Made by a program: the position numbers and the translations under genes. From the NCBI GenBank assembly GCA_017459985.1, contig JAFUBX010000011.1:124001-188000 (forward strand): DNA of 64,000 bases. Reading direction: 5' to 3'. This document shows, piece by piece, positions 1-64,000 of the stretch; position 1 is the first letter of the stretch; each line of letters begins with the position of its first letter. Source of the stretch: Parasporobacterium sp. GTDB lineage: Bacteria; Bacillota; Clostridia; Lachnospirales; Lachnospiraceae. The notes beneath the pieces were generated by a model. That model saw nothing but the letters and a program-made list of their open reading frames with translations, made no database searches and was not told where the DNA came from.

Positions 1-767
1 ACGATCCCGGTGTCGACCTTGTAGTCGATCCCCATCTGCGTCAGCAGACCTTTCAGCTGTTCAAAATGCTCCGCACATTCCTGATCCAGATAATCCAGCG
101 TTCTCGGTGCATTCGCGACGATCTGCTTACATTGCTCGTTCTTGCAGTCAATCACCCGGAGCGGATTGCGTTCCATCCGTTCCTGACAGGTTTTGCAAAG
201 TCCTTCCCGGTGTTCGTTCAGATAGTTCAGCAGGGCTTTGTTGTATTCCTTTCGGCAGTCCTGACAGCCAATGGAGTTGATGTGGACTTCCATATCCCGA
301 AGGCCCAGACTGCGGATAATATCCGTGACCAGACTGATCAGTTCCACTTCCACCAGCGGGCTGTCGGATCCGATGTATTCCACTCCGAACTGATGATGCT
401 GTCTGAGGCGCCCGCTCTGGGGCTTTTCATACCGGAACGCCGGCGTCACATAGCACAGTTTGGAAACACCGGATTCCGCATAAAGGCTGTGTTCCAGATA
501 AGCTCTGATCACCCCTGCGGTTCCTTCCGGTTTGAGTGTAATGCTGCGTCCGCTTTTGTCTTCGAAGGTGTACATTTCCTTCTGGACAACATCTGTGGTT
601 TCTCCGACACCCCTGGCAAAAAGTATCGTATGCTCGAACATGGGGGTCTGAATCTGCTGGATATGATACCGTTTCGCGATCGCGAAACAGAGAGATTCGA
701 TCACTTCCCTGCGGTACATGTCTTTGCCGTACCAGTCGGCGGTTCCTCTTGGAGCCTGTGTTATCAT
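1..767 (-). CDS. hisS: Histidyl-tRNA synthetase, N-terminal part (runs off the window)
   Basis: Class II aminoacyl-tRNA synthetase that charges tRNA-His in the cytoplasm. The minus frame opens with [17 protein letters not shown], the usual HisRS start, and is open to the window edge, giving about 255 codons. Class II motif 2 is visible ([22 protein letters not shown]), as is the substrate-binding stretch [14 protein letters not shown]. An AGGAGG-like site lies about 10 bases upstream of the ATG. It sits 26 bp downstream of the MBL-fold gene, in the order rel, hydrolase, hisS that is common in Clostridia. It is a partial gene: the C-terminal catalytic remainder and anticodon-binding domain lie beyond position 1. 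The minus strand must be read directly because no stop codon falls in the window. Confidence 0.95.
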
Positions 768-793
768 TTGTTTCTATCCTCCGTCTGTCTTGT

Positions 794-1417
794 CTAACCT
801 TTATATCCGTGAACCATCCGTTCTTCCCCGATGGTTGTGGTTCCTTCATGTCCCGGGAGCACCACCGTATCCTCCGGAAGCGTAAGGAGCTTCTCCCGGA
901 TCGACCGGAACAGCTGCAGCTCATCGCCCCCTGCGAAATCCGTCCTTCCCCAGGAATGCCGGAACAGGGTGTCTCCGGAAAACAGGATCCCGTTCTCCTT
1001 CAGGTAGTAACAGGTTCCTCCTTCGGTGTGGCCGGGGGTATGGATGGCTTCAAAGTCCATGCCTCCGACGGTAAAGCGATCCCCGTCGTGCACCATCACA
1101 TCATCCGGCCGGATCTCGTAGGATGCTTCCACGAATCCGCCCTGATATTTCATCCGGTACGCGTCATCCGCCGGAATATAGACCGGAACCTGATAATAAT
1201 CCCTGATCCCGGTAAGACCTTTAAAATGGTCCCCGTGTCCGTGGGTCAGCAGCACCGCGGATACACGGACGTCCATTTTTCCGATGCATTCCTCCAGATA
1301 GTCCGCCTGATCGCCGGGGTCCACAATCACCGCCTGCCGGATCTCCTTGTCATAAACAATATAGCAGTTTGTCTGGATCATCCCGACCCGGGCACATCTG
1401 ATCTCGATCTCTCCCAT
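794..1417 (-). CDS. MBL-fold metallohydrolase (glyoxalase II-like)
   Basis: A 207-residue metallo-beta-lactamase-fold hydrolase of the small, cytoplasmic glyoxalase II-like group. The zinc motif THGHGDH is present (HxHxDH), followed by a later GHTEGGTCY histidine, the SGDTLF aspartate and a C-terminal PGHEGTTT histidine, so the metal site looks complete. The start MGEIEIRCARVGMIQTNCYIV is typical of this group. It lies between rel and hisS in the same direction, a common clostridial arrangement. The true substrate is unknown: these proteins act on thioesters such as S-lactoylglutathione analogues, but Clostridia often lack glutathione, so the glyoxalase label is only a family name. Confidence 0.85.
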   Translation of the reverse strand: MGEIEIRCARVGMIQTNCYIVYDKEIRQAVIVDPGDQADYLEECIGKMDVRVSAVLLTHGHGDHFKGLTGIRDYYQVPVYIPADDAYRMKYQGGFVEASYEIRPDDVMVHDGDRFTVGGMDFEAIHTPGHTEGGTCYYLKENGILFSGDTLFRHSWGRTDFAGGDELQLFRSIREKLLTLPEDTVVLPGHEGTTTIGEERMVHGYKG

Positions 1418-1470
1418 CTGTATTCTCCTTCTTGTCCGGCCGTCATACGGCCTGCAGGTACCGGCGCTTT

Positions 1471-3774
1471 TCAGCCGGTGGTTCTCTGAATGTCGATCAC
1501 GCCTTCGATCTGATTGATCTTCTCGATGACCCGGCCCAGTTCATCCGCCGATGCCACCTTAAAGCTCATTTCGATCGTTGCCACATTCTGTTTATTGACG
1601 ACACAGTTCAGTTTGTTGATATTGAGGCCTCTGCTGGACATGACCTTGGAAACCTCCACCAGCATGCCGACTTTATTTTCCGCGAAGATCGTGATTCCGG
1701 CCTCATACCGCTCCTCCAGGAAGGCAGAGGAGGGCTTGTCCCACTCAGCGTCGATAAGGCGGGCCCTGTCCACAGAACTCATATTCAGGATGTTGATGCA
1801 GTCTGTCCTGTGAATGGTGACGCCCCTGCCCCGGGTCACATATCCGACGATCTCATCTCCGGGCAGCGGGGAACAGCATTTGGAGAACCGGACAGCCACA
1901 TCATGGATCCCCTTTACGATGATCCCGTTGCGGTGTTTGGCATCCGAGGGAAGGCTGGCCGCCTGGGCGGCACTTTCCAGCACGTCCTCATCCGTCATCT
2001 CATTCTTTTTGTATTTTTTATTAAAATCATCCAGAAGGCGGTTGACGATCTGCCCTTCCTTCAGGCCTCCATGGCCAATGGCTGCCAGTACGGAATCCCA
2101 GTCCTTAAAGCTGTACCGGGTCAGGATCTTATCCGTAAACTCCGGAGCAAAGATCCCCTGCTCTGTGATCCCCTTCGCCTTCAGGTATTTCTCCACCAGT
2201 TCTTTGCCCCTGGCGACATTATCATCCTTCTGGATGTTCCGGAACCACTGGTTGATCTTGGACTTGGCTCCGCTGCTCTTGACGATATTCAGCCAGTCCA
2301 GGCTCGGTCCCCGGGAATTCTGGGAGGTGATGATCTCGACCCGGTCTCCGTTCTGGATCCTGTAATCAATATTGACGATCCGGTCGTTGACTCTGGCTCC
2401 GACCATCTTGTTGCCGATGGCGGAATGAATATGATACGCAAAGTCAATGGGGGTGGATCCCGCCGGCAAGGTCTTGACATCCCCTTCCGGAGTAAAACAG
2501 AATACCTGATCCGCGAACAGATCCAGGTCGCTCTTGATAAACTCCAGGTATTCCCGGTTATCCGCGGTTTCCGTCTGCCAGTCCAGGATCCTCCGGAGCC
2601 AGGCGATCTTCTCTTCCTCGTCCCGGCTCATGGTCCGGTCTTTGAGGCCTTTGCCCTCTTTATATTTCCAGTGGGCGGCAATTCCGTATTCCGCGGTCTT
2701 ATGCATCTCATAAGTCCGGATCTGCACCTCAAAGGGCTGCCCCGAATGGCTGATCAGCGTGGTATGAAGCGACTGATACATGTTCAGCTTCGGCATGGCG
2801 ATGTAATCCTTGAAGCGGCCGGGGATCGGCGTATAATCCTCATGAATCGCGCCCAGGGCCGCATAGCAGTCTTTGATCGTTTCCACCTTGACCCGGACCG
2901 CAAACAGATCATAGATCTCATCCACGCCCTTATCCTGCATCAGCATCTTCTTATAGATGCTGAAATAATGCTTGACTCTGCCGTCCACCTCGCATTCAAT
3001 ATCGGCGTTCTTCATGCATTCCCGGACTTCCAGGATCATTTCATCAATATGAAGTTCTCCTGCCTGCATCCGGGCCTTGACATCTTCCTTCAGCATATAG
3101 AAGGCATCCGGTTCCAGATACATCAATGCCAGATCATCCAGTTCGGACTTCAGTTTGGATACGCCGAGCCGTTTGGCGATGGGAGCATAGATCTCCATGG
3201 TCTCCCGGGCCTTTTCGATCTGTTTCTCCCGTTTCATGTACTGCAGCGTCCGCATATTATGAAGCCGGTCCGCCAGCTTGATGATAATGACCCGCAGGTC
3301 CTTCGACATGGCCAGGAACATCTTGCGCAGGTTCTCCGCCTGCATCTCGACTTTGTCAGCGGAATACTTAATCTGGGTCAGCTTGGTGACACCGTCCACC
3401 AGTTCCGCCACCTCTTCCCCGAACTCTTCCCGGAGCTGGTCCAAAGTGACCGGGGTATCCTCCACCACATCGTGAAGGATCCCTGCACAGATCGCATCCC
3501 GGTCCATATCCATCTCCGCCAGGATCAGGGCGACCTGGATGGGATGAATGATATAGGGCTCCCCGGATTTTCTCTTCTGGTCCTTATGAGCTTCCTTCGC
3601 AAGGGCATAGGCCTTCCGGATCAGCTCCACATCCTCCTCCGGATACGTGGGACTGACGGTGTTGATCAGCTTCTGATAAAGCTCTTCCTCGTTCGCCGGA
3701 TCCTCCTTTGGGATCAGCCGGGGCAGAAGCTCATCGCTGTGTTTATTCTTTTTGATAAAATCTAAGGTCGACAT
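1471..3774 (-). CDS. relA: Bifunctional (p)ppGpp synthetase/hydrolase (Rel/SpoT family)
   Basis: Makes and degrades the stringent-response alarmone (p)ppGpp; ribosome-associated. From the chosen start MSTLDFIKKNKHSDE the protein has 767 residues, normal for long RSH enzymes. The HD hydrolase domain is intact (His63, IIHP, HDVVEDT at 101-107). The synthetase domain follows (FSIYKKM, DLFAVRV, GRFKDYIAMPKLNMYQSLHTT), then TGS (FTPEGDVKTLPAGSTPIDFAYHIH), a helical/zinc-finger region with HRTDC, and a C-terminal ACT domain. The frame extends upstream to 3825, but that extension overlaps the divergent tRNA-Trp promoter and has no ribosome binding site, so I start at 3774; even there the site is weak. 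Odd detail: Leu replaces the Pro usual in the AMPKPN loop. Confidence 0.93.
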   Translation of the reverse strand: MSTLDFIKKNKHSDELLPRLIPKEDPANEEELYQKLINTVSPTYPEEDVELIRKAYALAKEAHKDQKRKSGEPYIIHPIQVALILAEMDMDRDAICAGILHDVVEDTPVTLDQLREEFGEEVAELVDGVTKLTQIKYSADKVEMQAENLRKMFLAMSKDLRVIIIKLADRLHNMRTLQYMKREKQIEKARETMEIYAPIAKRLGVSKLKSELDDLALMYLEPDAFYMLKEDVKARMQAGELHIDEMILEVRECMKNADIECEVDGRVKHYFSIYKKMLMQDKGVDEIYDLFAVRVKVETIKDCYAALGAIHEDYTPIPGRFKDYIAMPKLNMYQSLHTTLISHSGQPFEVQIRTYEMHKTAEYGIAAHWKYKEGKGLKDRTMSRDEEEKIAWLRRILDWQTETADNREYLEFIKSDLDLFADQVFCFTPEGDVKTLPAGSTPIDFAYHIHSAIGNKMVGARVNDRIVNIDYRIQNGDRVEIITSQNSRGPSLDWLNIVKSSGAKSKINQWFRNIQKDDNVARGKELVEKYLKAKGITEQGIFAPEFTDKILTRYSFKDWDSVLAAIGHGGLKEGQIVNRLLDDFNKKYKKNEMTDEDVLESAAQAASLPSDAKHRNGIIVKGIHDVAVRFSKCCSPLPGDEIVGYVTRGRGVTIHRTDCINILNMSSVDRARLIDAEWDKPSSAFLEERYEAGITIFAENKVGMLVEVSKVMSSRGLNINKLNCVVNKQNVATIEMSFKVASADELGRVIEKINQIEGVIDIQRTTG

Positions 3775-3818
3775 GTTCTTGAACAAATAGCAGTTCCTGC
3801 GTCTGTCAGAATTAATCA

Positions 3819-3848
3819 TTGACACGGAGGAACCGGTTGTGATATAAA
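3819..3848 (+). promoter_or_regulatory. Promoter of the tRNA-Trp gene
   Basis: A perfect -35 box TTGACA (3819-3824) and a -10 box TATAAA (3843-3848) are separated by 18 bp. The predicted start is about 6 bp before the first tRNA base. This promoter lies inside the upstream extension of the rel reading frame on the other strand and argues against that extension. Confidence 0.8.
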
Positions 3849-3860
3849 ATAACGGTGTCC

Positions 3861-3931
3861 AGGGGAATCATACAGTGGCAGTATGACGGTCTCCAAAACC
3901 GTTCACGGGAGTTCGAATCTCTCTTCCCCTG
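3861..3931 (+). tRNA. tRNA-Trp (anticodon CCA)
   Basis: A 71-base cloverleaf with a perfect acceptor stem (3861-3867 AGGGGAA with 3924-3930 TTCCCCT) and discriminator G3931. The anticodon stem is ACGGT/ACCGT with loop CTCCAAA, giving anticodon CCA at 3893-3895. The T arm is GGGAG/CTCTC with loop TTCGAAT and one G-U pair. The 3' CCA is not encoded. The D arm is unusual: ATAC/GTAT with a seven-base loop AGTGGCA, so the first D-stem pair is A-U instead of the usual G10-C25. It stands alone between rel and radA with its own promoter and terminator. Confidence 0.9.
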
Positions 3932-3935
3932 TTTT

Positions 3936-3962
3936 AAAGAGTCCATACGGACTCTTTTTTTT
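3936..3962 (+). terminator. Intrinsic terminator of tRNA-Trp
   Basis: A 9-bp perfect hairpin AAAGAGTCC / GGACTCTTT with a four-base loop, ending in a run of nine T residues. It begins five bases after the tRNA. Confidence 0.93.
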
Positions 3963-4021
3963 GTGATTCCCTGTACGAAGAAAAGGCCTGCTGCTTTCTT
4001 TCCGCAAAAAGGGATTATACT

Positions 4022-5434
4022 TTACTTCTGCATTTTTCGCAACAGTTCTATCGCTTCCGTCACATTGGACACTCCCAGCAGGCGGACATCTCCGAAGCTT
4101 TTCAGAAGTTTCAGGGAGGACGCCGGGACGATGCACCGGACAAATCCCATCTTCACCGCTTCCTTCACCCGGTTCTCCATCTGATTTACATTTCTCACTT
4201 CCCCGGACAGTCCCACTTCTCCCACCGCCATCACATCAGCGGGAACCACATAGTCCAGATAGCCGGAGGCCAGCGCGATGATCACTGCAAGATCCGGCGC
4301 TGTTTCCGAGATCCGCATGCCCCCTGCGATGTTTACATACGCGTCGCACTCTGACATGCGCAGTCCCAGCCGCTTTTCCAGAACCGCAACCAGAAGGTTC
4401 AGACGGTTAAAGTCCAGCCCTGTCGCGCTTCTGCGGGGATTATTGAGTCCTGTTCTGGCCACCAGAGCCTGAATTTCCGCCAGGATCGGTCTGGTGCCCT
4501 CGATCGTGCAGGTCACAACGGAGCCGGAGGAATTTACAGGTCTTCCGTTCAGCATGTACTCCGAGGGATTGGGGACCTGTTCCAGGCCGGAGGAACGCAT
4601 CTCAAAAACTCCGATCTCATTGGTGGAGCCGAACCGGTTCTTGACACCCCGGAGGATCCGGTAGGACGCCCGGGAATCTCCTTCAAAATACAGGACCGTA
4701 TCCACCATATGTTCCAGCATCCTGGGGCCTGCCACCACGCCTTCCTTCGTCACATGACCGACGACAAAGATGGCGATCCCCAGGACCTTGGCCCACTGCA
4801 TCAGCAGGTTTGTGGACTCCCGGACCTGGGCGCTGCTTCCCGGTGCAGACGGAACATCCGGACGGTACATGGTCTGGATCGAATCAATAATGCATACCTG
4901 GGGCTGTTCCTTCTGCAGGATGCCCTCGATCACATCCAGGTCTGTTTCGCACAGAAGCTTCATCTGTTCGGTAAAGCTTCCCAGCCGGTTGGCCCGGAGC
5001 TTGATCTGGCTGAGGGATTCTTCCCCCGAGATATACAGGACGCGGATTCCCTGATCACTGAGAGCCTTGCAGACCTGGGTCAGAAGTGTCGATTTTCCGA
5101 TTCCCGGATCTCCGCCCACCAGAATCAGGCCGTCCCGGATGATTCCGCCGCCCAGGACCCGGTCAAATTCCTCGATCCCGGTGACATACCGCTCCTCCTG
5201 CCGGAATTCGATCTCCGTCAGGGTACAGGATCTTGCCTCCCGGAATCCGGTGTTTTTCAGTCCCGGTCCCGGCTGTCTGATTCCTCCGGAAAGGCCGGCG
5301 CGTTTCTGGACAGAGGAAGCCGGTGCCTCCACCAGCGTATTCCATTCATGGCAGGCGGGACACTGCCCGGCCCATTTCGGGGATTCGTATCCGCATTCTT
5401 TACAATAAAAAACCGTATCTTTTCCTTTTGCCAT
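4022..5434 (-). CDS. radA: DNA repair protein RadA/Sms
   Basis: RecA-like ATPase that promotes branch migration during recombination and DNA repair. The 470-residue protein shows all expected parts. These are an N-terminal zinc finger with Cys11, Cys14, Cys25 and Cys28, the Walker A GGDPGIGKST at 107-116, the RadA signature KNRFGS at 265-270, and a C-terminal Lon-protease-like domain (VAVGEVGLSGEVRNV). It starts 13 bp after the clpC stop, so it is probably co-transcribed with clpC and the GntR gene, echoing the ctsR-mcsAB-clpC-radA order of other Firmicutes. Length and start are normal. Confidence 0.95.
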   Translation of the reverse strand: MAKGKDTVFYCKECGYESPKWAGQCPACHEWNTLVEAPASSVQKRAGLSGGIRQPGPGLKNTGFREARSCTLTEIEFRQEERYVTGIEEFDRVLGGGIIRDGLILVGGDPGIGKSTLLTQVCKALSDQGIRVLYISGEESLSQIKLRANRLGSFTEQMKLLCETDLDVIEGILQKEQPQVCIIDSIQTMYRPDVPSAPGSSAQVRESTNLLMQWAKVLGIAIFVVGHVTKEGVVAGPRMLEHMVDTVLYFEGDSRASYRILRGVKNRFGSTNEIGVFEMRSSGLEQVPNPSEYMLNGRPVNSSGSVVTCTIEGTRPILAEIQALVARTGLNNPRRSATGLDFNRLNLLVAVLEKRLGLRMSECDAYVNIAGGMRISETAPDLAVIIALASGYLDYVVPADVMAVGEVGLSGEVRNVNQMENRVKEAVKMGFVRCIVPASSLKLLKSFGDVRLLGVSNVTEAIELLRKMQK

Positions 5435-5447
5435 ACATTCCTGTTTC

Positions 5448-7892
5448 TTATTTTACCTGAAAGACCAGCTGGTCCTTCTTCGCCGTAACGGACACCCGGC
5501 TCCCCTTTCTGATCTGTCCTTCGATGATCTGTTCCGCAAGGCGGTCTTCAAACTCTGTCTGGATCGTCCGTTTCAGGGACCTGGCTCCGTATTTTTTATC
5601 GTATCCTTTGTCAATCAGATATTCCATCGCCTTGTCCCGGATCTCCAGCCGGATCCCGATCTGTTCCTTTGCCCGGGTCCGGATCTCCTCCAGCATGATC
5701 TTCGCGATCCCCTTCATATCCTCTTTGGTAAGGGCCGCAAACACAATGATCTCATCGATCCGGTTGATGAATTCCGGTTTGAACAGATGCCGCACTTCAT
5801 TCATAACGGCATCCTTCATCCGTTTGTAATCCGCTTCCTCGGATTTGTCCGCAGCAAACCCCAGATTCTTCGGCTCCATGATCTTCGCGGCTCCCGCATT
5901 ACTGGTCATGATGATGATCGTATTCTTGAAATCCGCGGTTCTTCCGTGGGAATCCGTGATCCGGCCTTCATCCAGCAGCTGCAGCAGGATATTGAAGACA
6001 TCCGGATGGGCCTTCTCGATCTCGTCAAACAGCACGATGGAATAAGGATTCCTTCGTACCTGTTCCGTCAGCTGCCCGCCGTCATCGAACCCCACATACC
6101 CCGGAGGCGATCCGATCAGTTTGGAAACGCTGTGCTTCTCCATATACTCCGACATGTCGACCCGGATGATGGAGCTTTCGGTACCGAAAAGACTCTCCGC
6201 CAGGGCTTTGGATAATTCTGTTTTCCCGACGCCGGTGGGTCCCAGGAACAGGAAGGAGCCGATCGGCCGGTTCGGGTCCTTGAGCCCGGACCTGCCTCTC
6301 CGGATTGCCTTGCTCAGGGAGCTGATGGCTTCCTCCTGGGCAATGACTCTTTTATGGAGCTCCTTCTCCAGATTCCGGAGCTTCTCGCTTTCCTCCCGGG
6401 CCAGTTTCTTTACGGGGATCCGGGTCCATCCGGAGACCACATCCGCAATATCTTCCTCCGTCACCTTCGGAACGGCTTTTCCGGAAGCGGCCGCATGCTT
6501 TCGCTCCATCTGGGCGATCTGGGTCCTGACGGCGCTGAGTTCCTTTTTCAGATCCGACGCCTTCTCCAGATCATTTTCCCGGATTGCCTGTTCCATGGCC
6601 CGGAGTTTCTCTTTCTGCTCCTCTTCCAGCTTTTTATGCTTCGGCGGAAGCAGATAGGAAGACAGTCTGACCTTCGAAGCCGCTTCATCCATCAGATCGA
6701 TGGCCTTATCGGGAAGATACCGGTCATTGATATACCTCATGGAAAGATCCACCGCAGACATCAGCGCCTCATCTGTGATCTGCACCTTATGGTGTTCCTC
6801 GTAATCCGCCCGCAGTCCTTTCAGAATGGAAAGGGCTTCTTCTCTGTCCGGCTGCTCCACATAAACCGGCTGGAATCTTCGTTCCAGAGCGGCATCTTTT
6901 TCGAAATATTTCCGGTATTCCTGGGCCGTCGTTGCGCCGATGATCTGCACCTCGCCCCTGGCCAGGGCGGGCTTCAGGATATTGGCGGCATCAATGGAAC
7001 CTTCGGCTCCGCCGGCTCCGATCATGGTATGGATTTCATCCATAAACAGGATAATATGGCCGTCCGCCTCCACTTCCCGGATGATACGCTTGACCCGTTC
7101 CTCAAATTCGCCCCGGTATTTGGACCCGGCCACCATTCCCGGAAGATCCAGGGACAAAATCCTTTTCCCGGCCACAGGGCCCGAGACCTCTCCGGATACG
7201 ATCCGCTGGGCCAGTCCTTCCGCAATGGAGGTCTTGCCGACGCCCGGTTCTCCCACCAGACAGGGATTGTTCTTGGTCCGGCGGGAAAGGATCTGTATGA
7301 TCCGCTCAATTTCCTTCTGTCTGCCGATCACAGGGTCCAGCTTCCCGTCTCTTGCCATGGCACAGAGATCCTTGCTGAAATCCTCCAGGATCGTCTCTTT
7401 TTTCCGGCTGCTCTGGGATTTGTCATTTCCCAGTTCCGCTTTATGATCCTTCAGGTCCTCTCCCATGGAAGTATAAGTATCCGCCAGGATCTTCTGCCGG
7501 TTGCCCCCCAGACCGTTCATCACCCGGGATGCCGCGCAGTCCGTGATCTTCAGAAGCGCCAGCAGCAGAAGCTCGGTACCCACCGTCCGGGAACGGACGT
7601 TTTCGGCTTCTTTCCCGGCAAGCTCCAAAAGTTCCTGTGCCTTCGGAGAGAAGCTCTCTCCTTCGGATACAGCCACCGAAGCTGCGGTTTCGAAGGGCCG
7701 GCTCAGCATCTTCCGGATCCCCTCTGCGGTAATCCCGTTATTTGCAAGAATCTTCTGGGCGGTACTGCCGTCCGTATCGGCAAGTCCCAGCAGGATATGT
7801 TCCGTCCCGATGTAGGTCTGGCCGGCGACAGCCGCCGCTTCGCAGGCAGCCTCCAGCACATCGCTGGCAAGCCTGGTAAATGGTTTATTCAT
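5448..7892 (-). CDS. clpC: ATP-dependent Clp protease ATP-binding subunit ClpC
   Basis: Hsp100 unfoldase that feeds substrates to ClpP. The 814 residues contain two N-terminal Clp repeats (about 1-145), AAA+ domain 1 with Walker A GEPGVGKT at 214-221, a coiled M-domain segment rich in Glu/Lys (about 400-470), AAA+ domain 2 with Walker A GPTGVGKT, and the D2-small domain. The start codon has a GGAG site 7 bases upstream. It is preceded by a GntR-family regulator rather than the usual ctsR-mcsA-mcsB genes, and followed by radA. The M domain usually contacts adaptors such as McsB or MecA; no adaptor gene is seen nearby. Confidence 0.95.
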   Translation of the reverse strand: MNKPFTRLASDVLEAACEAAAVAGQTYIGTEHILLGLADTDGSTAQKILANNGITAEGIRKMLSRPFETAASVAVSEGESFSPKAQELLELAGKEAENVRSRTVGTELLLLALLKITDCAASRVMNGLGGNRQKILADTYTSMGEDLKDHKAELGNDKSQSSRKKETILEDFSKDLCAMARDGKLDPVIGRQKEIERIIQILSRRTKNNPCLVGEPGVGKTSIAEGLAQRIVSGEVSGPVAGKRILSLDLPGMVAGSKYRGEFEERVKRIIREVEADGHIILFMDEIHTMIGAGGAEGSIDAANILKPALARGEVQIIGATTAQEYRKYFEKDAALERRFQPVYVEQPDREEALSILKGLRADYEEHHKVQITDEALMSAVDLSMRYINDRYLPDKAIDLMDEAASKVRLSSYLLPPKHKKLEEEQKEKLRAMEQAIRENDLEKASDLKKELSAVRTQIAQMERKHAAASGKAVPKVTEEDIADVVSGWTRIPVKKLAREESEKLRNLEKELHKRVIAQEEAISSLSKAIRRGRSGLKDPNRPIGSFLFLGPTGVGKTELSKALAESLFGTESSIIRVDMSEYMEKHSVSKLIGSPPGYVGFDDGGQLTEQVRRNPYSIVLFDEIEKAHPDVFNILLQLLDEGRITDSHGRTADFKNTIIIMTSNAGAAKIMEPKNLGFAADKSEEADYKRMKDAVMNEVRHLFKPEFINRIDEIIVFAALTKEDMKGIAKIMLEEIRTRAKEQIGIRLEIRDKAMEYLIDKGYDKKYGARSLKRTIQTEFEDRLAEQIIEGQIRKGSRVSVTAKKDQLVFQVK

Positions 7893-7976
7893 ATGATTAC
7901 TCCGTCATTTTTTATTTTCTATCCGCTGCTATCCGCTTTCTGAGGAACCATTTCAGATTCCGGAAAGAAACAGGGA

Positions 7977-8348
7977 TCACAGCTCCATCCCGTCGTAGAT
8001 ATCGTCGATCAGCTTCTTGGCTTCTTCTCTGGAGACGCCCTTCACGATCCCGCTGGCGATCAGCGGTTTCATCATACACCTCATTTTATTGATCGTATGC
8101 ATCTTGTCAATATCAACGGCGACCACAGCGCCTCTTCTGCGGTCCACTTTCACAAATCCGTCCTGCCTCAGGGAAGAATATGCCTTGTTCACGGTATGCA
8201 TGTTCACCCCGATATCATCTGCCATGTTCCTTACGGAAGGAAGCGATTCCCCCTCCTTCAGCTGCGAGGTGGCAATCGCAACGATGATCTGGTTTCTCAA
8301 CTGGACATAGATTGCTTCTTCACTGTTAAAATCAATTTCTATGAACAT
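7977..8348 (-). CDS. GntR-family transcriptional regulator, YtrA-like
   Basis: A 123-residue DNA-binding protein with an N-terminal winged helix-turn-helix (about 10-80: AIYVQLRNQIIVAI, SLPSVRNMADDIGVNMHTVNKAYSSL, then the wing DGFVKVDRRRGAVVA). A short helical tail follows instead of a large ligand-binding domain. This layout is typical of the YtrA subfamily, which usually represses its own operon. The gene is 84 bp upstream of clpC in the same direction. A perfect 33-bp palindrome overlaps its predicted promoter, so autoregulation and control of clpC-radA are likely. The effector is unknown. Confidence 0.88.
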   Translation of the reverse strand: MFIEIDFNSEEAIYVQLRNQIIVAIATSQLKEGESLPSVRNMADDIGVNMHTVNKAYSSLRQDGFVKVDRRRGAVVAVDIDKMHTINKMRCMMKPLIASGIVKGVSREEAKKLIDDIYDGMEL

Positions 8349-8403
8349 AACAAACCTCTGTTTCCGGGCCTCAGGAATCGGCTCAAATTGGTTTCTCCTC
8401 AGT

Positions 8404-8448
8404 GCTAACTGTTATATTAATGATATAACAGTTAGCTGTTTCTGTCAA
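8404..8448 (-). promoter_or_regulatory. Promoter and palindromic operator of the GntR-clpC-radA operon
   Basis: On the minus strand a -35 box TTGACA (8448-8443) and a -10 box TATCAT (8425-8420) are 17 bp apart. A perfect inverted repeat with 14-bp arms (GCTAACTGTTATAT at 8404-8417, mirrored at 8423-8436) and a 5-bp centre covers most of the spacer and the whole -10 box. Its position and symmetry suit a dimeric GntR repressor encoded immediately downstream. Confidence 0.82.
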
Positions 8449-8483
8449 TCTACGGCCTGCATTCAAAGATCTGTAACAAATAT

Positions 8484-8537
8484 GGGGGCATGTATGATAT
8501 TCAGGCCATTTTCAGGCAATTTATCACACATACCCCC
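8484..8537. repeat. Imperfect inverted repeat between PFOR and the GntR promoter
   Basis: Arms of 16 bases at 8484-8499 and 8522-8537 pair at 14 positions: a GGGGG block, then ATGTATGATA against its near-complement. The 22-base loop contains two TCAGGC words. It lies downstream of PFOR on the minus strand but no T-run follows on either strand, so it is not a classical terminator. It may be an mRNA 3'-end stabiliser or a factor-dependent termination site. The rest of 8349-8634 shows no gene. Confidence 0.5.
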
Positions 8538-8634
8538 CGATTTCGCTGCAACGTGTCCGGGTTGCCGATATCCGGTCAGTCGGCTCCGTACATGTTCTTC
8601 TTTTTCATTCAGCGATTCCGAACGCCCGCTGAAA

Positions 8635-11600
8635 TCACAGTCCCGCGGTTTCCTGCTCCCTGTAGTTTTCATAGCGCTTCTTTGCGTCAGCATCCGCCAT
8701 TGCAAAAAGCGTTTCCGCATTTTCCGGGAAGGTTCGTCTTAATGCATTATAACGTGTCTCTCCATCCAGAAACTCTTCATAACCAAGGGTCGGCTCTTTT
8801 GAATCAAGCGTTAACGGTTTTTCCTTCTTCGGATCGTATCTGTAAAGCAGCCAGTATCCTGAATCCACCGCGCGTTTCATCTCAGCCTGCACATTCGCCA
8901 TTCCGGCTTTTATGCCGTGGGAGGTGCATGGAGTGTAGGCGATGATAACCGAAGGACCCGGATGTGCTTCCGCTTCCTTAATGGCTTTTAACAGCTGGGG
9001 CATGGAAGCTCCCATGGCAACCTGAGCCACATACACCGTTCCGTACGCCCGGCAAAGGGCTCCCAGATCCTTCTTTTTGCTTCTTTTACCCGCGGAGGCA
9101 AACTCCGCCACAGCTCCGAGAGGCGTAGCCTTGGAACTCTGCCCGCCGGTATTGGAATACACTTCTGTGTCGATGACAAAAACATTGATGTCCTCGCCGG
9201 AAGCGATCACATGATCCAACCCTCCATAACCGATGTCATAGGCCCATCCATCTCCGCCATACATCCAGAAGCTCTTTTTAGCCAGGCGGTCTTTTCTTTC
9301 AAGGATCACAGATGCAAGCGCTAAGATCCCGGAATCAGTACCGGACTGCTTCCCTTCAGCCCCATCTGCGCCGGCCTTTCCTGCTTCTAAAATGTCCTCC
9401 AGTTCCTGTATCAGCTTGTCCGTAGCTTTTCTGGATGCATCCGGATCCTCGTAGCAATCAAGCCACTCTTTCGCTGCAGGACTATTTGTCAGTCTGATGT
9501 ATTCCTCAACATTCGCTTTTTGTTTCTTTCTCTGCTGCCGCACCGAAAGCGCCATACCCAAAGCCAGCTCTGCATTGTTTTCAAACAGACTGTTTGTCCA
9601 CGCCGGTCCGAATCCCCGCTTATTTGTGGTATAAGGAATCCCCGGGAAAGGAGCACCCCAGGCCTGGGAACATCCGGTGGCATTTGCCCAGTAAAGCCTT
9701 TCTCCGAACAGCTGGGTCAGGAGCTTTGCATAGGGAGTCTCCCCGCAGCCTGCACAGGCCGCTGAAAATTCCACCAGAGGTTGTCTGAACTGGCTGCCCT
9801 TTACAGTGTAAGGATCAAACAGATCGCCCTTATCCGAAAGTGAAAGACCGTAGTTCCATATATCGATCTGACTTTCATCGAACTGAGCAGGAACCATATC
9901 AAGCGCCTTCACCGGGCAGACACTGGCACAGCTTCCGCAGCCGGTACAATCAAAAGTGGATACCTGGATGGCAAACTTCATCCCCTGAACCTTCGGTCCC
10001 TTTGCGTCCGCCATCTCAAATTCTGCCGGAGCGCCTTTGGCCTCATCATCATTAAGCAGATAAGGTCTTATTACCGCATGCGGGCACACAAAGGAACACT
10101 GGTTGCACTGGATACACCTGGCGGCATCCCATTTCGGTATTGTGACTGCGATACCGCGTTTTTCGTACGCGGTAAGGCCCATGTCGATATGCCCGTCCTC
10201 ATAACCTGCAAAAGCACTGACAGGCAGGTCATCCCCCTTCTGCCGGTTAACGGGGATCAGGATGTTCTTTACGACATCCGGAATGCAGTCCTTCGCGCAG
10301 CCGCTGCATTCTGACGGGCAGGCTCTTCCCCTGCCCGCAGCGATGGCAAGATTGATATCCATTGGCTGCCCCTCATCCGGCGCGCCGGCCCAGTCTGCAG
10401 GTATCTCCACCTTTACGACCCCTTTCGCTCCGGCATCAATGGCGGCGAGATTCATTTCCACCACCTGGTCTCCTTTAGCAAAATAAGTGTCCCTTGCAGC
10501 CTGTTTCATAAATCCCAGTGCTTCCTCTATTGGAATAACAGGCATCAGCCGGAAGAAAGCGGACTGCAGGATGGTGTTGGTGTGGGAACCCAGGCCCAGC
10601 TTCTGCGCAATGGCCGTGGCATCAATAAGATAAAGATGGATGCCGTTTTCGGCGATATCGCGTCTGGCCTTGGCGGGCAGCATCTGAGAAAGCTCCTCCG
10701 CGCTCCATTTTGTGTTTAAAAGCAATGTACCGCCCGGCTTTATCTCTCCGGTGATATCATACTGCAGCATGAAGCTTTCCTTATGGCAGGCCACAAAATC
10801 CGCGCTTTTGACATAATAAGAACCTCTGATCGGACGGTCGCTGAAGCGAAGGTGGGATTTTGTGATGCCAAAGGACTTTTTGGCGTCATATTCAAAATAG
10901 GCCTGCCCGAACTTTTCCGTATGGTCGCTGATAATCTTCACGGTATTATGGTTGGCACCTACCGTACCATCTCCGCCAAGCCCCCAGAACTTGCACTCTA
11001 CCATGGACTTATCCTGGCGCTCCCAGTGTTTTATATCCAGGGACAGATGCGTCACATCATCCGTAATGCCAATTGTAAAATGATTCAGAGGGTTTTCCTG
11101 TGTCAGGTTGTCAAAGACTGCCACAATCTGTCCCGGGTCAGTATCCTTGGAGGACAGTCCGTATCTGCCTCCGATCACCCGGATATTCTTTCCGCCGCAC
11201 AGAACGGCAGTGCAGACATCCTCAAACAGCGGCTCTCCGATCGAACCCATATCCTTGCAGCGGTCCAGAACCGCAATGCGTTTTACGCTCTCCGGCAATG
11301 CCTTCAGGAAATATTCTGCCGAAAAGGGCCTGTAAAGATGTACCTGAAGCAGGCCCGCTTTTCTGCCCTGAGACTGAAGATATTCCACAGCCTCCATGGC
11401 GGCTCCTGTAACAGAGCCCATGAGGATCACAACATCTTCCGCATCAGGATCCCCGTAATAGTTGAACAGATGATAATCTCTGCCTGTCTTTTCGTTTATC
11501 ATACAAAGATATTTCTCGACAATGTCCGGCAGTTCCTCGTAAAAGCGGTTGTTGGACTCGCGTACCTGGAAATATACGTCCGGGTTGATCACCGTGTTGC

Positions 11601-12255
11601 GCAGCGTAGGGTGCTCCGGATTCAGCGCGTCATCCTTAAAACGCTTTAATGCATCCTGATCTAACATGTCCAGGTACATCTGCTCCGGGAACACTTCTAC
11701 CTTGCTGATCTCGTGGGAAGTTCTGAAACCGTCAAAAAAGTGCATGAACGGAATCCTGCTCTCGATTGCCGCCAGATGCGCCACCGGAGCCAGGTCACTT
11801 ACTTCCTGCACACTGGCACTGCAAAACTGTGCAAAACCGGTCTGTCTGCAGGCCATCACATCCGAATGGTCTCCAAAGATGCTCATCCCATGTGTTCCCA
11901 CTGTCCGGGCTGCCACATGGAGCACCGCAGGCTGCCGCTCACCGGCGATCCGGTAAAGTACAGGGATCATCAGCATCAGTCCCTGGGATGAGGTAAAGGA
12001 TGTGGAAAGAGCTCCTGTCTGGATCGATCCGTGCACAGCCCCTATGGCCCCCGCCTCGGACTGCATCTCTATCAGCCGCACAGTCTGTCCGAACATATTC
12101 TTCCTGCCCCGGGCAGACCAGGAGTCCGTACGGCTCGCCATGGGTGAGGATGGCGTGATGGGGTAGATCGCTGCTATCTCCGTAAAAGGATAGGCACGGT
12201 TTGCCGCCGCCTCATTTCCGTCCATTGTTGCAAATGTTGGTTTAATCTTTTCCAT
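8635..12255 (-). CDS. nifJ: Pyruvate:ferredoxin (flavodoxin) oxidoreductase, single-chain
   Basis: Interconverts pyruvate plus CoA with acetyl-CoA plus CO2 and reduced ferredoxin, using thiamine diphosphate and three 4Fe-4S clusters. About 1,206 residues, the normal length of the fused enzyme. Visible are the N-terminal pyrimidine-binding domain (AIYPITPSSPMA), a ferredoxin-like insert with CIQCNQCSFVCP and CTGCGSCASVCP, and the C-terminal thiamine domain (CAGCGE; GDGWAYDIGYGG; DTEVYSNTGGQ). I use the ATG at 12255 with a GGAG site rather than an upstream in-frame GTG that overlaps the previous stop. It is the last gene of the ilv run, directly after the acyl-CoA ligase fusion. It may act on pyruvate generally or on 2-oxoacids related to this operon; sequence alone cannot decide. 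Confidence 0.92.
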   Translation of the reverse strand: MEKIKPTFATMDGNEAAANRAYPFTEIAAIYPITPSSPMASRTDSWSARGRKNMFGQTVRLIEMQSEAGAIGAVHGSIQTGALSTSFTSSQGLMLMIPVLYRIAGERQPAVLHVAARTVGTHGMSIFGDHSDVMACRQTGFAQFCSASVQEVSDLAPVAHLAAIESRIPFMHFFDGFRTSHEISKVEVFPEQMYLDMLDQDALKRFKDDALNPEHPTLRNTVINPDVYFQVRESNNRFYEELPDIVEKYLCMINEKTGRDYHLFNYYGDPDAEDVVILMGSVTGAAMEAVEYLQSQGRKAGLLQVHLYRPFSAEYFLKALPESVKRIAVLDRCKDMGSIGEPLFEDVCTAVLCGGKNIRVIGGRYGLSSKDTDPGQIVAVFDNLTQENPLNHFTIGITDDVTHLSLDIKHWERQDKSMVECKFWGLGGDGTVGANHNTVKIISDHTEKFGQAYFEYDAKKSFGITKSHLRFSDRPIRGSYYVKSADFVACHKESFMLQYDITGEIKPGGTLLLNTKWSAEELSQMLPAKARRDIAENGIHLYLIDATAIAQKLGLGSHTNTILQSAFFRLMPVIPIEEALGFMKQAARDTYFAKGDQVVEMNLAAIDAGAKGVVKVEIPADWAGAPDEGQPMDINLAIAAGRGRACPSECSGCAKDCIPDVVKNILIPVNRQKGDDLPVSAFAGYEDGHIDMGLTAYEKRGIAVTIPKWDAARCIQCNQCSFVCPHAVIRPYLLNDDEAKGAPAEFEMADAKGPKVQGMKFAIQVSTFDCTGCGSCASVCPVKALDMVPAQFDESQIDIWNYGLSLSDKGDLFDPYTVKGSQFRQPLVEFSAACAGCGETPYAKLLTQLFGERLYWANATGCSQAWGAPFPGIPYTTNKRGFGPAWTNSLFENNAELALGMALSVRQQRKKQKANVEEYIRLTNSPAAKEWLDCYEDPDASRKATDKLIQELEDILEAGKAGADGAEGKQSGTDSGILALASVILERKDRLAKKSFWMYGGDGWAYDIGYGGLDHVIASGEDINVFVIDTEVYSNTGGQSSKATPLGAVAEFASAGKRSKKKDLGALCRAYGTVYVAQVAMGASMPQLLKAIKEAEAHPGPSVIIAYTPCTSHGIKAGMANVQAEMKRAVDSGYWLLYRYDPKKEKPLTLDSKEPTLGYEEFLDGETRYNALRRTFPENAETLFAMADADAKKRYENYREQETAGL

Positions 12256-12256
12256 A

Positions 12257-14746
12257 TTATTTCTTTTCTCCACTTAATCCCAGTTTTTCTATTGCTTCCT
12301 CACGCATTTTATATTTCAGTATTTTTCCGGCTGCATTCATCGGGAATGCGTCAACAAATCCGATATATCTGGGAACCTTGTGTCTTGCCAGGGATGCTGC
12401 GATAAAGTCATGCATCTCTTTTTCGGTACAGGTTTCGCCTTCCTTTAAGATAATGCAGGCCATGGCCTCTTCACCGTATTTTTCGTCCGGAACTCCGATC
12501 ACCTGCACATCCTGTACCTTAGGATTGGTGTAGATGAACTCTTCGATTTCCTTCGGATAAAGATTCTCGCCGCCCCGGATGATCATATCCTTCAGGCGTC
12601 CGGTAATACGGAAAGTTCCGTCCTCGTTCATGCAGGCCAGATCCCCGGAATGAAGCCAGCCCTCATCATCTATTGTTTCACGGGTGGCGTCCGGCATCTT
12701 GTAATAACCCTTCATCTGGTTGTAACCTTTGGCACAGAATTCGCCGTTTACGCCCGGAGGAAGTGTTTCTCCGGTTTCCGGGTCTACCACCTTGCACAGC
12801 ACATGGGGGAATGCATAACCCACTGTTTCCGTGCGGACCTCAAGGGAATCTGTCCATGCAGACATCGTGTTTCCGGGAGCTGTCTCGGTCTGACCGTAAA
12901 CACTCACAATCCCTGTCATGTTCATTTCGTCCGGGCGGGCAGCCCTTCTCATAAGCTCCGGCGGACATCCGCTTCCCGCCATGATCCCTGTTCTCATATA
13001 AGAAAAGTCAGTCCTGCGGTAATCCGGATGGTTAAACATAGCGATAAACATGGTCGGTACGCCATTAAAGGCTGTGATCCGCTCCTGATTTATGCAGGCC
13101 AGAGATGATTTTGCCGAAAAATACGGCATCGGACAAATGGTAGCTCCATGGGTAATAGATGATGTCATCGAGAGCGTCATCCCGAAACAGTGGAACATGG
13201 GAACATGAATCATAAAGCGGTCTGCGGTGGAAAGTCCCATTCGGTCTCCTATGCACTTGCCGTTATTCACCACATTGTAATGAGTCAGCATCACGCCCTT
13301 TGGAAAACCCGTGGTTCCGGAAGTATACTGCATATTACAGACATCATTGGGCTTTACCCTGGCTGCCAGACGGTATATTTCCTCTGCCGGAACCAGATCT
13401 GCTCTCTCAAGGGCTTCCTCAAATGTCAGGCATCCCGGCATTTTAAAATCCACTGTGATCACATTTCTCAGGAATGGGAGTTTCCTGCAGTGCAGAGGTT
13501 CGCCGGGCTTATTCCCTGCGATCTCGGGGCACAGATCATTGATTATCTCCCTGTAATTGGAATCCAGCTGATTCTCTATCATCACGAGGGTATGGGTGTC
13601 GGACTGTCTTAAAAGATACTCTGCCTCATGGGTCTTGTATGCAGTGTTCACCGTTACCAGTACCGCACCGAGCTTAACCGTTGCCCAGAAAGTAATGTAC
13701 CAGGCCGGTACATTTGTAGCCCAGATAGCCACCTTGCTTCCGGCGGTTACACCCATGGAGACCAGGGCTCTGGCGAAATTGTCAACATCATCCCGGAACT
13801 CAGAATAAGTCCTGGTGTAATCTAAAGTCGTATATTTAAATGCATACTGATCAGGAAACTCCTCCACCACCCGGTCCAGGACCTGTGAAAAGGTCATATT
13901 CAATAGTTCATCTTTCTTCCAGATATACTCGCCCGTCCCATCGTGATTTGGATAAAGAGCTTTCTTCTGGGTCCTGGTATCGTCAAAATGACGCATATAG
14001 TTGATAAAATAGGGCATGATGATGCTCAGATCATCGAAATCCGGGAGCCACTGGCTCTTCCACTCCATGGAGATCATGCCGTCATAATTGATGGAAGAAA
14101 GCGCCCGCATCATATCGTCTATCGGGAGAGTCCCCTCACCGATCAGATTATAACTCTTGTCATCATTGGAATCTCTCAGATGCACATGTTTTACATAAGC
14201 GCCAAGATTCTTTATGGTTGTATCCGCACTCTCACCAAAATCCCTGTAGGGATGATGCATATCCCAGGAAGCTCCCAGCTCATCCGAGGCGAAACTTTCC
14301 ATCAGGTCGCGCAGGCGCTTTGTGTCTGCGTAGATCCCGGTTGTTTCCATAAGGACCACCACGCCGCGCTCTGCTGCCGCCGGGAGCAGGATATCAAGTC
14401 TTTCCCGGATCCGTTCCTCATTATCCGTAAGAGCGATACAAACCACATAGGGTACCTTCAGATTTTTCGCGATATCCATCTGATCAATGAGGATCTGTGT
14501 GAAATCTTCGGCTACACTGATATCGCAGGCAGTATCTATGCAGGGGATCTCGATATGCTTTTCCTTCAGTTCCCTGACAGTCGCAGCCGCATTGTATTTA
14601 TGGAACAGTCCCCCGCGTCCGGTGAGTTCCGGATGTTTGTAAAGATTATAGAATTCTACGCCGTCGTACTCGGCATCGATGGCAGCATCTATAAATACAT
14701 TCGGGTCCACATCTTCCCATCCCCGGGTTAAAAATGAAAATCTCAT
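12257..14746 (-). CDS. Fusion: TIM-barrel sugar isomerase/epimerase-like domain plus acyl-CoA ligase
   Basis: An 829-residue two-domain protein. Residues 1-255 form an AP-endonuclease-2/sugar-phosphate isomerase type TIM barrel. Its likely metal ligands are Glu134 (LMETTG), Asp162/His164-165 (SWDMHH), His187/His189 (KHVHLRDS) and Glu228 (SMEWK). Residues 285-829 form an ANL-superfamily ligase with YTSGTTGFPKG (474-484), YGQTETAP, GWLHSGDLA, GRLKDMIIRGGENLYPKEIEE and the C-terminal catalytic Lys in NAAGKILKYKM. The ligase half should activate a carboxylate with ATP and CoA; it most resembles medium/long-chain and short branched acyl-CoA synthetases. The start overlaps the LeuA-like stop by 4 bp, and PFOR follows. 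The substrate and the reason for the fusion are unknown. Confidence 0.85.
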   Translation of the reverse strand: MRFSFLTRGWEDVDPNVFIDAAIDAEYDGVEFYNLYKHPELTGRGGLFHKYNAAATVRELKEKHIEIPCIDTACDISVAEDFTQILIDQMDIAKNLKVPYVVCIALTDNEERIRERLDILLPAAAERGVVVLMETTGIYADTKRLRDLMESFASDELGASWDMHHPYRDFGESADTTIKNLGAYVKHVHLRDSNDDKSYNLIGEGTLPIDDMMRALSSINYDGMISMEWKSQWLPDFDDLSIIMPYFINYMRHFDDTRTQKKALYPNHDGTGEYIWKKDELLNMTFSQVLDRVVEEFPDQYAFKYTTLDYTRTYSEFRDDVDNFARALVSMGVTAGSKVAIWATNVPAWYITFWATVKLGAVLVTVNTAYKTHEAEYLLRQSDTHTLVMIENQLDSNYREIINDLCPEIAGNKPGEPLHCRKLPFLRNVITVDFKMPGCLTFEEALERADLVPAEEIYRLAARVKPNDVCNMQYTSGTTGFPKGVMLTHYNVVNNGKCIGDRMGLSTADRFMIHVPMFHCFGMTLSMTSSITHGATICPMPYFSAKSSLACINQERITAFNGVPTMFIAMFNHPDYRRTDFSYMRTGIMAGSGCPPELMRRAARPDEMNMTGIVSVYGQTETAPGNTMSAWTDSLEVRTETVGYAFPHVLCKVVDPETGETLPPGVNGEFCAKGYNQMKGYYKMPDATRETIDDEGWLHSGDLACMNEDGTFRITGRLKDMIIRGGENLYPKEIEEFIYTNPKVQDVQVIGVPDEKYGEEAMACIILKEGETCTEKEMHDFIAASLARHKVPRYIGFVDAFPMNAAGKILKYKMREEAIEKLGLSGEKK

Positions 14747-16161
14747 ACCTCAGCCTCCTCATATACAATCTTGTTGAGCGCATTCACATAGGCTCTTATA
14801 CTCGAGCCTATGATATCTGTGGAGATACCCCTGCCGGGATAGATCTTTCCATTTGAGATAAGCCTGACCACCGTCTCGCCCACAGCCTCCTGGCCTTCTG
14901 TCACGGATCTGACCTGAAAATCATCCAGCTCGTAGTGACAGCCTACGATTTTTTCTATGGCAAGAAAAGCGGCATCTACAGGACCGTCTCCTATCACTAC
15001 GCTCTCCATTTGTTCACCGTCCTTTGTCAAGGTAATATGGGCGGTGGAACCGATGGTATTTCCATGATTGATCACATATTTCTCAAGCGTATAGGTAGCC
15101 GGCACCTGCATGGCGACGGAAGCGACTATGACATCCAGTTCTCTGCTGCTGATGGAATCTTTTTTCGCTACAATACGTTCAAAAGCCTCCCAGACAAGCT
15201 GTCCGTCCTCATCGCTTAAGTCATAACCCAGCTTCTTAACGGCTGCAAGCACAGCCTGCATATTGTCCGAAGAGGAAAGCAGCATGCTGTCCTCCTCGTC
15301 ATTTACACCGTTTTCAAATGGTGTTGTCTTGCTCTTCTCCGTATTACAGAGCCAGTTGATCTGCCTGATTACCCTGCCCAGTTCTACTGTGCGCACAGGG
15401 CAGCTGATCCCAAGTGTTCCTCCTTTTGCAGAGAGGATCCTTGCCATATCAGCATATGATGCAATGTCCCCGATACACGCGGTCGTTTTGATCTCCCTTG
15501 CGCCCTTACTTACAGCAACTACAGCACAGGCGTTTGCTACAGAAAGACCGTTTGAGCATGAAACTCCCAGCGTCACATCTTTCAGGGACGGAATATTCGC
15601 ATACAGTTTATCCAGAAAAGAATGGAATTCCACCGGGAGCATGGTGCCCGCAGTATCACACACGGTGATCGTGGAAGCTCCGGCATCGATGGCCGCGCTT
15701 ATCATATCATAAAGAAACTCCTCGTCTGCTCTGGTGGCATCATCCGCGATAAATTCCACATCCGCAGTGTACCTGCGGCAGCTTTCTATTGTATCCGTGA
15801 TAAGCACTTTCATATCGGGAGCTTTTTTATGATACAGATACTCCATCTGCACAGTACTCACCGGAGCCGGAACCTGAAGTCTGGGATGTTTCGCGCCTTT
15901 TAAGGCGTTCCAGACATTATCCACAGACTCTTCGCTGAAATCCACCGGAACCGCCACAACGCTGTCCTTTGTATTTCCCGCGACTGACTTGATCAAAAGG
16001 GAATCCACCTTCACATTTTCCATTGGTTCCATCTCTATAACAGAGGTTCCCAGCCTGTCAAGGAGCCTGGCCAGTTCCAGTTTATTTTTAAAAGAAAGCT
16101 TTCCCATTCCTGTTTTTTTGTGCATCGTCATTGAAGCATCGCTTATCTTTACAATACTCAT
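14743..16161 (-). CDS. LeuA-like (HMGL family) protein with degenerate metal site
   Basis: A 472-residue protein with the layout of 2-isopropylmalate synthase: an N-terminal HMGL-like TIM barrel (about 1-270) and a C-terminal LeuA regulatory/dimer domain (about 360-465, including STAHITLTKDG and YPGRGISTDIIGSSIRAYVNALNKI). The catalytic signature is missing. Where LeuA has TLRDGEQ the protein reads SMTMHKK, so the Arg-Asp pair becomes Thr12-Met13. Where LeuA has HCHND it reads SCSNG at 201-205, losing both His ligands. It therefore probably does not catalyse a normal metal-dependent aldol condensation. It sits between ilvE and the ligase fusion, preceded by a T-box remnant and an AAAGGAGATC site. 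It may be a leucine-sensing or scaffold protein, or an enzyme with altered chemistry. Confidence 0.8.
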   Translation of the reverse strand: MSIVKISDASMTMHKKTGMGKLSFKNKLELARLLDRLGTSVIEMEPMENVKVDSLLIKSVAGNTKDSVVAVPVDFSEESVDNVWNALKGAKHPRLQVPAPVSTVQMEYLYHKKAPDMKVLITDTIESCRRYTADVEFIADDATRADEEFLYDMISAAIDAGASTITVCDTAGTMLPVEFHSFLDKLYANIPSLKDVTLGVSCSNGLSVANACAVVAVSKGAREIKTTACIGDIASYADMARILSAKGGTLGISCPVRTVELGRVIRQINWLCNTEKSKTTPFENGVNDEEDSMLLSSSDNMQAVLAAVKKLGYDLSDEDGQLVWEAFERIVAKKDSISSRELDVIVASVAMQVPATYTLEKYVINHGNTIGSTAHITLTKDGEQMESVVIGDGPVDAAFLAIEKIVGCHYELDDFQVRSVTEGQEAVGETVVRLISNGKIYPGRGISTDIIGSSIRAYVNALNKIVYEEAEV

Positions 16162-16187
16162 TATGGATCTCCTTTATGATTAAAATT

Positions 16188-16290
16188 CCCTGAAACCTTA
16201 ACTGAAGTAAGATTTCAGGGACGAATAAACAAATACACTATCTATCCGCGGCACCACCCTGCTCTCCGCCTTCATTCTCTGAGTGGAATG
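16188..16290 (-). promoter_or_regulatory. T-box riboswitch 3' half without Stem I
   Basis: Starting directly after the ilvE stop, the minus strand shows a small Stem III-like hairpin (CATTC...GAATG). The T-box sequence AGGGTGGTGCCGCGG follows (16260-16246), then CGTCCCT and a terminator hairpin (CCCTGAAA...TTTCAGGG, 16220-16188) with a short T-run. The CGTCCCT element can pair with the T-box to form the antiterminator. The UGGU in the bulge fits a tRNA with discriminator A, as in Leu, Ile and Val tRNAs. No Stem I with a specifier codon can fit: only about 30 bases lie between the ilvE stop and the T-box sequence. Confidence 0.82.
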
Positions 16291-17352
16291 TCAGATTTTC
16301 ACTCTCCAGCCGTACTTATCTTCCAGTTTTCCCAGCTGGATGCCTGTCACCGTCTCATACAGCCTGTGACTGATTTCTCCTGTGTTGCCGTCACCGATCG
16401 TCATGACATCATCCTTATACCTGAGTTTTCCCACAGGAGAGATGACAGCTGCGGTGCCTGTACCAAAGACTTCCTCCAGTTTTCCGTTCCGCTGAGCTTC
16501 AAGCAGTTCGTCAACACTGATCTTACGCTCTTCTACTTCAAATCCCCAGTCCTTACAAATCCTGATTACAGAGTCCCTGGTAATCCCCGGCAGGATACTT
16601 CCGTTCAGCATAGGTGTCACGATTTTTCCATCTATTTTGAAGAAAATATTCATGGATCCGACTTCTTCTATGTATTTGCGTTCTACTCCATCCAGCCACA
16701 AAACCTGTGCATATCCATCATCGTGAGCCTTTTCCTGACCTATGAGGCTGGCTGCATAGTTTCCGCCGGTTTTTGCAAATCCCATTCCGCCTCTTACTGC
16801 CCTGACATAATCATCTTCGATCCAGATTCCCACAGGATCCAGACCGCTCTCATAATATGCTCCGCTGGGGGAAAGGATTATCATGAAAAGGTAAGTTTTT
16901 GAAACAGCAACACCCAGGAAATCATCCGTTGCGATGATAAAAGGTCGGATATAAAGCGATGTCCCAGGCTCCGTCGGAATCCAGTCTGCATCCACGGAAA
17001 CCAGAGTGGTTACAGCCTGTACAAAATCTTCCTCAGGTATCTGCGGAATACACAGTCTCTTGTTGGTAACATTTGTCCTTTTGGCATTCATATCCGGCCG
17101 GAAACAGTAGTTATTTCCGTCTGCTCCTCTGTATGCCTTGAGTCCCTCAAACATTTCCTGGGCATAATGGAATACCATGGTAGCAGGAGACAGGGAAAGA
17201 TTGTGAAATGGCTCTATTCTGGGGTCAAACCATCCTTTTCCCTCTTCATAATTCATGATAAACATATGATCTGTAAAGATTTTTCCAAATCCAAGCTTTC
17301 CTGACGGCTTCTCTTTGGGATTTTCCGTTTTTGTGATCCTGATATCCAGCAT
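16291..17352 (-). CDS. ilvE: Branched-chain amino acid aminotransferase
   Basis: PLP enzyme of fold type IV that catalyses the last step of Val, Leu and Ile synthesis and their reversible transamination. The 353-residue length is full. Family marks include FHYAQEMFEGLKAYRG, RPDMNAKR, GGNYAASL, the region around VLWLDGVERKYIEEVGSMN (catalytic Lys in the ERKYIEE motif) and FGTGTAAVISPVG. The ATG has an AGGAGG site 6 bases upstream. It is the fifth ilv gene of the run, 51 bp after ilvD. The stop codon is immediately followed by a T-box remnant. Confidence 0.96.
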   Translation of the reverse strand: MLDIRITKTENPKEKPSGKLGFGKIFTDHMFIMNYEEGKGWFDPRIEPFHNLSLSPATMVFHYAQEMFEGLKAYRGADGNNYCFRPDMNAKRTNVTNKRLCIPQIPEEDFVQAVTTLVSVDADWIPTEPGTSLYIRPFIIATDDFLGVAVSKTYLFMIILSPSGAYYESGLDPVGIWIEDDYVRAVRGGMGFAKTGGNYAASLIGQEKAHDDGYAQVLWLDGVERKYIEEVGSMNIFFKIDGKIVTPMLNGSILPGITRDSVIRICKDWGFEVEERKISVDELLEAQRNGKLEEVFGTGTAAVISPVGKLRYKDDVMTIGDGNTGEISHRLYETVTGIQLGKLEDKYGWRVKI

Positions 17353-17403
17353 TTTATTTCCTCCTGATCTTAAATCTTCTGTGCCTTATAATATGCCTGC
17401 GCA

Positions 17404-19065
17404 TCAGGCAAGCACAGCACCCTTATCCGCTGATGTCACCAGCTTTGCATATCTGGCTGCGTATCCAGTCTTGATCTTTGGTTCCGGCTCTGTCCATTTG
17501 GCTCTTCTGGCTGCAAGTTCTTCATCGGAAACTTTCATTTCCAGCTTGCAGTTCGGGATATCGATGGAAATAATATCGCCTTCCTGTACCAGAGCGATAT
17601 TGCCGCCGGATGCTGCTTCAGGGCTTACATGGCCGATCGCAGCGCCGCGGGTAGCGCCGGAGAATCGTCCGTCTGTGATCAGGGCAACGCTGGATCCCAG
17701 GCCCATGCCCACGATGGCGGAAGTCGGATTGAGCATTTCTCTCATTCCCGGGCCGCCTTTCGGTCCTTCATAACGGATAATGACCACATCACCCGGATTG
17801 ATCTTCTTGTTGTAGATGGCGCTGATGGCGTCTTCCTCGGAATCAAAGACTCTGGCAGGGCCTTCGTGCACCATCATCTCAGCTGCCACTGCAGACTGCT
17901 TGACGACGCTGCCGTCCGGAGCCAGGTTGCCCTTCAGAACAGCGATACCGCCGCTCTGAGAGAAAGGATTGTCGATAGAGCGGATGACTTCCGGATTGAT
18001 GTTCTGTACATTTGCCAGATTTTCCCCCATTGTCCTGCCGGTAACGGTCATAACATTCAGGTTCAGGAGATCTTTTTTGGTCAGTTCTTTCATGACAGCG
18101 TAAACGCCGCCGGCCAGATCCAGGTCTTCCATAAAGGTGTCTCCTGCAGGTGCCAGATGGCACAGGTTCGGAGTCCGTGCGCTGATCTCATTGGACTTGT
18201 CCAGGCTGATGGTAAGTCCGGTCTCATGAGCGATGGCCGGAAGATGCAGCATGGTGTTAGTGGAACAGCCCAGAGCCATATCTACGGTCTCCGCATTATC
18301 AAATGCTTCCGGTGTCATGATATCTCTCGGCTTAATGTCTTTCTCGACCAGCTTCATGATCTGCATGCCGGCTTCCTTGGCCAGACGCAGTCTTGCGGAA
18401 TAGGGCGCCGGTATGGTGCCGTTGCCCGGAAGAGCCATACCGATGGCTTCACACAGGCAGTTCATGGAGTTGGCGGTATACATACCGGAGCAGGAGCCGC
18501 AGGACGGGCATGCATTCTTTGTGTATTCATCAACTCCGGCTTCATCCAGCGTTCCTGCATGGAAAGCGCCGACTGCTTCAAACATATGACTCAGACAGGT
18601 ACGTCTTCCGTCTTTCAGATGGCCGGCCAGCATCGGACCTCCGCTGCAGAAGATCGTCGGAATATTCAGTCTGGCGGCTGCCATCAGAAGACCCGGAACG
18701 TTCTTGTCGCAGTTCGGGATCATGACCAGACCGTCAAACTGATGCGCGATTACCATTGCCTCTGTGGAATCCGCGATCAGATCTCTGGTAACCAGTGAAT
18801 ACTTCATTCCGACATGTCCCATGGCAATGCCGTCGCACACCGCGATGGCCGGGAACATGATCGGCGTTCCACCTGCCAGTCTTACACCGGCCTTAACAGC
18901 TTCGGTGATCTTGTCCAGATGCATATGGCCCGGAACAATCTCATTGTGAGAACTGACTACACCGATCAGCGGGCGGCTGATCTCCTCATCCGTCAGACCC
19001 AGTGCGTACATCAAGCTCTTATTCGGTGTTCTCTCGACACCTTTTTTCGCATTATCTGATATCAT
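17404..19065 (-). CDS. ilvD: Dihydroxy-acid dehydratase
   Basis: Iron-sulfur dehydratase that converts dihydroxyisovalerate and its isoleucine-pathway homologue to the 2-oxoacids. The 553 residues carry the cluster cysteines in NCDKNVPG and in the [18 protein letters not shown] segment, and the active-site region [20 protein letters not shown] choose the ATG at 19065 ([17 protein letters not shown]), which has an AAAGGA site 8 bases upstream. The frame extends further to 19107, but that N-terminal extension is not typical. It lies between ilvC (71 bp upstream) and ilvE. Confidence 0.95.
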
Positions 19066-19135
19066 AAAATGTCCTTTCATGGTGCGGAAGCAATGATTTT
19101 TATCCATCTGCTTCCAATCATTACCTGCCAGTCAA

Positions 19136-20687
<1,552 letters not shown>

Positions 20688-20699
20688 ATCCCTGCCTCC

Positions 20700-22406
20700 T
20701 TAACTGATAATGAAATCTGTGATATGGCTTCCGCCGCCTACCATCGGACGGACCATCTCATCTGTATCGATCATGCAGTCCACCACATACCCCTTCTTCC
20801 ATTCCCGGGCTTCCGTAATGGCAGCTTCCAGTTCCTCCACAGTAGAGACACGCTTGCCCTTGAGGCCATAGGCATCCGCCAGCTTGACGAAGTCCGGTCC
20901 TCTGTCCAGGGTTGTCTGGGAATAATGCTTGTCATAGATCAGGGTCTGCCACTGGCGGACCATGCCCAAAGTCCTGTTGTTGAAGATAAATGTGATGACA
21001 GGAAGACCGTAATGTTCTTCCGTAGCCAGTTCATTGCAGTTCATACGGAAGCTGCCGTCACCGGTAATATGAATGACAGCCTTGTCGGGATTCCCCACCT
21101 GGGCACCAATGGCTGCGCCAAGGCCGAAGCCCATGGTGCCGAAGCCGCCGGAGGTCAGGAGCTGTCCTTCATAATCGAAGTGGAAATGCTGGATTGCCCA
21201 CATCTGATGCTGACCGACATCGGTAGAAACGATGGTATCGTCCGGCATCATCTGAGCGATCGTAGAGAGAACCTGTTTCGGAGTCAGCTTATCACCGCCC
21301 TCATCATATTCAGCCTCTCTGGGATAGGAAAAGACATATTCCTTCCATGCCTTATGATCGCACTGTTCCATCCGCCCGATCAGGATCTCCATCACCTGCC
21401 TGGCATCGCCGACAATATGATGATCTGTCTTGACATTCTTGTTGATCTCGGCCCGGTCGATATCGATCTGGACGATCTGGGCCTGTTTGGCAAAGGATGC
21501 CGGATTCAGGGCAACCCGGTCAGAGAAGCGGCAGCCGATGGCGATCAGGAGATCACAGCCGTCGCAGGCCATATTGGAAGCCTGGGAGCCGTGCATACCG
21601 ATCATTCCGGTGGTCAGGGGATTCCGTCCGTTCATCCCGCCGGCGCCCATGACCGTCAGCGCAACCGGAGCATCCAGTTTCTCGGCAAACGCCGTCAGCT
21701 GATCCTGTGAACGGCTGCGGACCACACCGCCGCCGCAGATGATCAGAGGTTTTTCGGAATTGCGAATCATATCCAGAAGAATGTCAATATCATTATCATC
21801 CACCTTCGGAGGTTCAAACCGGAACATGGACTTTCTGACCAGCTGGGCAATTCGTCCCGAAGTATAATGTTCCGCCTTCGGAAGGGGAACATATTCCGCC
21901 TTTTCCGCCGTGGCATTCTTAAGGAAGTCGATCAGCACCGGCCCCGGGCGCCCTGATCTGGCAATCGCAAATGCTTCCCTGACCACATCCGCGATCTGCT
22001 CCGCATGCTTCACCAGATAATTGTTCTTGGTGATCGGCATGGCGATCCCGGTAATATCGACCTCCTGGAAGGAATCCTTTCCGATCAGCGTCTCTCCCAC
22101 ATTGCAGGTAATAAAGACGACCGGCGAAGAATCCATATAGGCGGTTGCAATTCCCGTAATCAGGTTGGTCGCTCCCGGTCCTGAGGTTGCAAAGCAGACC
22201 CCGACCTTGCCCGTGCTTCTGGCATAGCCGTCCGCAGCGTGGGCAGCTCCCTGTTCATGAGACGTCAGGATATGTCGGAATGTATCCTGATAATCATACA
22301 GGGCATCGTACACGTTCAGGATCGTACCTCCCGGATAGCCGAATATGGTATCCACTTCCTGTTCCCGCAGACATTCCAGTAAAATCTGTGCTCCTGTAAG
22401 CTGCAT
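20700..22406 (-). CDS. ilvB: Acetolactate synthase catalytic (large) subunit
   Basis: Thiamine-diphosphate enzyme that condenses two pyruvates, or pyruvate with 2-oxobutyrate, in the first common step of Val/Leu/Ile synthesis. From the ATG at 22406 (MQLTGAQILLECLREQ) there are 568 residues. The catalytic Glu (TSHEQGAAHAADGYAR), the FAD/oxyanion region and the thiamine motif GDGSFRMNCNELATEEHYGLPVITFIFNN are present. A CAGGAGGAAATAAC site fixes this start; an in-frame extension to 22472 runs into leader RNA. It is first in the operon, downstream of a leader-peptide attenuator. Confidence 0.95.
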   Translation of the reverse strand: MQLTGAQILLECLREQEVDTIFGYPGGTILNVYDALYDYQDTFRHILTSHEQGAAHAADGYARSTGKVGVCFATSGPGATNLITGIATAYMDSSPVVFITCNVGETLIGKDSFQEVDITGIAMPITKNNYLVKHAEQIADVVREAFAIARSGRPGPVLIDFLKNATAEKAEYVPLPKAEHYTSGRIAQLVRKSMFRFEPPKVDDNDIDILLDMIRNSEKPLIICGGGVVRSRSQDQLTAFAEKLDAPVALTVMGAGGMNGRNPLTTGMIGMHGSQASNMACDGCDLLIAIGCRFSDRVALNPASFAKQAQIVQIDIDRAEINKNVKTDHHIVGDARQVMEILIGRMEQCDHKAWKEYVFSYPREAEYDEGGDKLTPKQVLSTIAQMMPDDTIVSTDVGQHQMWAIQHFHFDYEGQLLTSGGFGTMGFGLGAAIGAQVGNPDKAVIHITGDGSFRMNCNELATEEHYGLPVITFIFNNRTLGMVRQWQTLIYDKHYSQTTLDRGPDFVKLADAYGLKGKRVSTVEELEAAITEAREWKKGYVVDCMIDTDEMVRPMVGGGSHITDFIIS

Positions 22407-22501
22407 GTTATTTCCTCCTGGTTCTAATACTGATTTTTTATTATACAGTGTCTCTGAAAAAGAATAAACCACTAAGATTATCTGAACCTTAAATATTTCC
22501 T

Positions 22502-22539
22502 AAAAAAATCCTACGGCTAAAAGATTTACCGTAGGATTT
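22502..22539 (-). terminator. Attenuator terminator upstream of ilvB
   Basis: On the minus strand an 11-bp perfect hairpin (AAATCCTACGG / CCGTAGGATTT, arms 22539-22529 and 22516-22506) with a 12-base loop ends in a T7 run (22508-22502). It lies 30 bp after the leader peptide stop and about 100 bp before ilvB, the standard geometry for transcription attenuation. Confidence 0.92.
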
Positions 22540-22569
22540 ACAATCTAAGATTCGTACGTCTTTGTGTAA

Positions 22570-22665
22570 TCAGGTATCACTTTTAGCACTAGCTGAATTC
22601 TGCTTACGCAGGACCAGGATAGCGCTGACCAGCAATATAACGAGAACTGCACAATTACGTATCAT
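22570..22665 (-). CDS. ilv leader peptide (31 residues)
   Basis: A 31-codon reading frame starting MIRNCAVLVILLVSAILVL and ending in SDT, then TGA. Twelve of 31 residues are Val, Leu or Ile, eleven of them in a 13-residue block. A GAGGTG ribosome site lies 6-7 bases before the ATG, and the promoter start point is about 25 bases further upstream. A strong intrinsic terminator follows the stop by 30 bases, before ilvB. This fits a leader peptide: stalling at scarce branched-chain tRNAs would change RNA folding and permit readthrough into ilvB. I did not fold the RNA; the antiterminator is only weakly suggested by eye. Confidence 0.85.
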   Translation of the reverse strand: MIRNCAVLVILLVSAILVLRKQNSASAKSDT

Positions 22666-22692
22666 AAATAACACCTCAAAATTTGGTTGTTT

Positions 22693-22724
22693 AGTGTTAT
22701 ATCACTTTACCATAGCAGTGTCAA
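22693..22724 (-). promoter_or_regulatory. ilv operon promoter with a palindrome over the -10 box
   Basis: A perfect -35 TTGACA (22724-22719), a 17-bp spacer and -10 TATAAC (22701-22696) on the minus strand. The 14-bp sequence AGTGTTATATCACT (22693-22706) is symmetrical at 12 of 14 positions and covers the -10 box, so a repressor site is possible. Confidence 0.82.
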
Positions 22725-22784
22725 CAATAAATCCGCAGAATTTTTGTGGGATTTTGCAGATCCTGCTGCTTACCGCCCTTTGTT

Positions 22785-24356
22785 TCAGAAAAGTCCCAGA
22801 GCGGATCCGGTGTACGGGCCTACGATGCCGTCCACGTACAATCCGCTTGCTTCCTGATACAGAAGAACCGCATTATAGGTCATATCTCCGAAATAGCCAT
22901 CCAGCGGGCCCGGATTGAATCCGGCTGCTGCCAGTGCGTTCTGCAGGGCAAGGACTCCGTCTCCTGTCATGCCGTAGACCAGATCAGCGGCTGCCTGCGG
23001 TGCGGCGGGTGCTTCCGGGGCCGGCTCTTCCGGAGCGGCTGCCGGAGCCTCTTCCGGTGCGGCTTCAGAAACTGCGCTGCCGTTCAGGGCTGCCATGGTA
23101 TAGGGCCCAACAATGCCATCCACGAGAAGTCCTTTGTCTGTCTGGAACTGAAGCACTGCATTGTAGGTCATATCTCCGAAATAGCCGTCCAGCGGGCCCG
23201 GATTGAATCCGGCTGCTGCCAGGGCGCTCTGCAGGGCAAGGACTCCGTCTCCCGTCATGCCGTACACCAGATCTCCCGACTCTGCGGACGGTGCCGGCGC
23301 AGGTTCCGGTTCTTCCGCCGGTGCAGGTTCGGAAACTTCTTCTGTATTTTCCGGTGCCGGAGCGTTCAGAAGCGCATCCACTGTCTGCGCGTCAAGGATC
23401 CCGTTATCCGCAAGACCGTGATCTTTCTGGAACTGGCTGAGGGCATTCTTCGTCATATCGCCGAAATATCCGTCGATCTCTCCAACCTCATAGCCCAGGG
23501 AGCTCAGAGTGCTCTGCAGAATCATAACTTCGTCAGCGGAACTGCCGTATACGGCATTGGCCGGCAGGGATTCCCTGGCCCATTTCTGATAGGACAGCTC
23601 ATTGACAGCCTGATTGGTCACAGGACCTGCCACGCCGTCCACGTAAAGGCCGTGATCCTGCTGGAACGCGACCACTGCTTCATAGGTGGAATCCCCGAAA
23701 TACCCCTGTGCATCGGTAATCGTATATCCGGCATCCTGAAGTCCCGACTGGAGGAAGAATACCTCAAGGCATTCCATCCCTTTGACCAGTTCTGTGGCAC
23801 CGGAGGCTTCCGGAAGAGCCGGCGGATTCTGGGTCTCCACGATATTGCCCTCTTCATCCAGCATGCTGGCCGGAACAAAGGTATGGGTTCCGTCTTCATT
23901 TTCCACTCTGACGATCTCCACAAAGTCAATTCCGTGTTCCTGCGCATAGGTCTGCGCATAGGAATCCGCGTATCCCTGGATCTGAAGATGGGCAGGAAGA
24001 TTTCCCTGGGCATTAACAAACGCCGTGTCTGAGATCGCCGTTACGCTTTTTCCGATCAGGATATTCTGAAGGTCTGCCACCGGAGTGAACAGATAGTTTC
24101 CCAGATACGTAATGTTCTCATTAATAAACGCAAAAGTTGCATCTGCCCTGACTGGCGAAACATTGCCCGTAGGAGAATAATCATAGGTCGCTCCCTCTCC
24201 ATAGAGATTGATCATCTCCTCCTCATGAACAAATACATTCTCCCCCACTCTGGTCGGCTCTTCCTGAACTTCCTCTGCAAACACTGCGCCGGTTCCCAGG
24301 ATGCCCGTCACCATCATTGCAGCGATAAGGACTGCTGCGATTTTTTTGATTTTCAT
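22785..24356 (-). CDS. Secreted protein with four peptidoglycan-binding domains
   Basis: A 523-residue exported protein. Residues 1-28 are a signal peptide with a probable cut after VFA. Residues about 70-150 resemble the end of a BspA-like leucine-rich repeat (LQIQGYADSYAQTYAQEHGIDFVEI). Four PG_binding_1 domains follow at about 190-252, 268-330, 362-425 and 458-520, each with the GYFGDxT core. The last two are separated by Pro/Ala/Glu-rich linkers and are nearly identical in DNA. No catalytic domain is seen, so it probably sits in or on the cell wall. The start at 24356 has an AGGAGG site. It has its own promoter. Confidence 0.85.
   Translation of the reverse strand: MKIKKIAAVLIAAMMVTGILGTGAVFAEEVQEEPTRVGENVFVHEEEMINLYGEGATYDYSPTGNVSPVRADATFAFINENITYLGNYLFTPVADLQNILIGKSVTAISDTAFVNAQGNLPAHLQIQGYADSYAQTYAQEHGIDFVEIVRVENEDGTHTFVPASMLDEEGNIVETQNPPALPEASGATELVKGMECLEVFFLQSGLQDAGYTITDAQGYFGDSTYEAVVAFQQDHGLYVDGVAGPVTNQAVNELSYQKWARESLPANAVYGSSADEVMILQSTLSSLGYEVGEIDGYFGDMTKNALSQFQKDHGLADNGILDAQTVDALLNAPAPENTEEVSEPAPAEEPEPAPAPSAESGDLVYGMTGDGVLALQSALAAAGFNPGPLDGYFGDMTYNAVLQFQTDKGLLVDGIVGPYTMAALNGSAVSEAAPEEAPAAAPEEPAPEAPAAPQAAADLVYGMTGDGVLALQNALAAAGFNPGPLDGYFGDMTYNAVLLYQEASGLYVDGIVGPYTGSALGLF
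22876..23273 (-). repeat. Duplicated 110-bp peptidoglycan-binding module
   Basis: Positions 22876-22985 and 23164-23273 match at 105 of 110 bases by direct reading, at an offset of 288 bp (96 codons). They encode the cores of domains 3 and 4 of the peptidoglycan-binding protein. This is far closer than the similarity to domains 1 and 2, so it is a recent internal duplication or gene conversion. Confidence 0.88.
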
Positions 24357-24401
24357 TTTTTCCTCCTGAAACAATAACTGAAAAACAATATAGCGTTACT
24401 T

Positions 24402-24430
24402 ATAGTATATTTTAAAGCTGCTGTTTACAA
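24402..24430 (-). promoter_or_regulatory. Promoter of the peptidoglycan-binding protein gene
   Basis: A -35 TTGTAA (24430-24425), a 17-bp spacer and -10 TACTAT (24407-24402) on the minus strand, about 45 bp before the start codon. Neither box is perfect. Confidence 0.6.
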
Positions 24431-24475
24431 GCCTTTCTCTTCCATGCACTTTAAAAAAACAATCCCGGTTCCGGA

Positions 24476-24886
24476 CTACAGTCCGATCACCAGGATAAAT
24501 GCGACAAACAGCCAGATCACGATATGGGAGATCAGGCCGGTCCAGGAAAAGGTGTAGATCGTATCCGTTCTGCGAAAGCTGAGGGCCGTTCCGATGATCC
24601 CGGCGGAAGAAATCAGAAGGGCGGCAAACGGAAGCCACCCCACGATCCGGGAGCCCTGTCCCTTCTGCATCGTAGCCAGCACAAGCGCCAGCACGATACA
24701 GGCGAGGGCCGGTACCGTCAGGATGGTAAACACGATTCCGGTGACGGAATGATGCTTGTCCGAAAACTTGTATTTGCGTCGGCGGCGTTTATCTGCCCTG
24801 CGGCGCTTCTTTGCTGTTTTCGGGTCTTCCAGCAGGATCTCGTGTTCCGTCCGGGCCTGTTCGATTTTACTGTTTTCAAAATCCAT
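24476..24886 (-). CDS. Small integral membrane protein, unrecognised
   Basis: A 136-residue protein. The N-terminal 45 residues are charged, with a very basic run (KKRRRADKRRRRK) that predicts a cytoplasmic N-terminus. Three hydrophobic segments follow at about 48-70 (VTGIVFTILTVPALACIVLALVLA), 82-102 and 113-135. The C-terminus ends in the last segment. It begins 5 bp after the MurE-like gene, so it probably belongs to the lepB run. No known catalytic motif is seen. The ribosome site is weak. The function is unknown; small proteins with this layout recur in Clostridia. Confidence 0.7.
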   Translation of the reverse strand: MDFENSKIEQARTEHEILLEDPKTAKKRRRADKRRRRKYKFSDKHHSVTGIVFTILTVPALACIVLALVLATMQKGQGSRIVGWLPFAALLISSAGIIGTALSFRRTDTIYTFSWTGLISHIVIWLFVAFILVIGL

Positions 24887-24891
24887 CGTAT

Positions 24892-26274
24892 CTACTCTGA
24901 AAGGATCTCCTCCACAGCCTTGCGGTCATTGTGGGGGATCCGGTATCCATTCATGATAATGTACTCCTCATGCCCTTTTCCCAGAATCAGGAGGGTATCC
25001 CCGCTCTCCAGAAGGGAGATCCCGCGGCGGATCGCTTCCTTCCGGTCCAGGCATACTTCATAATTTTCAAGTGTATTGCCCTCCAGCATATCCTCCACGA
25101 TCCTTTGCTCCGGTTCCGTGTGAACATCATCGTTGGTAATCACGGCATGAGTGCAGTTCTGAAGAACCAGCCGGGTCATCACCGGCCGTTTCTCCCGTTC
25201 CCGGTCTCCGGTGCATCCGAAAACGACATAAAGATCTCCGGCAGTGAATTCCTTCGCGGTCTCAATGATGTTTTCCACCGCATCCGGAGTATGGGCATAG
25301 TCGATCACGATACAGCAGTTCTTCCGGTAAGGGATCACATCACACCGGCCGTTCGGAGCCTTAAGATCCCGGATCCCTTCGCAGACCTTCTCCGGAGCGT
25401 ATCCGAGGATCTGCAGGATTCCGATCACCGCCAGGGTATTGTATACATTGTATCTGCCGATCAGCCGTGTCCGGGCGTGGTATTCCTGCTCCGAATCCGG
25501 ACAGGTGAAATCAAGATCCGTCCCTGCGCCAAAGGAAAATCGGAGAGCGCGGTACTCTCCCGCATGGATCCCGTAGATCCGGGTTCGATTTTCCGGAAGG
25601 ATAAAATAACGGGCTCCCGGATCGTCACAGTTTACCAGCGCGGTCCCTTCCGGCTTCAGCTGCCGGAACAGCTTTGCTTTGGCGGCCGCATAGTTCTCCA
25701 TTGTTTTATGATAATCCAGATGGTCCTCCGTCAGATTCGTGAACACAGCCAGATCAAAGGAAAGCGTCCGGAGCCGTCCCATATCCAGTCCCTGGCTGGA
25801 GGCCTCCAGCGCGACCGTATCGTATCCCTTCTCATGAGCTTCCAGAAGCAATTCGTACAAACTGCACAGATCCACCGAAGTATTCGGCAGATCCCGGACC
25901 TTTTCTCCCAGATAAAACCCGATGGTTCCGATATAGCCGCAGTTTCTTCCCAGACGGTTCAGGGCCTGGGCTGTCAGATAACAGGTGGTGGTCTTTCCGT
26001 TGGTTCCGGTAACTGCGATCAGGGTCATACCCCGGATCACCTCTGCGTAAGTCTCCTGCAGCAGCTGTTCCAGGCAGGCCCGGGGATCCTCCACCCGAAG
26101 GCATTCCACATCAGGAGGAAGAGACTCCGGCAGTTGGCTGTCCTTCCCGCAGATGATCCTCACGGCTCCGGCCTGCACGGCCTTTCCGATATACTGATCT
26201 CCGTTGCTTGAGATTCCGGGCAGGGCAACAAAAGTATCTCCCTTCTGTACTTTTCTGGAGTCTGTCCGGATCAT
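24892..26274 (-). CDS. MurE-like Mur ligase with altered specificity motif
   Basis: A 460-residue ATP-dependent amide ligase of the MurE type (UDP-MurNAc-Ala-Glu: diamino acid ligase). The ATP site GTNGKTT at 90-96 is intact, as are HLDYHKTMENYAAAKAKLF, GRYNVYNTLAVIG, APNGRCDV, DYAHTPDAVEN and GHEEY. The diaminopimelate-type MurE motif DNPR is replaced by DDVH at 382-385. The protein also begins directly at RTDSRKVQKGD, about 20 residues shorter than usual. The ATG overlaps the lepB stop by one base. It could be a second MurE with another amino acid substrate, or a paralogue with another role. A canonical murE is not in this window. Confidence 0.82.
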   Translation of the reverse strand: MIRTDSRKVQKGDTFVALPGISSNGDQYIGKAVQAGAVRIICGKDSQLPESLPPDVECLRVEDPRACLEQLLQETYAEVIRGMTLIAVTGTNGKTTTCYLTAQALNRLGRNCGYIGTIGFYLGEKVRDLPNTSVDLCSLYELLLEAHEKGYDTVALEASSQGLDMGRLRTLSFDLAVFTNLTEDHLDYHKTMENYAAAKAKLFRQLKPEGTALVNCDDPGARYFILPENRTRIYGIHAGEYRALRFSFGAGTDLDFTCPDSEQEYHARTRLIGRYNVYNTLAVIGILQILGYAPEKVCEGIRDLKAPNGRCDVIPYRKNCCIVIDYAHTPDAVENIIETAKEFTAGDLYVVFGCTGDREREKRPVMTRLVLQNCTHAVITNDDVHTEPEQRIVEDMLEGNTLENYEVCLDRKEAIRRGISLLESGDTLLILGKGHEEYIIMNGYRIPHNDRKAVEEILSE

Positions 26275-26891
26275 TATCTCAGCGCTCCTATCCGGTTAAT
26301 CGGCCAGTAGCAGAACAAGGCCTTGCCCAGAACATAATTCCGGGGAACAAAGGTATTCTTCCAGAACCGGGAATCATGGGAATTGTTCCGGTTGTCCCCC
26401 ATTACGAAATAGCAGCCCTCCGGAACCTCATAGGGGCCGTAGTCTTTATTCTTCGGGGTTTCATTGAGATAGGGCTCATCCAGTACCTCTCCGTTTACAT
26501 AGGTAACGCCGCCTTTGATCTCGACGATATCCCCCGGCGTTCCGATCACCCGCTTGACAAAATTCTGGGACGTATCATCCGGGTATTTGAACACAATGAT
26601 ATCTCCCTGCTGGGGATCTGAGAACCAGTAGGTTACCCGCAGTCCCATCATCCGGGAATTGGTCATGATGGTCGATTCCATGGATCCGGAAGGAACCACG
26701 GAATTGATAATAATGACAAAATTGATAAACAGCGCGGCTGCGACTGCGATGACAATAATCAGTACCCATTCCAGGAAGGGATTCATTTTCTTTTTCCCGT
26801 CTTTCTCGGAAGATCCGCTCCGGATCTCTTCCACCTCGATTCTCGCTTTCTCCTGTGCCGGTTCCGTCTGGCCGGTCTCAAATTCTTTCAT
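26274..26891 (-). CDS. lepB: Signal peptidase I
   Basis: Membrane-bound serine protease that cleaves signal peptides of exported proteins. The 205 residues comprise a charged cytoplasmic N-terminus (1-36), one membrane segment (about 38-62), the catalytic Ser70 in VPSGSMEST, the catalytic Lys113 in FVKRVIGTPGD, and box E GDNRNNSHDSRFW. The sequence is the single-transmembrane Gram-positive (Sip) type. It overlaps the start of the MurE-like gene and lies 29 bp after rpoD, in the same direction. Confidence 0.94.
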   Translation of the reverse strand: MKEFETGQTEPAQEKARIEVEEIRSGSSEKDGKKKMNPFLEWVLIIVIAVAAALFINFVIIINSVVPSGSMESTIMTNSRMMGLRVTYWFSDPQQGDIIVFKYPDDTSQNFVKRVIGTPGDIVEIKGGVTYVNGEVLDEPYLNETPKNKDYGPYEVPEGCYFVMGDNRNNSHDSRFWKNTFVPRNYVLGKALFCYWPINRIGALR

Positions 26892-26920
26892 ATATCTTTC
26901 TCCTGTATCAACCGTTTCTG

Positions 26921-27979
26921 TCAGTTCTTCAGATAATCCTGGATCATCCGTCCCCTCACAGGATTTTTCAGTTTCTTAAGCGCCTTTGCTTCGATCTGCC
27001 GGATCCGTTCCCTTGTGACATTGAATACCTGTCCCACCTCTTCCAGGGTTCTCGGACGGCCGTCCTCCAGACCGAACCGCAGAATAATGACCTGCCGTTC
27101 CCGTTCCTTCAGATCCTGCAGCAGGACCTCGATCTGCTCCTTCAGCATGATATTTTCCACGCTCTGCTCCGGAGACAGGGAAATCTCGTCCTTGACCGTA
27201 TCCGCCACAACACCTTCTCCGTCCTCACCCTTCGGTGCCTCCAGGCTGGTGGGTTCTTTGGAGATCTGCATGATCTCCAGGACCTTGCTTTCAGGGATTC
27301 CCATTTCTTCCGCCACTTCCTTGGCACTGGGCTCATATCCCAGCTTCAGGGTCAGATTCCGCTGGATCTTGGTCATACGGTTAATGGTCTCCACCATATG
27401 GACCGGAACCCGGATCGTTCTTGCCTGATCCGCCAGGGCCCGGGTGACAGACTGCCTTATCCACCAGGTCGCGTAGGTGGAAAGCTTGAATCCCCGTTCA
27501 TAATCAAATTTCTCAACGCCCTTCATCAGACCCAGATTGCCTTCCTGGATCAGATCCAGAAAACTGAGGCCCCGGTTCGTGTATTTCTTGGCAATATTGA
27601 CCACCAGACGCAGGTTGGATTCGATCAGCTTGTTTTTGGCGGCTTCATTGCCCTTTGCCTTTTCCATGGCCAGTTCCTGTTCCTCATCCGGAGTCAGCAG
27701 CGGAACCGTTCCGATCTCCTTCAGATACATCCGGACCGGATCATCCGTTTCGATCCCGTCAAGAAGAGTGATGGGATCAATCTCCAGATCCTCCTCTTCT
27801 TCCTCCTTCAGCACCTCAATCCCGAGGTCTTCCAGATATTTGTAAACTTCCTCTGTTTCCTTGATATTCAGAGGCTTCTCCGCAAACATCTCTTCGATCT
27901 CGATTACGCTGATGGTCTTCTGGGCGGATTTCATCTCCGCAGCAAAATCGTCTAATATTTTCTTTGTTGTCTTCTTCAA
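26921..27979 (-). CDS. rpoD: RNA polymerase primary sigma factor (RpoD/SigA)
   Basis: Housekeeping sigma factor that recognises TTGACA/TATAAT promoters, matching those seen through this window. The 352 residues show region 1.2 ([16 protein letters not shown]), region 2 ([55 protein letters not shown]), region 3 and region 4 ([48 protein letters not shown]). The N-terminal 1.1 part is short, as in Gram-positive SigA. dnaG, a common partner, is not adjacent. A 5' hairpin precedes the gene. Confidence 0.96.
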
Positions 27980-28002
27980 TCTGACGCCTCGTTTTCTCTG
28001 GG

Positions 28003-28026
28003 CCGGACCCTGCTCTCCGGGTCCGG
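28003..28026 (-). other. GC-rich hairpin in the rpoD leader
   Basis: An 8-bp perfect stem CCGGACCC / GGGTCCGG with an 8-base loop lies about 25 bp before the rpoD start. No T-run follows, so it is not an intrinsic terminator; it could be a leader structure or a processing site. Confidence 0.55.
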
Positions 28027-28053
28027 TTATCGGTGATTAAGTTTCGTTTGTAT

Positions 28054-28974
28054 TTACCGGTCCGGCAGGGCGGACATGATCGTTACGGCCTTCTGGATCA
28101 CTTCAATCTGTGCCTGTTTATGCTTGCCTCCGTTTTCTCCGTCTCTCACCCACTGTACCGGTGTCTTTGAACTGAATGACAGTTTTTTTGTTTTGAACCG
28201 GACGACCAGATCGTCCAGGACCTCACGGTCTTCTTTGTTATGAATCAGCATCTGGTCCACTTCCCGGCTGAATTCCAGGATATTATGGGGACGCCTCAGA
28301 AGCGCCACCTCAAAAAGCCCGTCCTGCAGATCCACACAGCCTCCGGTGATTCCTTCAAATCCTCCCACGGACATGGAGTTGGTGACCAGGCCCAGGAAGA
28401 AATCCCCCTCTATGGTCTGTCCGTCAGTTTCCACCCGCATCTCATAGGACTCCATCCGGATCAGCTGCTTGATCCCTTCGATCAGATAGGCTCCGTGCCC
28501 CAGGATTCGTTTCATTTCCTGGGAGGTGAAGCAGGAGACCGCCGATAAAGACCCCAGGGAAGCCACATACGTAAAATACTCATCATTGAATCTGCCCACA
28601 TCGGCCTGGAAGGGGGTCCCGTCCACACATACCCCGGCGGCGTCCAGGATATTTCTGGGAAGTCTGAACCCGCTCCGGGTATCATTGGTGGATCCCGCCG
28701 GGATAAATCCGATGGGAGGCCTTTTCTCCAGCTGCATCATGCCGGATACCACTTCACTTAAGGTTCCGTCTCCCCCCGCGCAGATCACCAGATCATACCG
28801 TCCGGCATCCGTCTGGACCTTGTTCATGCCGTCCAGGGGAGCCCTGGTCTGATACACCTCCAGGTTCCCGCAGGAAGGGGAAAGGGTCTTTGTGATCTCA
28901 TCCAAATAGTTTGTAATCTGTCCCTTTCCGGAATTCGGATTGTAAAGGAACAGGACATTTCTGTATTTCTTCAT
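28054..28974 (-). CDS. Diacylglycerol kinase family lipid kinase (YegS/BmrU-like)
   Basis: A 306-residue soluble lipid kinase. The N-terminal nucleotide-binding part has the family signature NPNSGKG near the start, CAGGDGTLSEVVSGM (GGDGT motif) and PxGFIPAGSTND. The C-terminal half has the beta-sandwich lipid domain (DGLFEVALLRRPHNILEF). These enzymes phosphorylate diacylglycerol or related lipids in phospholipid recycling; the exact substrate is not readable here. It lies between the aminopeptidase gene, 6 bp upstream, and rpoD. Confidence 0.88.
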   Translation of the reverse strand: MKKYRNVLFLYNPNSGKGQITNYLDEITKTLSPSCGNLEVYQTRAPLDGMNKVQTDAGRYDLVICAGGDGTLSEVVSGMMQLEKRPPIGFIPAGSTNDTRSGFRLPRNILDAAGVCVDGTPFQADVGRFNDEYFTYVASLGSLSAVSCFTSQEMKRILGHGAYLIEGIKQLIRMESYEMRVETDGQTIEGDFFLGLVTNSMSVGGFEGITGGCVDLQDGLFEVALLRRPHNILEFSREVDQMLIHNKEDREVLDDLVVRFKTKKLSFSSKTPVQWVRDGENGGKHKQAQIEVIQKAVTIMSALPDR

Positions 28975-28980
28975 ACGGTC

Positions 28981-30762
28981 TTATCTTGTCAGGGGACGGG
29001 TATATTCCTTCAGCCACATCCGCACTTCCTCCGGTACCAGGGGGGCGATCCGGTCATAGGTGGCCTGATGATAACTGTTCAGCATCTCAAGGTCCTCTTC
29101 GTTCATATATGCAGGATCGATCGCATCCAGGTCGATGGGAATAAAGGTCAGGTTCTCAAACTGGAGGAAGGTGCCGTCCGGGGTCTCCAGATAGGGAACC
29201 ACCAGAAGTTCGTTCTCGGTCCGGACCCCATACTGCCCTTCTCTGTATACGCCGGGTTCATCGGTAACCACCATGCCCGGTTCCAGGACCGCCGTCGGAT
29301 GTTCATAATTGATCTTCCAGCGGATATTGTGGGGTCCTTCATGAACATTCAGCACGTGTCCGACCCCGTGACCGGTCCCGCATTTATAATCCCAGCCCAC
29401 CTTCCACATGGGCTCCCGGGCCATGATATCCAGGTTTTCTCCGGAGCATCCCTTCAAAAACTTCGCATGCATCAGTCGGAGCATCGATACGGCGGTCAGG
29501 GTAAAGGCTTTCTTCTCCTCCTCCGTCAGAGGTCCAAGCGCGAAGGTCCGGGTGATGTCAGTGGTTCCGTCACGGTACTGACAGCCGGAATCCACCAGCA
29601 AAAATCCCTCCGGATGAAGCTCTTTGCAGGCTCCCCGGGCCGGACTGTAATGCATCTGGGCCGCATTTTCCTTATAGGCGGAAATGGTTCCGAAGGACAG
29701 CTCGATATATCCCTCCTGCGCCATTCTCATCTCCTGCAGGTAATCCGCTACGGACACCTCGTCCATCGGGATCTTTCCGATCTGATGCTTCAGCCAGTAC
29801 ATGAAATTCACTACCACGGCACTGTCTCTGAGCAGCGCTTCCTTCAGGCAGCGGATCTCCGTCCCGTTCTTAACCGCCTTCATATGGGTGGAAGGATTCT
29901 TCACCTTCAGGATCCTGGTTCCCTTCTCCTGATAATACTTCAGCGTGTCGTAGCTGATTCTTGCCTCATCCAGCAGAACCGTTCCGCAGCCGTCCATTTC
30001 CAGGCAGTGGGGAGCATAGTCCCGTACTTCAAGGGAAACAGCCTGTGCCAGTTCCTGCTCTACCTGTTCCGGGATCTTCGCCCCGGTAAAAAGCAGCACC
30101 TTCGTCCGGCTTATGGCGGCGTAAGCATAAGCCACAGGATTGTCCTGAATGTCATTGGCTCTCAGATTAAAGATCCAGGCGATATCATCCAGGGAATTCA
30201 GAAGATAGAGATACTCCTCCTGTGGCGGTACCGTCTCCTCCAGCTTCTGACGGATCCGCCGGATCTTGTCCGCAGCGCTCTCGCCGGCGGAAGACAGCGG
30301 CAACTCAAAGATCTCCGTAAACATCTGTTCCGGACGATCTTCCCAGATCTCCCCGGCCAGATCCCGTCCGCACAGGACCTTCCCCGGGAACCTGGCTCCG
30401 AAATCCGCCGGAACCACGCTGCCGTCAAATCCCAGCACCTTTCTGTCCGCCAGTTCCTTCAGGAACTCCTGCAGTTCCGGTACCTCCGGTTGTCCGATCT
30501 TCATCAGCTCGATCCCGGAACCCTCGATCTGCCGGGCCGCCTGGATATAATACCGGCCGTCCGCAAACAGCCAGGCCCGTTCCCGGGTCACCACAACAGA
30601 CCCTGCGGATCCGGTAAATCCGCTGATAAACTCCACACAGCGGAAATGCGCCGCCACATATTCACTGTTGTGGCAGTCGCTCATGGGAATATAATACACA
30701 TCGATCCCGGCTTCCCGCATTCCTGCCCGGAGCCTTTGGATCCTTTCCTGATAACAATTCAT
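28981..30762 (-). CDS. Aminopeptidase P family protein (M24B, Xaa-Pro)
   Basis: A 593-residue metallopeptidase of the large three-domain aminopeptidase P type: two N-terminal creatinase-like domains (about 1-300) and a C-terminal pita-bread domain. The metal ligands are visible as DSGCQYRDGTTDITR (two Asp), GTGHGVGHVLNVHEGP (His), VTDEPGVY (Glu) and RTENELLV (Glu). It should remove N-terminal residues before proline from peptides in the cytoplasm. The length is that of the eukaryote-like cytosolic form common in Clostridia and Bacteroidetes. It ends 6 bp before the lipid kinase gene. Confidence 0.9.
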   Translation of the reverse strand: MNCYQERIQRLRAGMREAGIDVYYIPMSDCHNSEYVAAHFRCVEFISGFTGSAGSVVVTRERAWLFADGRYYIQAARQIEGSGIELMKIGQPEVPELQEFLKELADRKVLGFDGSVVPADFGARFPGKVLCGRDLAGEIWEDRPEQMFTEIFELPLSSAGESAADKIRRIRQKLEETVPPQEEYLYLLNSLDDIAWIFNLRANDIQDNPVAYAYAAISRTKVLLFTGAKIPEQVEQELAQAVSLEVRDYAPHCLEMDGCGTVLLDEARISYDTLKYYQEKGTRILKVKNPSTHMKAVKNGTEIRCLKEALLRDSAVVVNFMYWLKHQIGKIPMDEVSVADYLQEMRMAQEGYIELSFGTISAYKENAAQMHYSPARGACKELHPEGFLLVDSGCQYRDGTTDITRTFALGPLTEEEKKAFTLTAVSMLRLMHAKFLKGCSGENLDIMAREPMWKVGWDYKCGTGHGVGHVLNVHEGPHNIRWKINYEHPTAVLEPGMVVTDEPGVYREGQYGVRTENELLVVPYLETPDGTFLQFENLTFIPIDLDAIDPAYMNEEDLEMLNSYHQATYDRIAPLVPEEVRMWLKEYTRPLTR

Positions 30763-30779
30763 TCTGGTTTCTCCGTTTC

Positions 30780-31706
30780 TTATTTTAAAAAGCCGGCAAT
30801 GATCTCCTGCTCCGCTTCTTCCTCCGTAAGGCCCAGCGTCATCAGCTTGACCAGCTGCTCCCCTGCGATCCGTCCGATGGCGGCTTCATGGATCAGGGCC
30901 GCATCCAGATCGTTGGCCGTGATCTCCGGAGTCGCGCTGATCCGGGCTCGATCCATGATAATGGCGTCGCATTCCGTATGGGAGGAGCATTTGGCATTGC
31001 CCACGATGGAGGCCCGGAAGGTCTGGGTGGAGTCATCCTTCGCCACCGCCCGGGAGATCAGGTCACAGGTGCTGTCCTGTCCGTTCATCTCCACATCAAA
31101 GATCGCATCCGCGTGCTGATCCTTATGGGTCATCAGTTTATCCCGGACCACCAGTTTGGCTCCAGGGCCGTTCAGATACGCCTTTGTATCCCGGACCGTG
31201 GAATCAATCCCCTTAATCTGGGTGGTCTCCATCTCTATATATCCCCCTTCTTCCACATAAACTACAGTGGTGGGGTTCATGATATTGGATCCCCTGGCAT
31301 CCGGACCATTCTCTCCGTAATGCTTCTCGATATACTTCACTTTTGCGTTCCGGCCCACATGAAATGTATGGATCCCGTCATGTCTGCTGCTCTGGTCTCC
31401 GCAGTTGTGGATCCCGCAGCCGGCAACGATCACCACATCGGCCTCTTCTCCGATGTAAAAATCATTGTACACCATATCCGTCAGTCCGGATTCGCTGATG
31501 ATCACCGGAATATGAACGCTCTCATTCACCGTCCCGGGTTTGATAAGAATATCAATCCCCGGTTGATCCTTTTTGGTGACAATGTCGATATTGGCTGTGG
31601 TGGCTCTGCCTCCCAACGCGCCGTTGGCCCTTATATTGTATGCGCCTTCCGGAACCCCGTGGATATCCGCGATGGTTTCCAGAAGATCTCTTTGTACTTT
31701 ATCCAT
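30780..31706 (-). CDS. sufB: SufB/SufD-type scaffold of a minimal SUF system
   Basis: Iron-sulfur cluster assembly scaffold with the right-handed beta-helix SufBD core (VVIVAGCGIHNCGDQSSRHDGIHTFHVG; FRASIVGNAKCSSHTECDAIIMDRA; AALIHEAAIGRIAGEQLVKLMTLGLTEEEA). At 308 residues it is much shorter than the standard SufB of about 470, lacking the N-terminal region. It follows sufC by 21 bp and no sufS, sufU or sufD is present. Such two-gene SufBC pairs are known as a SUF-like minimal system in anaerobes and archaea. PFOR and IlvD in this window are client types. Confidence 0.85.
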   Translation of the reverse strand: MDKVQRDLLETIADIHGVPEGAYNIRANGALGGRATTANIDIVTKKDQPGIDILIKPGTVNESVHIPVIISESGLTDMVYNDFYIGEEADVVIVAGCGIHNCGDQSSRHDGIHTFHVGRNAKVKYIEKHYGENGPDARGSNIMNPTTVVYVEEGGYIEMETTQIKGIDSTVRDTKAYLNGPGAKLVVRDKLMTHKDQHADAIFDVEMNGQDSTCDLISRAVAKDDSTQTFRASIVGNAKCSSHTECDAIIMDRARISATPEITANDLDAALIHEAAIGRIAGEQLVKLMTLGLTEEEAEQEIIAGFLK

Positions 31707-31727
31707 TCAGATCCTCTCCATTCCTGA

Positions 31728-32447
31728 TCACTGATAGTACTTGCAGCCCGCCGTACCTTTCAGGAGCTCCGGCAGGATCTTGTCCTTCTTTCCGAAGTCC
31801 GCCACCTGTCCGTCACGCATGACCAGGATCTCATCCGCGATATCCAGGATCCGCTCCTGATGGGAGATGATAATGATTGTGCGGGCCCGGTTCTCCCTCA
31901 TCCTCTCAAATACCTTGATCAGATTGGAAAAGCTCCATAAATCGATCCCCGCCTCCGGTTCATCCAGCACCGACAGTTCGGTATCCCGGGCGATCAGCTG
32001 GGCGATCTCAATCCGCTTCAGTTCTCCGCCGGAAAGACTTGCGTCCACTTCCCGGTCGATATAATCCTTGGCACACAGTCCCACCTCTGACAGATAGCCG
32101 CAGGCATCCGAAATGGACAGCTCCCTGCCGGAAGCCAGCCGGATCAGATCCTTGACCTTGATTCCCTTGAACCGCACCGGAGTCTGGAATGCGAAACTGA
32201 TTCCCAGCCGGGCCCTGTCCGTGATCGATATATGGGTGATATCAGTTCCGTTGTACAGGATCTGTCCGCTGTGGGGTTCATAAATACCCGCGATCAGTTT
32301 GGCAAGGGTACTCTTGCCTCCGCCGTTGGGCCCGGTGATCGCGATGAATTTCCGGTCCTCAATGGTAAGGCTGATATCCTTGATGATCTCCTTTTCCAGG
32401 TCCTTTTCATCCGCTACCTGGAACGAAACATTCTTCAGTTCTAACAT
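31728..32447 (-). CDS. sufC: SufC-type ABC ATPase for Fe-S cluster assembly
   Basis: A 239-residue soluble ATPase that drives SufB. Walker A is GPNGGGKST, the Q-loop follows (SFAFQTPVRF), the ABC signature is LSGGELKRIEIAQL, Walker B is LSVLDEPEAGIDLWS, and the switch His is in IIIISHQERIL. SufC proteins characteristically show this E/D-rich signature and a GIDL D-loop. It precedes sufB and is divergent from asnS. Confidence 0.9.
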   Translation of the reverse strand: MLELKNVSFQVADEKDLEKEIIKDISLTIEDRKFIAITGPNGGGKSTLAKLIAGIYEPHSGQILYNGTDITHISITDRARLGISFAFQTPVRFKGIKVKDLIRLASGRELSISDACGYLSEVGLCAKDYIDREVDASLSGGELKRIEIAQLIARDTELSVLDEPEAGIDLWSFSNLIKVFERMRENRARTIIIISHQERILDIADEILVMRDGQVADFGKKDKILPELLKGTAGCKYYQ

Positions 32448-32578
32448 AAAAAATAATCTACTCCGTCCTCTTTCCTCTATTCCCGAAGCACATTTTTACG
32501 GACACAAAAAATGCCCATATGCAAAATGCGCCGAATAATATATACCACAAATCTTTCGGAATGGGTACCCCTTTTTTA

Positions 32579-32607
32579 TTGCCTTTCCCCTGCAAATGCT
32601 ATATAAT
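32579..32607 (+). promoter_or_regulatory. Promoter of asnS
   Basis: A perfect -10 TATAAT (32602-32607) is preceded, 17 bp away, by a weak -35 TTGCCT (32579-32584). The start codon is about 45 bp downstream of the predicted transcript start. The divergent sufC promoter must lie in the same roughly 150 bp but is not clear. Confidence 0.65.
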
Positions 32608-32658
32608 TTTTTGCAAATTCTGAAGGCACTTTGCTGCCGGTTCAAAAGGAGAATGATC

Positions 32659-34047
32659 GTGAAAAGAACAGAACTGAAAACCTTATTTGACAATTTCCCG
32701 GCTGACGGCAGTCAGATTACTGTCGCCGGATGGGTAAAGACCTCCAGGGAATCCAAGAACGTGGGATTTCTGGAGATAAACGACGGAAGCTGCTTCGGCA
32801 ATCTCCAGATCATCATTGACGCCGCCGCATTTGACAACTTCAAGGAACTGGCCAATCTGCCGGTGGGAAGCTCTGTGATCGTGGATGGCCGTGTGGTACT
32901 GACCCCCGGCGCCAAGCAGCCGCTGGAGGTGCATGCCGCATCCGTCCGGATCGAAGGCGGATGTGATCCGGATTACCCGCTGCAGAAGAAGCGCCATACG
33001 CTGGAGTTTTTAAGAACGATCCCCCATTTAAGGGCCCGTTCCAACACCTTCAACGCGGTCTTCCGGGTCCGCAGCGAAGCCGCTTACGCGCTGCACAGCT
33101 TCTTTCACAGCAACAATTTTGTATATGTCCATACCCCGCTGATCACCGGAAGCGACTGTGAGGGCGCCGGCGAGATGTTCCGGGTCACCACGCTGGATCC
33201 CCTGTCCCCGCCCCTCACCGAAGACGGCGCCGTGGATTTCTCCCAGGATTTCTTCGGACAGGAGACCAATCTGACCGTGTCCGGACAGCTGGAGGCAGAA
33301 GGATTTGCCCTGGCCTTCGGCAAGGTCTATACCTTCGGGCCCACCTTCCGTGCCGAGAATTCCAACACCCAGCGGCATGCCGCCGAGTTCTGGATGGTGG
33401 AACCGGAAATGGCCTTTGCGGATCTGACGGAGGACATGGACACCGCGGAAGCCATGATTAAGTATGTCGTAAAGCACCTGCTGGCGAACTGCCGGGCAGA
33501 GCTTCAGTTCTTCAACAATTTCTACGACAAGACACTGCTGGAGCGGCTGACCAATCTCGCTGATTCCGACTTCGGGCGGGTCAGCTATACCGAAGCGGTG
33601 GAGATTCTGAAGGCGCACAATGAAGAATTCGAATACAAGGTGGACTGGGGTACGGATCTGCAGACAGAGCATGAGCGGTATCTGACCGAACAGATCTACC
33701 ACAAACCGGTCTTTGTCTACGATTATCCGAAGGAGATCAAGTCCTTCTATATGCGTCAGAATGACGACGGACGGACCGTGGCCGCAGCGGATATGCTGGT
33801 TCCGGGCGTCGGAGAACTGATCGGCGGAAGCCAGCGTGAGGAACGGTATGACCTGCTGGTCAGACGGATCGAAGAGCTGGGGCTGGATAAGGAACAGTAT
33901 TCCTGGTATCTGGACCTGAGACGCTTCGGCAGCACCACCCATTCCGGATTCGGTCTGGGATTTGAGCGGCTGATCATGTATGTGACAGGAATCAGCAACA
34001 TCCGAGATGTGGAGCTGTATCCGAGATGTGCCGGCAAACTGGTCTGA
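32659..34047 (+). CDS. asnS: Asparaginyl-tRNA synthetase
   Basis: Class IIb synthetase that charges tRNA-Asn. The N-terminal OB-fold anticodon domain is at about 1-110 ([24 protein letters not shown]), and the catalytic core has motif 2 ([27 protein letters not shown]) and motif 3 ([15 protein letters not shown]). I use the GTG at 32659, which has an AAAGGAG site 7 bases before it; the ATG at 32653 lies only one base from that site. This gives 462 residues, the normal length. It is a lone plus-strand gene with its own promoter and terminator. Confidence 0.95.
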
Positions 34048-34066
34048 CCCTATAAAGCATGACAAC

Positions 34067-34107
34067 ACCGTCCTGTATCCTCACAGATACAGGACGGTTC
34101 CTTTTCC
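34067..34107 (+). terminator. Terminator of asnS
   Basis: A perfect 13-bp stem (ACCGTCCTGTATC at 34067-34079, mirrored at 34086-34098) with a 6-base loop, then a T/C-rich run TCCTTTTCC. The right arm overlaps the 3' end of the convergent S66 peptidase gene, so the same stem lies inside that gene's last codons. Confidence 0.8.
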
Positions 34108-35133
34108 GTTTTTACAGGCAACTTCCGCCATGGCCCCGTTGATCATCACAAACTGGGGCCCCTTATGACCGATATCCGCTCCTGTAATCACCGGGATCTG
34201 AAGGGAATGCAGCCGTTCCTTCAGCACCTCTTCATAGGTAGGCAGCAGATTTCCGTCCCAGTCCTGGGTCTGATAGAACAGCGGCCGGCCGAAAATAATC
34301 CCCGAGGCATGTTCAAACCATCCCAGGACTTTCATCTTCCATAAGCCCTCCATCATCTGTTCCATATTGAGAGCGAAGCTTTCCAGATACCAGAGGATCC
34401 GGTCCTCTCTGTATTTTTCGATAAATTCCAGAGTCCCGTCAAACCGGGTTCCCGCCAGGTTCAGCAGCACATCCATGCAGCCCCCCAGAAGCCGGCCTCT
34501 CACCCTTACTTCCCCGTCAGTTCCGGTCGCCGCCTTTTTCCGGCCCAGGATACATTTCCAGAAGACCCGGGCATCCTCCCGGTATCCGTCGAAGGCGGAC
34601 TCCCGGTCCGCAAATCCGTCCTGGTAGCGGGCGAAACTGTTCTGGACTTTACAGGTTCCTTCCAGCACCTGAAGGCCCCTGAGGACGCTGAGATCCCACG
34701 GTTCCATGCCGAAATCGCCGAAGTTGGCTCCGTAGGCGGTCGCAATATCCCCTTTGGTCGTCAGATAATACAGAAGCGAGGTATTATCCGAGTATCCCTG
34801 GATCCATTTCGGATGGCGCTTCGCCAGTTCCAGATCCACATAGGGAAGCATCTCCGCCAGGAAATCCCCGCCGGCTGCAGAATAAATCCCCCGGATCTGT
34901 TCCTCCCCGATCAGGGAGTGCAGTTCCTCCGCTTTGCGTTTCGGGGAGGCGCTTCTTCCGAACCGGTCCGCCTCTGCGAACACGTTTGGGGTAAATACCA
35001 CCTCATACCCCCTTTCCTTCAGCTTCTGCGCTCCGTGTTCAAACCGTTCCCGGTCCGGTTCCCGGTCGATGGGATGGGACGGAGCGGTCACTCCGATTCT
35101 GCACCCCGGTTTCAGATATTCAGGTATGATCAT
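34081..35133 (-). CDS. S66 family peptidase (LD-carboxypeptidase / MccF-like)
   Basis: A 350-residue serine peptidase of family S66. The N-terminal fold starts with RIGVTAPSHPID, the nucleophile Ser is in GYSDNTSLLY, and the catalytic Glu/His pair is suggested by LWYLESFALN and ITGADIGHKGPQ. Family members either trim the D-Ala of murein tetrapeptides (LdcA) or cleave microcin C-like aminoacyl nucleotides (MccF). The long central insert and extra length suggest the MccF-like branch, but the substrate is uncertain. An AAAGGA site precedes the start. It follows addA by 15 bp. Confidence 0.85.
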   Translation of the reverse strand: MIIPEYLKPGCRIGVTAPSHPIDREPDRERFEHGAQKLKERGYEVVFTPNVFAEADRFGRSASPKRKAEELHSLIGEEQIRGIYSAAGGDFLAEMLPYVDLELAKRHPKWIQGYSDNTSLLYYLTTKGDIATAYGANFGDFGMEPWDLSVLRGLQVLEGTCKVQNSFARYQDGFADRESAFDGYREDARVFWKCILGRKKAATGTDGEVRVRGRLLGGCMDVLLNLAGTRFDGTLEFIEKYREDRILWYLESFALNMEQMMEGLWKMKVLGWFEHASGIIFGRPLFYQTQDWDGNLLPTYEEVLKERLHSLQIPVITGADIGHKGPQFVMINGAMAEVACKNGKGTVLYL

Positions 35134-35148
35134 ATACTCGTTCCTTTC

Positions 35149-38100
35149 TTACAATTCCTTCTCCCGGGTCAGACAGATCTCCTGTTCCAGTTCGAAGGAA
35201 TAGATGATTTGCTCCGCCACCTTGTACCCGCTGCTTCGTTCCAGCGCCTTCGCATAGGCGGCAAGCTGCGGCGCGTAGGTCAGGCGGTAATATTCCTCGT
35301 CCCGGATCCGGTCCGTTTTGTAATCCACCAGAATGATCCGCGGGATCTGATCCTCCTTCGTTTCCGTAAACCAGGCGTCAATGATGCCCTGGGTAAGGAT
35401 CAGTTCCTCATCCGGAACCCCGGATCCGGGGGCGTTGACATCTTCATAATCTCCCATCACAAACTGCTGTTCCCGATACAGCCGGCCCTCCAGGAAGGCG
35501 TCCCTCATCCGCTGACCGACAGGGGACTTCAGAAATCCCCGGATCTTTTCCGGATCAATGGACTGCGCATATTCCGGTCGGAGCTTTCCGTTCTCCGCGA
35601 ATTCCTCCAGCTGCTGCTCAAAGGGACGGTCATATTCCAGAAGTTCCAGGAACCGGTGATAGGCATTTCCCCGTTCCGCTCCGATCAGCTGCTGCGTCTC
35701 CTCCTCCGTATAGATCCGTTTCTCAGGGGGAAGAATCCGGTACCGCTGAGCAACCTCCCGGTTCTCCAGTGCAGACGCGGTCCGTTTGCCGGCAGTTACG
35801 GACGCCCGTTCGAAGGGATACTGATAGCCGCACTGAAGTTCGGCCTCATTGGTCTCTTCCGGTTCGGCAGCCCATGCAAGAAGCCGTTCCCGAAGTTCCA
35901 TGTGATCTGCAACTTCCTCTGCCCGTTCCTGCTCCAGTTCGGGGGCGTCCACACAGTCCAGCCGGTACTGGGCGGTATGGTCCCGGCCTGCATACAGGGA
36001 TAATCCCAGAAGACTCAGATGGCTTTTGGCTGACATGGCATCCGACATTCCCGGGATGTCCTTTTCCCATTTTTTGATCCGGCTGTTGAGAAACCGGTCG
36101 GTTCCGGTGATGATGAGTTTCTCCTTTGCCCGGGTCATCGCCACATACAGAAGCCGCATTTCCTCGGCCCGGTTCTCGTTTTTCTGTTTCTGACGGATCG
36201 TCTGCATCAGCACTGTCCTGCGGATCCTCCGGCTCTCCGGATCCCGGTATTCGATTCCGAGTCCCAGCTGTCTGTCCGCGATCACATTGAATCGAAGATC
36301 TTCTTCATTATATTCTTTTCCGCAGCAGGCCAGAAACACCACAGGGAACTCGAGGCCCTTGGATCTGTGCATGGTCATCATCCGGACCGCCTCCGCGGCC
36401 TTCTCGCCGGCAGCATTTCCGAAGTCGATGCCTGTTTCCTGCAGAGCTTTGATATACCGGATGAACTGGAACAGACCGATATAACTGCCTTTTGCGAAGG
36501 CCTGAGCCCTGGATTTCAGAAACTCCAGGTTGGCTTTGCGGCTTCCGCCCTCCGGCATGGCGGTGAGGATCATCCATAATCCGGAATCCTCCAGGATCTC
36601 TTCAATCAGATCATACAGGCCGGTATAGGTCGCTTTCCCCCGCCAGAGTTCCAGTTTTTCCAGAAACCATCGGAATCGTTCCCCTCCTTCCGGATTCTCC
36701 CCGCAATAGGCTTTCAGGCATTCATACATGCTGCCGGTGCCCTGCCCTGCGATCCGGATCCGGGCCAGATCTTCGGAAGATGCGGAACACACGGGACTGT
36801 ACAGAACGGACGTAAAGGGAATGTCCTGATAGGGATTGTCTATGATCCGGAGCAGATCCAACACCAGACGGATCTCAAAGCTGTCAAAAAAACCGGACCG
36901 GGAGGTTTTGAGTACCGGGATCCCCCTCTGCCGGAGGACCTCCTCCAGCTGCGGATTGTCAGATCTCTGGGTCAGGATCGCCATATCGCTGAAGCGGTAG
37001 GTTCCTTCAGAAACCAATTCTTCGATCCGGGAGGCGATCCGGTAGGCCTCCAGATATTTTTCCTGCTCCGAACTTCCCTGGATCATCAGAATCTCCGGGA
37101 GATACTCCGGATCCGGTTCCTTTGTGTCCCCGAACAGCCCGCCGTATACCAGCTGATGTCCGCTGCTGTAGTCAATATTGCCGGAAGTTCCTGTCATGAT
37201 CCGGGAAAACACGAGATTCGCGGCATCCAGGATCTCCTTCCGGCTGCGGAAATTCCGGTCCAGAATGATCAGCCGGCCGGGAAGAAACGGCTTTCCTTCC
37301 TCTTTTCTGACATAAGATGCGTATTTTTCCTGAAACAGTTCCGGACATGCCAGCCGGAACCGGTAAATACTCTGCTTCACGTCCCCCACCATAAACAGGT
37401 TCGGACGTCCGAACCGTTCCCCGGAAAGCGCCTGGACCAGGTATTCCTGCAGATAATTCGTATCCTGGTACTCGTCCACGATGATTTCTTCCAGGGATCC
37501 GGCCATCTCCTGCGCAGCCTCTGTGCAGCAGGGAGCACCGGTTTCATCCCGCAGGATCCTTCCGCTGTCATCGTACCGGAGCAGGATTCGCAGCGCATAA
37601 TGGGCGATATCGGAGAAATCGGCGATCTTCCGGTTCTTTTTCACAAGGGTCAGACGCTGGTCAAACCGAAGGACCAGATCCGCGATGGTCCGGACCACCG
37701 TCCTGCATTTTCCCATCTGCCCGAAGATTGTTTCCAGGTCATCATACAGATACTGCTCCTTCAGATCGGACAGCTGTTTTTTGATCTCCTTATTCAGTTC
37801 CATCGCCGCGTCCTTCAGCGCCGGATCCACATCCGGATCCGAGTTCCGTAACGGCGGGGTTTTCGGATACTCCGAAAGGAGAATCTCCAGTGCCTCCGCC
37901 CGGTAGTCAAAGGGTTTTCCTTCCATCTGCCGGATCTGTTCCAGAACGGTACCGAACAGGGCGGCGTACGGCGCCGGGCCAAAATTCTGCTCCGCGATCC
38001 GAAGTCCCTGCTCCGCCATCTGCGCGATCCTTTCCAGAGACTCCTCTACAATTCCGGCATACACCTCCATCCAGTTCGCTATCAGGGACGGATCTTCCGG

Positions 38101-38733
38101 AGTTTCTTCTTCGCCATACAGAGTCTGCGCCTGCAGATAGGGATATTCCAGGGCTCTCAGCCAGGGCTCCGGCTCCGGATGACTCTGGGCATACCGGTAC
38201 AGCCGGAGCAGGATATCCTCCAGTCTGGCATCGTTTTTGTCCACATAGTACTCCGCAAATTCCAGGAAGTCTTCCCTTCCCTCCTGATACTGCTCCTCCA
38301 GAAGTTCTTTCAGGGTATCCGACTGGAGCATCCGGATCTCCGCTTCATCCGCCAGACGATATCCCGGATCCAGATCAATATCCTGGATATGATCCCGGAC
38401 GATCTCCGCGCAGAGGGAATCAATGGTACAGATTCTGGCGGTCTGTACCTTCATCATCTGCTGCCTCAGAAACCGGTTTTCCGGCTGGCTGCGGAGCCGT
38501 TCCCGGATCGCGTCAAAGATCCGGGCCCGCATCTCGGCGGCTGCCGCCCGGGTGAATGTCATGATCAGAAACCGGTCCAGATCCGACGGTGCCTCAGGGT
38601 CTGTGATCCTCCGGATGACCCGTTCGACAAGAACCGCCGTTTTCCCGGATCCCGCCGCTGCGGAAACCAGAATATTGCTGCCCCTCGCCCGGATCGCTTC
38701 TTCCTGGGCCGGCGTCCATGTCCTATCTGCCAT
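35149..38733 (-). CDS. addA: ATP-dependent helicase/nuclease subunit A (AddA)
   Basis: Motor and nuclease subunit of AddAB, which resects double-strand breaks and loads RecA. The 1,194 residues are of expected length. Visible motifs are the UvrD-type Walker A SAAAGSGKT (24-32), IIVDEYQDTNYLQ, DVKQSIYRFRLACPELF, LDRNFRSRKEI, MTMHRSKGLEFPVVF and RLLYVAMTRAKEKLIITG. The C-terminal RecB-like nuclease site has ILVDYKTDRI. It overlaps the addB end by 11 bp and precedes an S66 peptidase gene. Confidence 0.95.
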   Translation of the reverse strand: MADRTWTPAQEEAIRARGSNILVSAAAGSGKTAVLVERVIRRITDPEAPSDLDRFLIMTFTRAAAAEMRARIFDAIRERLRSQPENRFLRQQMMKVQTARICTIDSLCAEIVRDHIQDIDLDPGYRLADEAEIRMLQSDTLKELLEEQYQEGREDFLEFAEYYVDKNDARLEDILLRLYRYAQSHPEPEPWLRALEYPYLQAQTLYGEEETPEDPSLIANWMEVYAGIVEESLERIAQMAEQGLRIAEQNFGPAPYAALFGTVLEQIRQMEGKPFDYRAEALEILLSEYPKTPPLRNSDPDVDPALKDAAMELNKEIKKQLSDLKEQYLYDDLETIFGQMGKCRTVVRTIADLVLRFDQRLTLVKKNRKIADFSDIAHYALRILLRYDDSGRILRDETGAPCCTEAAQEMAGSLEEIIVDEYQDTNYLQEYLVQALSGERFGRPNLFMVGDVKQSIYRFRLACPELFQEKYASYVRKEEGKPFLPGRLIILDRNFRSRKEILDAANLVFSRIMTGTSGNIDYSSGHQLVYGGLFGDTKEPDPEYLPEILMIQGSSEQEKYLEAYRIASRIEELVSEGTYRFSDMAILTQRSDNPQLEEVLRQRGIPVLKTSRSGFFDSFEIRLVLDLLRIIDNPYQDIPFTSVLYSPVCSASSEDLARIRIAGQGTGSMYECLKAYCGENPEGGERFRWFLEKLELWRGKATYTGLYDLIEEILEDSGLWMILTAMPEGGSRKANLEFLKSRAQAFAKGSYIGLFQFIRYIKALQETGIDFGNAAGEKAAEAVRMMTMHRSKGLEFPVVFLACCGKEYNEEDLRFNVIADRQLGLGIEYRDPESRRIRRTVLMQTIRQKQKNENRAEEMRLLYVAMTRAKEKLIITGTDRFLNSRIKKWEKDIPGMSDAMSAKSHLSLLGLSLYAGRDHTAQYRLDCVDAPELEQERAEEVADHMELRERLLAWAAEPEETNEAELQCGYQYPFERASVTAGKRTASALENREVAQRYRILPPEKRIYTEEETQQLIGAERGNAYHRFLELLEYDRPFEQQLEEFAENGKLRPEYAQSIDPEKIRGFLKSPVGQRMRDAFLEGRLYREQQFVMGDYEDVNAPGSGVPDEELILTQGIIDAWFTETKEDQIPRIILVDYKTDRIRDEEYYRLTYAPQLAAYAKALERSSGYKVAEQIIYSFELEQEICLTREKEL

Positions 38734-41700
38734 AAATTTCCTTCTCCATCATCTTCGTATCCGTATCCTCCGGAAGTTTTCTTCCATCGCTTCCCCATCT
38801 GCCGTCATCATATTTACAGATATTCCGGTACTCGCACCAGGTGCAGCTGCTCCCTGCGGCGCCGGCTTCCATGGGACGAATCGAGGTCTCCCCTTCCCGG
38901 ATCTGCTGTCCGGCATGAGTGATCTTCTCCTGCACGAAGGACATCAGATGTTCAAATTCCTGATCGTTGGCCACACTGGAGCGGCTGTCAAGTCCTGTCT
39001 TTCCGTACCGGATGTCTGCGACGCTGCTCTTCCTGTTCAGAGTCAGCTCATGATCCAGGGCGCTGATTGCCTCCGGTTCGCAATTCGTCAGTCCGCTCAT
39101 CCGGAACCGGGTTTCCGATTCTTCCTCTTCCCGGATATAATGGTCCTGGATCAGGTAATAGTAGACACCTCCCGGCCGGACGGTCTTCCCGGGGTGTTGA
39201 TCCTGTACCTTTTTCATTGCCTCCGAAAGATAAGCCGTCAGCTGAAGCTGCTGCCCGGTATAAATATCCCGGATGCTGTATTTCTTGCTGCCGGATTTGT
39301 AATCAATTACCTTGACATAGATATCTCCGCCGTCAAAGAGATCGACCCGGTCGATCTTGCCCTTAAAGGCCAGATGGTCCGCCGGCGCGGTCTCAAACTC
39401 CCATTCAAAATATTCCGGGTCATAGCTTCCCAGCTTCACATGGGTCCTCAGCACATCGGCGGTTTTCCGGGTCACGTCTCCGATCCGTTTTTTCAGCCAG
39501 GCGTTCCGGGAGGATTCCTCCAGGACATCCGTCCTCAGATTTCCGGCAGCTTCCTCCACCGCCTCCGAGACCAGACGGTCGCTCAGCTCATCCGTAATAT
39601 CCCGGAAGGAGGTCTGATGCTCCTGCAGTTTTCTGGAATACCGTTCCAGGCTCTCATGATACAAAGTCCCGATATCCGCAGCCTCCACCCCGGATTCCGG
39701 ACGTTCCTCCAGCCGGAGCCCATAGGAAAGAAAATGCCGGAAGGGACACTGATAGAAGGTTTCATACCGGCTGACGCTCCCCTGCAGGACGTCTCCGTAC
39801 AGATCAAGGACGGTCTGCGGATCCAGCGGAAGCGCCCGGTTCTGAAAACAGGCTCCGGAAAGGATCTGCCTGAGGATCCGGGGGTCCTTCCGGTAAAAAT
39901 ACCGGAGCAGCATCCGCATCTGTTCATCCGGGTCTTCCTTCCGCTCTCCCACCGCCCGGGCAAGGACTTCCGCCGCTTTCCTGTTCCATAGTATGGAAGG
40001 ATCCGGCTGCACCGGCTGGGGCTTTAGTCCCGGGAGAATCTCATCCATATCCCGGAGGAGATAGGACGGAAGGAGTTCTTCTCCATCCTCTTCCCGGGCG
40101 CAGGTCAGAAAAATCTCCCGGGATGGTTTTGTAAACATCAGATACAGATAAAAATGCTGAGTAAACAGATGTTCCATGACTGTCGGAGCCAGTTCGAAAT
40201 GTTCCTGTTTCAGAAACTCCCGTTCCTTCAGGGTCAGCAGTCCCGCATGGGCTGCCGGCGCCGGAAGTCTGCCGTCATTGGCTCCCGCCAGAAACAGGAT
40301 TTTGATCTCATTCAGCCTGGTCCGGGTCAGATCGCCAACCGCCACAGCATCCAGGGAAGGCGGTATGATCGAGACCTTGATCTCCTCCAGGGCACCTGCA
40401 AGCAGATCTTCATATTCCGCTGCCCGGATCTGTTCCTGTCCCATCAGATCCGTGATCTGATCCAGAAGATCCGTGATCAGCCCGCAGATCTGTTCATATT
40501 CCTTTCCCAGGGACATCTCCCCCTGTTCATAGAATGCCTGCGATTTGCGTTCCATCTTCTCTTCGGCATGGCAGCGCACAAGAAGCCGGCTCAGGGCCTG
40601 TGAGAATTCTCCCGCCGTCCGGTCCGCTTTCGCCGCCTCCCGGTAATATTCCCCCGTCAGCAAAGTCACCTTCTGCCGGATCCGGTTGATCTCTTCCAGA
40701 TCCCAGAAATACCGGTTGTTTGCCTCCTGTTCCGGATCTTTGTACAGGATCCGGTTCTTTGTAAACTCCTTTTTCCAGGTCGCTGCTCCCCGGATCCCGA
40801 ATTCCAGACAGTAGTTTTCCAGCTGATTGATCTCATCCTCGGAAAGATCTGTCATGCCGCTCTTCAGAAAGGAGAACACACTGTCAAAGGAAAACCGTTC
40901 GGACACCAGCTGCACGGCACAAATCACAAATCTTGCCAGCGCGTTATCACTCAGTTCTTTTTTATAATCGATAAAACAGGGGATCTGCGCCTGACGGAAG
41001 GTCTCCCTGAGAATCTTATGATATCGTTCCATATCACTGCAGATGACCGCAAAATCCCGGAACCGACAGCGGCCGGAACGGACATTCTCCAGGATCCGTT
41101 CCGCGATAAAACGGATCTCCTCCCGGATATCCGCCGCCTGGCAGACGAAGGCATCCGGAACCTGAAGCCTTCGGTCCGAGGTCACAAGCTCTGAGGGGAC
41201 CTCCGCGTTCTTTGCCGTTTCCCGGAGTTTTTTCAGAGTCTGATTACTGAGACAGAACTGATCGTATTCTTCCGGCTGCTCCAGAATCCGGTCCGAGGGG
41301 ATCGTGACTGTAACCTGCAGCTGCGCGCAGGTTTTCAGGAGCTCTCCGATCAGCCGGTACTGAACCGGGGTAAATCCCGTAAATCCGTCCAGATAGATGT
41401 AAGAACCCCGGATCATCTCCGAGGCGGATACCAGCCTGGCCAGAACGGACAGCACTTCCTCCTGGGTGGTGTACCGGTCGGAGATGGACTCGTTGAATCT
41501 GCGGTAGATCAGCCGGATATCCTGCAGCTTGGCGGATAAGATCCGGTTGCCGGCCTGCTGCGCCGCCTCCTGCATCAGAAACAGATCGTTGTCATCCACG
41601 CCGTACTGCCTCAGTTCCGTGACGGAGGATTTCATCTCCCCGGCGAAGCCGCTCATGTGCACTTTCTTTTTGTAGAGCACCAGATCCTCATGGCTTTCTT

Positions 41701-41995
41701 CCAGGACTCTTCTCAGGATCAGGACTTTCCCGGTATCGTTCAGGATCTCGGATTTCCGGCAGCCCAGTTCTTCGAACACCTTATGGGCGAGCCGTTCAAA
41801 ACTTACGATATCCAGATTCATGACCGAATGCCCCGGATGCTTCTCCACCACCATGCGCTGCATCCGTAGGGTGGCCTGTTCCGGAACAATGGCAATAAAC
41901 GAAGCCCCCGGATCCTTCCGGGATGCTTCGATCATATTCATACAGATCTGTTCCGACAACCCGGAGGATGCCGGACCCGTCATTATTTTCAGCAT
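38723..41995 (-). CDS. addB: ATP-dependent helicase/nuclease subunit B (AddB)
   Basis: Partner of AddA with an inactive helicase fold, a C-terminal nuclease and an iron-sulfur cluster. The 1,090 residues show the N-terminal VPEQATLRMQRMVV stretch, the nuclease motif VKVIDYKSGSKKY, and the cluster cysteines at YQCPFRHFLSYG and CTWCEYRNIC. The N-terminal nucleotide loop, normally GxxGSGKS in this family, reads GPASSGLSEQ at 7-16, so the Walker A lysine is missing. It starts 9 bp after the AEC transporter stop. Confidence 0.93.
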   Translation of the reverse strand: MLKIMTGPASSGLSEQICMNMIEASRKDPGASFIAIVPEQATLRMQRMVVEKHPGHSVMNLDIVSFERLAHKVFEELGCRKSEILNDTGKVLILRRVLEESHEDLVLYKKKVHMSGFAGEMKSSVTELRQYGVDDNDLFLMQEAAQQAGNRILSAKLQDIRLIYRRFNESISDRYTTQEEVLSVLARLVSASEMIRGSYIYLDGFTGFTPVQYRLIGELLKTCAQLQVTVTIPSDRILEQPEEYDQFCLSNQTLKKLRETAKNAEVPSELVTSDRRLQVPDAFVCQAADIREEIRFIAERILENVRSGRCRFRDFAVICSDMERYHKILRETFRQAQIPCFIDYKKELSDNALARFVICAVQLVSERFSFDSVFSFLKSGMTDLSEDEINQLENYCLEFGIRGAATWKKEFTKNRILYKDPEQEANNRYFWDLEEINRIRQKVTLLTGEYYREAAKADRTAGEFSQALSRLLVRCHAEEKMERKSQAFYEQGEMSLGKEYEQICGLITDLLDQITDLMGQEQIRAAEYEDLLAGALEEIKVSIIPPSLDAVAVGDLTRTRLNEIKILFLAGANDGRLPAPAAHAGLLTLKEREFLKQEHFELAPTVMEHLFTQHFYLYLMFTKPSREIFLTCAREEDGEELLPSYLLRDMDEILPGLKPQPVQPDPSILWNRKAAEVLARAVGERKEDPDEQMRMLLRYFYRKDPRILRQILSGACFQNRALPLDPQTVLDLYGDVLQGSVSRYETFYQCPFRHFLSYGLRLEERPESGVEAADIGTLYHESLERYSRKLQEHQTSFRDITDELSDRLVSEAVEEAAGNLRTDVLEESSRNAWLKKRIGDVTRKTADVLRTHVKLGSYDPEYFEWEFETAPADHLAFKGKIDRVDLFDGGDIYVKVIDYKSGSKKYSIRDIYTGQQLQLTAYLSEAMKKVQDQHPGKTVRPGGVYYYLIQDHYIREEEESETRFRMSGLTNCEPEAISALDHELTLNRKSSVADIRYGKTGLDSRSSVANDQEFEHLMSFVQEKITHAGQQIREGETSIRPMEAGAAGSSCTWCEYRNICKYDDGRWGSDGRKLPEDTDTKMMEKEIYGR

Positions 41996-42003
41996 AGGAC
42001 CTC

Positions 42004-42942
42004 TCAGATAAAGCGGAAGCTCTTCAACAGAAATACAAACAGGGTCAGTGTCAGAATGGAGCCGAGGGTGGTCAGAACCACCGCGCTGGCGGTCAGCATT
42101 CCCTCGTGACCGTATTGTTTCGCCATGATATAGGTGGAAGGCGTCGTGGCCCCCGCCAGCATAACAAAGATGGCAACCAGGGACTCATTCCTGAATCCCA
42201 TCAGGACCGCAATGGAGACGAAGACCACGGGAAGCACGAAGATCTTTACGACCGCCGCTGTAATGGAGTATTTCAGCACAGATCTGGCACTCCGGAAATT
42301 AAATTCGCCTCCGATGCAGATCAGGGCCAGCGGCGAAGCCATCCGGGCGAGATAATTCAGCGAGCTGTCGATCAGTTTGGGATACTGAATCCCGATCAGA
42401 GAAGAGACCAGGCCAAGGACCACGCCGATCAGGATCGGATTCTTCAGAACCGCCAGGGCTGTCTTTTTGAGATCTCCCTTCTTTCCCTCCGGAGAGGTGG
42501 CCTGCAGCAGAATCACCGCATAGATATTATATAAAGGAACACAGCCCAGGATCATCATGCCGCTCATGGTGCTGGAACCGTAAATGCTCTGTATCAGAGC
42601 GATCCCCATGACCGCCGCGCTGCTGCGGTAACAGGCCTGGACAAATTCCCCCTGCAGGGATCTGTTTTTGATCACAAAACGGGCAATTCCCCAGGTTCCC
42701 CAGAAGGCCACGGAGGTTGTGATGGCGCAGAACAGCAGGAATTTCAGATTGAAGGATTCCACAAAATCCGCAGCCGCCAGGTCAGTAAACAGAAGGACCG
42801 GCAGTGTGACCTTAAAATTGAATTTGTCTGCGGCCTTCAGAAATCCCTCCGTGAGGATATTGACCTTCCGCAGAAAAAATCCGAAGGCGATCATGATAAA
42901 CAGCGGCATGGTCGCATTCAGGGAGAAAATCAGATTACTCAT
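42004..42942 (-). CDS. AEC family transporter
   Basis: A 312-residue integral membrane permease of the auxin-efflux-carrier family, with roughly ten hydrophobic segments in two halves. Typical features are FGFFLRKVNILTEGFLKAADKFNFKVTLPVLLF near the start, PILIGVVLGLVSSLIG in the middle and AGATTPSTYIMAKQYGHE near the end. Characterised bacterial members move malate, malonate or similar organic acids; the substrate here cannot be read. I start at the ATG 42942, which has GAGAGG 8 bases upstream, rather than an upstream GTG. It leads the addB-addA run. Confidence 0.88.
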   Translation of the reverse strand: MSNLIFSLNATMPLFIMIAFGFFLRKVNILTEGFLKAADKFNFKVTLPVLLFTDLAAADFVESFNLKFLLFCAITTSVAFWGTWGIARFVIKNRSLQGEFVQACYRSSAAVMGIALIQSIYGSSTMSGMMILGCVPLYNIYAVILLQATSPEGKKGDLKKTALAVLKNPILIGVVLGLVSSLIGIQYPKLIDSSLNYLARMASPLALICIGGEFNFRSARSVLKYSITAAVVKIFVLPVVFVSIAVLMGFRNESLVAIFVMLAGATTPSTYIMAKQYGHEGMLTASAVVLTTLGSILTLTLFVFLLKSFRFI

Positions 42943-42985
42943 GTGATGCACCTCTCCATGGACATTTCCTCATAACAGAATGAAT

Positions 42986-43015
42986 AAAAAAAAGTTTGGG
43001 GATTCACTTTTTTTT
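42986..43015. repeat. A/T inverted repeat in the AEC-rnhA divergent region
   Basis: Ten-base arms AAAAAAAAGT (42986-42995) and ACTTTTTTTT (43006-43015) are perfectly complementary, with a 10-base loop. It lies in a strongly AT-rich 150 bp between two divergent genes, where promoters in both directions are expected but not resolvable by eye. Confidence 0.6.
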
Positions 43016-43098
43016 AACAAAAATTTCATACTTATTATGCTAGTATATTATCAGTTATTTTGTCATAATAATCAAATAGATTTTTATATTGGAGAATT

Positions 43099-43533
43099 AT
43101 GGGCGCGATCGCTTATGTAGACGGAAGTTATAATATCAGAACCGGTCAGTTCTCCTACGGGATTGTTTTTTTTACCGGTGCTGTGGATAGGGACGGCAAC
43201 CGGCAGGAGCTTCATTACAGCAAGGCTTTTGAGCACCCGGAACTGGCGGAAATGCGCAATGTCGCAGGAGAGATCATGGGATCCGCCCAGGCGATGAAGA
43301 TTGCCGATACGCTGCATATTCCTGCGCTCACCATTTACCATGATTATGAAGGGATCGCCAAATGGTGCACCGGGGAATGGAAGGCCAAAAAGACCTGGAC
43401 TCAGAAATACCGGGATTACTACAAAGAGATTTCGCAAAGGGTCGCGGTCACATTTATAAAAGTCAAAGGCCATTCCAACGACAAATACAACGACATGGCC
43501 GATGAACTGGCAAGAAAGGCTGTAGGAAATTGA
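43099..43533 (+). CDS. rnhA: Ribonuclease HI-type protein
   Basis: Endonuclease that cuts RNA in RNA:DNA hybrids. The 144 residues show the RNase H core: Asp8 in AYVDGSYN, the Glu of NVAGEIMGS, the Asp of IYHDYEGIAKW and the last Asp in HSNDKYNDMADELA, so all four acidic residues are present. The sequence resembles the RNase H part of the viroplasmin/RNase H proteins common in Firmicutes, without the N-terminal hybrid-binding domain. It starts just after GGAG, with short spacing. Its stop overlaps the next gene. Confidence 0.9.
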   Translation: MGAIAYVDGSYNIRTGQFSYGIVFFTGAVDRDGNRQELHYSKAFEHPELAEMRNVAGEIMGSAQAMKIADTLHIPALTIYHDYEGIAKWCTGEWKAKKTWTQKYRDYYKEISQRVAVTFIKVKGHSNDKYNDMADELARKAVGN

Positions 43534-45221
43534 GCAATACAGATAACAATAAAGAAATCAAATCAGAGATCAGAAATCGTTCCGTCAAGGGGATCCTGAA
43601 GGGGAATGTCACCTCCTCCAGACTGAAATCCAGCAAGAAGGCAAGTATCCGGAGCGCAAAGGAGCATTCTGCCAATCTGGAGCGGAAGATGCCGGAAGAG
43701 ACCGTCAAGGAATCCCCGAAGGCAGCCGCTGCGGAGCCGGTCTCCCCGCAGAAGGAGATCGCTGAGCCTGCGTTTCTGACAAAAACCGCCCCCTCCGGCG
43801 GCAAGAAAGCCTCCGCCCTGAATTTCCGGTGGAGTCTGATCATCCCTGCCATTGTGATCGTTTTATGCCTTGCTGCTTTTGTAGTTGCGTCCCAGGCAGG
43901 ATGGATCCAGACCTTCCTGACTCCGGATTCCAAACGGGAGGTTCTGCAGGCCACGACTCCGGAGACCACGGCTCCCCCGGAAACCACAACTCCGCCGGAG
44001 ACCACCACAACAGAAACCACCACGGAAGAGACTACCACGGAATATGTCCCTTCCTATTATGTGATTTATGTCAATCTTGCCTATAACCGGGTAACGGTCT
44101 ATACCCGCGGGGAAAAATACAGTGACGGCGCGGATCCGGATGATCCCTATGACGATGAATATGACCTGATCCCGGAGATCGCATTTACCTGCTCTCCGGG
44201 CGTGGATGCCTCCACTCCGACCGGTGTTTATTATCTGCAGAACCGGGCAGCCTGGTGCGCCATGATTCATGATGTCTACACCCAGTACGCAACCCGGATC
44301 GTGGATGATGTAATGTTCCATTCGATCCCCTATCTGTCCGAGAATCCCGGAGATCTCGCGACCTATGATTACAATATCCTGGGTCAGGACGCCTCCTCCG
44401 CCTGCATCCGTCTGAATGTGCGGGATGCATACTGGATCTTTGCAAACTGCGCGGAAGCCACCGAGGTCGATATCTATTATGACTGGACCTATCCCGGCCC
44501 CATTGAGCCGGAACCGATCTACCAGATCCCGGATGATATGGATCCGCTGAGCAGATGGGATCCGACGGATATCTATTCTCCCGGGAATCCCTGGATGAGC
44601 TATGAGCCCTTCCTGTCCAATGACTCCATCGTGCTGCCCCGGTATTCTTCCGTGAACTCCCTTCTTGCAGCGGTAGCTCCGACGGATGAATACGGGAATA
44701 ACCTGATCTCCTACTTTTACACTGCCGGCGGCTATGATCTGGAAGAGCCCGGCACCTATGAGACCTACGCCTACATCACGATTGCCAATCTGACATTCTC
44801 CTATCCTCTGACCATCACTGTCACCGAGGAATGGGCGGACGAAGCATTTTACGATGAGGAATATGATGAGTACTCGGAGGGCGATTACGAAGACGAGTAC
44901 TCCGATGAGGATGACGACTATTCGGAGGATGAGTATTCTGAGGATACGTACTCAGAAGATGAATACTCCGAAGACACCTATTCTGAGGATGCGTACTCGG
45001 AGGACGAATACTCCGAAGACACCTATTCCGATGCGGGCGGAAATCTTGCGGATGAATATTACTGGGACACTTACACCGGGGAGGATACCTATTCGGAGGA
45101 TACTTACTCCGAAGATACCTATTCGGAGGATACTTACTCCGAAGATACCTATTCCGAAGATACTTATGCGGAGGATACCGGGTATGAAGATGCCGGGTAC
45201 AGTGAAGAAACTGACTGGTAA
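43530..45221 (+). CDS. L,D-transpeptidase (YkuD) with a long acidic Tyr/Ser/Glu/Asp tail
   Basis: A 563-residue single-pass membrane protein. Residues 1-98 are charged and cytoplasmic, 99-122 form a membrane segment, and 140-172 are a Thr/Pro/Glu linker. At about 175-315 lies a YkuD domain with His264 (MFHSIP) and the Cys292 motif SSACIRL (289-295), so the catalytic site looks complete. Such enzymes make 3-3 peptidoglycan crosslinks or attach proteins to the wall. Residues about 433-563 are an acidic tail of repeated YSEDT/YSEDE units. The start is TTG, overlapping the rnhA stop, with AGGA just upstream. The next in-frame ATG is at codon 54. Confidence 0.85.
   Translation: MSNTDNNKEIKSEIRNRSVKGILKGNVTSSRLKSSKKASIRSAKEHSANLERKMPEETVKESPKAAAAEPVSPQKEIAEPAFLTKTAPSGGKKASALNFRWSLIIPAIVIVLCLAAFVVASQAGWIQTFLTPDSKREVLQATTPETTAPPETTTPPETTTTETTTEETTTEYVPSYYVIYVNLAYNRVTVYTRGEKYSDGADPDDPYDDEYDLIPEIAFTCSPGVDASTPTGVYYLQNRAAWCAMIHDVYTQYATRIVDDVMFHSIPYLSENPGDLATYDYNILGQDASSACIRLNVRDAYWIFANCAEATEVDIYYDWTYPGPIEPEPIYQIPDDMDPLSRWDPTDIYSPGNPWMSYEPFLSNDSIVLPRYSSVNSLLAAVAPTDEYGNNLISYFYTAGGYDLEEPGTYETYAYITIANLTFSYPLTITVTEEWADEAFYDEEYDEYSEGDYEDEYSDEDDDYSEDEYSEDTYSEDEYSEDTYSEDAYSEDEYSEDTYSDAGGNLADEYYWDTYTGEDTYSEDTYSEDTYSEDTYSEDTYSEDTYAEDTGYEDAGYSEETDW
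44930..45180 (+). repeat. 15-bp coding minisatellite (YSED-T/E units)
   Basis: Imperfect tandem repeats of five codons encode Tyr-Ser-Glu-Asp-Thr or -Glu/-Ala. Within it, a 30-bp unit is repeated exactly at 45084-45113 and 45114-45143, showing very recent expansion. Changes in repeat number keep the reading frame. Confidence 0.85.
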
Positions 45222-45233
45222 GGTACCTTGTTC

Positions 45234-46040
45234 TTACAGATATAAGATCAGTGCAATGATCCCCAGATGAACCGGATAGAACAGATAGTAAAACATTTTG
45301 GGCAGTTGTCTGCCCTTTTTTCCGTTGTAGAGGAAGATCAGAGGGAAGGCCAGCAGTCCGAATACCTGGATCCGGTCCGTCCGCATCAGATCATTGATCA
45401 GCGTGGCACTGTGTCTGCTGATCCAGTTGACTGCTCCGTTCATCACCAGTACATGGGCGATATAGCCAACCGTCATGACAAGGGCTCCCGCCAACGCCAG
45501 TTTGGGAAACTCATAGCGCCAGAGATAAAATACCAGGATCAGCAAAATCCCCATCATCCCGTATTCAAAATGAAGTACCTCTGAAATAGCGCAGGCTGCC
45601 GCTGCAGCCAGGATTCTCAAAGCCATCGACAGGATCTTTGATCCGATCCTTCGCTCCAGCCACTCCCAGGCATAAAGGGTAATTAGTCCCAGAAACAGCA
45701 GGAAAAAGATATTCTGCGTTTCAAAATCAAGAACTCTTCCGGTATTCACATAGCTGTACGGAACAACAGAAATCACCGCAAGCGCCAGCAATCTTCCCGC
45801 ATACTTGATTTTATTCCGGGTCTTAAGCGCTCCTTCTGCGATCATGAAAGCATACAGCACAAACGCGATCCGGCCAATAACCCTTCCCAGAACATACCAG
45901 TCATTTGAATAAACATTCAGGTTTCCCTGCTGATACAGATAAGCTTTCAGCAGAAAGGCCGTGACATGATCGATGGTCATCGTGATCACTGCGATATTTT
46001 TTAATACGGCTGCTGATAATCCTTTTCTTGTTGTTTCCAT
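45234..46040 (-). CDS. TraX family membrane protein
   Basis: A 268-residue polytopic membrane protein with about seven to eight hydrophobic segments. Typical TraX/acyltransferase-3-like features are LKNIAVITMTIDHVTAFLL near the start, YVLGRVIGRIAFVLYAFMIAEGALKTRNKIKYAGRLLALAVIS, and FYYLFYPVHLGIIALI at the end. TraX acetylates F-pilin in E. coli, but chromosomal Firmicute members are not tied to conjugation and their substrate is unknown. I start at ATG 46040, which has AGGAAG upstream. The same frame runs 408 bp further but only through repeat-rich DNA and the promoter. Confidence 0.85.
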   Translation of the reverse strand: METTRKGLSAAVLKNIAVITMTIDHVTAFLLKAYLYQQGNLNVYSNDWYVLGRVIGRIAFVLYAFMIAEGALKTRNKIKYAGRLLALAVISVVPYSYVNTGRVLDFETQNIFFLLFLGLITLYAWEWLERRIGSKILSMALRILAAAAACAISEVLHFEYGMMGILLILVFYLWRYEFPKLALAGALVMTVGYIAHVLVMNGAVNWISRHSATLINDLMRTDRIQVFGLLAFPLIFLYNGKKGRQLPKMFYYLFYPVHLGIIALILYL

Positions 46041-46143
46041 AGAATCTTCCTGCTTTATTATTTTGAGTTTCCTGTTGTATGCTGCCCTGCCCGCTGTCTT
46101 CTTCCGGATCCGGGCCCTCTGCTGGATCCGCCGATTCCTACAA

Positions 46144-46172
46144 AGTTTATTGAACTGTGTCCGGATTGTCAA
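46144..46172 (-). promoter_or_regulatory. Promoter of the TraX-family gene
   Basis: On the minus strand a perfect -35 TTGACA (46172-46167), a 17-bp spacer and a partial -10 TAAACT (46149-46144). The predicted transcript starts about 100 bp before the ATG. The palindromic repeat array begins 6 bp upstream of the -35 box. Confidence 0.7.
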
Positions 46173-46178
46173 CGCAGT

Positions 46179-46402
46179 TTTACCGCAATGCTGCATTTTT
46201 TCGGCAGCTCCTGACGAAAAATTGCAGCATTGCGTGAGATTTTCGGCAAACAGCCCTCCAGGACCCGGATTATGCCGAAAAAATGCAGCAATGCGTGAGA
46301 TTTTTGGCAGAAATGGCTCTCTGAAAGCCTCATTGACGAAAAATTGCAGCAATGCGTGAGATTTTCGGCAGCCTTGACGAAAAAATGCAGCATTGCGGTA
46401 AA
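46179..46402. repeat. Array of palindromic 37-bp repeats with 61-bp period
   Basis: Three full 37-bp units lie at 46212-46248, 46273-46309 and 46334-46370, exactly 61 bp apart. Each reads TGMCGAAAAA, TGCAGCAWTGCGTGAGA, TTTTSGGCA, and can fold on itself (TGCCGAAAA against TTTTCGGCA). Two end units differ and are inverted to each other: a 25-bp sequence beginning CGAAAAAATGCAGCATTG is found at 46378-46402 and, on the opposite strand, at 46179-46203. The two 24-bp spacers are unlike one another. No gene is supported in 46041-46914. Confidence 0.85.
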
Positions 46403-46804
46403 CTCCGCCTGATCGGACCATGTTGGCGGCGTTGGCAGTAATCTGCAACGGAAAAAAGCGGCCGCAGAAGCAGCAGCGGCTTCAGAAGTAAAAGCAGCGA
46501 CAACAGAATACATCGTTCCCATTCTGTATCCGTATTCAGGCATTTTTTCGATAATCGGATACATTTAACGACAGCTGTATCCGCAATTTCCTGTTTCCGA
46601 AAAATAACGGATATAACGCCATCAGCGGACGGCTCAGACGTTCTCACTCAAGGAGCACTTCAGCGGACGCCGGAAAGCCTAAAATTGTTGGATGGTCGAT
46701 GTATTATATTTCCCGCGAAAAGAAGCGAAAAATGAAGCGGTAATCCTATATGGCTGTTCCGCATGATGGCAGTAAAGGAACTTTCATCAGATCGCATCCC
46801 GTTG
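46403..46804. other. Gene-free stretch between the repeat array and the YkgJ promoter
   Basis: No reading frame here has a ribosome site and protein-like composition. The stretch holds an A/G-rich segment (46448-46505), a few TATCCG words around 46535-46580, and no further copies of the 37-bp repeat that I could find. Confidence 0.5.
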
Positions 46805-46834
46805 TTGCGAATCCGTCAAAGGGTATGGTATATT
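46805..46834 (+). promoter_or_regulatory. Promoter of the YkgJ-type gene
   Basis: TTGCGA (46805-46810), an 18-bp spacer and TATATT (46829-46834) lie about 80 bp before the start codon. Both boxes are partial matches. Confidence 0.5.
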
Positions 46835-46914
46835 GCAGTAACAGGCCTTCCGGAGCGCAATCTGGAAGGCGGGCAGACAGGAAGACAGGCAGAGAAAACG
46901 AGGTGGATGATCTG

Positions 46915-47511
46915 ATGATCCGGGAAATTGATGAAACGCTGATAACCAGGGATAAACTTCTTTCCAGTTCCGATCTGGCTAGGCTGGGCTGCGGAAACTG
47001 TCAGGGATGCAGCGACTGCTGCCGGGACAGGGCTTCATCCATAATTCTGGATGCCTGGGATATCCGGCTGCTGAAGGAGGGCCTGAATTATTCTTTCGAA
47101 GGGCTGATAGATCGGGGCCTGATCGTCCTTGGTATTTCCGATGGTGTCGTTCTGCCATCTCTGGCAGTGAAGCCGGAGGCTGACGAATGCGTTTTTCTGG
47201 ATGCGCAGGGCAGATGCAGCATCCATCCCTTCCGCCCCGGGATCTGCCGGATGTTTCCTCTGGCAAGGCTCTGGCATGAAGACGGAAGCTTTTCCTATTT
47301 TCTTCAGCAGGGAGAATGCAGCCACGCAGGCAGGGTCAAGATCCGGATTTCCAAATGGCTGGAATATCCCGATATCCGGGAATATGAGCTTCAGGTAAGA
47401 ACCTACCATGACGCGTTAAAAGATCTGCGCCGGAAAATAAAAACCGGCCTGTCCCATGAGGAACAGGTCGGCCTTCAGCGTCAGTTTCTGGAAGACTGGT
47501 TCGTCAGATAG
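46915..47511 (+). CDS. YkgJ family cysteine cluster protein
   Basis: A 198-residue protein of the zinc- or iron-chelating CxxCxxCC family. It has CGNCQGCSDCCRDR near residue 24 and a second set in CVFLDAQGRCSIHPFRPGICRMFPL, then a further Cys in QQGECSHAG. The cysteine spacing fits a metal-binding site of unsettled function. I use the ATG at 46915 (MIREIDETL), with GAGG 11 bases upstream; an in-frame GTG at 46903 and a longer extension to 46750 are less convincing, the latter because it spans the promoter. It converges with the SPFH gene. Confidence 0.85.
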   Translation: MIREIDETLITRDKLLSSSDLARLGCGNCQGCSDCCRDRASSIILDAWDIRLLKEGLNYSFEGLIDRGLIVLGISDGVVLPSLAVKPEADECVFLDAQGRCSIHPFRPGICRMFPLARLWHEDGSFSYFLQQGECSHAGRVKIRISKWLEYPDIREYELQVRTYHDALKDLRRKIKTGLSHEEQVGLQRQFLEDWFVR

Positions 47512-47543
47512 AAATCCGACGGATCGATCACCCCGATTCTGCG

Positions 47544-48707
47544 TCAGATCGCACTTCTGTCTGAATCTCCCGGTCTGTGGATCACTTTATCTGTACAGCA
47601 GGGATCCTTGGCAGGATCGGCGGGATCATCCGTTCCCTGTGCTGTGACATCCCCCAGTCCGGCGGTCTCCGAAAAAATCACATTTCGTTTCACAGACTGG
47701 GCCACATCGGTGGGGATGATGATCTTGGAAGCCTTGCCATCCGACAGCTTCTGCAGCGTCTCGAACCGTTTCAGTTCCAATACTGCATCATCGGCGGCGG
47801 CGTCTTTCAGGGCGCGGATTCCGGCAGCTTCTGCTTCCTTGGCCAGTCTGACGGCCTGGGCTTCACCCTCTGCCCTGGCGATCCTGGCGTCTCTCTCACC
47901 TTCCGCTGCCAGTACCAGAGCCTGTTTGTCACCTTCTGCCCTGGTGATCACGGCCTGTTTGTGGCCTTCTGCTTCCAGGATTGTCTGTCTTCTGTCACGC
48001 TCTGCCTTCATTTCCTTCTCCATCGCATGACGGATCTCATCCGGCGGAAGAATATTACGAAGCTCCACTCTGGTAACCTTGATTCCCCAGGGATCCGTTG
48101 CGACATCCAGAAGTTCTGTCAGTCTGGCATTGATCACATCTCTGGAGGTCAGGGCCTCATCCAGCGTCATACCACCGATGATATTACGAAGGGTCGTTGC
48201 CGACAGGTTGGCCAGCGCGATCACCGGTTCCGCGGCACCGTAGGTGTACAGCTTGGAATCGTAAATATGATAATATACGATCGCGTCGATCTGCATGGTA
48301 ACGTTATCCTTCGTGATAACCGGCTGGGGCGGCGTATCCAGCACCTGCTCCTTGACGGTGACCCGGTTCGCGATCCGGGAAATAAACGGCACCTTTACAT
48401 GGATTCCCGCTTTCCAGGTGGCTTTGTATTTTCCCAGTACCTCCAGAATATACTCGTGGGCCTGCGGAACGATCCGGATATTTGTAAAGATCAGGATCAG
48501 CACCACCACGATCACAACGATCAGGATCACTGTACTGACTGGCAACATATTCATATTTCTGCTCATATTCTCCTCCATTCTGCCGGCGGATATTCCTCCG
48601 TCCGCAATTCGGCTGCTGTAAATCTCTTCCAGGTTTCCTTTGTTCAGTTCCTCCAGGAGACTCTCGATCTCCTTCAGAGAACTCCCTGAAAAAATGTCTT
48701 CATTCAT
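47544..48707 (-). CDS. SPFH/Band 7 family membrane protein (stomatin/QmcA-like)
   Basis: A 387-residue membrane-anchored scaffold protein. After an unusual 47-residue polar N-terminus comes a membrane segment (about 56-76), the SPFH domain (about 78-240; VPQAHEYILEVLGKYKATWKAGIHVKVPF) and an Ala/Glu-rich coiled coil (about 240-320). These proteins organise membrane microdomains and associate with proteases such as FtsH. Two starts are possible. One is 48707, with GAGG and a close link to the hisI stop. The other is an internal ATG at 48566 with a stronger GGAGGAG site, giving the conventional family start. I keep the longer form because its extra codons look protein-coding. It is downstream of hisI, probably by readthrough. 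Confidence 0.88.
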   Translation of the reverse strand: MNEDIFSGSSLKEIESLLEELNKGNLEEIYSSRIADGGISAGRMEENMSRNMNMLPVSTVILIVVIVVVLILIFTNIRIVPQAHEYILEVLGKYKATWKAGIHVKVPFISRIANRVTVKEQVLDTPPQPVITKDNVTMQIDAIVYYHIYDSKLYTYGAAEPVIALANLSATTLRNIIGGMTLDEALTSRDVINARLTELLDVATDPWGIKVTRVELRNILPPDEIRHAMEKEMKAERDRRQTILEAEGHKQAVITRAEGDKQALVLAAEGERDARIARAEGEAQAVRLAKEAEAAGIRALKDAAADDAVLELKRFETLQKLSDGKASKIIIPTDVAQSVKRNVIFSETAGLGDVTAQGTDDPADPAKDPCCTDKVIHRPGDSDRSAI

Positions 48708-48713
48708 CGTTCC

Positions 48714-49046
48714 TCATTCCTTTACCCATACAGGGTTTTCAAAACAGGATACCGTCCCGAGATGACAGGCGGGGCCGTCTGGTTTTACCATGACCACCAG
48801 GGCATCTCTGTCGCAGTCCGCAGTAATCGACAGAATATGCTGATAGTTGCCGCTGGTCTCGCCCTTCAGCCACAGTTCCTGCCGGGACCGGCTCCAGAAG
48901 CAGGTCAGTTCTTTTTCAATAGAGATCTGAAGACTTTCTTTGCTCATATAAGCCAATGTCAGAACCTGCTTCGTCTGCGCGTCCACAACGATCGCCGGGA
49001 TCAGTCCCCGTTCATCATACTTCAGTGTCTCTATCTCTATCATCAT
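48714..49046 (-). CDS. hisI: Phosphoribosyl-AMP cyclohydrolase
   Basis: Opens the adenine ring of phosphoribosyl-AMP, the third step of histidine synthesis; a zinc enzyme. The 110-residue protein has the expected ITADCDRDALVVMV and GPACHLGTVSCF motifs, and SGNYQHI. The frame extends upstream, but the AGGGGAA site selects the ATG at 49046. It is a single-function HisI; the HisE pyrophosphatase, often fused behind it, is absent from this protein and this window. It ends one codon before the SPFH gene's ribosome site. Confidence 0.94.
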   Translation of the reverse strand: MMIEIETLKYDERGLIPAIVVDAQTKQVLTLAYMSKESLQISIEKELTCFWSRSRQELWLKGETSGNYQHILSITADCDRDALVVMVKPDGPACHLGTVSCFENPVWVKE

Positions 49047-49138
49047 TAGTTCCCCTTTTTTTCTTTTTACTACAAAAGATTTTCTCACAGCCCGGAACTC
49101 AGATCCGGACAGAATTTCGGGTGCGTTCCTTCCCGGAA

Positions 49139-49897
49139 TCAGATCCGGGCCGGGATCCCATGGGCCTTCATTTCCTCTTTCAGATCCCGGATACGGACTT
49201 CTCCAAAATGAAAGATGGAGGCTGCCAGACCGGCATCCACCCTGGGCAGGGCCTGAAACAGGGTAATAAAGTGTTCGATGCAGCCGGCTCCGCCGGAAGC
49301 GATCACCGGAACGCTGACCGCATCACACACTGCCTCCAGCATCTCCAGGTCGAATCCCTGCTTTACGCCGTCGGTATCAATTGAGTTGACCACGATCTCG
49401 CCGGCTCCTTCTCCGGTACAGCGGCGGATCCACTCGATGGCCTCCATGCCGGTGTTTTCCCGGCCGCCCCGGGCAAACACCCGGAAGACACCGTCGACCC
49501 GTTTGATGTCCACAGACAACACCACGCACTGGTCTCCGTATAATCTGGCCGCTTCTCCCACCAGGGAAGGATTGCGGATGGCGCCGGAATTGACGCTGAC
49601 CTTATCCGCGCCGCATTTCAGCACTCGGTCAAAATCCTCTACGGAGTTGATCCCTCCGCCCACCGTCAGGGGGATAAAAACCTGACTGGCGGTTTCTTTC
49701 AGTATATCCGTAAAAATCGTCCGGCCCTCCGCGGATGCGGTGATATCATAAAATACCAGTTCATCGGCTCCGGCACTGCTGTAGAATTTGGCCAGCTCCA
49801 CCGGCGAGTCCACATCCTGAAGACCCAGAAAATTCTTTCCTTTTACAACTCTTCCGTCCCTGACATCCAGACAGGGGATAATTCTCTTTGTTATCAT
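49139..49897 (-). CDS. hisF: Imidazole glycerol phosphate synthase, cyclase subunit
   Basis: TIM-barrel subunit that, with HisH-derived ammonia, forms imidazole glycerol phosphate and AICAR. The 252 residues start with the usual RIIPCLDVRDGRVVKG, including the first catalytic Asp, and contain GGGINSVEDFDRVLKCGADKVSVNSGAI, the second Asp in NSIDTDGVKQGFD, and VPVIASGGAG. The ATG overlaps the hisA stop (ATGA), implying coupling. Confidence 0.96.
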   Translation of the reverse strand: MITKRIIPCLDVRDGRVVKGKNFLGLQDVDSPVELAKFYSSAGADELVFYDITASAEGRTIFTDILKETASQVFIPLTVGGGINSVEDFDRVLKCGADKVSVNSGAIRNPSLVGEAARLYGDQCVVLSVDIKRVDGVFRVFARGGRENTGMEAIEWIRRCTGEGAGEIVVNSIDTDGVKQGFDLEMLEAVCDAVSVPVIASGGAGCIEHFITLFQALPRVDAGLAASIFHFGEVRIRDLKEEMKAHGIPARI

Positions 49898-50610
49898 ATC
49901 CGCTCCAGCTTCACCGCTTCCCTCAGGTCAATGGCCCCTGTGTAGTAGGCCTTCCCGATAATCACTCCGTACAGATTCATGCGGGCAAGATATTCCACAT
50001 CCTCCAGGGTGGAAACTCCGCCGGAGGCTGTGATCTGCAGATCGAACCGGGCGGAAAGCTCCTGATACAGCTTCCGGTTGGTGCCCCGCATGGCGCCGTC
50101 CCGGGAAATATCTGTGCAGATCAGGGTCCGGACTCCATACCGCTGCATGGTTCCGCAGAATTCAAAGGCATCCAGATCCGATTTCTGGGTCCATCCTTTG
50201 ATCGCGACTTTCCCGTCTTTGATGTCTACGCCCACCGCGATCCGGTCCTGGTATTTCTCCACAGCTCTTTGCACCAGATTCTCATCCTGTACCGCGGCGG
50301 TTCCCAGGATCACCCGGTCCAGACCCGCCTGCAGATACCGGTCGATGACCTCCATGGTACGGATCCCTCCGCCGATCTCGCAGAACCCTCCTGTCGCTTC
50401 CCGGATCTTCAGGACGGTTTCCAGATTGGGGGTCTGGGCGCTTTTGGCACCTTCCAGGTCCACAATATGAATATGGGAAGCCCCGCAGTTCATAAAATCC
50501 ATCCCGATCTCCCAGGGACGGTCACTGTATACAGTCATCCGGCTGTAATCTCCCTGATACAGCCGGACAGCCTTTCCTTCAAACAGATCAATTGCAGGAA
50601 ATAAGATCAT
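49894..50610 (-). CDS. hisA: ProFAR isomerase
   Basis: TIM-barrel enzyme that isomerises ProFAR to PRFAR in histidine synthesis. The 238 residues show FPAIDLFEGKAVRLYQGDY at the start (catalytic Asp), EIGGGIRT, GTAAVQDENLV, the second catalytic Asp in CTDISRDGAMRG, and ITASGGVSTLEDV. A GAGGAG site precedes the ATG. It overlaps hisF by 4 bp and follows hisH by 19 bp. Confidence 0.96.
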   Translation of the reverse strand: MILFPAIDLFEGKAVRLYQGDYSRMTVYSDRPWEIGMDFMNCGASHIHIVDLEGAKSAQTPNLETVLKIREATGGFCEIGGGIRTMEVIDRYLQAGLDRVILGTAAVQDENLVQRAVEKYQDRIAVGVDIKDGKVAIKGWTQKSDLDAFEFCGTMQRYGVRTLICTDISRDGAMRGTNRKLYQELSARFDLQITASGGVSTLEDVEYLARMNLYGVIIGKAYYTGAIDLREAVKLERI

Positions 50611-50629
50611 TTCGTTCTCCTCAAAGGTT

Positions 50630-51238
50630 TTATAATTCGCAGAATGCCTGCAGAATCTTCAGTCCCGTCTCCCCGCTTTTTTCGGGATGGTACTGGCACC
50701 CGTAGACATTTTCCCGTTCCACGCCGGCGGTCAGCAATGCGCCGTACTCCGCCAGGGCGGTGACGGATTCCTCACAGTCCGCGGCATAATAGGAGTGCAC
50801 GAAATACACATACTCTCCTTCTTTTACATATCGGTACAGGGGGGATTTTCTGCAGAAATGCAGGGCATTCCACCCGATGTGGGGGATCTTCAGGGACGGA
50901 TCGATCACTTCGGATATCGGCTTTACATTTCCGGGGATAAGTCCCAGCCCCTGATGTTCGCCGTATTCATAGCTTTTATCGAAAAGCATCTGCATTCCCA
51001 GACAGATTCCCAGAAGAGGTTTTCCTTTCTCTGCCTGCTCCTTTACCACATCCTCCATCCCGGTGGCTTTCAGTTTGGCTGCCGCATCCCGGAATGCGCC
51101 GACTCCCGGAAGGAGGATCTTATCGGCCTGTTCGATCACAGATCGGTCGCCGGTCACGACTGCTTCATGTCCGACCGAAGCAATGGAGCATTTTAAAGAA
51201 AACAGATTGCCGACTCCGTAGTCAATAATTGCGATCAT
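50630..51238 (-). CDS. hisH: Imidazole glycerol phosphate synthase, glutamine amidotransferase subunit
   Basis: Class I glutaminase that delivers ammonia to HisF. It shows IIDYGVGNLFS near the start, the nucleophile Cys in LLGICLGMQMLF, VYFVHSYYA, and the His-Glu pair in GCQYHPEKSGETG. I use the ATG at 51238 because the AGGGAA site is well spaced from it; the ATG at 51244 sits only two bases from that site. A 57-bp gap separates it from hisB, with no clear signal inside. Confidence 0.94.
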   Translation of the reverse strand: MIAIIDYGVGNLFSLKCSIASVGHEAVVTGDRSVIEQADKILLPGVGAFRDAAAKLKATGMEDVVKEQAEKGKPLLGICLGMQMLFDKSYEYGEHQGLGLIPGNVKPISEVIDPSLKIPHIGWNALHFCRKSPLYRYVKEGEYVYFVHSYYAADCEESVTALAEYGALLTAGVERENVYGCQYHPEKSGETGLKILQAFCEL

Positions 51239-51301
51239 GGTCATTTCCCTGTCTTTCTGATCTTCTGACGTTCCCGGCTGCCAAAGCCGTCTCTTTCCGG
51301 A

Positions 51302-51889
51302 TCACAGGATCCCCTTCGTCGAGGGAATCGCGTCCGGCGCTTTGTCGTCAATACTGACGGCTTCCTTCAGGCTTCTGGCCGCTGACTTGAAGGCGCCTTC
51401 AATGATATGATGGGAATTGATCCCCGCCAGCTGCCGGATGTGGAGCGCGCAGGCACACTGCCGGACAAAGGCCAGCCAGAACTCCTGCACCAGTTCTGTA
51501 TCGAAGCTGCCTACTTTCTGGGAGGGGATGGTCAGATCATAACCAAGGCATGCCCTTCCGGAAATGTCCACCGCCGTCAGGATCAGAGCCTCATCCATCG
51601 GAAGGATCGTCTGGCCGTACCGCCGGATCCCTCTTTTATCGCCCAGAGCCTGCGAAAAGGCCTGTCCCAGGGCAATTCCGATATCCTCTGTGGTATGATG
51701 ATCATCCACCTGGGTATCCCCTTTGCAGGTCACCTTCAGATCAAAGCTCCCATGCCTTGCAAACAGTTCCAGCATATGGTCCAGAAACCCGCATCCGGTA
51801 TGGATCTCATAAACTCCGGTTCCGTCCAGATCCAGTGAGATCCGGATATCCGTTTCCGTTGTGGTTCTGATGATTTGCGCTGTTCTCAT
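51302..51889 (-). CDS. hisB: Imidazoleglycerol-phosphate dehydratase
   Basis: Manganese enzyme that dehydrates imidazole glycerol phosphate. The 195-residue monofunctional form contains the repeated metal-binding histidine motifs GCGFLDHMLELFARH and DDHHTTEDIGIALGQA, then INSHHIIEGAFKSAARSL. I use the ATG at 51889, which has AGGAG 8 bases upstream. An alternative ATG at 51913 overlaps the hisC stop. There is no fused histidinol-phosphatase domain, so that step must be encoded elsewhere. Confidence 0.95.
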   Translation of the reverse strand: MRTAQIIRTTTETDIRISLDLDGTGVYEIHTGCGFLDHMLELFARHGSFDLKVTCKGDTQVDDHHTTEDIGIALGQAFSQALGDKRGIRRYGQTILPMDEALILTAVDISGRACLGYDLTIPSQKVGSFDTELVQEFWLAFVRQCACALHIRQLAGINSHHIIEGAFKSAARSLKEAVSIDDKAPDAIPSTKGIL

Positions 51890-51909
51890 ACTCGTAACTC
51901 CTGTCCTTC

Positions 51910-52977
51910 TCATGATTTCCGGCTGTCCAGGATCTCACGGACTTCCCGGATCAGAATATCCATCTGTTCTCTGGTCCCGATGGTGATCCTGTTGTAATCT
52001 CTGATCCGTTCTTTTGAGAAATGACGAATCAGCACGCCCCGCTTTTTCAGTTCCAGATATAGTTCCTCCCCCGGAATCTTCGGATGCTTTACAAAAATAA
52101 AATTGCTGGAAGATGAGGTCATGGAAAATCCCAGGTTCTGCAGCTCTCTTTCCGTATAGGCCCGGTTCTCCATGATCACAGCACAGTTCCGGATCCGGTA
52201 CTCTTCGTCCTCCAGGGCCCCGATTCCTGCCGCCATTGTCATGCTGTTGACATTATAGGGATTGACCGAATATTTCACGGTCCGCAGATCCCGGATCAGT
52301 TCCCGGTTTCCCACAGCAAATCCCAGTCTGGCGCCTGCCAGGGAGCGGGATTTGGAAAAGGTCTGCACCACCAGCAGATTGTTATATCTGTGAATCAGAG
52401 GAATGCAGCTTTCCGCTCCGAAATCCACATAGGCCTCGTCGATGACCACCACATTCTCCGGATGGCTCTGAAGGATCTCTTCGATCTGCTCCAGTGACAG
52501 CGCGATCCCCGTGGGGGCATTGGGATTGGCAAGAAAAACCGTTCTTCCTGGCTTTTGATAGGATTTAGGATCAATAGAAAAATCCTCTTCCAGCGGGATC
52601 TCCTCATAGGGAACCCGATTGATCTGGGCAAACACCGGATAAAATCCATAGGTGATATCCGGAAACACCGCCGGGTGTTCCTCATCGCAGTAGGCCATGA
52701 AAATGAAATCCAGGATCTCATCCGATCCGTTGGAAAACAGGATCTCCTCCGGGGAGATCCCGTACAGCCCTGCTGCGGTCTGCACCAGTTCCGTGCATTC
52801 CGGATCGGAATACAGCTGCAGCCGGCCGATCACCTCCTGCGCCCTTTTGCGGGCTTTCTCCGAGGGGGGAAAGGGAGACTCGTTGGTATTGAGTTTGACA
52901 TACTGCATATCCCGTGGCTGCTCGCCCGGGGTATATGGCTCCAGATCACGGTATTTCGCACTTAAAAACGTACTCAT
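51910..52977 (-). CDS. hisC: Histidinol-phosphate aminotransferase
   Basis: PLP-dependent class II aminotransferase that converts imidazole acetol phosphate to histidinol phosphate. The 355 residues include LNTNESPFPPSEKA, FSNGSDEILDFIFMAY, ANPNAPTGIAL, VIDEAYVDFG, the catalytic Lys in QTFSKSRSLAGARLGF and the C-terminal substrate Arg region RITIGTREQMD. GGAGG lies upstream of the ATG. It begins 31 bp after hisD. Confidence 0.95.
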   Translation of the reverse strand: MSTFLSAKYRDLEPYTPGEQPRDMQYVKLNTNESPFPPSEKARKRAQEVIGRLQLYSDPECTELVQTAAGLYGISPEEILFSNGSDEILDFIFMAYCDEEHPAVFPDITYGFYPVFAQINRVPYEEIPLEEDFSIDPKSYQKPGRTVFLANPNAPTGIALSLEQIEEILQSHPENVVVIDEAYVDFGAESCIPLIHRYNNLLVVQTFSKSRSLAGARLGFAVGNRELIRDLRTVKYSVNPYNVNSMTMAAGIGALEDEEYRIRNCAVIMENRAYTERELQNLGFSMTSSSSNFIFVKHPKIPGEELYLELKKRGVLIRHFSKERIRDYNRITIGTREQMDILIREVREILDSRKS

Positions 52978-53008
52978 CAGAACAGATCCTCCGGATAATC
53001 TCAGGATA

Positions 53009-54283
53009 TTACTTTCCGCTTCTGATCAGAGCGGATCTTGCATGGCCTTCCAGTCCTTCCTTCCGGGCAAAATACGCCACATCCTGCGCAAGATCAGCCA
53101 GTGCTTCCCTGGTAAAATAGGTATACTGAGTCTTTTTGACAAAGTCGTCCACAGACAGCGGACTGGAAAACCGGGCGGTTCCGCTGGTGGGAAGGGTATG
53201 GTTCGGCCCGGCCATATAATCTCCGAGGGCTTCCGGGCAGTTCCGTCCCAGGAATACAGATCCTGCATGGCGGATACTGTCGAGATAGGCGAAGGGCTCA
53301 TCCACACACAGCTCCAGATGCTCCGGAGCAATCTCATTGGCAATCTCAATCGCCTTGTACAGATCGTCCGCCACGATGATCTTGCCGTTCTGATCAATCG
53401 AAGCTCGGGCAATCTCTTCTCTGTCCAGCTGCGGGATCTGCTTTTCCAGTTCCTCCTGCACCTTCCGGGCAAAGACTCCGGAATCTGTCACCAGTACAGC
53501 GCTGGAATTTTTGTCATGCTCCGCCTGGGAAAGTAGATCCGCCGCAATATGAGCCGGATCCGATTTGTCATCCGAAACAATCAGGATTTCGCTGGGTCCG
53601 GCGATCATGTCGATGGACACCTGTCCGTAGACCTGCTTCTTGGCTTCCGCGACGAAGGCATTTCCGGGACCGACGATCTTGTCCACCCGGGGAATCGTCT
53701 CTGTTCCGTAAGCCAGCGCTGCGATCGCCTGGGCTCCACCGACCTTGAAGATACTGTCCACGCCGGCCACATGAGCCGCTGCCAGGATATAAGGATTGAT
53801 CCGGCCGTCTTTGACCGGCGGAGTCACGATGACCACCTCTTTCACTCCGGCGATCTTCGCGGGAATGGAGTCCATCAGAACCGTAGAGGGATACGCCGCC
53901 GTTCCTCCCGGCACATACAGTCCCGCCCGGTCCACCGGGATCACCTTCTGTCCCATTACAATCCCGGGCTGGTCGTTGATAATGAAGCTGCTGCGGACCT
54001 GGGCACTGTGAAACTTCCGGATATTGGCGGCGGAACGCTGAAGGATCCGCAGAAATTCCGGTTCCACGCTCTGAAGGGCTTGCTGCATTTCTTCTCCGGA
54101 TACCTTCAGGGAAGTCAGTCTGGCTCCGTCAAACCGTTCGGTGTATTCCAAAAGCGCCTGATCCTTTCGTTCCCTTACATTCTGTATAATCTCCGTCACC
54201 ACATCCTCCACATTGGCCGTGGGGTTGTTTCTTGCAAAGATCTCGCTGTCCGGCAGTTCTCCGTAATTTAATATCCTGATCAT
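53009..54283 (-). CDS. hisD: Histidinol dehydrogenase
   Basis: Zinc enzyme that oxidises histidinol to histidine in two NAD-dependent steps. The 424 residues contain VPGGTAAYPSTVLM, KVGGAQAIAALAYGTE, VDKIVGPGNAFVAEAKKQVYG, IDMIAGPSEILI, the catalytic His in QAEHDKNSSAVLVT, APEHLELCV and GPNHTLPTSGTARF. An AGGAGTT site precedes the ATG. It follows hisG by 15 bp. Its length is normal. Confidence 0.96.
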   Translation of the reverse strand: MIRILNYGELPDSEIFARNNPTANVEDVVTEIIQNVRERKDQALLEYTERFDGARLTSLKVSGEEMQQALQSVEPEFLRILQRSAANIRKFHSAQVRSSFIINDQPGIVMGQKVIPVDRAGLYVPGGTAAYPSTVLMDSIPAKIAGVKEVVIVTPPVKDGRINPYILAAAHVAGVDSIFKVGGAQAIAALAYGTETIPRVDKIVGPGNAFVAEAKKQVYGQVSIDMIAGPSEILIVSDDKSDPAHIAADLLSQAEHDKNSSAVLVTDSGVFARKVQEELEKQIPQLDREEIARASIDQNGKIIVADDLYKAIEIANEIAPEHLELCVDEPFAYLDSIRHAGSVFLGRNCPEALGDYMAGPNHTLPTSGTARFSSPLSVDDFVKKTQYTYFTREALADLAQDVAYFARKEGLEGHARSALIRSGK

Positions 54284-54298
54284 AACTCCTGCTATCCT

Positions 54299-54919
54299 TT
54301 ATTTTGACATTTCCCGCACGATCTTTTCGATCTGGGCCTGTTTGAACTTGAAGCTTGATTTGTTGGCAATCAGTCTCGCACTGATGGGAACGATGGTCTC
54401 GATCACTTCCAGGTTGTTCTCCTTCAGTGTCGTTCCGGTCTCCACGATATCCACGATCACATCCGAAAGTCCCAGGATCGGCGCGATCTCAATGGATCCG
54501 TTCAGATGGATGATATCGATATCCCGGCCGATGGATGTATAGTATTCCCGGGCGATCCGGGAAAACTTGGTGGCCACCTTCAGGGTATACCGGGAATCAT
54601 CCTGATAATCCTTCGGGGCGGCTACCGCCATTCTGCATTTTCCCATCTGAAGATCCAGAAGTTCATAAACATCCGGTTCATATTCCAGAAGAATGTCCTT
54701 TCCGGCCACGCCGATATCTGCGGCTCCCCGTTCCACATAAATTGCCACATCCGAGGGCTTCGCCCAGAAATACCGGACCTGTGCCTCTTCATTTTCAAAG
54801 ATCAGTTTGCGGCTTCCGTCCAGGAGGGAAGGACAGGGAAATCCGGCCGCTTCAAACAGACGGTACACGTTTTCTCCGAGTCTTCCCTTCGGAAGCGCCA
54901 CATTCAGCATTTTATCCAA
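54299..54919 (-). CDS. hisG: ATP phosphoribosyltransferase, short form
   Basis: Catalyses the first step of histidine synthesis. The 206-residue short form lacks the C-terminal regulatory domain and needs HisZ. Features are NVALPKGRLGENVYRLFEAAG, ERGAADIGVAGKDILLE and the PRPP-binding stretch GLSDVIVDIVETGTTLKEN. hisZ is directly upstream by 5 bp, so the hetero-octameric HisGZ enzyme is expected, with histidine feedback acting on the complex. Confidence 0.95.
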   Translation of the reverse strand: MDKMLNVALPKGRLGENVYRLFEAAGFPCPSLLDGSRKLIFENEEAQVRYFWAKPSDVAIYVERGAADIGVAGKDILLEYEPDVYELLDLQMGKCRMAVAAPKDYQDDSRYTLKVATKFSRIAREYYTSIGRDIDIIHLNGSIEIAPILGLSDVIVDIVETGTTLKENNLEVIETIVPISARLIANKSSFKFKQAQIEKIVREMSK

Positions 54920-54924
54920 TCTTC

Positions 54925-55854
54925 CTACCTCATGATTCCCTGCAGTTTATTCAGATATACGGCAAATCCGCAGGCTCTGGATTTTCTTCCCATCTTCTTC
55001 ATCAGCCGGTCATACTGGCCGCCCGAGAGAACCTCTTCCGGAACTCCGGAAATGAACCCCCGGAAAATGATCCCGTTATAATAATTCAGGTCTGAAACGG
55101 CGGAGAAATCGATCAGGATCCGGTCTTTATACGCAGACTCCCGGAACACCGAAATGACCCGCGTCAGGCGTTCCACCTCTTCTTCCAGGCCCTTCTCCGC
55201 GCACAGATCCCGGAGTCCTTCCATTACATGATCGGGACCGCCGTACAGCTCCAGCACCCGGATCAGATCCTGTCCGTACTGTTCCTGCACTTCATGGGAT
55301 CTTAACAGATGCAGGATCTCGTGCCGGTTCTTCTCACTGACACATTTGAGCAGTTCCCTGCGGACATCTCCGGACACAGGGATCCGGTCAAGGAAGAAGG
55401 ACAGGATCTCCAGATCCGAGATCTCCAGCATAAAATCCGGGCTGATCAGATCCAGGCTTTTGGCCGCCAGCATCAGAACTTCACTGATACAGGCAGGATC
55501 TACGGCGCCGAAGCATTCCAGTCCGGCCTGCATGATCTCCTTGAAGGAATCGCTGCCCTTCTGCACCCTGTAAACATTTTCGTTGTAATAGAGCTTCTGG
55601 ATCTCCTCCGGCTTATCCTTGTTGTTCTTGATCAGGGACAACGTCACATCCGGCTTCAGGGCCATCAGCTTCCCGTTCAGATCCATGAACGTAATAACAG
55701 AATCAGAAACAAGAAAATCCTTGTTTCTGCTGTAAAGATCATACTCTTCGAATTTACTCATCCGGTAACGCCGGTACCCTTGGCTCCGGTAAAGAGTTCT
55801 GAGCGCAAATATTATTTTTTCCGACTCATCCAGTACATCGATATTAAATTCCAT
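54925..55854 (-). CDS. hisZ: ATP phosphoribosyltransferase regulatory subunit
   Basis: A paralogue of the HisRS catalytic core that lacks aminoacylation activity and regulates HisG. The 309 residues contain YRSQGYRRYRMSKFEEYDLYSRNK, MALKPDVTLSLIKN, NENVYRVQKGSDSFKEIMQAGLECFGA and a shortened YNGIIFRGFISGVPEEVLSGGQYDRLM end, with no anticodon-binding domain. Normal HisZ proteins are longer (about 380-420 residues), so this is a short version. It follows argH by 3 bp, linking histidine and arginine genes. Confidence 0.92.
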   Translation of the reverse strand: MEFNIDVLDESEKIIFALRTLYRSQGYRRYRMSKFEEYDLYSRNKDFLVSDSVITFMDLNGKLMALKPDVTLSLIKNNKDKPEEIQKLYYNENVYRVQKGSDSFKEIMQAGLECFGAVDPACISEVLMLAAKSLDLISPDFMLEISDLEILSFFLDRIPVSGDVRRELLKCVSEKNRHEILHLLRSHEVQEQYGQDLIRVLELYGGPDHVMEGLRDLCAEKGLEEEVERLTRVISVFRESAYKDRILIDFSAVSDLNYYNGIIFRGFISGVPEEVLSGGQYDRLMKKMGRKSRACGFAVYLNKLQGIMR

Positions 55855-55857
55855 CCA

Positions 55858-57234
55858 TCACTCCGTAAAAAACCGACTGGCATAAGAAAGCTGCTGTTCA
55901 GCGGAGGCTTTCGAAGGTCCTCCTTCGCTGATCCGCTTCTCCACACAGTTTTTCAGATCGACCGCTTCATAGATATCCTGCTCGAACAGATCCGAATAGG
56001 ACCGGTAGGAATCCAGCGGAAATGTCTCAAGTACCAGGTTCTGTTCCATGCAGTCTCTGACGATCCGGCCTGAGATCTTGTAGGCATCCCGGAACGGCAG
56101 TCCCTTGCGGACCAGATAATCCGCAAGATCCGTGGCGTTGATAAATCCCTTTCCCGCCGCTTCCTTCATATGGTCTGCCCGCACGTTCATGGTGGAAACC
56201 ATGCCGTCGAAGACATCCAGGCACATCTTTACCGTGTCCACCGCGTCAAAGACCGCTTCCTTATCCTCCTGCATATCTTTGTTATAGGCCAGGGGAAGCC
56301 CCTTCAGAGTGGTCAGAAGCGCCATCAGATCGCCATAAACCCGGCCGGTCTTGCCTCTTACCAGCTCCGCCATATCGGAATTCTTCTTCTGGGGCATAAT
56401 GGAGGATCCTGTGGTATAGTCCGGTGACAGTTCAATGAACCGGAACTCCCAGCTGGACCACAGGATGATCTCCTCGGAAAACCGGGATAAATGCATCATC
56501 AGGATCGACAAGGCACTCATGAGTTCCACACAGAAATCCCGGTCGGAGACGCCGTCCATGGAATTCAGGGTGATCCCGTCAAATCCCAGGGCACCAGCCT
56601 CCATCCGGCGGTCGGTATCATACGTCGTCCCTGCCAGGGCACAGCTTCCGATGGGAGAGAGGTTCATCCGCCTCCTGCAGTCCTGCAGCCGGTCCAGATC
56701 CCGGGTCAGCATCATTGCGTAGGCCAGCAGATGGTGGGCAAAGGTGACCGGCTGCGCCCTCTGCAGATGGGTATATCCCGGAAGGATCGTCTCCATATGG
56801 GAGGACGCCAGGGTGCAGATGCTCCGGCCCAGTTTCCGGATCTTCGGAAGGATCCGGTCCGTCTCATCCCGCAGATACATCCTCAGATCCAATGCGACCT
56901 GGTCATTCCGGGACCTGGCGGTATGCAGTTTCTTTCCGGCATCTCCGATCCTTTCGGTCAGGACCTGCTCCACGAACATATGGATATCTTCCGCTTCCGG
57001 ATCCACCGGCAGAGTTCCTTCCCTCAGGTCTGTAAGGATCCCTTCCAGACCGCTGATGATCTGATCCGCATCTTCCCGGGAAATAATCTCCCGGGCCGCA
57101 AGCATGGCCGCATGGGCCATACTCCCTTTGATATCCTGTTCATACATCCTCGCGTCAAAGGAGATGGAGGAGTTGAAATCATCCGCGATCTTACTCGTTT
57201 CCCCGGAGGTAAGTCCCGCCCACATCTTAGCCAT
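55858..57234 (-). CDS. argH: Argininosuccinate lyase
   Basis: Cleaves argininosuccinate into arginine and fumarate. From MAKMWAGLTSGE at 57234 it has 458 residues, the usual length. The signature GSSIMPQKKNSDMAELVRGK is present with its catalytic Ser, along with HTARSRNDQVALDLRMYLRDE and THLQRAQPVTFAHHLLAYAMML. The frame extends further upstream into argG, which is not used. It begins 13 bp after the argG stop. Confidence 0.96.
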   Translation of the reverse strand: MAKMWAGLTSGETSKIADDFNSSISFDARMYEQDIKGSMAHAAMLAAREIISREDADQIISGLEGILTDLREGTLPVDPEAEDIHMFVEQVLTERIGDAGKKLHTARSRNDQVALDLRMYLRDETDRILPKIRKLGRSICTLASSHMETILPGYTHLQRAQPVTFAHHLLAYAMMLTRDLDRLQDCRRRMNLSPIGSCALAGTTYDTDRRMEAGALGFDGITLNSMDGVSDRDFCVELMSALSILMMHLSRFSEEIILWSSWEFRFIELSPDYTTGSSIMPQKKNSDMAELVRGKTGRVYGDLMALLTTLKGLPLAYNKDMQEDKEAVFDAVDTVKMCLDVFDGMVSTMNVRADHMKEAAGKGFINATDLADYLVRKGLPFRDAYKISGRIVRDCMEQNLVLETFPLDSYRSYSDLFEQDIYEAVDLKNCVEKRISEGGPSKASAEQQLSYASRFFTE

Positions 57235-57247
57235 AGAACCGTTATCC

Positions 57248-58471
57248 TTATTCTTTATTTGCCTGATCGACCATCGCCTGCACCTTGATCGGGAGTCCGT
57301 ACAGATTGATAAATCCGTTGGCGTCGGTCTGATCATAATCGCTGGCACCGAAGGTTGCGATCTCTTCACTGTAAAGAGAGTATTTGCTCCAGATGCCGGC
57401 TTTGATGATATTGCCTTTGTATAATTTCAGTTTCACCCGTCCGGTGACCTTTTCCTGCGTCTTGTCCACAAAGGCGGACAGAGCTTCCCTCAGCGGTGTA
57501 AACCACTGGCCGTTGTACACCACCTCAGCGAAGGTAATGGCCAGCTTCTGCTTCTCATGAAGAGTCATTTTGTCGAGGCAGACACTCTCCAGGGCTTCGT
57601 GGGCCTTATACATGATGGTTCCTCCCGGGGTCTCATAGACTCCGCGGCATTTCATGCCCACCAGACGGTTCTCCACGATATCCGTGATACCGATGCCGTT
57701 TCTTCCGCCCGCTTCATTCAGCTTCGTAAGAAGGGCTGCTGCCGAAAGTCTTTCCCCATTCAGAGCGACCGGAGTTCCCTGCTCGAAATCGATTGTAATG
57801 TATTCCGGCTGATCCGGAGCGGTGATGGGGGATACTCCCATTTCCAGGAATCCGTCCTTTTCGTACAGCGGCTCATTGCCGGTATCCTCCAGGTCCAGGC
57901 CTTCGTGGGACAGATGCCAGATATTCTTATCCTTGGAATAATTGGTCTCCCGGTTGATCCGGAGAGGCACCTGATGGGCTTCCGCGTAATCAATCTCCTC
58001 TTCCCGGGACTGGATGGACCACTCCCGCCAGGGGGCGATGATCGGAAGATCAGGAGCAAAATGTTTGAATGCCAGTTCAAACCGTACCTGATCATTGCCC
58101 TTTCCCGTGCAGCCGTGGCAGATGGCATCCGCGCCTTCCTTGCGGGCAATCTCCACCAGTCCCTTTGCGATGCAGGGGCGGGCGGTGCTGGTTCCCAGCA
58201 GATAATCTTCATATACGGCGCCGGCCTTCATGGTGGGGATGATATAATTTTCTACATAATCATCCACCAGATCCAGCACATAGAGTTTGGAGGCTCCGGT
58301 TTTAAGGGCTTTCTCCTCCAGGCCCTCCAGTTCGCTGTCCTGGCCGACATTCCCGGCGACTGCGATCACTTCACAGTTGTTATAGTTTTCCTTGAGCCAG
58401 GGAATGATAATGGAGGTATCGAGACCTCCGGAATATGCTAATACAACTTTTTTGATTTCCGACTTATTCAT
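57248..58471 (-). CDS. argG: Argininosuccinate synthase
   Basis: Joins citrulline and aspartate with ATP to make argininosuccinate. The 407-residue protein starts [20 protein letters not shown] with the nucleotide loop SGGLDTS, and has [21 protein letters not shown] and PWREW. It has its own promoter, 31-58 bp before the start, and is transcribed with argH and probably the his genes. No argCJBDF genes are in the window, so only the last two arginine steps lie here. Confidence 0.96.
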
Positions 58472-58501
58472 TTACTTCTTATCTCCTGCTGTATTTATAG
58501 T

Positions 58502-58529
58502 ATTATACCCGATTGTCCGGACAAAACAA
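58502..58529 (-). promoter_or_regulatory. Promoter of argG with a 12-bp palindrome
   Basis: A perfect -10 TATAAT (58507-58502) and a weak -35 TTGTTT (58529-58524) with a 16-bp spacer on the minus strand. The palindrome TTGTCCGGACAA (58513-58524) fills most of the spacer and may be a repressor site. It could alternatively be the loop of a GATTGT/ACAATC hairpin. Confidence 0.6.
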
Positions 58530-58535
58530 TCATAT

Positions 58536-59282
58536 TTATATCAGAACCTTCGAAAGAAATTCCTGCAGACGCGGGTCCTTCGGATGGGCGAAAAACTCCG
58601 CCGGCGAGTTCTCTTCCCGGATCTGCCCGCTGTCAAAAAAGATCACCCGGCTTCCGACTTCTTTGGCAAATCCCATCTCATGGGTCACGACGATCATGGT
58701 CATGCCCTCCCGTGCCAGCTCCTTCATGATATCCAGAACCTCTCCGACCATTTCCGGGTCCAGAGCGGAGGTGGGCTCGTCAAACAGCATCACATCCGGA
58801 TCCATCGCCAGGGCTCTGGCAATGGCGATCCTCTGCTTTTGTCCGCCGGAGAGCATGGCAGGATATTCTTCTGCCTTATCCTCCAGGTGAACCATCCGGA
58901 GAAGTTCCATGGCCTTCTTCCGGCCCTCTTCCTTGCTGATCCCCTTCAGCTTCACCGGAGCCAGCATGATATTGCCCAGCACGGTCATATGAGGGAACAG
59001 ATTAAAATGCTGAAAGACCATCCCCATTTTCTGGCGGTGGATATTGACATTGACCTTGCTGTCATTGATATCCTCCCCCTCAAAGATGATCTTTCCTTCG
59101 GTAGGAAGCTCCAGCAGATTCAGGCTTTTCAGAAAGGTGGATTTCCCGCATCCGGAGGGACCGATGATTACCACCACTTCTCCTTTCCGGATATCGATAT
59201 CCACCCCGTCGATTGCCTTTACCGCTCCGTCATTATAGTATTTTTTCAGGCCTCTGACCTGGATCAGTGCATCATTGTCCAT
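58536..59282 (-). CDS. Polar amino acid ABC transporter, ATP-binding protein
   Basis: A 248-residue ATPase of the GlnQ/HisP type that energises amino acid uptake. Walker [26 protein letters not shown], the signature [15 protein letters not shown], Walker [15 protein letters not shown] and the switch VVTHEMGF are present. It is the third gene of a binding protein, permease, ATPase run just upstream of argG, which suggests a basic amino acid substrate. Confidence 0.93.
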
Positions 59283-59285
59283 AAC

Positions 59286-60023
59286 TTACCGTCTCTCTCC
59301 TTTTCGCAGTCTCTTCTCAATGATCCTGAGGATCCTGGTCAGGATGATCACGATGATCAGATAGACCACGGCCACTGCGATCAGAGGCACGAACGCCTCA
59401 AATGTCCTGCCTCTGATCTTGTCACCGGCTTTGGTCAGATCCATAACCCCCACATAACCGGCGACCGAGGTCTCCTTGATCAGGACGATCAGTTCATTGA
59501 ACAGGGTGGGAAGCACCACTTTCACCGCCTGGGGGATGATGATAAAGATCATGGTCTGGATGTAATTGAATCCCAGAGACCGTCCTGCCTCAATCTGCCC
59601 TTCGTCGATGGACATGATGCCGCTCCGGAAGATCTCCGCAACATAGGCCCCGGAATTGATTCCGAAGGCGATGACCGCTACCAGCACACCGTTGGTCACA
59701 TTCACCAGAATGACGAAATACATGATCATCAGCTGGACCACCACCGGGGTTCCCCGGATCACGGTCAGAAACAGGTTGCAGATAAAGTTGCCGATCCGGA
59801 GCAGTACATAAGAAAGGCCGCCCTTTTTCTTCATGGACGCGCCATTCATATCATAGGTGGAACGGACTGCTGCAATGATGATTCCCAGAACAATCCCGAT
59901 CAGAAGCGCGAAGATCGTGATGATCATGGTATTGCCGAGACCTTCCAGCATCCATTTCCACCTGTTGTCCTCTATGAAACACCGGTTAAATGCATCTGCG
60001 ATGCTGTGAAACCATTCTGCCAT
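59286..60023 (-). CDS. Polar amino acid ABC transporter, permease
   Basis: A 245-residue HisM/GlnP-type permease with about five membrane segments. The cytoplasmic EAA loop is visible (EAGRSLGFNYIQTMIFIIIPQAVKVVLPTLFNELI), as is the start motif LEGLGNTMIITIFALLIGIVLGIIIA. Only one permease is encoded, so it probably works as a homodimer. It is 26 bp after the binding-protein gene and 3 bp before the ATPase gene. Confidence 0.92.
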   Translation of the reverse strand: MAEWFHSIADAFNRCFIEDNRWKWMLEGLGNTMIITIFALLIGIVLGIIIAAVRSTYDMNGASMKKKGGLSYVLLRIGNFICNLFLTVIRGTPVVVQLMIMYFVILVNVTNGVLVAVIAFGINSGAYVAEIFRSGIMSIDEGQIEAGRSLGFNYIQTMIFIIIPQAVKVVLPTLFNELIVLIKETSVAGYVGVMDLTKAGDKIRGRTFEAFVPLIAVAVVYLIIVIILTRILRIIEKRLRKGERR

Positions 60024-60049
60024 AAATATGATTCCTGTTCCCGGAAAGA

Positions 60050-60826
60050 TTATTCTGCTTCTTCCGCAGTGATGTATTTGTCAACGATTTCCTGAAGCGC
60101 TCCGGACTCCTGAAGCTGCGCGATCACGCCGTTGATGGCTGCAAGCAGGTCTTCATTTTCCTTGGCGATGCAGATTGCGTATTCTTCGGTTACATATTCG
60201 GTATCCAGGATCTTCAGTCCCTGTGCTGCTGCCACATAGGATTTGGCGGGCTCGTTGTCGATGACGACACAGTCCACTTTGCCTGCAATCAGAGCCTGCA
60301 CGGCTTCCGCACCGTTTCTGTATTCGGTTACCATATCATCGCCGAAATCATCACAGCAGTAGATATCGCCGGTGGTATCCTGCTGCACGCCGATCTTATG
60401 GCCTTCCAGATCGTCCACAGACTGGATCTCGGAATCTTCCTTTACGATAATGACCTGAACTGCGGTTGCGTAGGTCTCGGAGAAATTGACGCTCTGCAGA
60501 CGCTCTTCCGTTTTGGTCATACCCGCAATGCCGATATCGTATTTGCCGGACTGTACGCCGCCGATAATGGAACCGAATTCCACATCATTGACGACGAGTT
60601 CCAGTCCCAGCTGTTCTGCGATTGCTCCGGCGATCTCAATATCGATTCCTGCAAATCCGTCGCCTTCCTTATACTCATAGGGCGGGAATTCGGCGTTGGT
60701 CGCGATGTTCAGGCTTCCTTCCTGCACCGTCTTCACGGCTGCCGGTTCTGCGGCGAATACGGTCATGGATAATGTCATAACTGCTGCCAGAAGCGCAGCA
60801 ACGATGGATAAAGATACTTTCTTCAT
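60050..60826 (-). CDS. Amino acid ABC transporter substrate-binding protein
   Basis: A 258-residue extracellular binding protein (SBP_bac_3). Features are LNIATNAEFPPYEYKEGDGFAGIDIEIA, FGSIIGGVQSGKYDIGIAGMTKTEER, VNFSETYATAVQVIIVK and DLEGHKIGVQQDTTGD. The signal peptide ends near TVFAAE and has no cysteine lipobox, so lipid anchoring as in most Gram-positive binding proteins is not evident. ArgR-like repeats lie upstream and argG-argH downstream, so arginine or a related amino acid is the likely ligand, though histidine or glutamine cannot be excluded. Confidence 0.92.
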   Translation of the reverse strand: MKKVSLSIVAALLAAVMTLSMTVFAAEPAAVKTVQEGSLNIATNAEFPPYEYKEGDGFAGIDIEIAGAIAEQLGLELVVNDVEFGSIIGGVQSGKYDIGIAGMTKTEERLQSVNFSETYATAVQVIIVKEDSEIQSVDDLEGHKIGVQQDTTGDIYCCDDFGDDMVTEYRNGAEAVQALIAGKVDCVVIDNEPAKSYVAAAQGLKILDTEYVTEEYAICIAKENEDLLAAINGVIAQLQESGALQEIVDKYITAEEAE

Positions 60827-60860
60827 GATTTTTCCTCCGTTTCATGCTTGATGATTTCCG

Positions 60861-60904
60861 CTTTTTATGCATCCTATTACCATTTTATACACTTTTTATG
60901 CATA
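60861..60904 (-). promoter_or_regulatory. Two ArgR/AhrC-like half-site repeats
   Basis: On the minus strand ATGCATAAAAAG occurs at 60903-60892 and again at 60872-60861, exactly 31 bp apart (about three helical turns). The first is continued as TGTATAAA and overlaps the 12-bp palindrome TTTATGCATAAA. The words resemble the Gram-positive ARG box ATGAATAAAAAT. They lie after the predicted transcription start, where a bound repressor would block the transporter operon. Confidence 0.5.
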
Positions 60905-60921
60905 AATCAGCCATGGTGAAC

Positions 60922-60949
60922 ATTATAGCATCATTTCAATTATTATCAA
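60922..60949 (-). promoter_or_regulatory. Promoter of the amino acid ABC transporter operon
   Basis: A perfect -10 TATAAT (60927-60922) with -35 TTGATA (60949-60944) at a 16-bp spacer on the minus strand, about 100 bp before the binding-protein start. Confidence 0.75.
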
Positions 60950-60963
60950 CTGTATTCTTCGAA

Positions 60964-60992
60964 TTGAAAATAAACTTTTCATATGATAATAT
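60964..60992 (+). promoter_or_regulatory. Promoter of the secreted-protein gene
   Basis: TTGAAA (60964-60969), a 17-bp spacer and TAATAT (60987-60992) on the plus strand, about 45 bp before the start. It is back to back with the transporter promoter. Confidence 0.6.
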
Positions 60993-61041
60993 CAAATTGT
61001 ATTTATTATCATCATACCGCATAAAACGGAGGAGGATTTGC

Positions 61042-62460
61042 ATGAAAAAATTAGTCAAGATTTTTGTATGCCTGACCCTTGCGGCTGTCCTGTGCTTTGG
61101 TATGGGAATGGCTGCTTTTGCAGAGGATGCCCAGGGATCTGATTCACTGGATGATCTGCTGAGTCTGCTCGCATCCCTGAATTCCGGTGATGAAACCGAA
61201 GAAGACAGCAATGCTGACGGAATGTACCAATTAAGGAACATGACCTTTGCCGTGCCGGAGGGAATGCAGCTTCTTTACGGAAGCGAAGCTGACGACAGTT
61301 ATACCTTTATGTCGTCTGATTTTTCTTCGGTCCTGACCCTTTCCTTTACGGAAGCCGGCGAAGATGAGAACATTGATCTGCATGACGAAGATAATGTTGC
61401 CATCCTGACGGAGATCATCAGCGAGAACGGCGAGATTCTGGGAACGGACTACACCGATATCGACGGCCATACGGTTCTTCTGATCGTATATGAGTCAACG
61501 GCAGGCGAACTTACGGGTGTCACCGAGAATGCCCTGGTGGAACTGGAAAACGGAATCGTATCCATTTCCTATTACTCTCCTGCAGAGGATGCCGACGTGG
61601 CCTTCGGAGATTTTCTTAACAATATTTACATCGGTGAAACACAGTCCGGCCCGGCCGCTCCGGTTGACGAGCCTTCAAAGGAAGCCCCGGTTCCGGTGGC
61701 TGCTGTCGGCGGAGAGATGGTACTGATCGATGATGAGATCTGCACCGTGTCCCTGAAGAGTTTCAGCTCCGAGGATTCCTATTACGGCTATGTGGTCAAG
61801 GTCTTTATCGAGAACAAAACCGATAAGAATCTCTACTTTACCACAGACTATGTTTCCATGAATGATTATATTCTGGACTGCTACTGGGGCGAGACTGTCT
61901 CCTCCGGCCATAAGTCCAATTCGGAAATGAATTTCTACAAGGATGATATGGAATTAAACGGCATCACCGATGTCCGTTCCATCGCCTTTACCCTGAGTGC
62001 CCGGGACGACGATGACTGGTCAAACATGCTGGAGCAGGAGACCTTTACCATCTATCCCTATGGAGAGGATGTTCCGGAGCAGGCTCCCCAGGAGTTTGAG
62101 GATAACGATCTGGTTCTGGTGGATGAAAACGGGATCCGGATGATCCTCACCGGATTTGATGACACCGATGATTATTCCTTCAAGGCTTCTGTCTACCTGG
62201 AGAACAATACCGACAAGAATCTGCGGTTCAGCCTCGGCAATGCCACCGCGGTCAACGGATACGAGATCGGATCCTATATGTATGAATACATCCCGTCAGG
62301 AAAGAAGACAAATGCGTATATGACCTGGTACTGGGATGATCTGCATGAAAATGACATCGATACCGTGGAAGATCTGGAACTGGACATCGACATCAGTGAT
62401 TACGATGATTTCTGGGCCGATCCGGTCTATGAAGCCCTGGTGTCTGTGACGGTGGAATAA
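61042..62460 (+). CDS. Secreted protein with two repeated C-terminal beta domains, unrecognised
   Basis: A 472-residue exported acidic protein. Residues 1-28 are a signal peptide (KKLVKIFVCLTLAAVLCFGMGMAAFA). Residues about 60-190 form one domain (FAVPEGMQLLYGSEADDSYTF). Two related domains follow at about 230-350 and 360-472, each with a VxVxxENxTDKNLxF core and a SGxKxNxxMxxYxDD block. I do not recognise an enzyme motif. The repeats resemble small immunoglobulin-like or DUF-type extracellular domains, so a surface or binding role is possible but unproven. An AGGAGG site precedes the ATG at 61042. A strong terminator follows. Confidence 0.85.
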   Translation: MKKLVKIFVCLTLAAVLCFGMGMAAFAEDAQGSDSLDDLLSLLASLNSGDETEEDSNADGMYQLRNMTFAVPEGMQLLYGSEADDSYTFMSSDFSSVLTLSFTEAGEDENIDLHDEDNVAILTEIISENGEILGTDYTDIDGHTVLLIVYESTAGELTGVTENALVELENGIVSISYYSPAEDADVAFGDFLNNIYIGETQSGPAAPVDEPSKEAPVPVAAVGGEMVLIDDEICTVSLKSFSSEDSYYGYVVKVFIENKTDKNLYFTTDYVSMNDYILDCYWGETVSSGHKSNSEMNFYKDDMELNGITDVRSIAFTLSARDDDDWSNMLEQETFTIYPYGEDVPEQAPQEFEDNDLVLVDENGIRMILTGFDDTDDYSFKASVYLENNTDKNLRFSLGNATAVNGYEIGSYMYEYIPSGKKTNAYMTWYWDDLHENDIDTVEDLELDIDISDYDDFWADPVYEALVSVTVE

Positions 62461-62506
62461 TTTCCCGCCGCAGCCCGGAAGACCAATTATTGTGTATTAC
62501 GAAATA

Positions 62507-62545
62507 CAGCCCGCCGCATATTCCCTGCGGCGGACTGTTTTATTT
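62507..62545 (+). terminator. Terminator after the secreted-protein gene
   Basis: A GC-rich stem (CAGCCCGCCGCA at about 62507-62518 against TGCGGCGGACTG at about 62526-62537, one mismatch) followed by TTTTATTT. It separates two convergent genes and could act in both directions. Confidence 0.85.
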
Positions 62546-62567
62546 CCTGTCCCGGTTTTATGTTTTC

Positions 62568-63509
62568 TTACTGGTTTTCCGCTCTGGAAAATCCGGTCAG
62601 CTCCTCCGCTTTGGCGGCTCCGGAATAATACTCTTCTTTCAGACGGTCCGGCCGGGCGGGATCATACAGAAGGATCCACACCTCCGAACTGTCCGAAAGG
62701 CCATAGGCCACGATCCTGACTTCAGGACCCTCTCCATTATGCAGCGGCCTTCGGATGTAATAAAAGGACTCCCTTCCCAGTTCCTCCCAGGTTTCCGGGT
62801 CATGAAGGATCACTTCCATCTGGTTTCGTTCCACCTTCAGAATCCGTCCTCCCTCCAGGTCCTTCCAGGCCCCCGGAAGGGCATCCGCAGCGGTCTGCGT
62901 CAGGGAAGCGCCGGAATCTGCGGTCTGTTCCGCTGCCGCTGATGCCATGATCAGCCGGTTGGAACGGATCCAGCCCTCGCTGCCGTCGGGTGTATAGACC
63001 TTGTACCAGGAGACGCCGGTCCCGGGAACCGGCTGAATCTCTTCAAAGAAATGCAGAAGTTCCCCTTCCTTCACCACGGCAGCCACCTTTGTGCTGTTGG
63101 GTTCCTTCACAAGCCGCAGGCTTCCCTTCCTGCTGGTCAGAATGATCACCGGTACGGCCTCCTGTGCCGGCTCCTGCAGAACTTCCTGAATCTCTCCCCT
63201 CAGGATCGACGCGTCGGTCAGGCAGATCCAACCCTCCAGGCCTTCATATTCACAAAGGCCCCAGTAATGTTCTGTGCCGGCTTCATAGGCCATATCCGTA
63301 ATATGAAGAATGGTTTTCTCCGGGATCTCCGCCACCTGATACGCCGACTCCGAGGCACTGTTCCGAAGGGGGGACGCGCCATGTCCCGGATTTACCCGGA
63401 CATAAAAATCCGGAAGCGCATACTCTCCGCCCTCCCCGGCCAGACAGACCGGGCCGGTCAGAAGAAGGATTCCTGCCAGAACTGCCGCTATCATTCGGAA
63501 ATATTTCAT
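62568..63509 (-). CDS. Secreted protein with two SH3-type domains
   Basis: A 313-residue exported protein with a signal peptide (1-25, KYFRMIAAVLAGILLLTGPVCLA). An SH3b-like domain lies at about 35-105 (VRVNPGHGASPLRNSASESAYQVAEIPEKTILHITDMA ... GLEGWICLTD) and a second at about 120-190 (GSEGWIRSNRLI). The C-terminal 110 residues have no recognised domain. SH3b domains in secreted Firmicute proteins usually bind peptidoglycan. It starts 7 bp after the helix-turn-helix gene. The Cys at residue 22 is within the signal region and does not form a clear lipobox. Confidence 0.82.
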   Translation of the reverse strand: MKYFRMIAAVLAGILLLTGPVCLAGEGGEYALPDFYVRVNPGHGASPLRNSASESAYQVAEIPEKTILHITDMAYEAGTEHYWGLCEYEGLEGWICLTDASILRGEIQEVLQEPAQEAVPVIILTSRKGSLRLVKEPNSTKVAAVVKEGELLHFFEEIQPVPGTGVSWYKVYTPDGSEGWIRSNRLIMASAAAEQTADSGASLTQTAADALPGAWKDLEGGRILKVERNQMEVILHDPETWEELGRESFYYIRRPLHNGEGPEVRIVAYGLSDSSEVWILLYDPARPDRLKEEYYSGAAKAEELTGFSRAENQ

Positions 63510-63516
63510 ATGTCTT

Positions 63517-64000
63517 TCACCTCTCCAGCCTTTCCAGAAACCGTTTCCAGATCTGCGTCAGATTTGCTTCTGATTTCCCCAGCAGTCTGCTGATCTCTTT
63601 GTTTCTGATCTCCGAGCCCTGCAGAATCACCCGGTCTCTGGTTTCTTTGTCAAAAAATACTCTCCTGCGGATCTCCTCCGCGTATTCTCCTTCCTGATCC
63701 CAGTGGACCAGAAGGCTGGTCAATTTGATTGCAAGGAGTCTGCGGGTTCCTTCCCGGGACTCCAGATATGCCTGTTCGCAGTGTTCCAGGAATTCCCGGA
63801 TCGATTCCCGGGACAAAACCGTTTCCGTAAACTCCCCGCGATCCTTCAGGGTATCAAACAGGGTCAGGGACGCATCCTCCGCCGAAACCGGAGCGTCCCC
63901 GGACCGGGAAACAGAATGTTTATAGATCTCCACCGCTGTCTTCAGCTCTTCATGGGTCATGCCCAGTTCCCGGGTACAGGAATCCAGCACCTGCAGCATC
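63517..64000 (-). CDS. Helix-turn-helix protein, sigma-region-4-like (runs off the window)
   Basis: At least 160 residues, with the frame open to the window edge, so the true start probably lies outside. It is rich in Glu, Arg and Leu. The C-terminal stretch SEIRNKEISRLLGKSEANLTQIWKRFLERLER looks like a helix-turn-helix similar to sigma factor region 4. The rest is helical, with no motif I recognise. It precedes the SH3 protein gene by 7 bp and may regulate it. I do not assign a function. Confidence 0.65.
   Translation of the reverse strand, partial: MLQVLDSCTRELGMTHEELKTAVEIYKHSVSRSGDAPVSAEDASLTLFDTLKDRGEFTETVLSRESIREFLEHCEQAYLESREGTRRLLAIKLTSLLVHWDQEGEYAEEIRRRVFFDKETRDRVILQGSEIRNKEISRLLGKSEANLTQIWKRFLERLER

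Follow-up and report, generated by a model that had tools for sequence, protein, structure and literature searches.

A predicted ribosome-mediated transcription attenuator in front of the ilvBNCDE operon in a Parasporobacterium genome and its ilvB relatives

Introduction

In Escherichia coli the leaders of ilvBN and ilvGMEDA work by the classical four-segment mechanism of attenuation, in which the 5' arm of the terminator takes part in the antiterminator. In Firmicutes, control of branched-chain amino acid genes is usually attributed to T-boxes and CodY. In this study we analysed the region upstream of ilvB in the window, by which we mean the whole 64,000-nucleotide stretch of a Parasporobacterium sp. 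contig, where the original prediction had placed a leader-peptide attenuator. The mechanism we propose for it would be the same four-segment one as in the E. coli leaders, which differ in that their antiterminator is built on the terminator 5' arm. With the ilv T-box leaders of Firmicutes the locus shares the gene and the output, premature termination, but those leaders sense tRNA directly.

We compare the locus here with the closest described systems. In Listeria monocytogenes, ribosome-mediated attenuation of ilv-leu by Rli60 was shown with start-codon, RBS and terminator mutants (PMC5864092). Like our locus, Rli60 has a leader peptide rich in branched-chain amino acids, an RBS, an antiterminator and a terminator in front of a branched-chain operon of a Firmicute; unlike it, ilvD is the first gene, the peptide has 13 amino acids and the operon is also under CodY, whereas in the window ilvB is first, the peptide has 31 amino acids and no CodY was found. 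In the description of Rli60, segments 2 and 3 make up the antiterminator (PMC5864092), whereas in the window most antiterminator pairs fall in the terminator loop. For ilvD of Staphylococcus aureus, a leucine-rich attenuator peptide is supported by suppressor mutations in the peptide and the terminator, and such leaders were also predicted in Lactococcus and Streptococcus (PMC5794164). The S. aureus system resembles the window in having a leader frame, there of 26 amino acids with Ile and Leu codons and with the terminator 52 nt past the stop, but the antiterminator proposed there binds the poly-U tail and leaves the stem-loop of the terminator in place, and CodY is present (PMC5794164). The ilvB-II motif of Corynebacterium ilvBNC shares with the window a uORF rich in branched-chain codons, a terminator and covarying structure before ilvB; it belongs to Actinobacteria, however, and the loop of a stem further upstream, P1, pairs there with part of the right shoulder of the terminator (PMC10272879). 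By their descriptions, the ilvB-OMG motif (PMC10272879) and the Leptospira ilvB motif (PMC8632094) likewise have a uORF rich in these codons before ilvB. Neither they nor ilvB-II or similar ilv motifs gave a match at the leader up to E 10 in Rfam 15, which may lack some of them. Replacement of T-boxes by leader peptides in Firmicutes has been noted at hisS (PMC2965389), and we found no report of an ilv leader-peptide attenuator in Clostridia in a literature whose coverage was thin on subscription journals.

Results

Organization of the leader and the operon

The predicted series of promoter, Shine-Dalgarno (SD) site, 31-codon frame, stop, 30-nt spacer, 11-bp hairpin, T7 tract and ilvB was recovered element by element when we re-read the minus strand (Table 1). 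The -10 box is preceded by TG at 22704-22703, which makes it an extended -10. The terminator hairpin occupies 22539-22506 and the T7 tract 22508-22502, the hairpin has a computed energy of -16.7 kcal/mol, and the ilvB start codon at 22406 lies 95 nt beyond. A simple consensus scan listed neither the promoter nor the terminator, because it demands a T at position 6 of the -10 box and a loop of at most 8 nt. A GAGGT SD was located by script in the window and in the related loci L032, L033 and L034, which also carry the I/L/V core of the leader peptide. As in ribosome-mediated attenuators, a short SD-preceded frame rich in the product amino acids is found between the promoter and a terminator, and this intrinsic terminator stands ahead of the first structural gene. 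The leader peptide itself has no family in NCBIfam or Pfam. Judging from its strand and a gap of 129 nt, the leuA-like gene is possibly the last gene of the operon.

Table 1. Positions of the leader elements and genes in the window
Feature	Position	Strand	Description
Predicted promoter	22696..22724	-	TTGACA 22724-22719, 17-nt spacer, TATAAC 22701-22696; read directly
Shine-Dalgarno GAGGTG of leader frame	22672..22677	-	6 nt 5' of ATG 22665; read directly
Leader peptide frame MIRNCAVLVILLVSAILVLRKQNSASAKSDT	22570..22665 (incl. stop)	-	31 aa, 12 I/L/V codons; ATG 22665, TGA 22572-22570
Segment 1 (predicted)	22619..22638	-	Codons Ile10 to Ile16; would pair with segment 2 as protector hairpin in the ribosome-free state
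Segment 2, antiterminator 5' side GCUAAAAGUGAUACC	22573..22587	-	Codons Ala27-Thr31; from swap tests and column counts
Intrinsic terminator	22502..22539	-	Stem AAATCCTACGG / CCGTAGGATTT, 11 bp, 12-nt loop, T7; read and computed
Antiterminator 3' side GGUAAAUCUUUUAGC	22516..22530	-	Inner end of terminator 5' arm, loop and first base of 3' arm
ilvB, acetolactate synthase large subunit	20700..22406	-	NCBIfam TIGR00118, 688 bits, over cut-off; predicted first regulated gene
ilvN, acetolactate synthase small subunit	20136..20687	-	TIGR00119 / NF008864, over cut-off
ilvC, ketol-acid reductoisomerase	19136..20155	-	TIGR00465, over cut-off
ilvD, dihydroxy-acid dehydratase	17404..19107	-	TIGR00110, over cut-off
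ilvE, branched-chain aminotransferase	16291..17352	-	TIGR01123, over cut-off
leuA-like gene (2-isopropylmalate-synthase-like)	14743..16161	-	Best NCBIfam match 282 bits, below the family cut-off of 532

The leader frame recurs upstream of ilvB in relatives

When the 420-nt upstream region of the window was shuffled with its dinucleotides preserved, 17 of 2000 shuffles gave a frame preceded by an SD in which I/L/V codons numbered at least 12 and made up at least 38%. With a chance of about 1% the frame alone is only suggestive, and it is the comparison with relatives that makes it secure. This comparison covered 81 loci, namely 80 named ones (the best 80 of the 305 ilvB-like relatives found) with the window locus L002 and L003 added and L074 left out, the latter having just 159 bases upstream of ilvB. 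Under fixed criteria (SD, 15-60 amino acids, I/L/V at least 9 and 30%), an I/L/V-rich leader frame was present upstream of ilvB in 43 of the 81 loci and was followed by a terminator in 39, while 100 shuffled sets of the loci gave a mean of 3.2 frames and a maximum of 8. The same frame criteria found a frame in 7/81 loci on the antisense strand and in 4/79 in the region further upstream. Looser criteria, set after looking, added L036, L040, L041, L042, L061 and L094, so that the set grew to 49 of 81; within it, terminators missed by the scan were added in L052, L062, L103 and L105. The loci with the leader include two from named strains, Evtepia gabavorous KLE1738 (L066) and Clostridium viride DSM 6836 (L094), the leader of the latter having been included by eye.

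By these criteria three loci had a T-box motif and 29 had neither a leader nor a T-box. We looked by eye at 22 of the 29 (21 and L003), and ilvB is probably not the first gene in several of them, because another frame ends just 5' of it. Five loci (L065, L081, L086, L089 and L110) looked by eye like leaders poor in I/L/V. The frames of the last four read V-R-L or similar, with CGA-type Arg codons, and in some of them GUACGACUU or GUGCGACUU looks complementary to the segment 2 sequence AAGUUGUGC; these codons may therefore be kept for RNA pairing.

The expectation that the small frame would be conserved in relatives is thus borne out by its recurrence, and the expected bias towards synonymous change is visible as well. 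Of the 11 codons compared by eye between the window and L034 (7-13 and 16-19), six are different; four of these changes are synonymous and two stay within I/L/V. On this comparison the I/L/V core of the leader is kept as protein.

Locus-by-locus match of antiterminator and terminator

GCUAAAAGUGAUACC, the stretch formed by the last codons of the frame, is complementary to GGUAAAUCUUUUAGC. The resulting antiterminator shares bases with the terminator, and nine of its 12 pairs lie in the terminator loop of the window. A knot holding both structures at once we judge sterically unlikely. Folding of the whole leader gave the terminator together with hairpins that run through the frame, and the leader fold was moderately unusual (z -2.97).

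We examined the pairing with tests that need no alignment. In the 49 loci, the uncut region from codon 21 to the terminator was allowed its best duplex with its own 22-nt terminator core, and the cores were then redealt among loci. The mean energy was -15.67 kcal/mol with the own core compared to -13.16 (sd 0.36) with redealt ones, and none of 20000 permutations was as low; in six loci (L067, L085, L094, L100, L105 and L111) the majority of foreign cores fitted as well as the own one. When the test was limited to 24 representatives with ilvB identities below 85% and the core to 18 nt, the values were -14.88 and -10.89 (sd 0.47; 0/20000), and the longest Watson-Crick run averaged 7.38 for own and 5.48 for swapped cores (0/20000). 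Segments 1 and 2 were also matched to each other across the 49 loci, at -16.06 for own and -14.52 (sd 0.39) for swapped partners, with 5 of 20000 permutations as good.

Column counts in alignments gave a more mixed picture. A MAFFT alignment of 24 leaders, hand-picked from the 49 and cut at the predicted duplex, had 84.4% of antiterminator cells paired (78.7 when shuffled; best slid version 68.1%) and both partners had changed in eight of the 12 pairs (3.4 when shuffled, 0/500; best slid 7), and the 25 leaders outside it include most of the loci that do badly in the 49-locus swap and nascent-folding tests. Pair 25/147 of the antiterminator is unsupported, being unpaired in 19 of these 24 leaders. 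The terminator in the same alignment had 91.7% of cells paired and 10 of 11 pairs changed on both sides (shuffled 6.8; 5/500). When all 49 loci were used (48 distinct leaders, uncut), the antiterminator count was diluted, because MAFFT aligns the terminator loops poorly and places them visibly out of register: 64.7% of cells were paired (shuffled 60.9, 0/500; best slid 57.9), the covariation score was 0.254 against 0.190 when shuffled (0/500; best slid 0.189), and the eight pairs with double changes were no excess over the shuffled 7.6 (277/500). The terminator on all 49 had 89.0% of cells paired and a covariation score of 0.539 compared to 0.320 (0/500). By covariation, then, the terminator is secure, and for the antiterminator it is the alignment-free swap tests that carry the weight. 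The prediction had also called for mutually exclusive folds; an antiterminator that excludes the terminator, kept by compensatory change, was what the swap tests on 49 and 24 loci pointed to, and the column counts spoke for it clearly on the 24 hand-picked leaders and with a mixed, weaker outcome on all 49.

Could an ordinary terminator simply stand behind a fortuitous frame? The window shuffles that gave so rich a frame and the modest z of the leader fold speak for chance, but the 43 of 81 relatives and the swap tests make this explanation exceedingly improbable.

Within the genus the two strands can be followed base by base. Segment 2 reads CUAAAAG in the window, with CUUUUAG in the loop, and L032 has CUAAAAAG and CUUUUUAG; in L034 the two are GCUUAAA and UUUAAGC. 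An extra A in segment 2 of L032 and L033 is matched by an extra T in the loop despite the frameshift it causes, and through this insertion their peptide ends at 29 residues instead of the 31 of the window. Within the genus the RNA pairing is kept and the tail of the peptide is not.

This also bears on whether the frame might code for a genuine small membrane protein, with the hairpin a mere terminator between it and ilvB. Such a protein would account for the hydrophobicity of the peptides, 45 of 49 of which have a 19-residue stretch with a mean Kyte-Doolittle hydropathy of at least 1.6, the level of a membrane helix. It would not account for a C-terminal part that follows the RNA pairing in the genus, for the frameshifting insertion of L032 with its counterpart in the loop or for the locus-by-locus match of segment 2 to the terminator. 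Moreover, segment 2 begins right after the stop in L092 and 7 nt after it in L096, and I/L/V outnumber F/M/W/A/G by 2.2 to 1. We therefore consider a membrane protein very unlikely and an attenuator peptide the better reading of the frame.

Predicted folding of the nascent transcript depends on the position of the ribosome

We folded window transcripts that end at the terminator loop, with the footprint of a ribosome blocked, and calculated the probability of the antiterminator (8 bp). It was 0.006 without a ribosome, 0.000 with the ribosome at the stop codon, 0.003 at V7 and 0.000 at N23, and it rose to 0.950 at I10, 0.644 at V13, 0.781 at I16, 0.963 at V18 and 0.939 at L19. With three more bases past the loop the probability was 0.11-0.59 for stalls from I10 to L19, and with six it was below 0.01. 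Covering of the antiterminator strand by a ribosome at the stop codon, and its release by a stalled one, was thus seen in nascent-RNA folding only. In the full-length leader at equilibrium the position of the ribosome made no such difference: the terminator won at every position tried, and control would therefore be kinetic, the antiterminator having to form first.

Across the 49 loci we scored the best duplex that the program found; in some of the failing loci this duplex differs from the conserved segment. The probability averaged 0.14 in the ribosome-free state and 0.42 over the stall codons; it averaged 0.67 when the best stall codon was taken and 0.05 with the ribosome at the stop. The mean over stalls exceeded the stop value in 47/49 loci and the ribosome-free value in 44/49. 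A probability of 0.5 was reached at some stall codon in 36 loci and not in the other 13; in six (L044, L049, L053, L056, L082 and L087) it stayed below 0.05 at every stall. A ribosome at the stop codon left 0.21-0.70 in L103, L088, L035, L036 and L111, the five of 49 loci with at least 0.1 at this position.

T-boxes, CodY and other known RNAs

No T-box (RF00230) was matched at the leader by Rfam, either at gathering or up to E 10. Other known RNAs were rejected as well: none reached gathering, and of four matches up to E 10 none was a T-box or a riboswitch. Is it possible that a ligand- or protein-sensing RNA, such as a T-box, a ppGpp or amino-acid riboswitch or one as yet unknown, controls the terminator and that the frame is incidental? 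Riboswitches likewise look like leaders with two exclusive structures, and a T-box does precede ilvB in L047 (positions 2163-2412, by Rfam) and, by motif and below gathering, in L048 and L051. Against this stand the lack of an Rfam family at the leader and the course of the large fold 5' of the terminator, which runs through the frame itself, and we give a sensing RNA of this kind very little credence beside a leader read by ribosomes.

The window's genome (94.75% complete) gave no match to CodY (PF06018) at E 0.001, and CodY was found in two of 14 control genomes. Three T-box matches occur in the same genome, none of them reaching gathering and all on other contigs (L112, L113 and L114 on C92, C41 and C93 of G000); the frames beside them look, by reading, like tryptophan synthase beta and anthranilate phosphoribosyltransferase. 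Since T-box-like leaders occur elsewhere in this genome, the choice of RNA sensor is made per operon. Two of the three matches lie in stretches of C41 and C93 that give the same frames, and this shared stretch is perhaps an assembly duplicate.

Distribution and ilvB phylogeny

An RNA model, R1, was built from the 24-leader alignment. It had a single match in the window's genome, where 150 of 345 candidates were scored, and this match lay at ilvB. In the genus, 11 of 14 genomes had a match, the window's own among them. Ten matched genus loci were returned; in a quick scan eight had an I/L/V-rich frame and two, L182 and L187, did not. Over the class R1 matched six of 391 genomes, again with the window's included, under stricter filters and nine first-look candidates per genome, which make absence weak evidence. 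The five other class matches were marginal (E 2e-4 to 1e-3), showed no convincing leader on a quick look and were treated as chance. In a class sample, 73 genomes had an ilvB-like match and provided 58 upstream regions, six with an SD-preceded I/L/V-rich frame and four with a T-box motif. Two of the six frames, those of L136 and L159, look convincing and have a terminator; their leaders possibly had independent origins. The original prediction had called this kind of control uncommon for the lineage. That is only partly right: ribosome-mediated ilv attenuation has been demonstrated in Listeria and has support in S. aureus, both Bacilli, and although little of it turned up in the class sample, such leaders are common in the ilvB clade around the window.

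The nearest named ilvB relatives belong to Parasporobacterium sp. MAGs (94%), a genus that NCBI places in Lachnospiraceae. Of the ilvB genes listed for 100 genomes of this family, the best apart from that of the window was 69% identical (G065, in which no leader was found) and the next 56%, while loci labelled Oscillospiraceae, Clostridia or Christensenella have ilvB 74-78% identical to the window's. This pattern of distances suggests that operon and attenuator were transferred together horizontally, or that the paralogy is old.

We built a quick tree of 87 ilvB proteins, on which 12 changes suffice for the leader label (50 rows), compared to 27.7 when shuffled (0/500); at least five changes are required by well-supported branches. 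We also observed that some ilvB relatives carry a T-box where others carry a leader peptide. L047, L048 and L051, the loci with a T-box, fall together on one branch; the group around it, which has weak support, also contains four loci without a leader and four with one. Leader peptide and T-box seem to have been exchanged, in one direction or the other, as RNA sensors at one gene.

Discussion

The recurrence of the frame in relatives, together with the exclusive antiterminator matched locus by locus, upholds the original reading, and the ilvBNCDE operon of the window is very probably controlled by a ribosome-mediated transcription attenuator. The frame, the terminator, the bases it shares with the antiterminator and the locus-by-locus match of the latter can be read from the sequences and their comparison; that the leader is translated, that ribosomes stall on it, that they respond to the amino acids and that the timing suffices, we infer. 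In the model that we propose, RNA polymerase would start at the promoter and a ribosome would begin the 31-codon frame. With charged Ile, Leu and Val tRNAs, it would reach the stop codon and cover segment 2, upon which the hairpin would close and transcription would end at the T7 tract. When these tRNAs are scarce, the ribosome would stall on codons 7-19, which would break segment 1 and leave segment 2 free. Segment 2 would then pair with the loop and inner stem of the nascent terminator while the 3' arm is still to be transcribed. This would keep the terminator from closing, and the operon would be transcribed. In the absence of a ribosome, segment 1 would hold segment 2, and termination would be the default.

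We regard the window attenuator as a well-supported addition to a known mechanism, and our surprise is moderate, because this mechanism is already established in Bacilli. Its loop-capturing antiterminator may be a variant of known attenuators. Could it also mark a distinct Clostridial family? In such a family the last leader codons would capture the loop and inner stem of the terminator, in a purely kinetic way; it would be old in an ilvB clade common to several families of Clostridia, with an exchange between it and a T-box in one branch (L047, L048 and L051), in lineages without detected CodY such as the window's. We put this forward tentatively, with a confidence that falls somewhat short of even. 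A set of gut and rumen Clostridia, most of them uncultured, appears to rely on a ribosome-sensing attenuator for its branched-chain amino acid genes, and with ilvB relatives that have a T-box instead, the exchange of RNA sensors may be traceable at a single gene. Lastly, the gene directly upstream of the leader in the window (22785-24374), on the same strand, is a 529-amino-acid frame with four peptidoglycan-binding repeats (PF01471).
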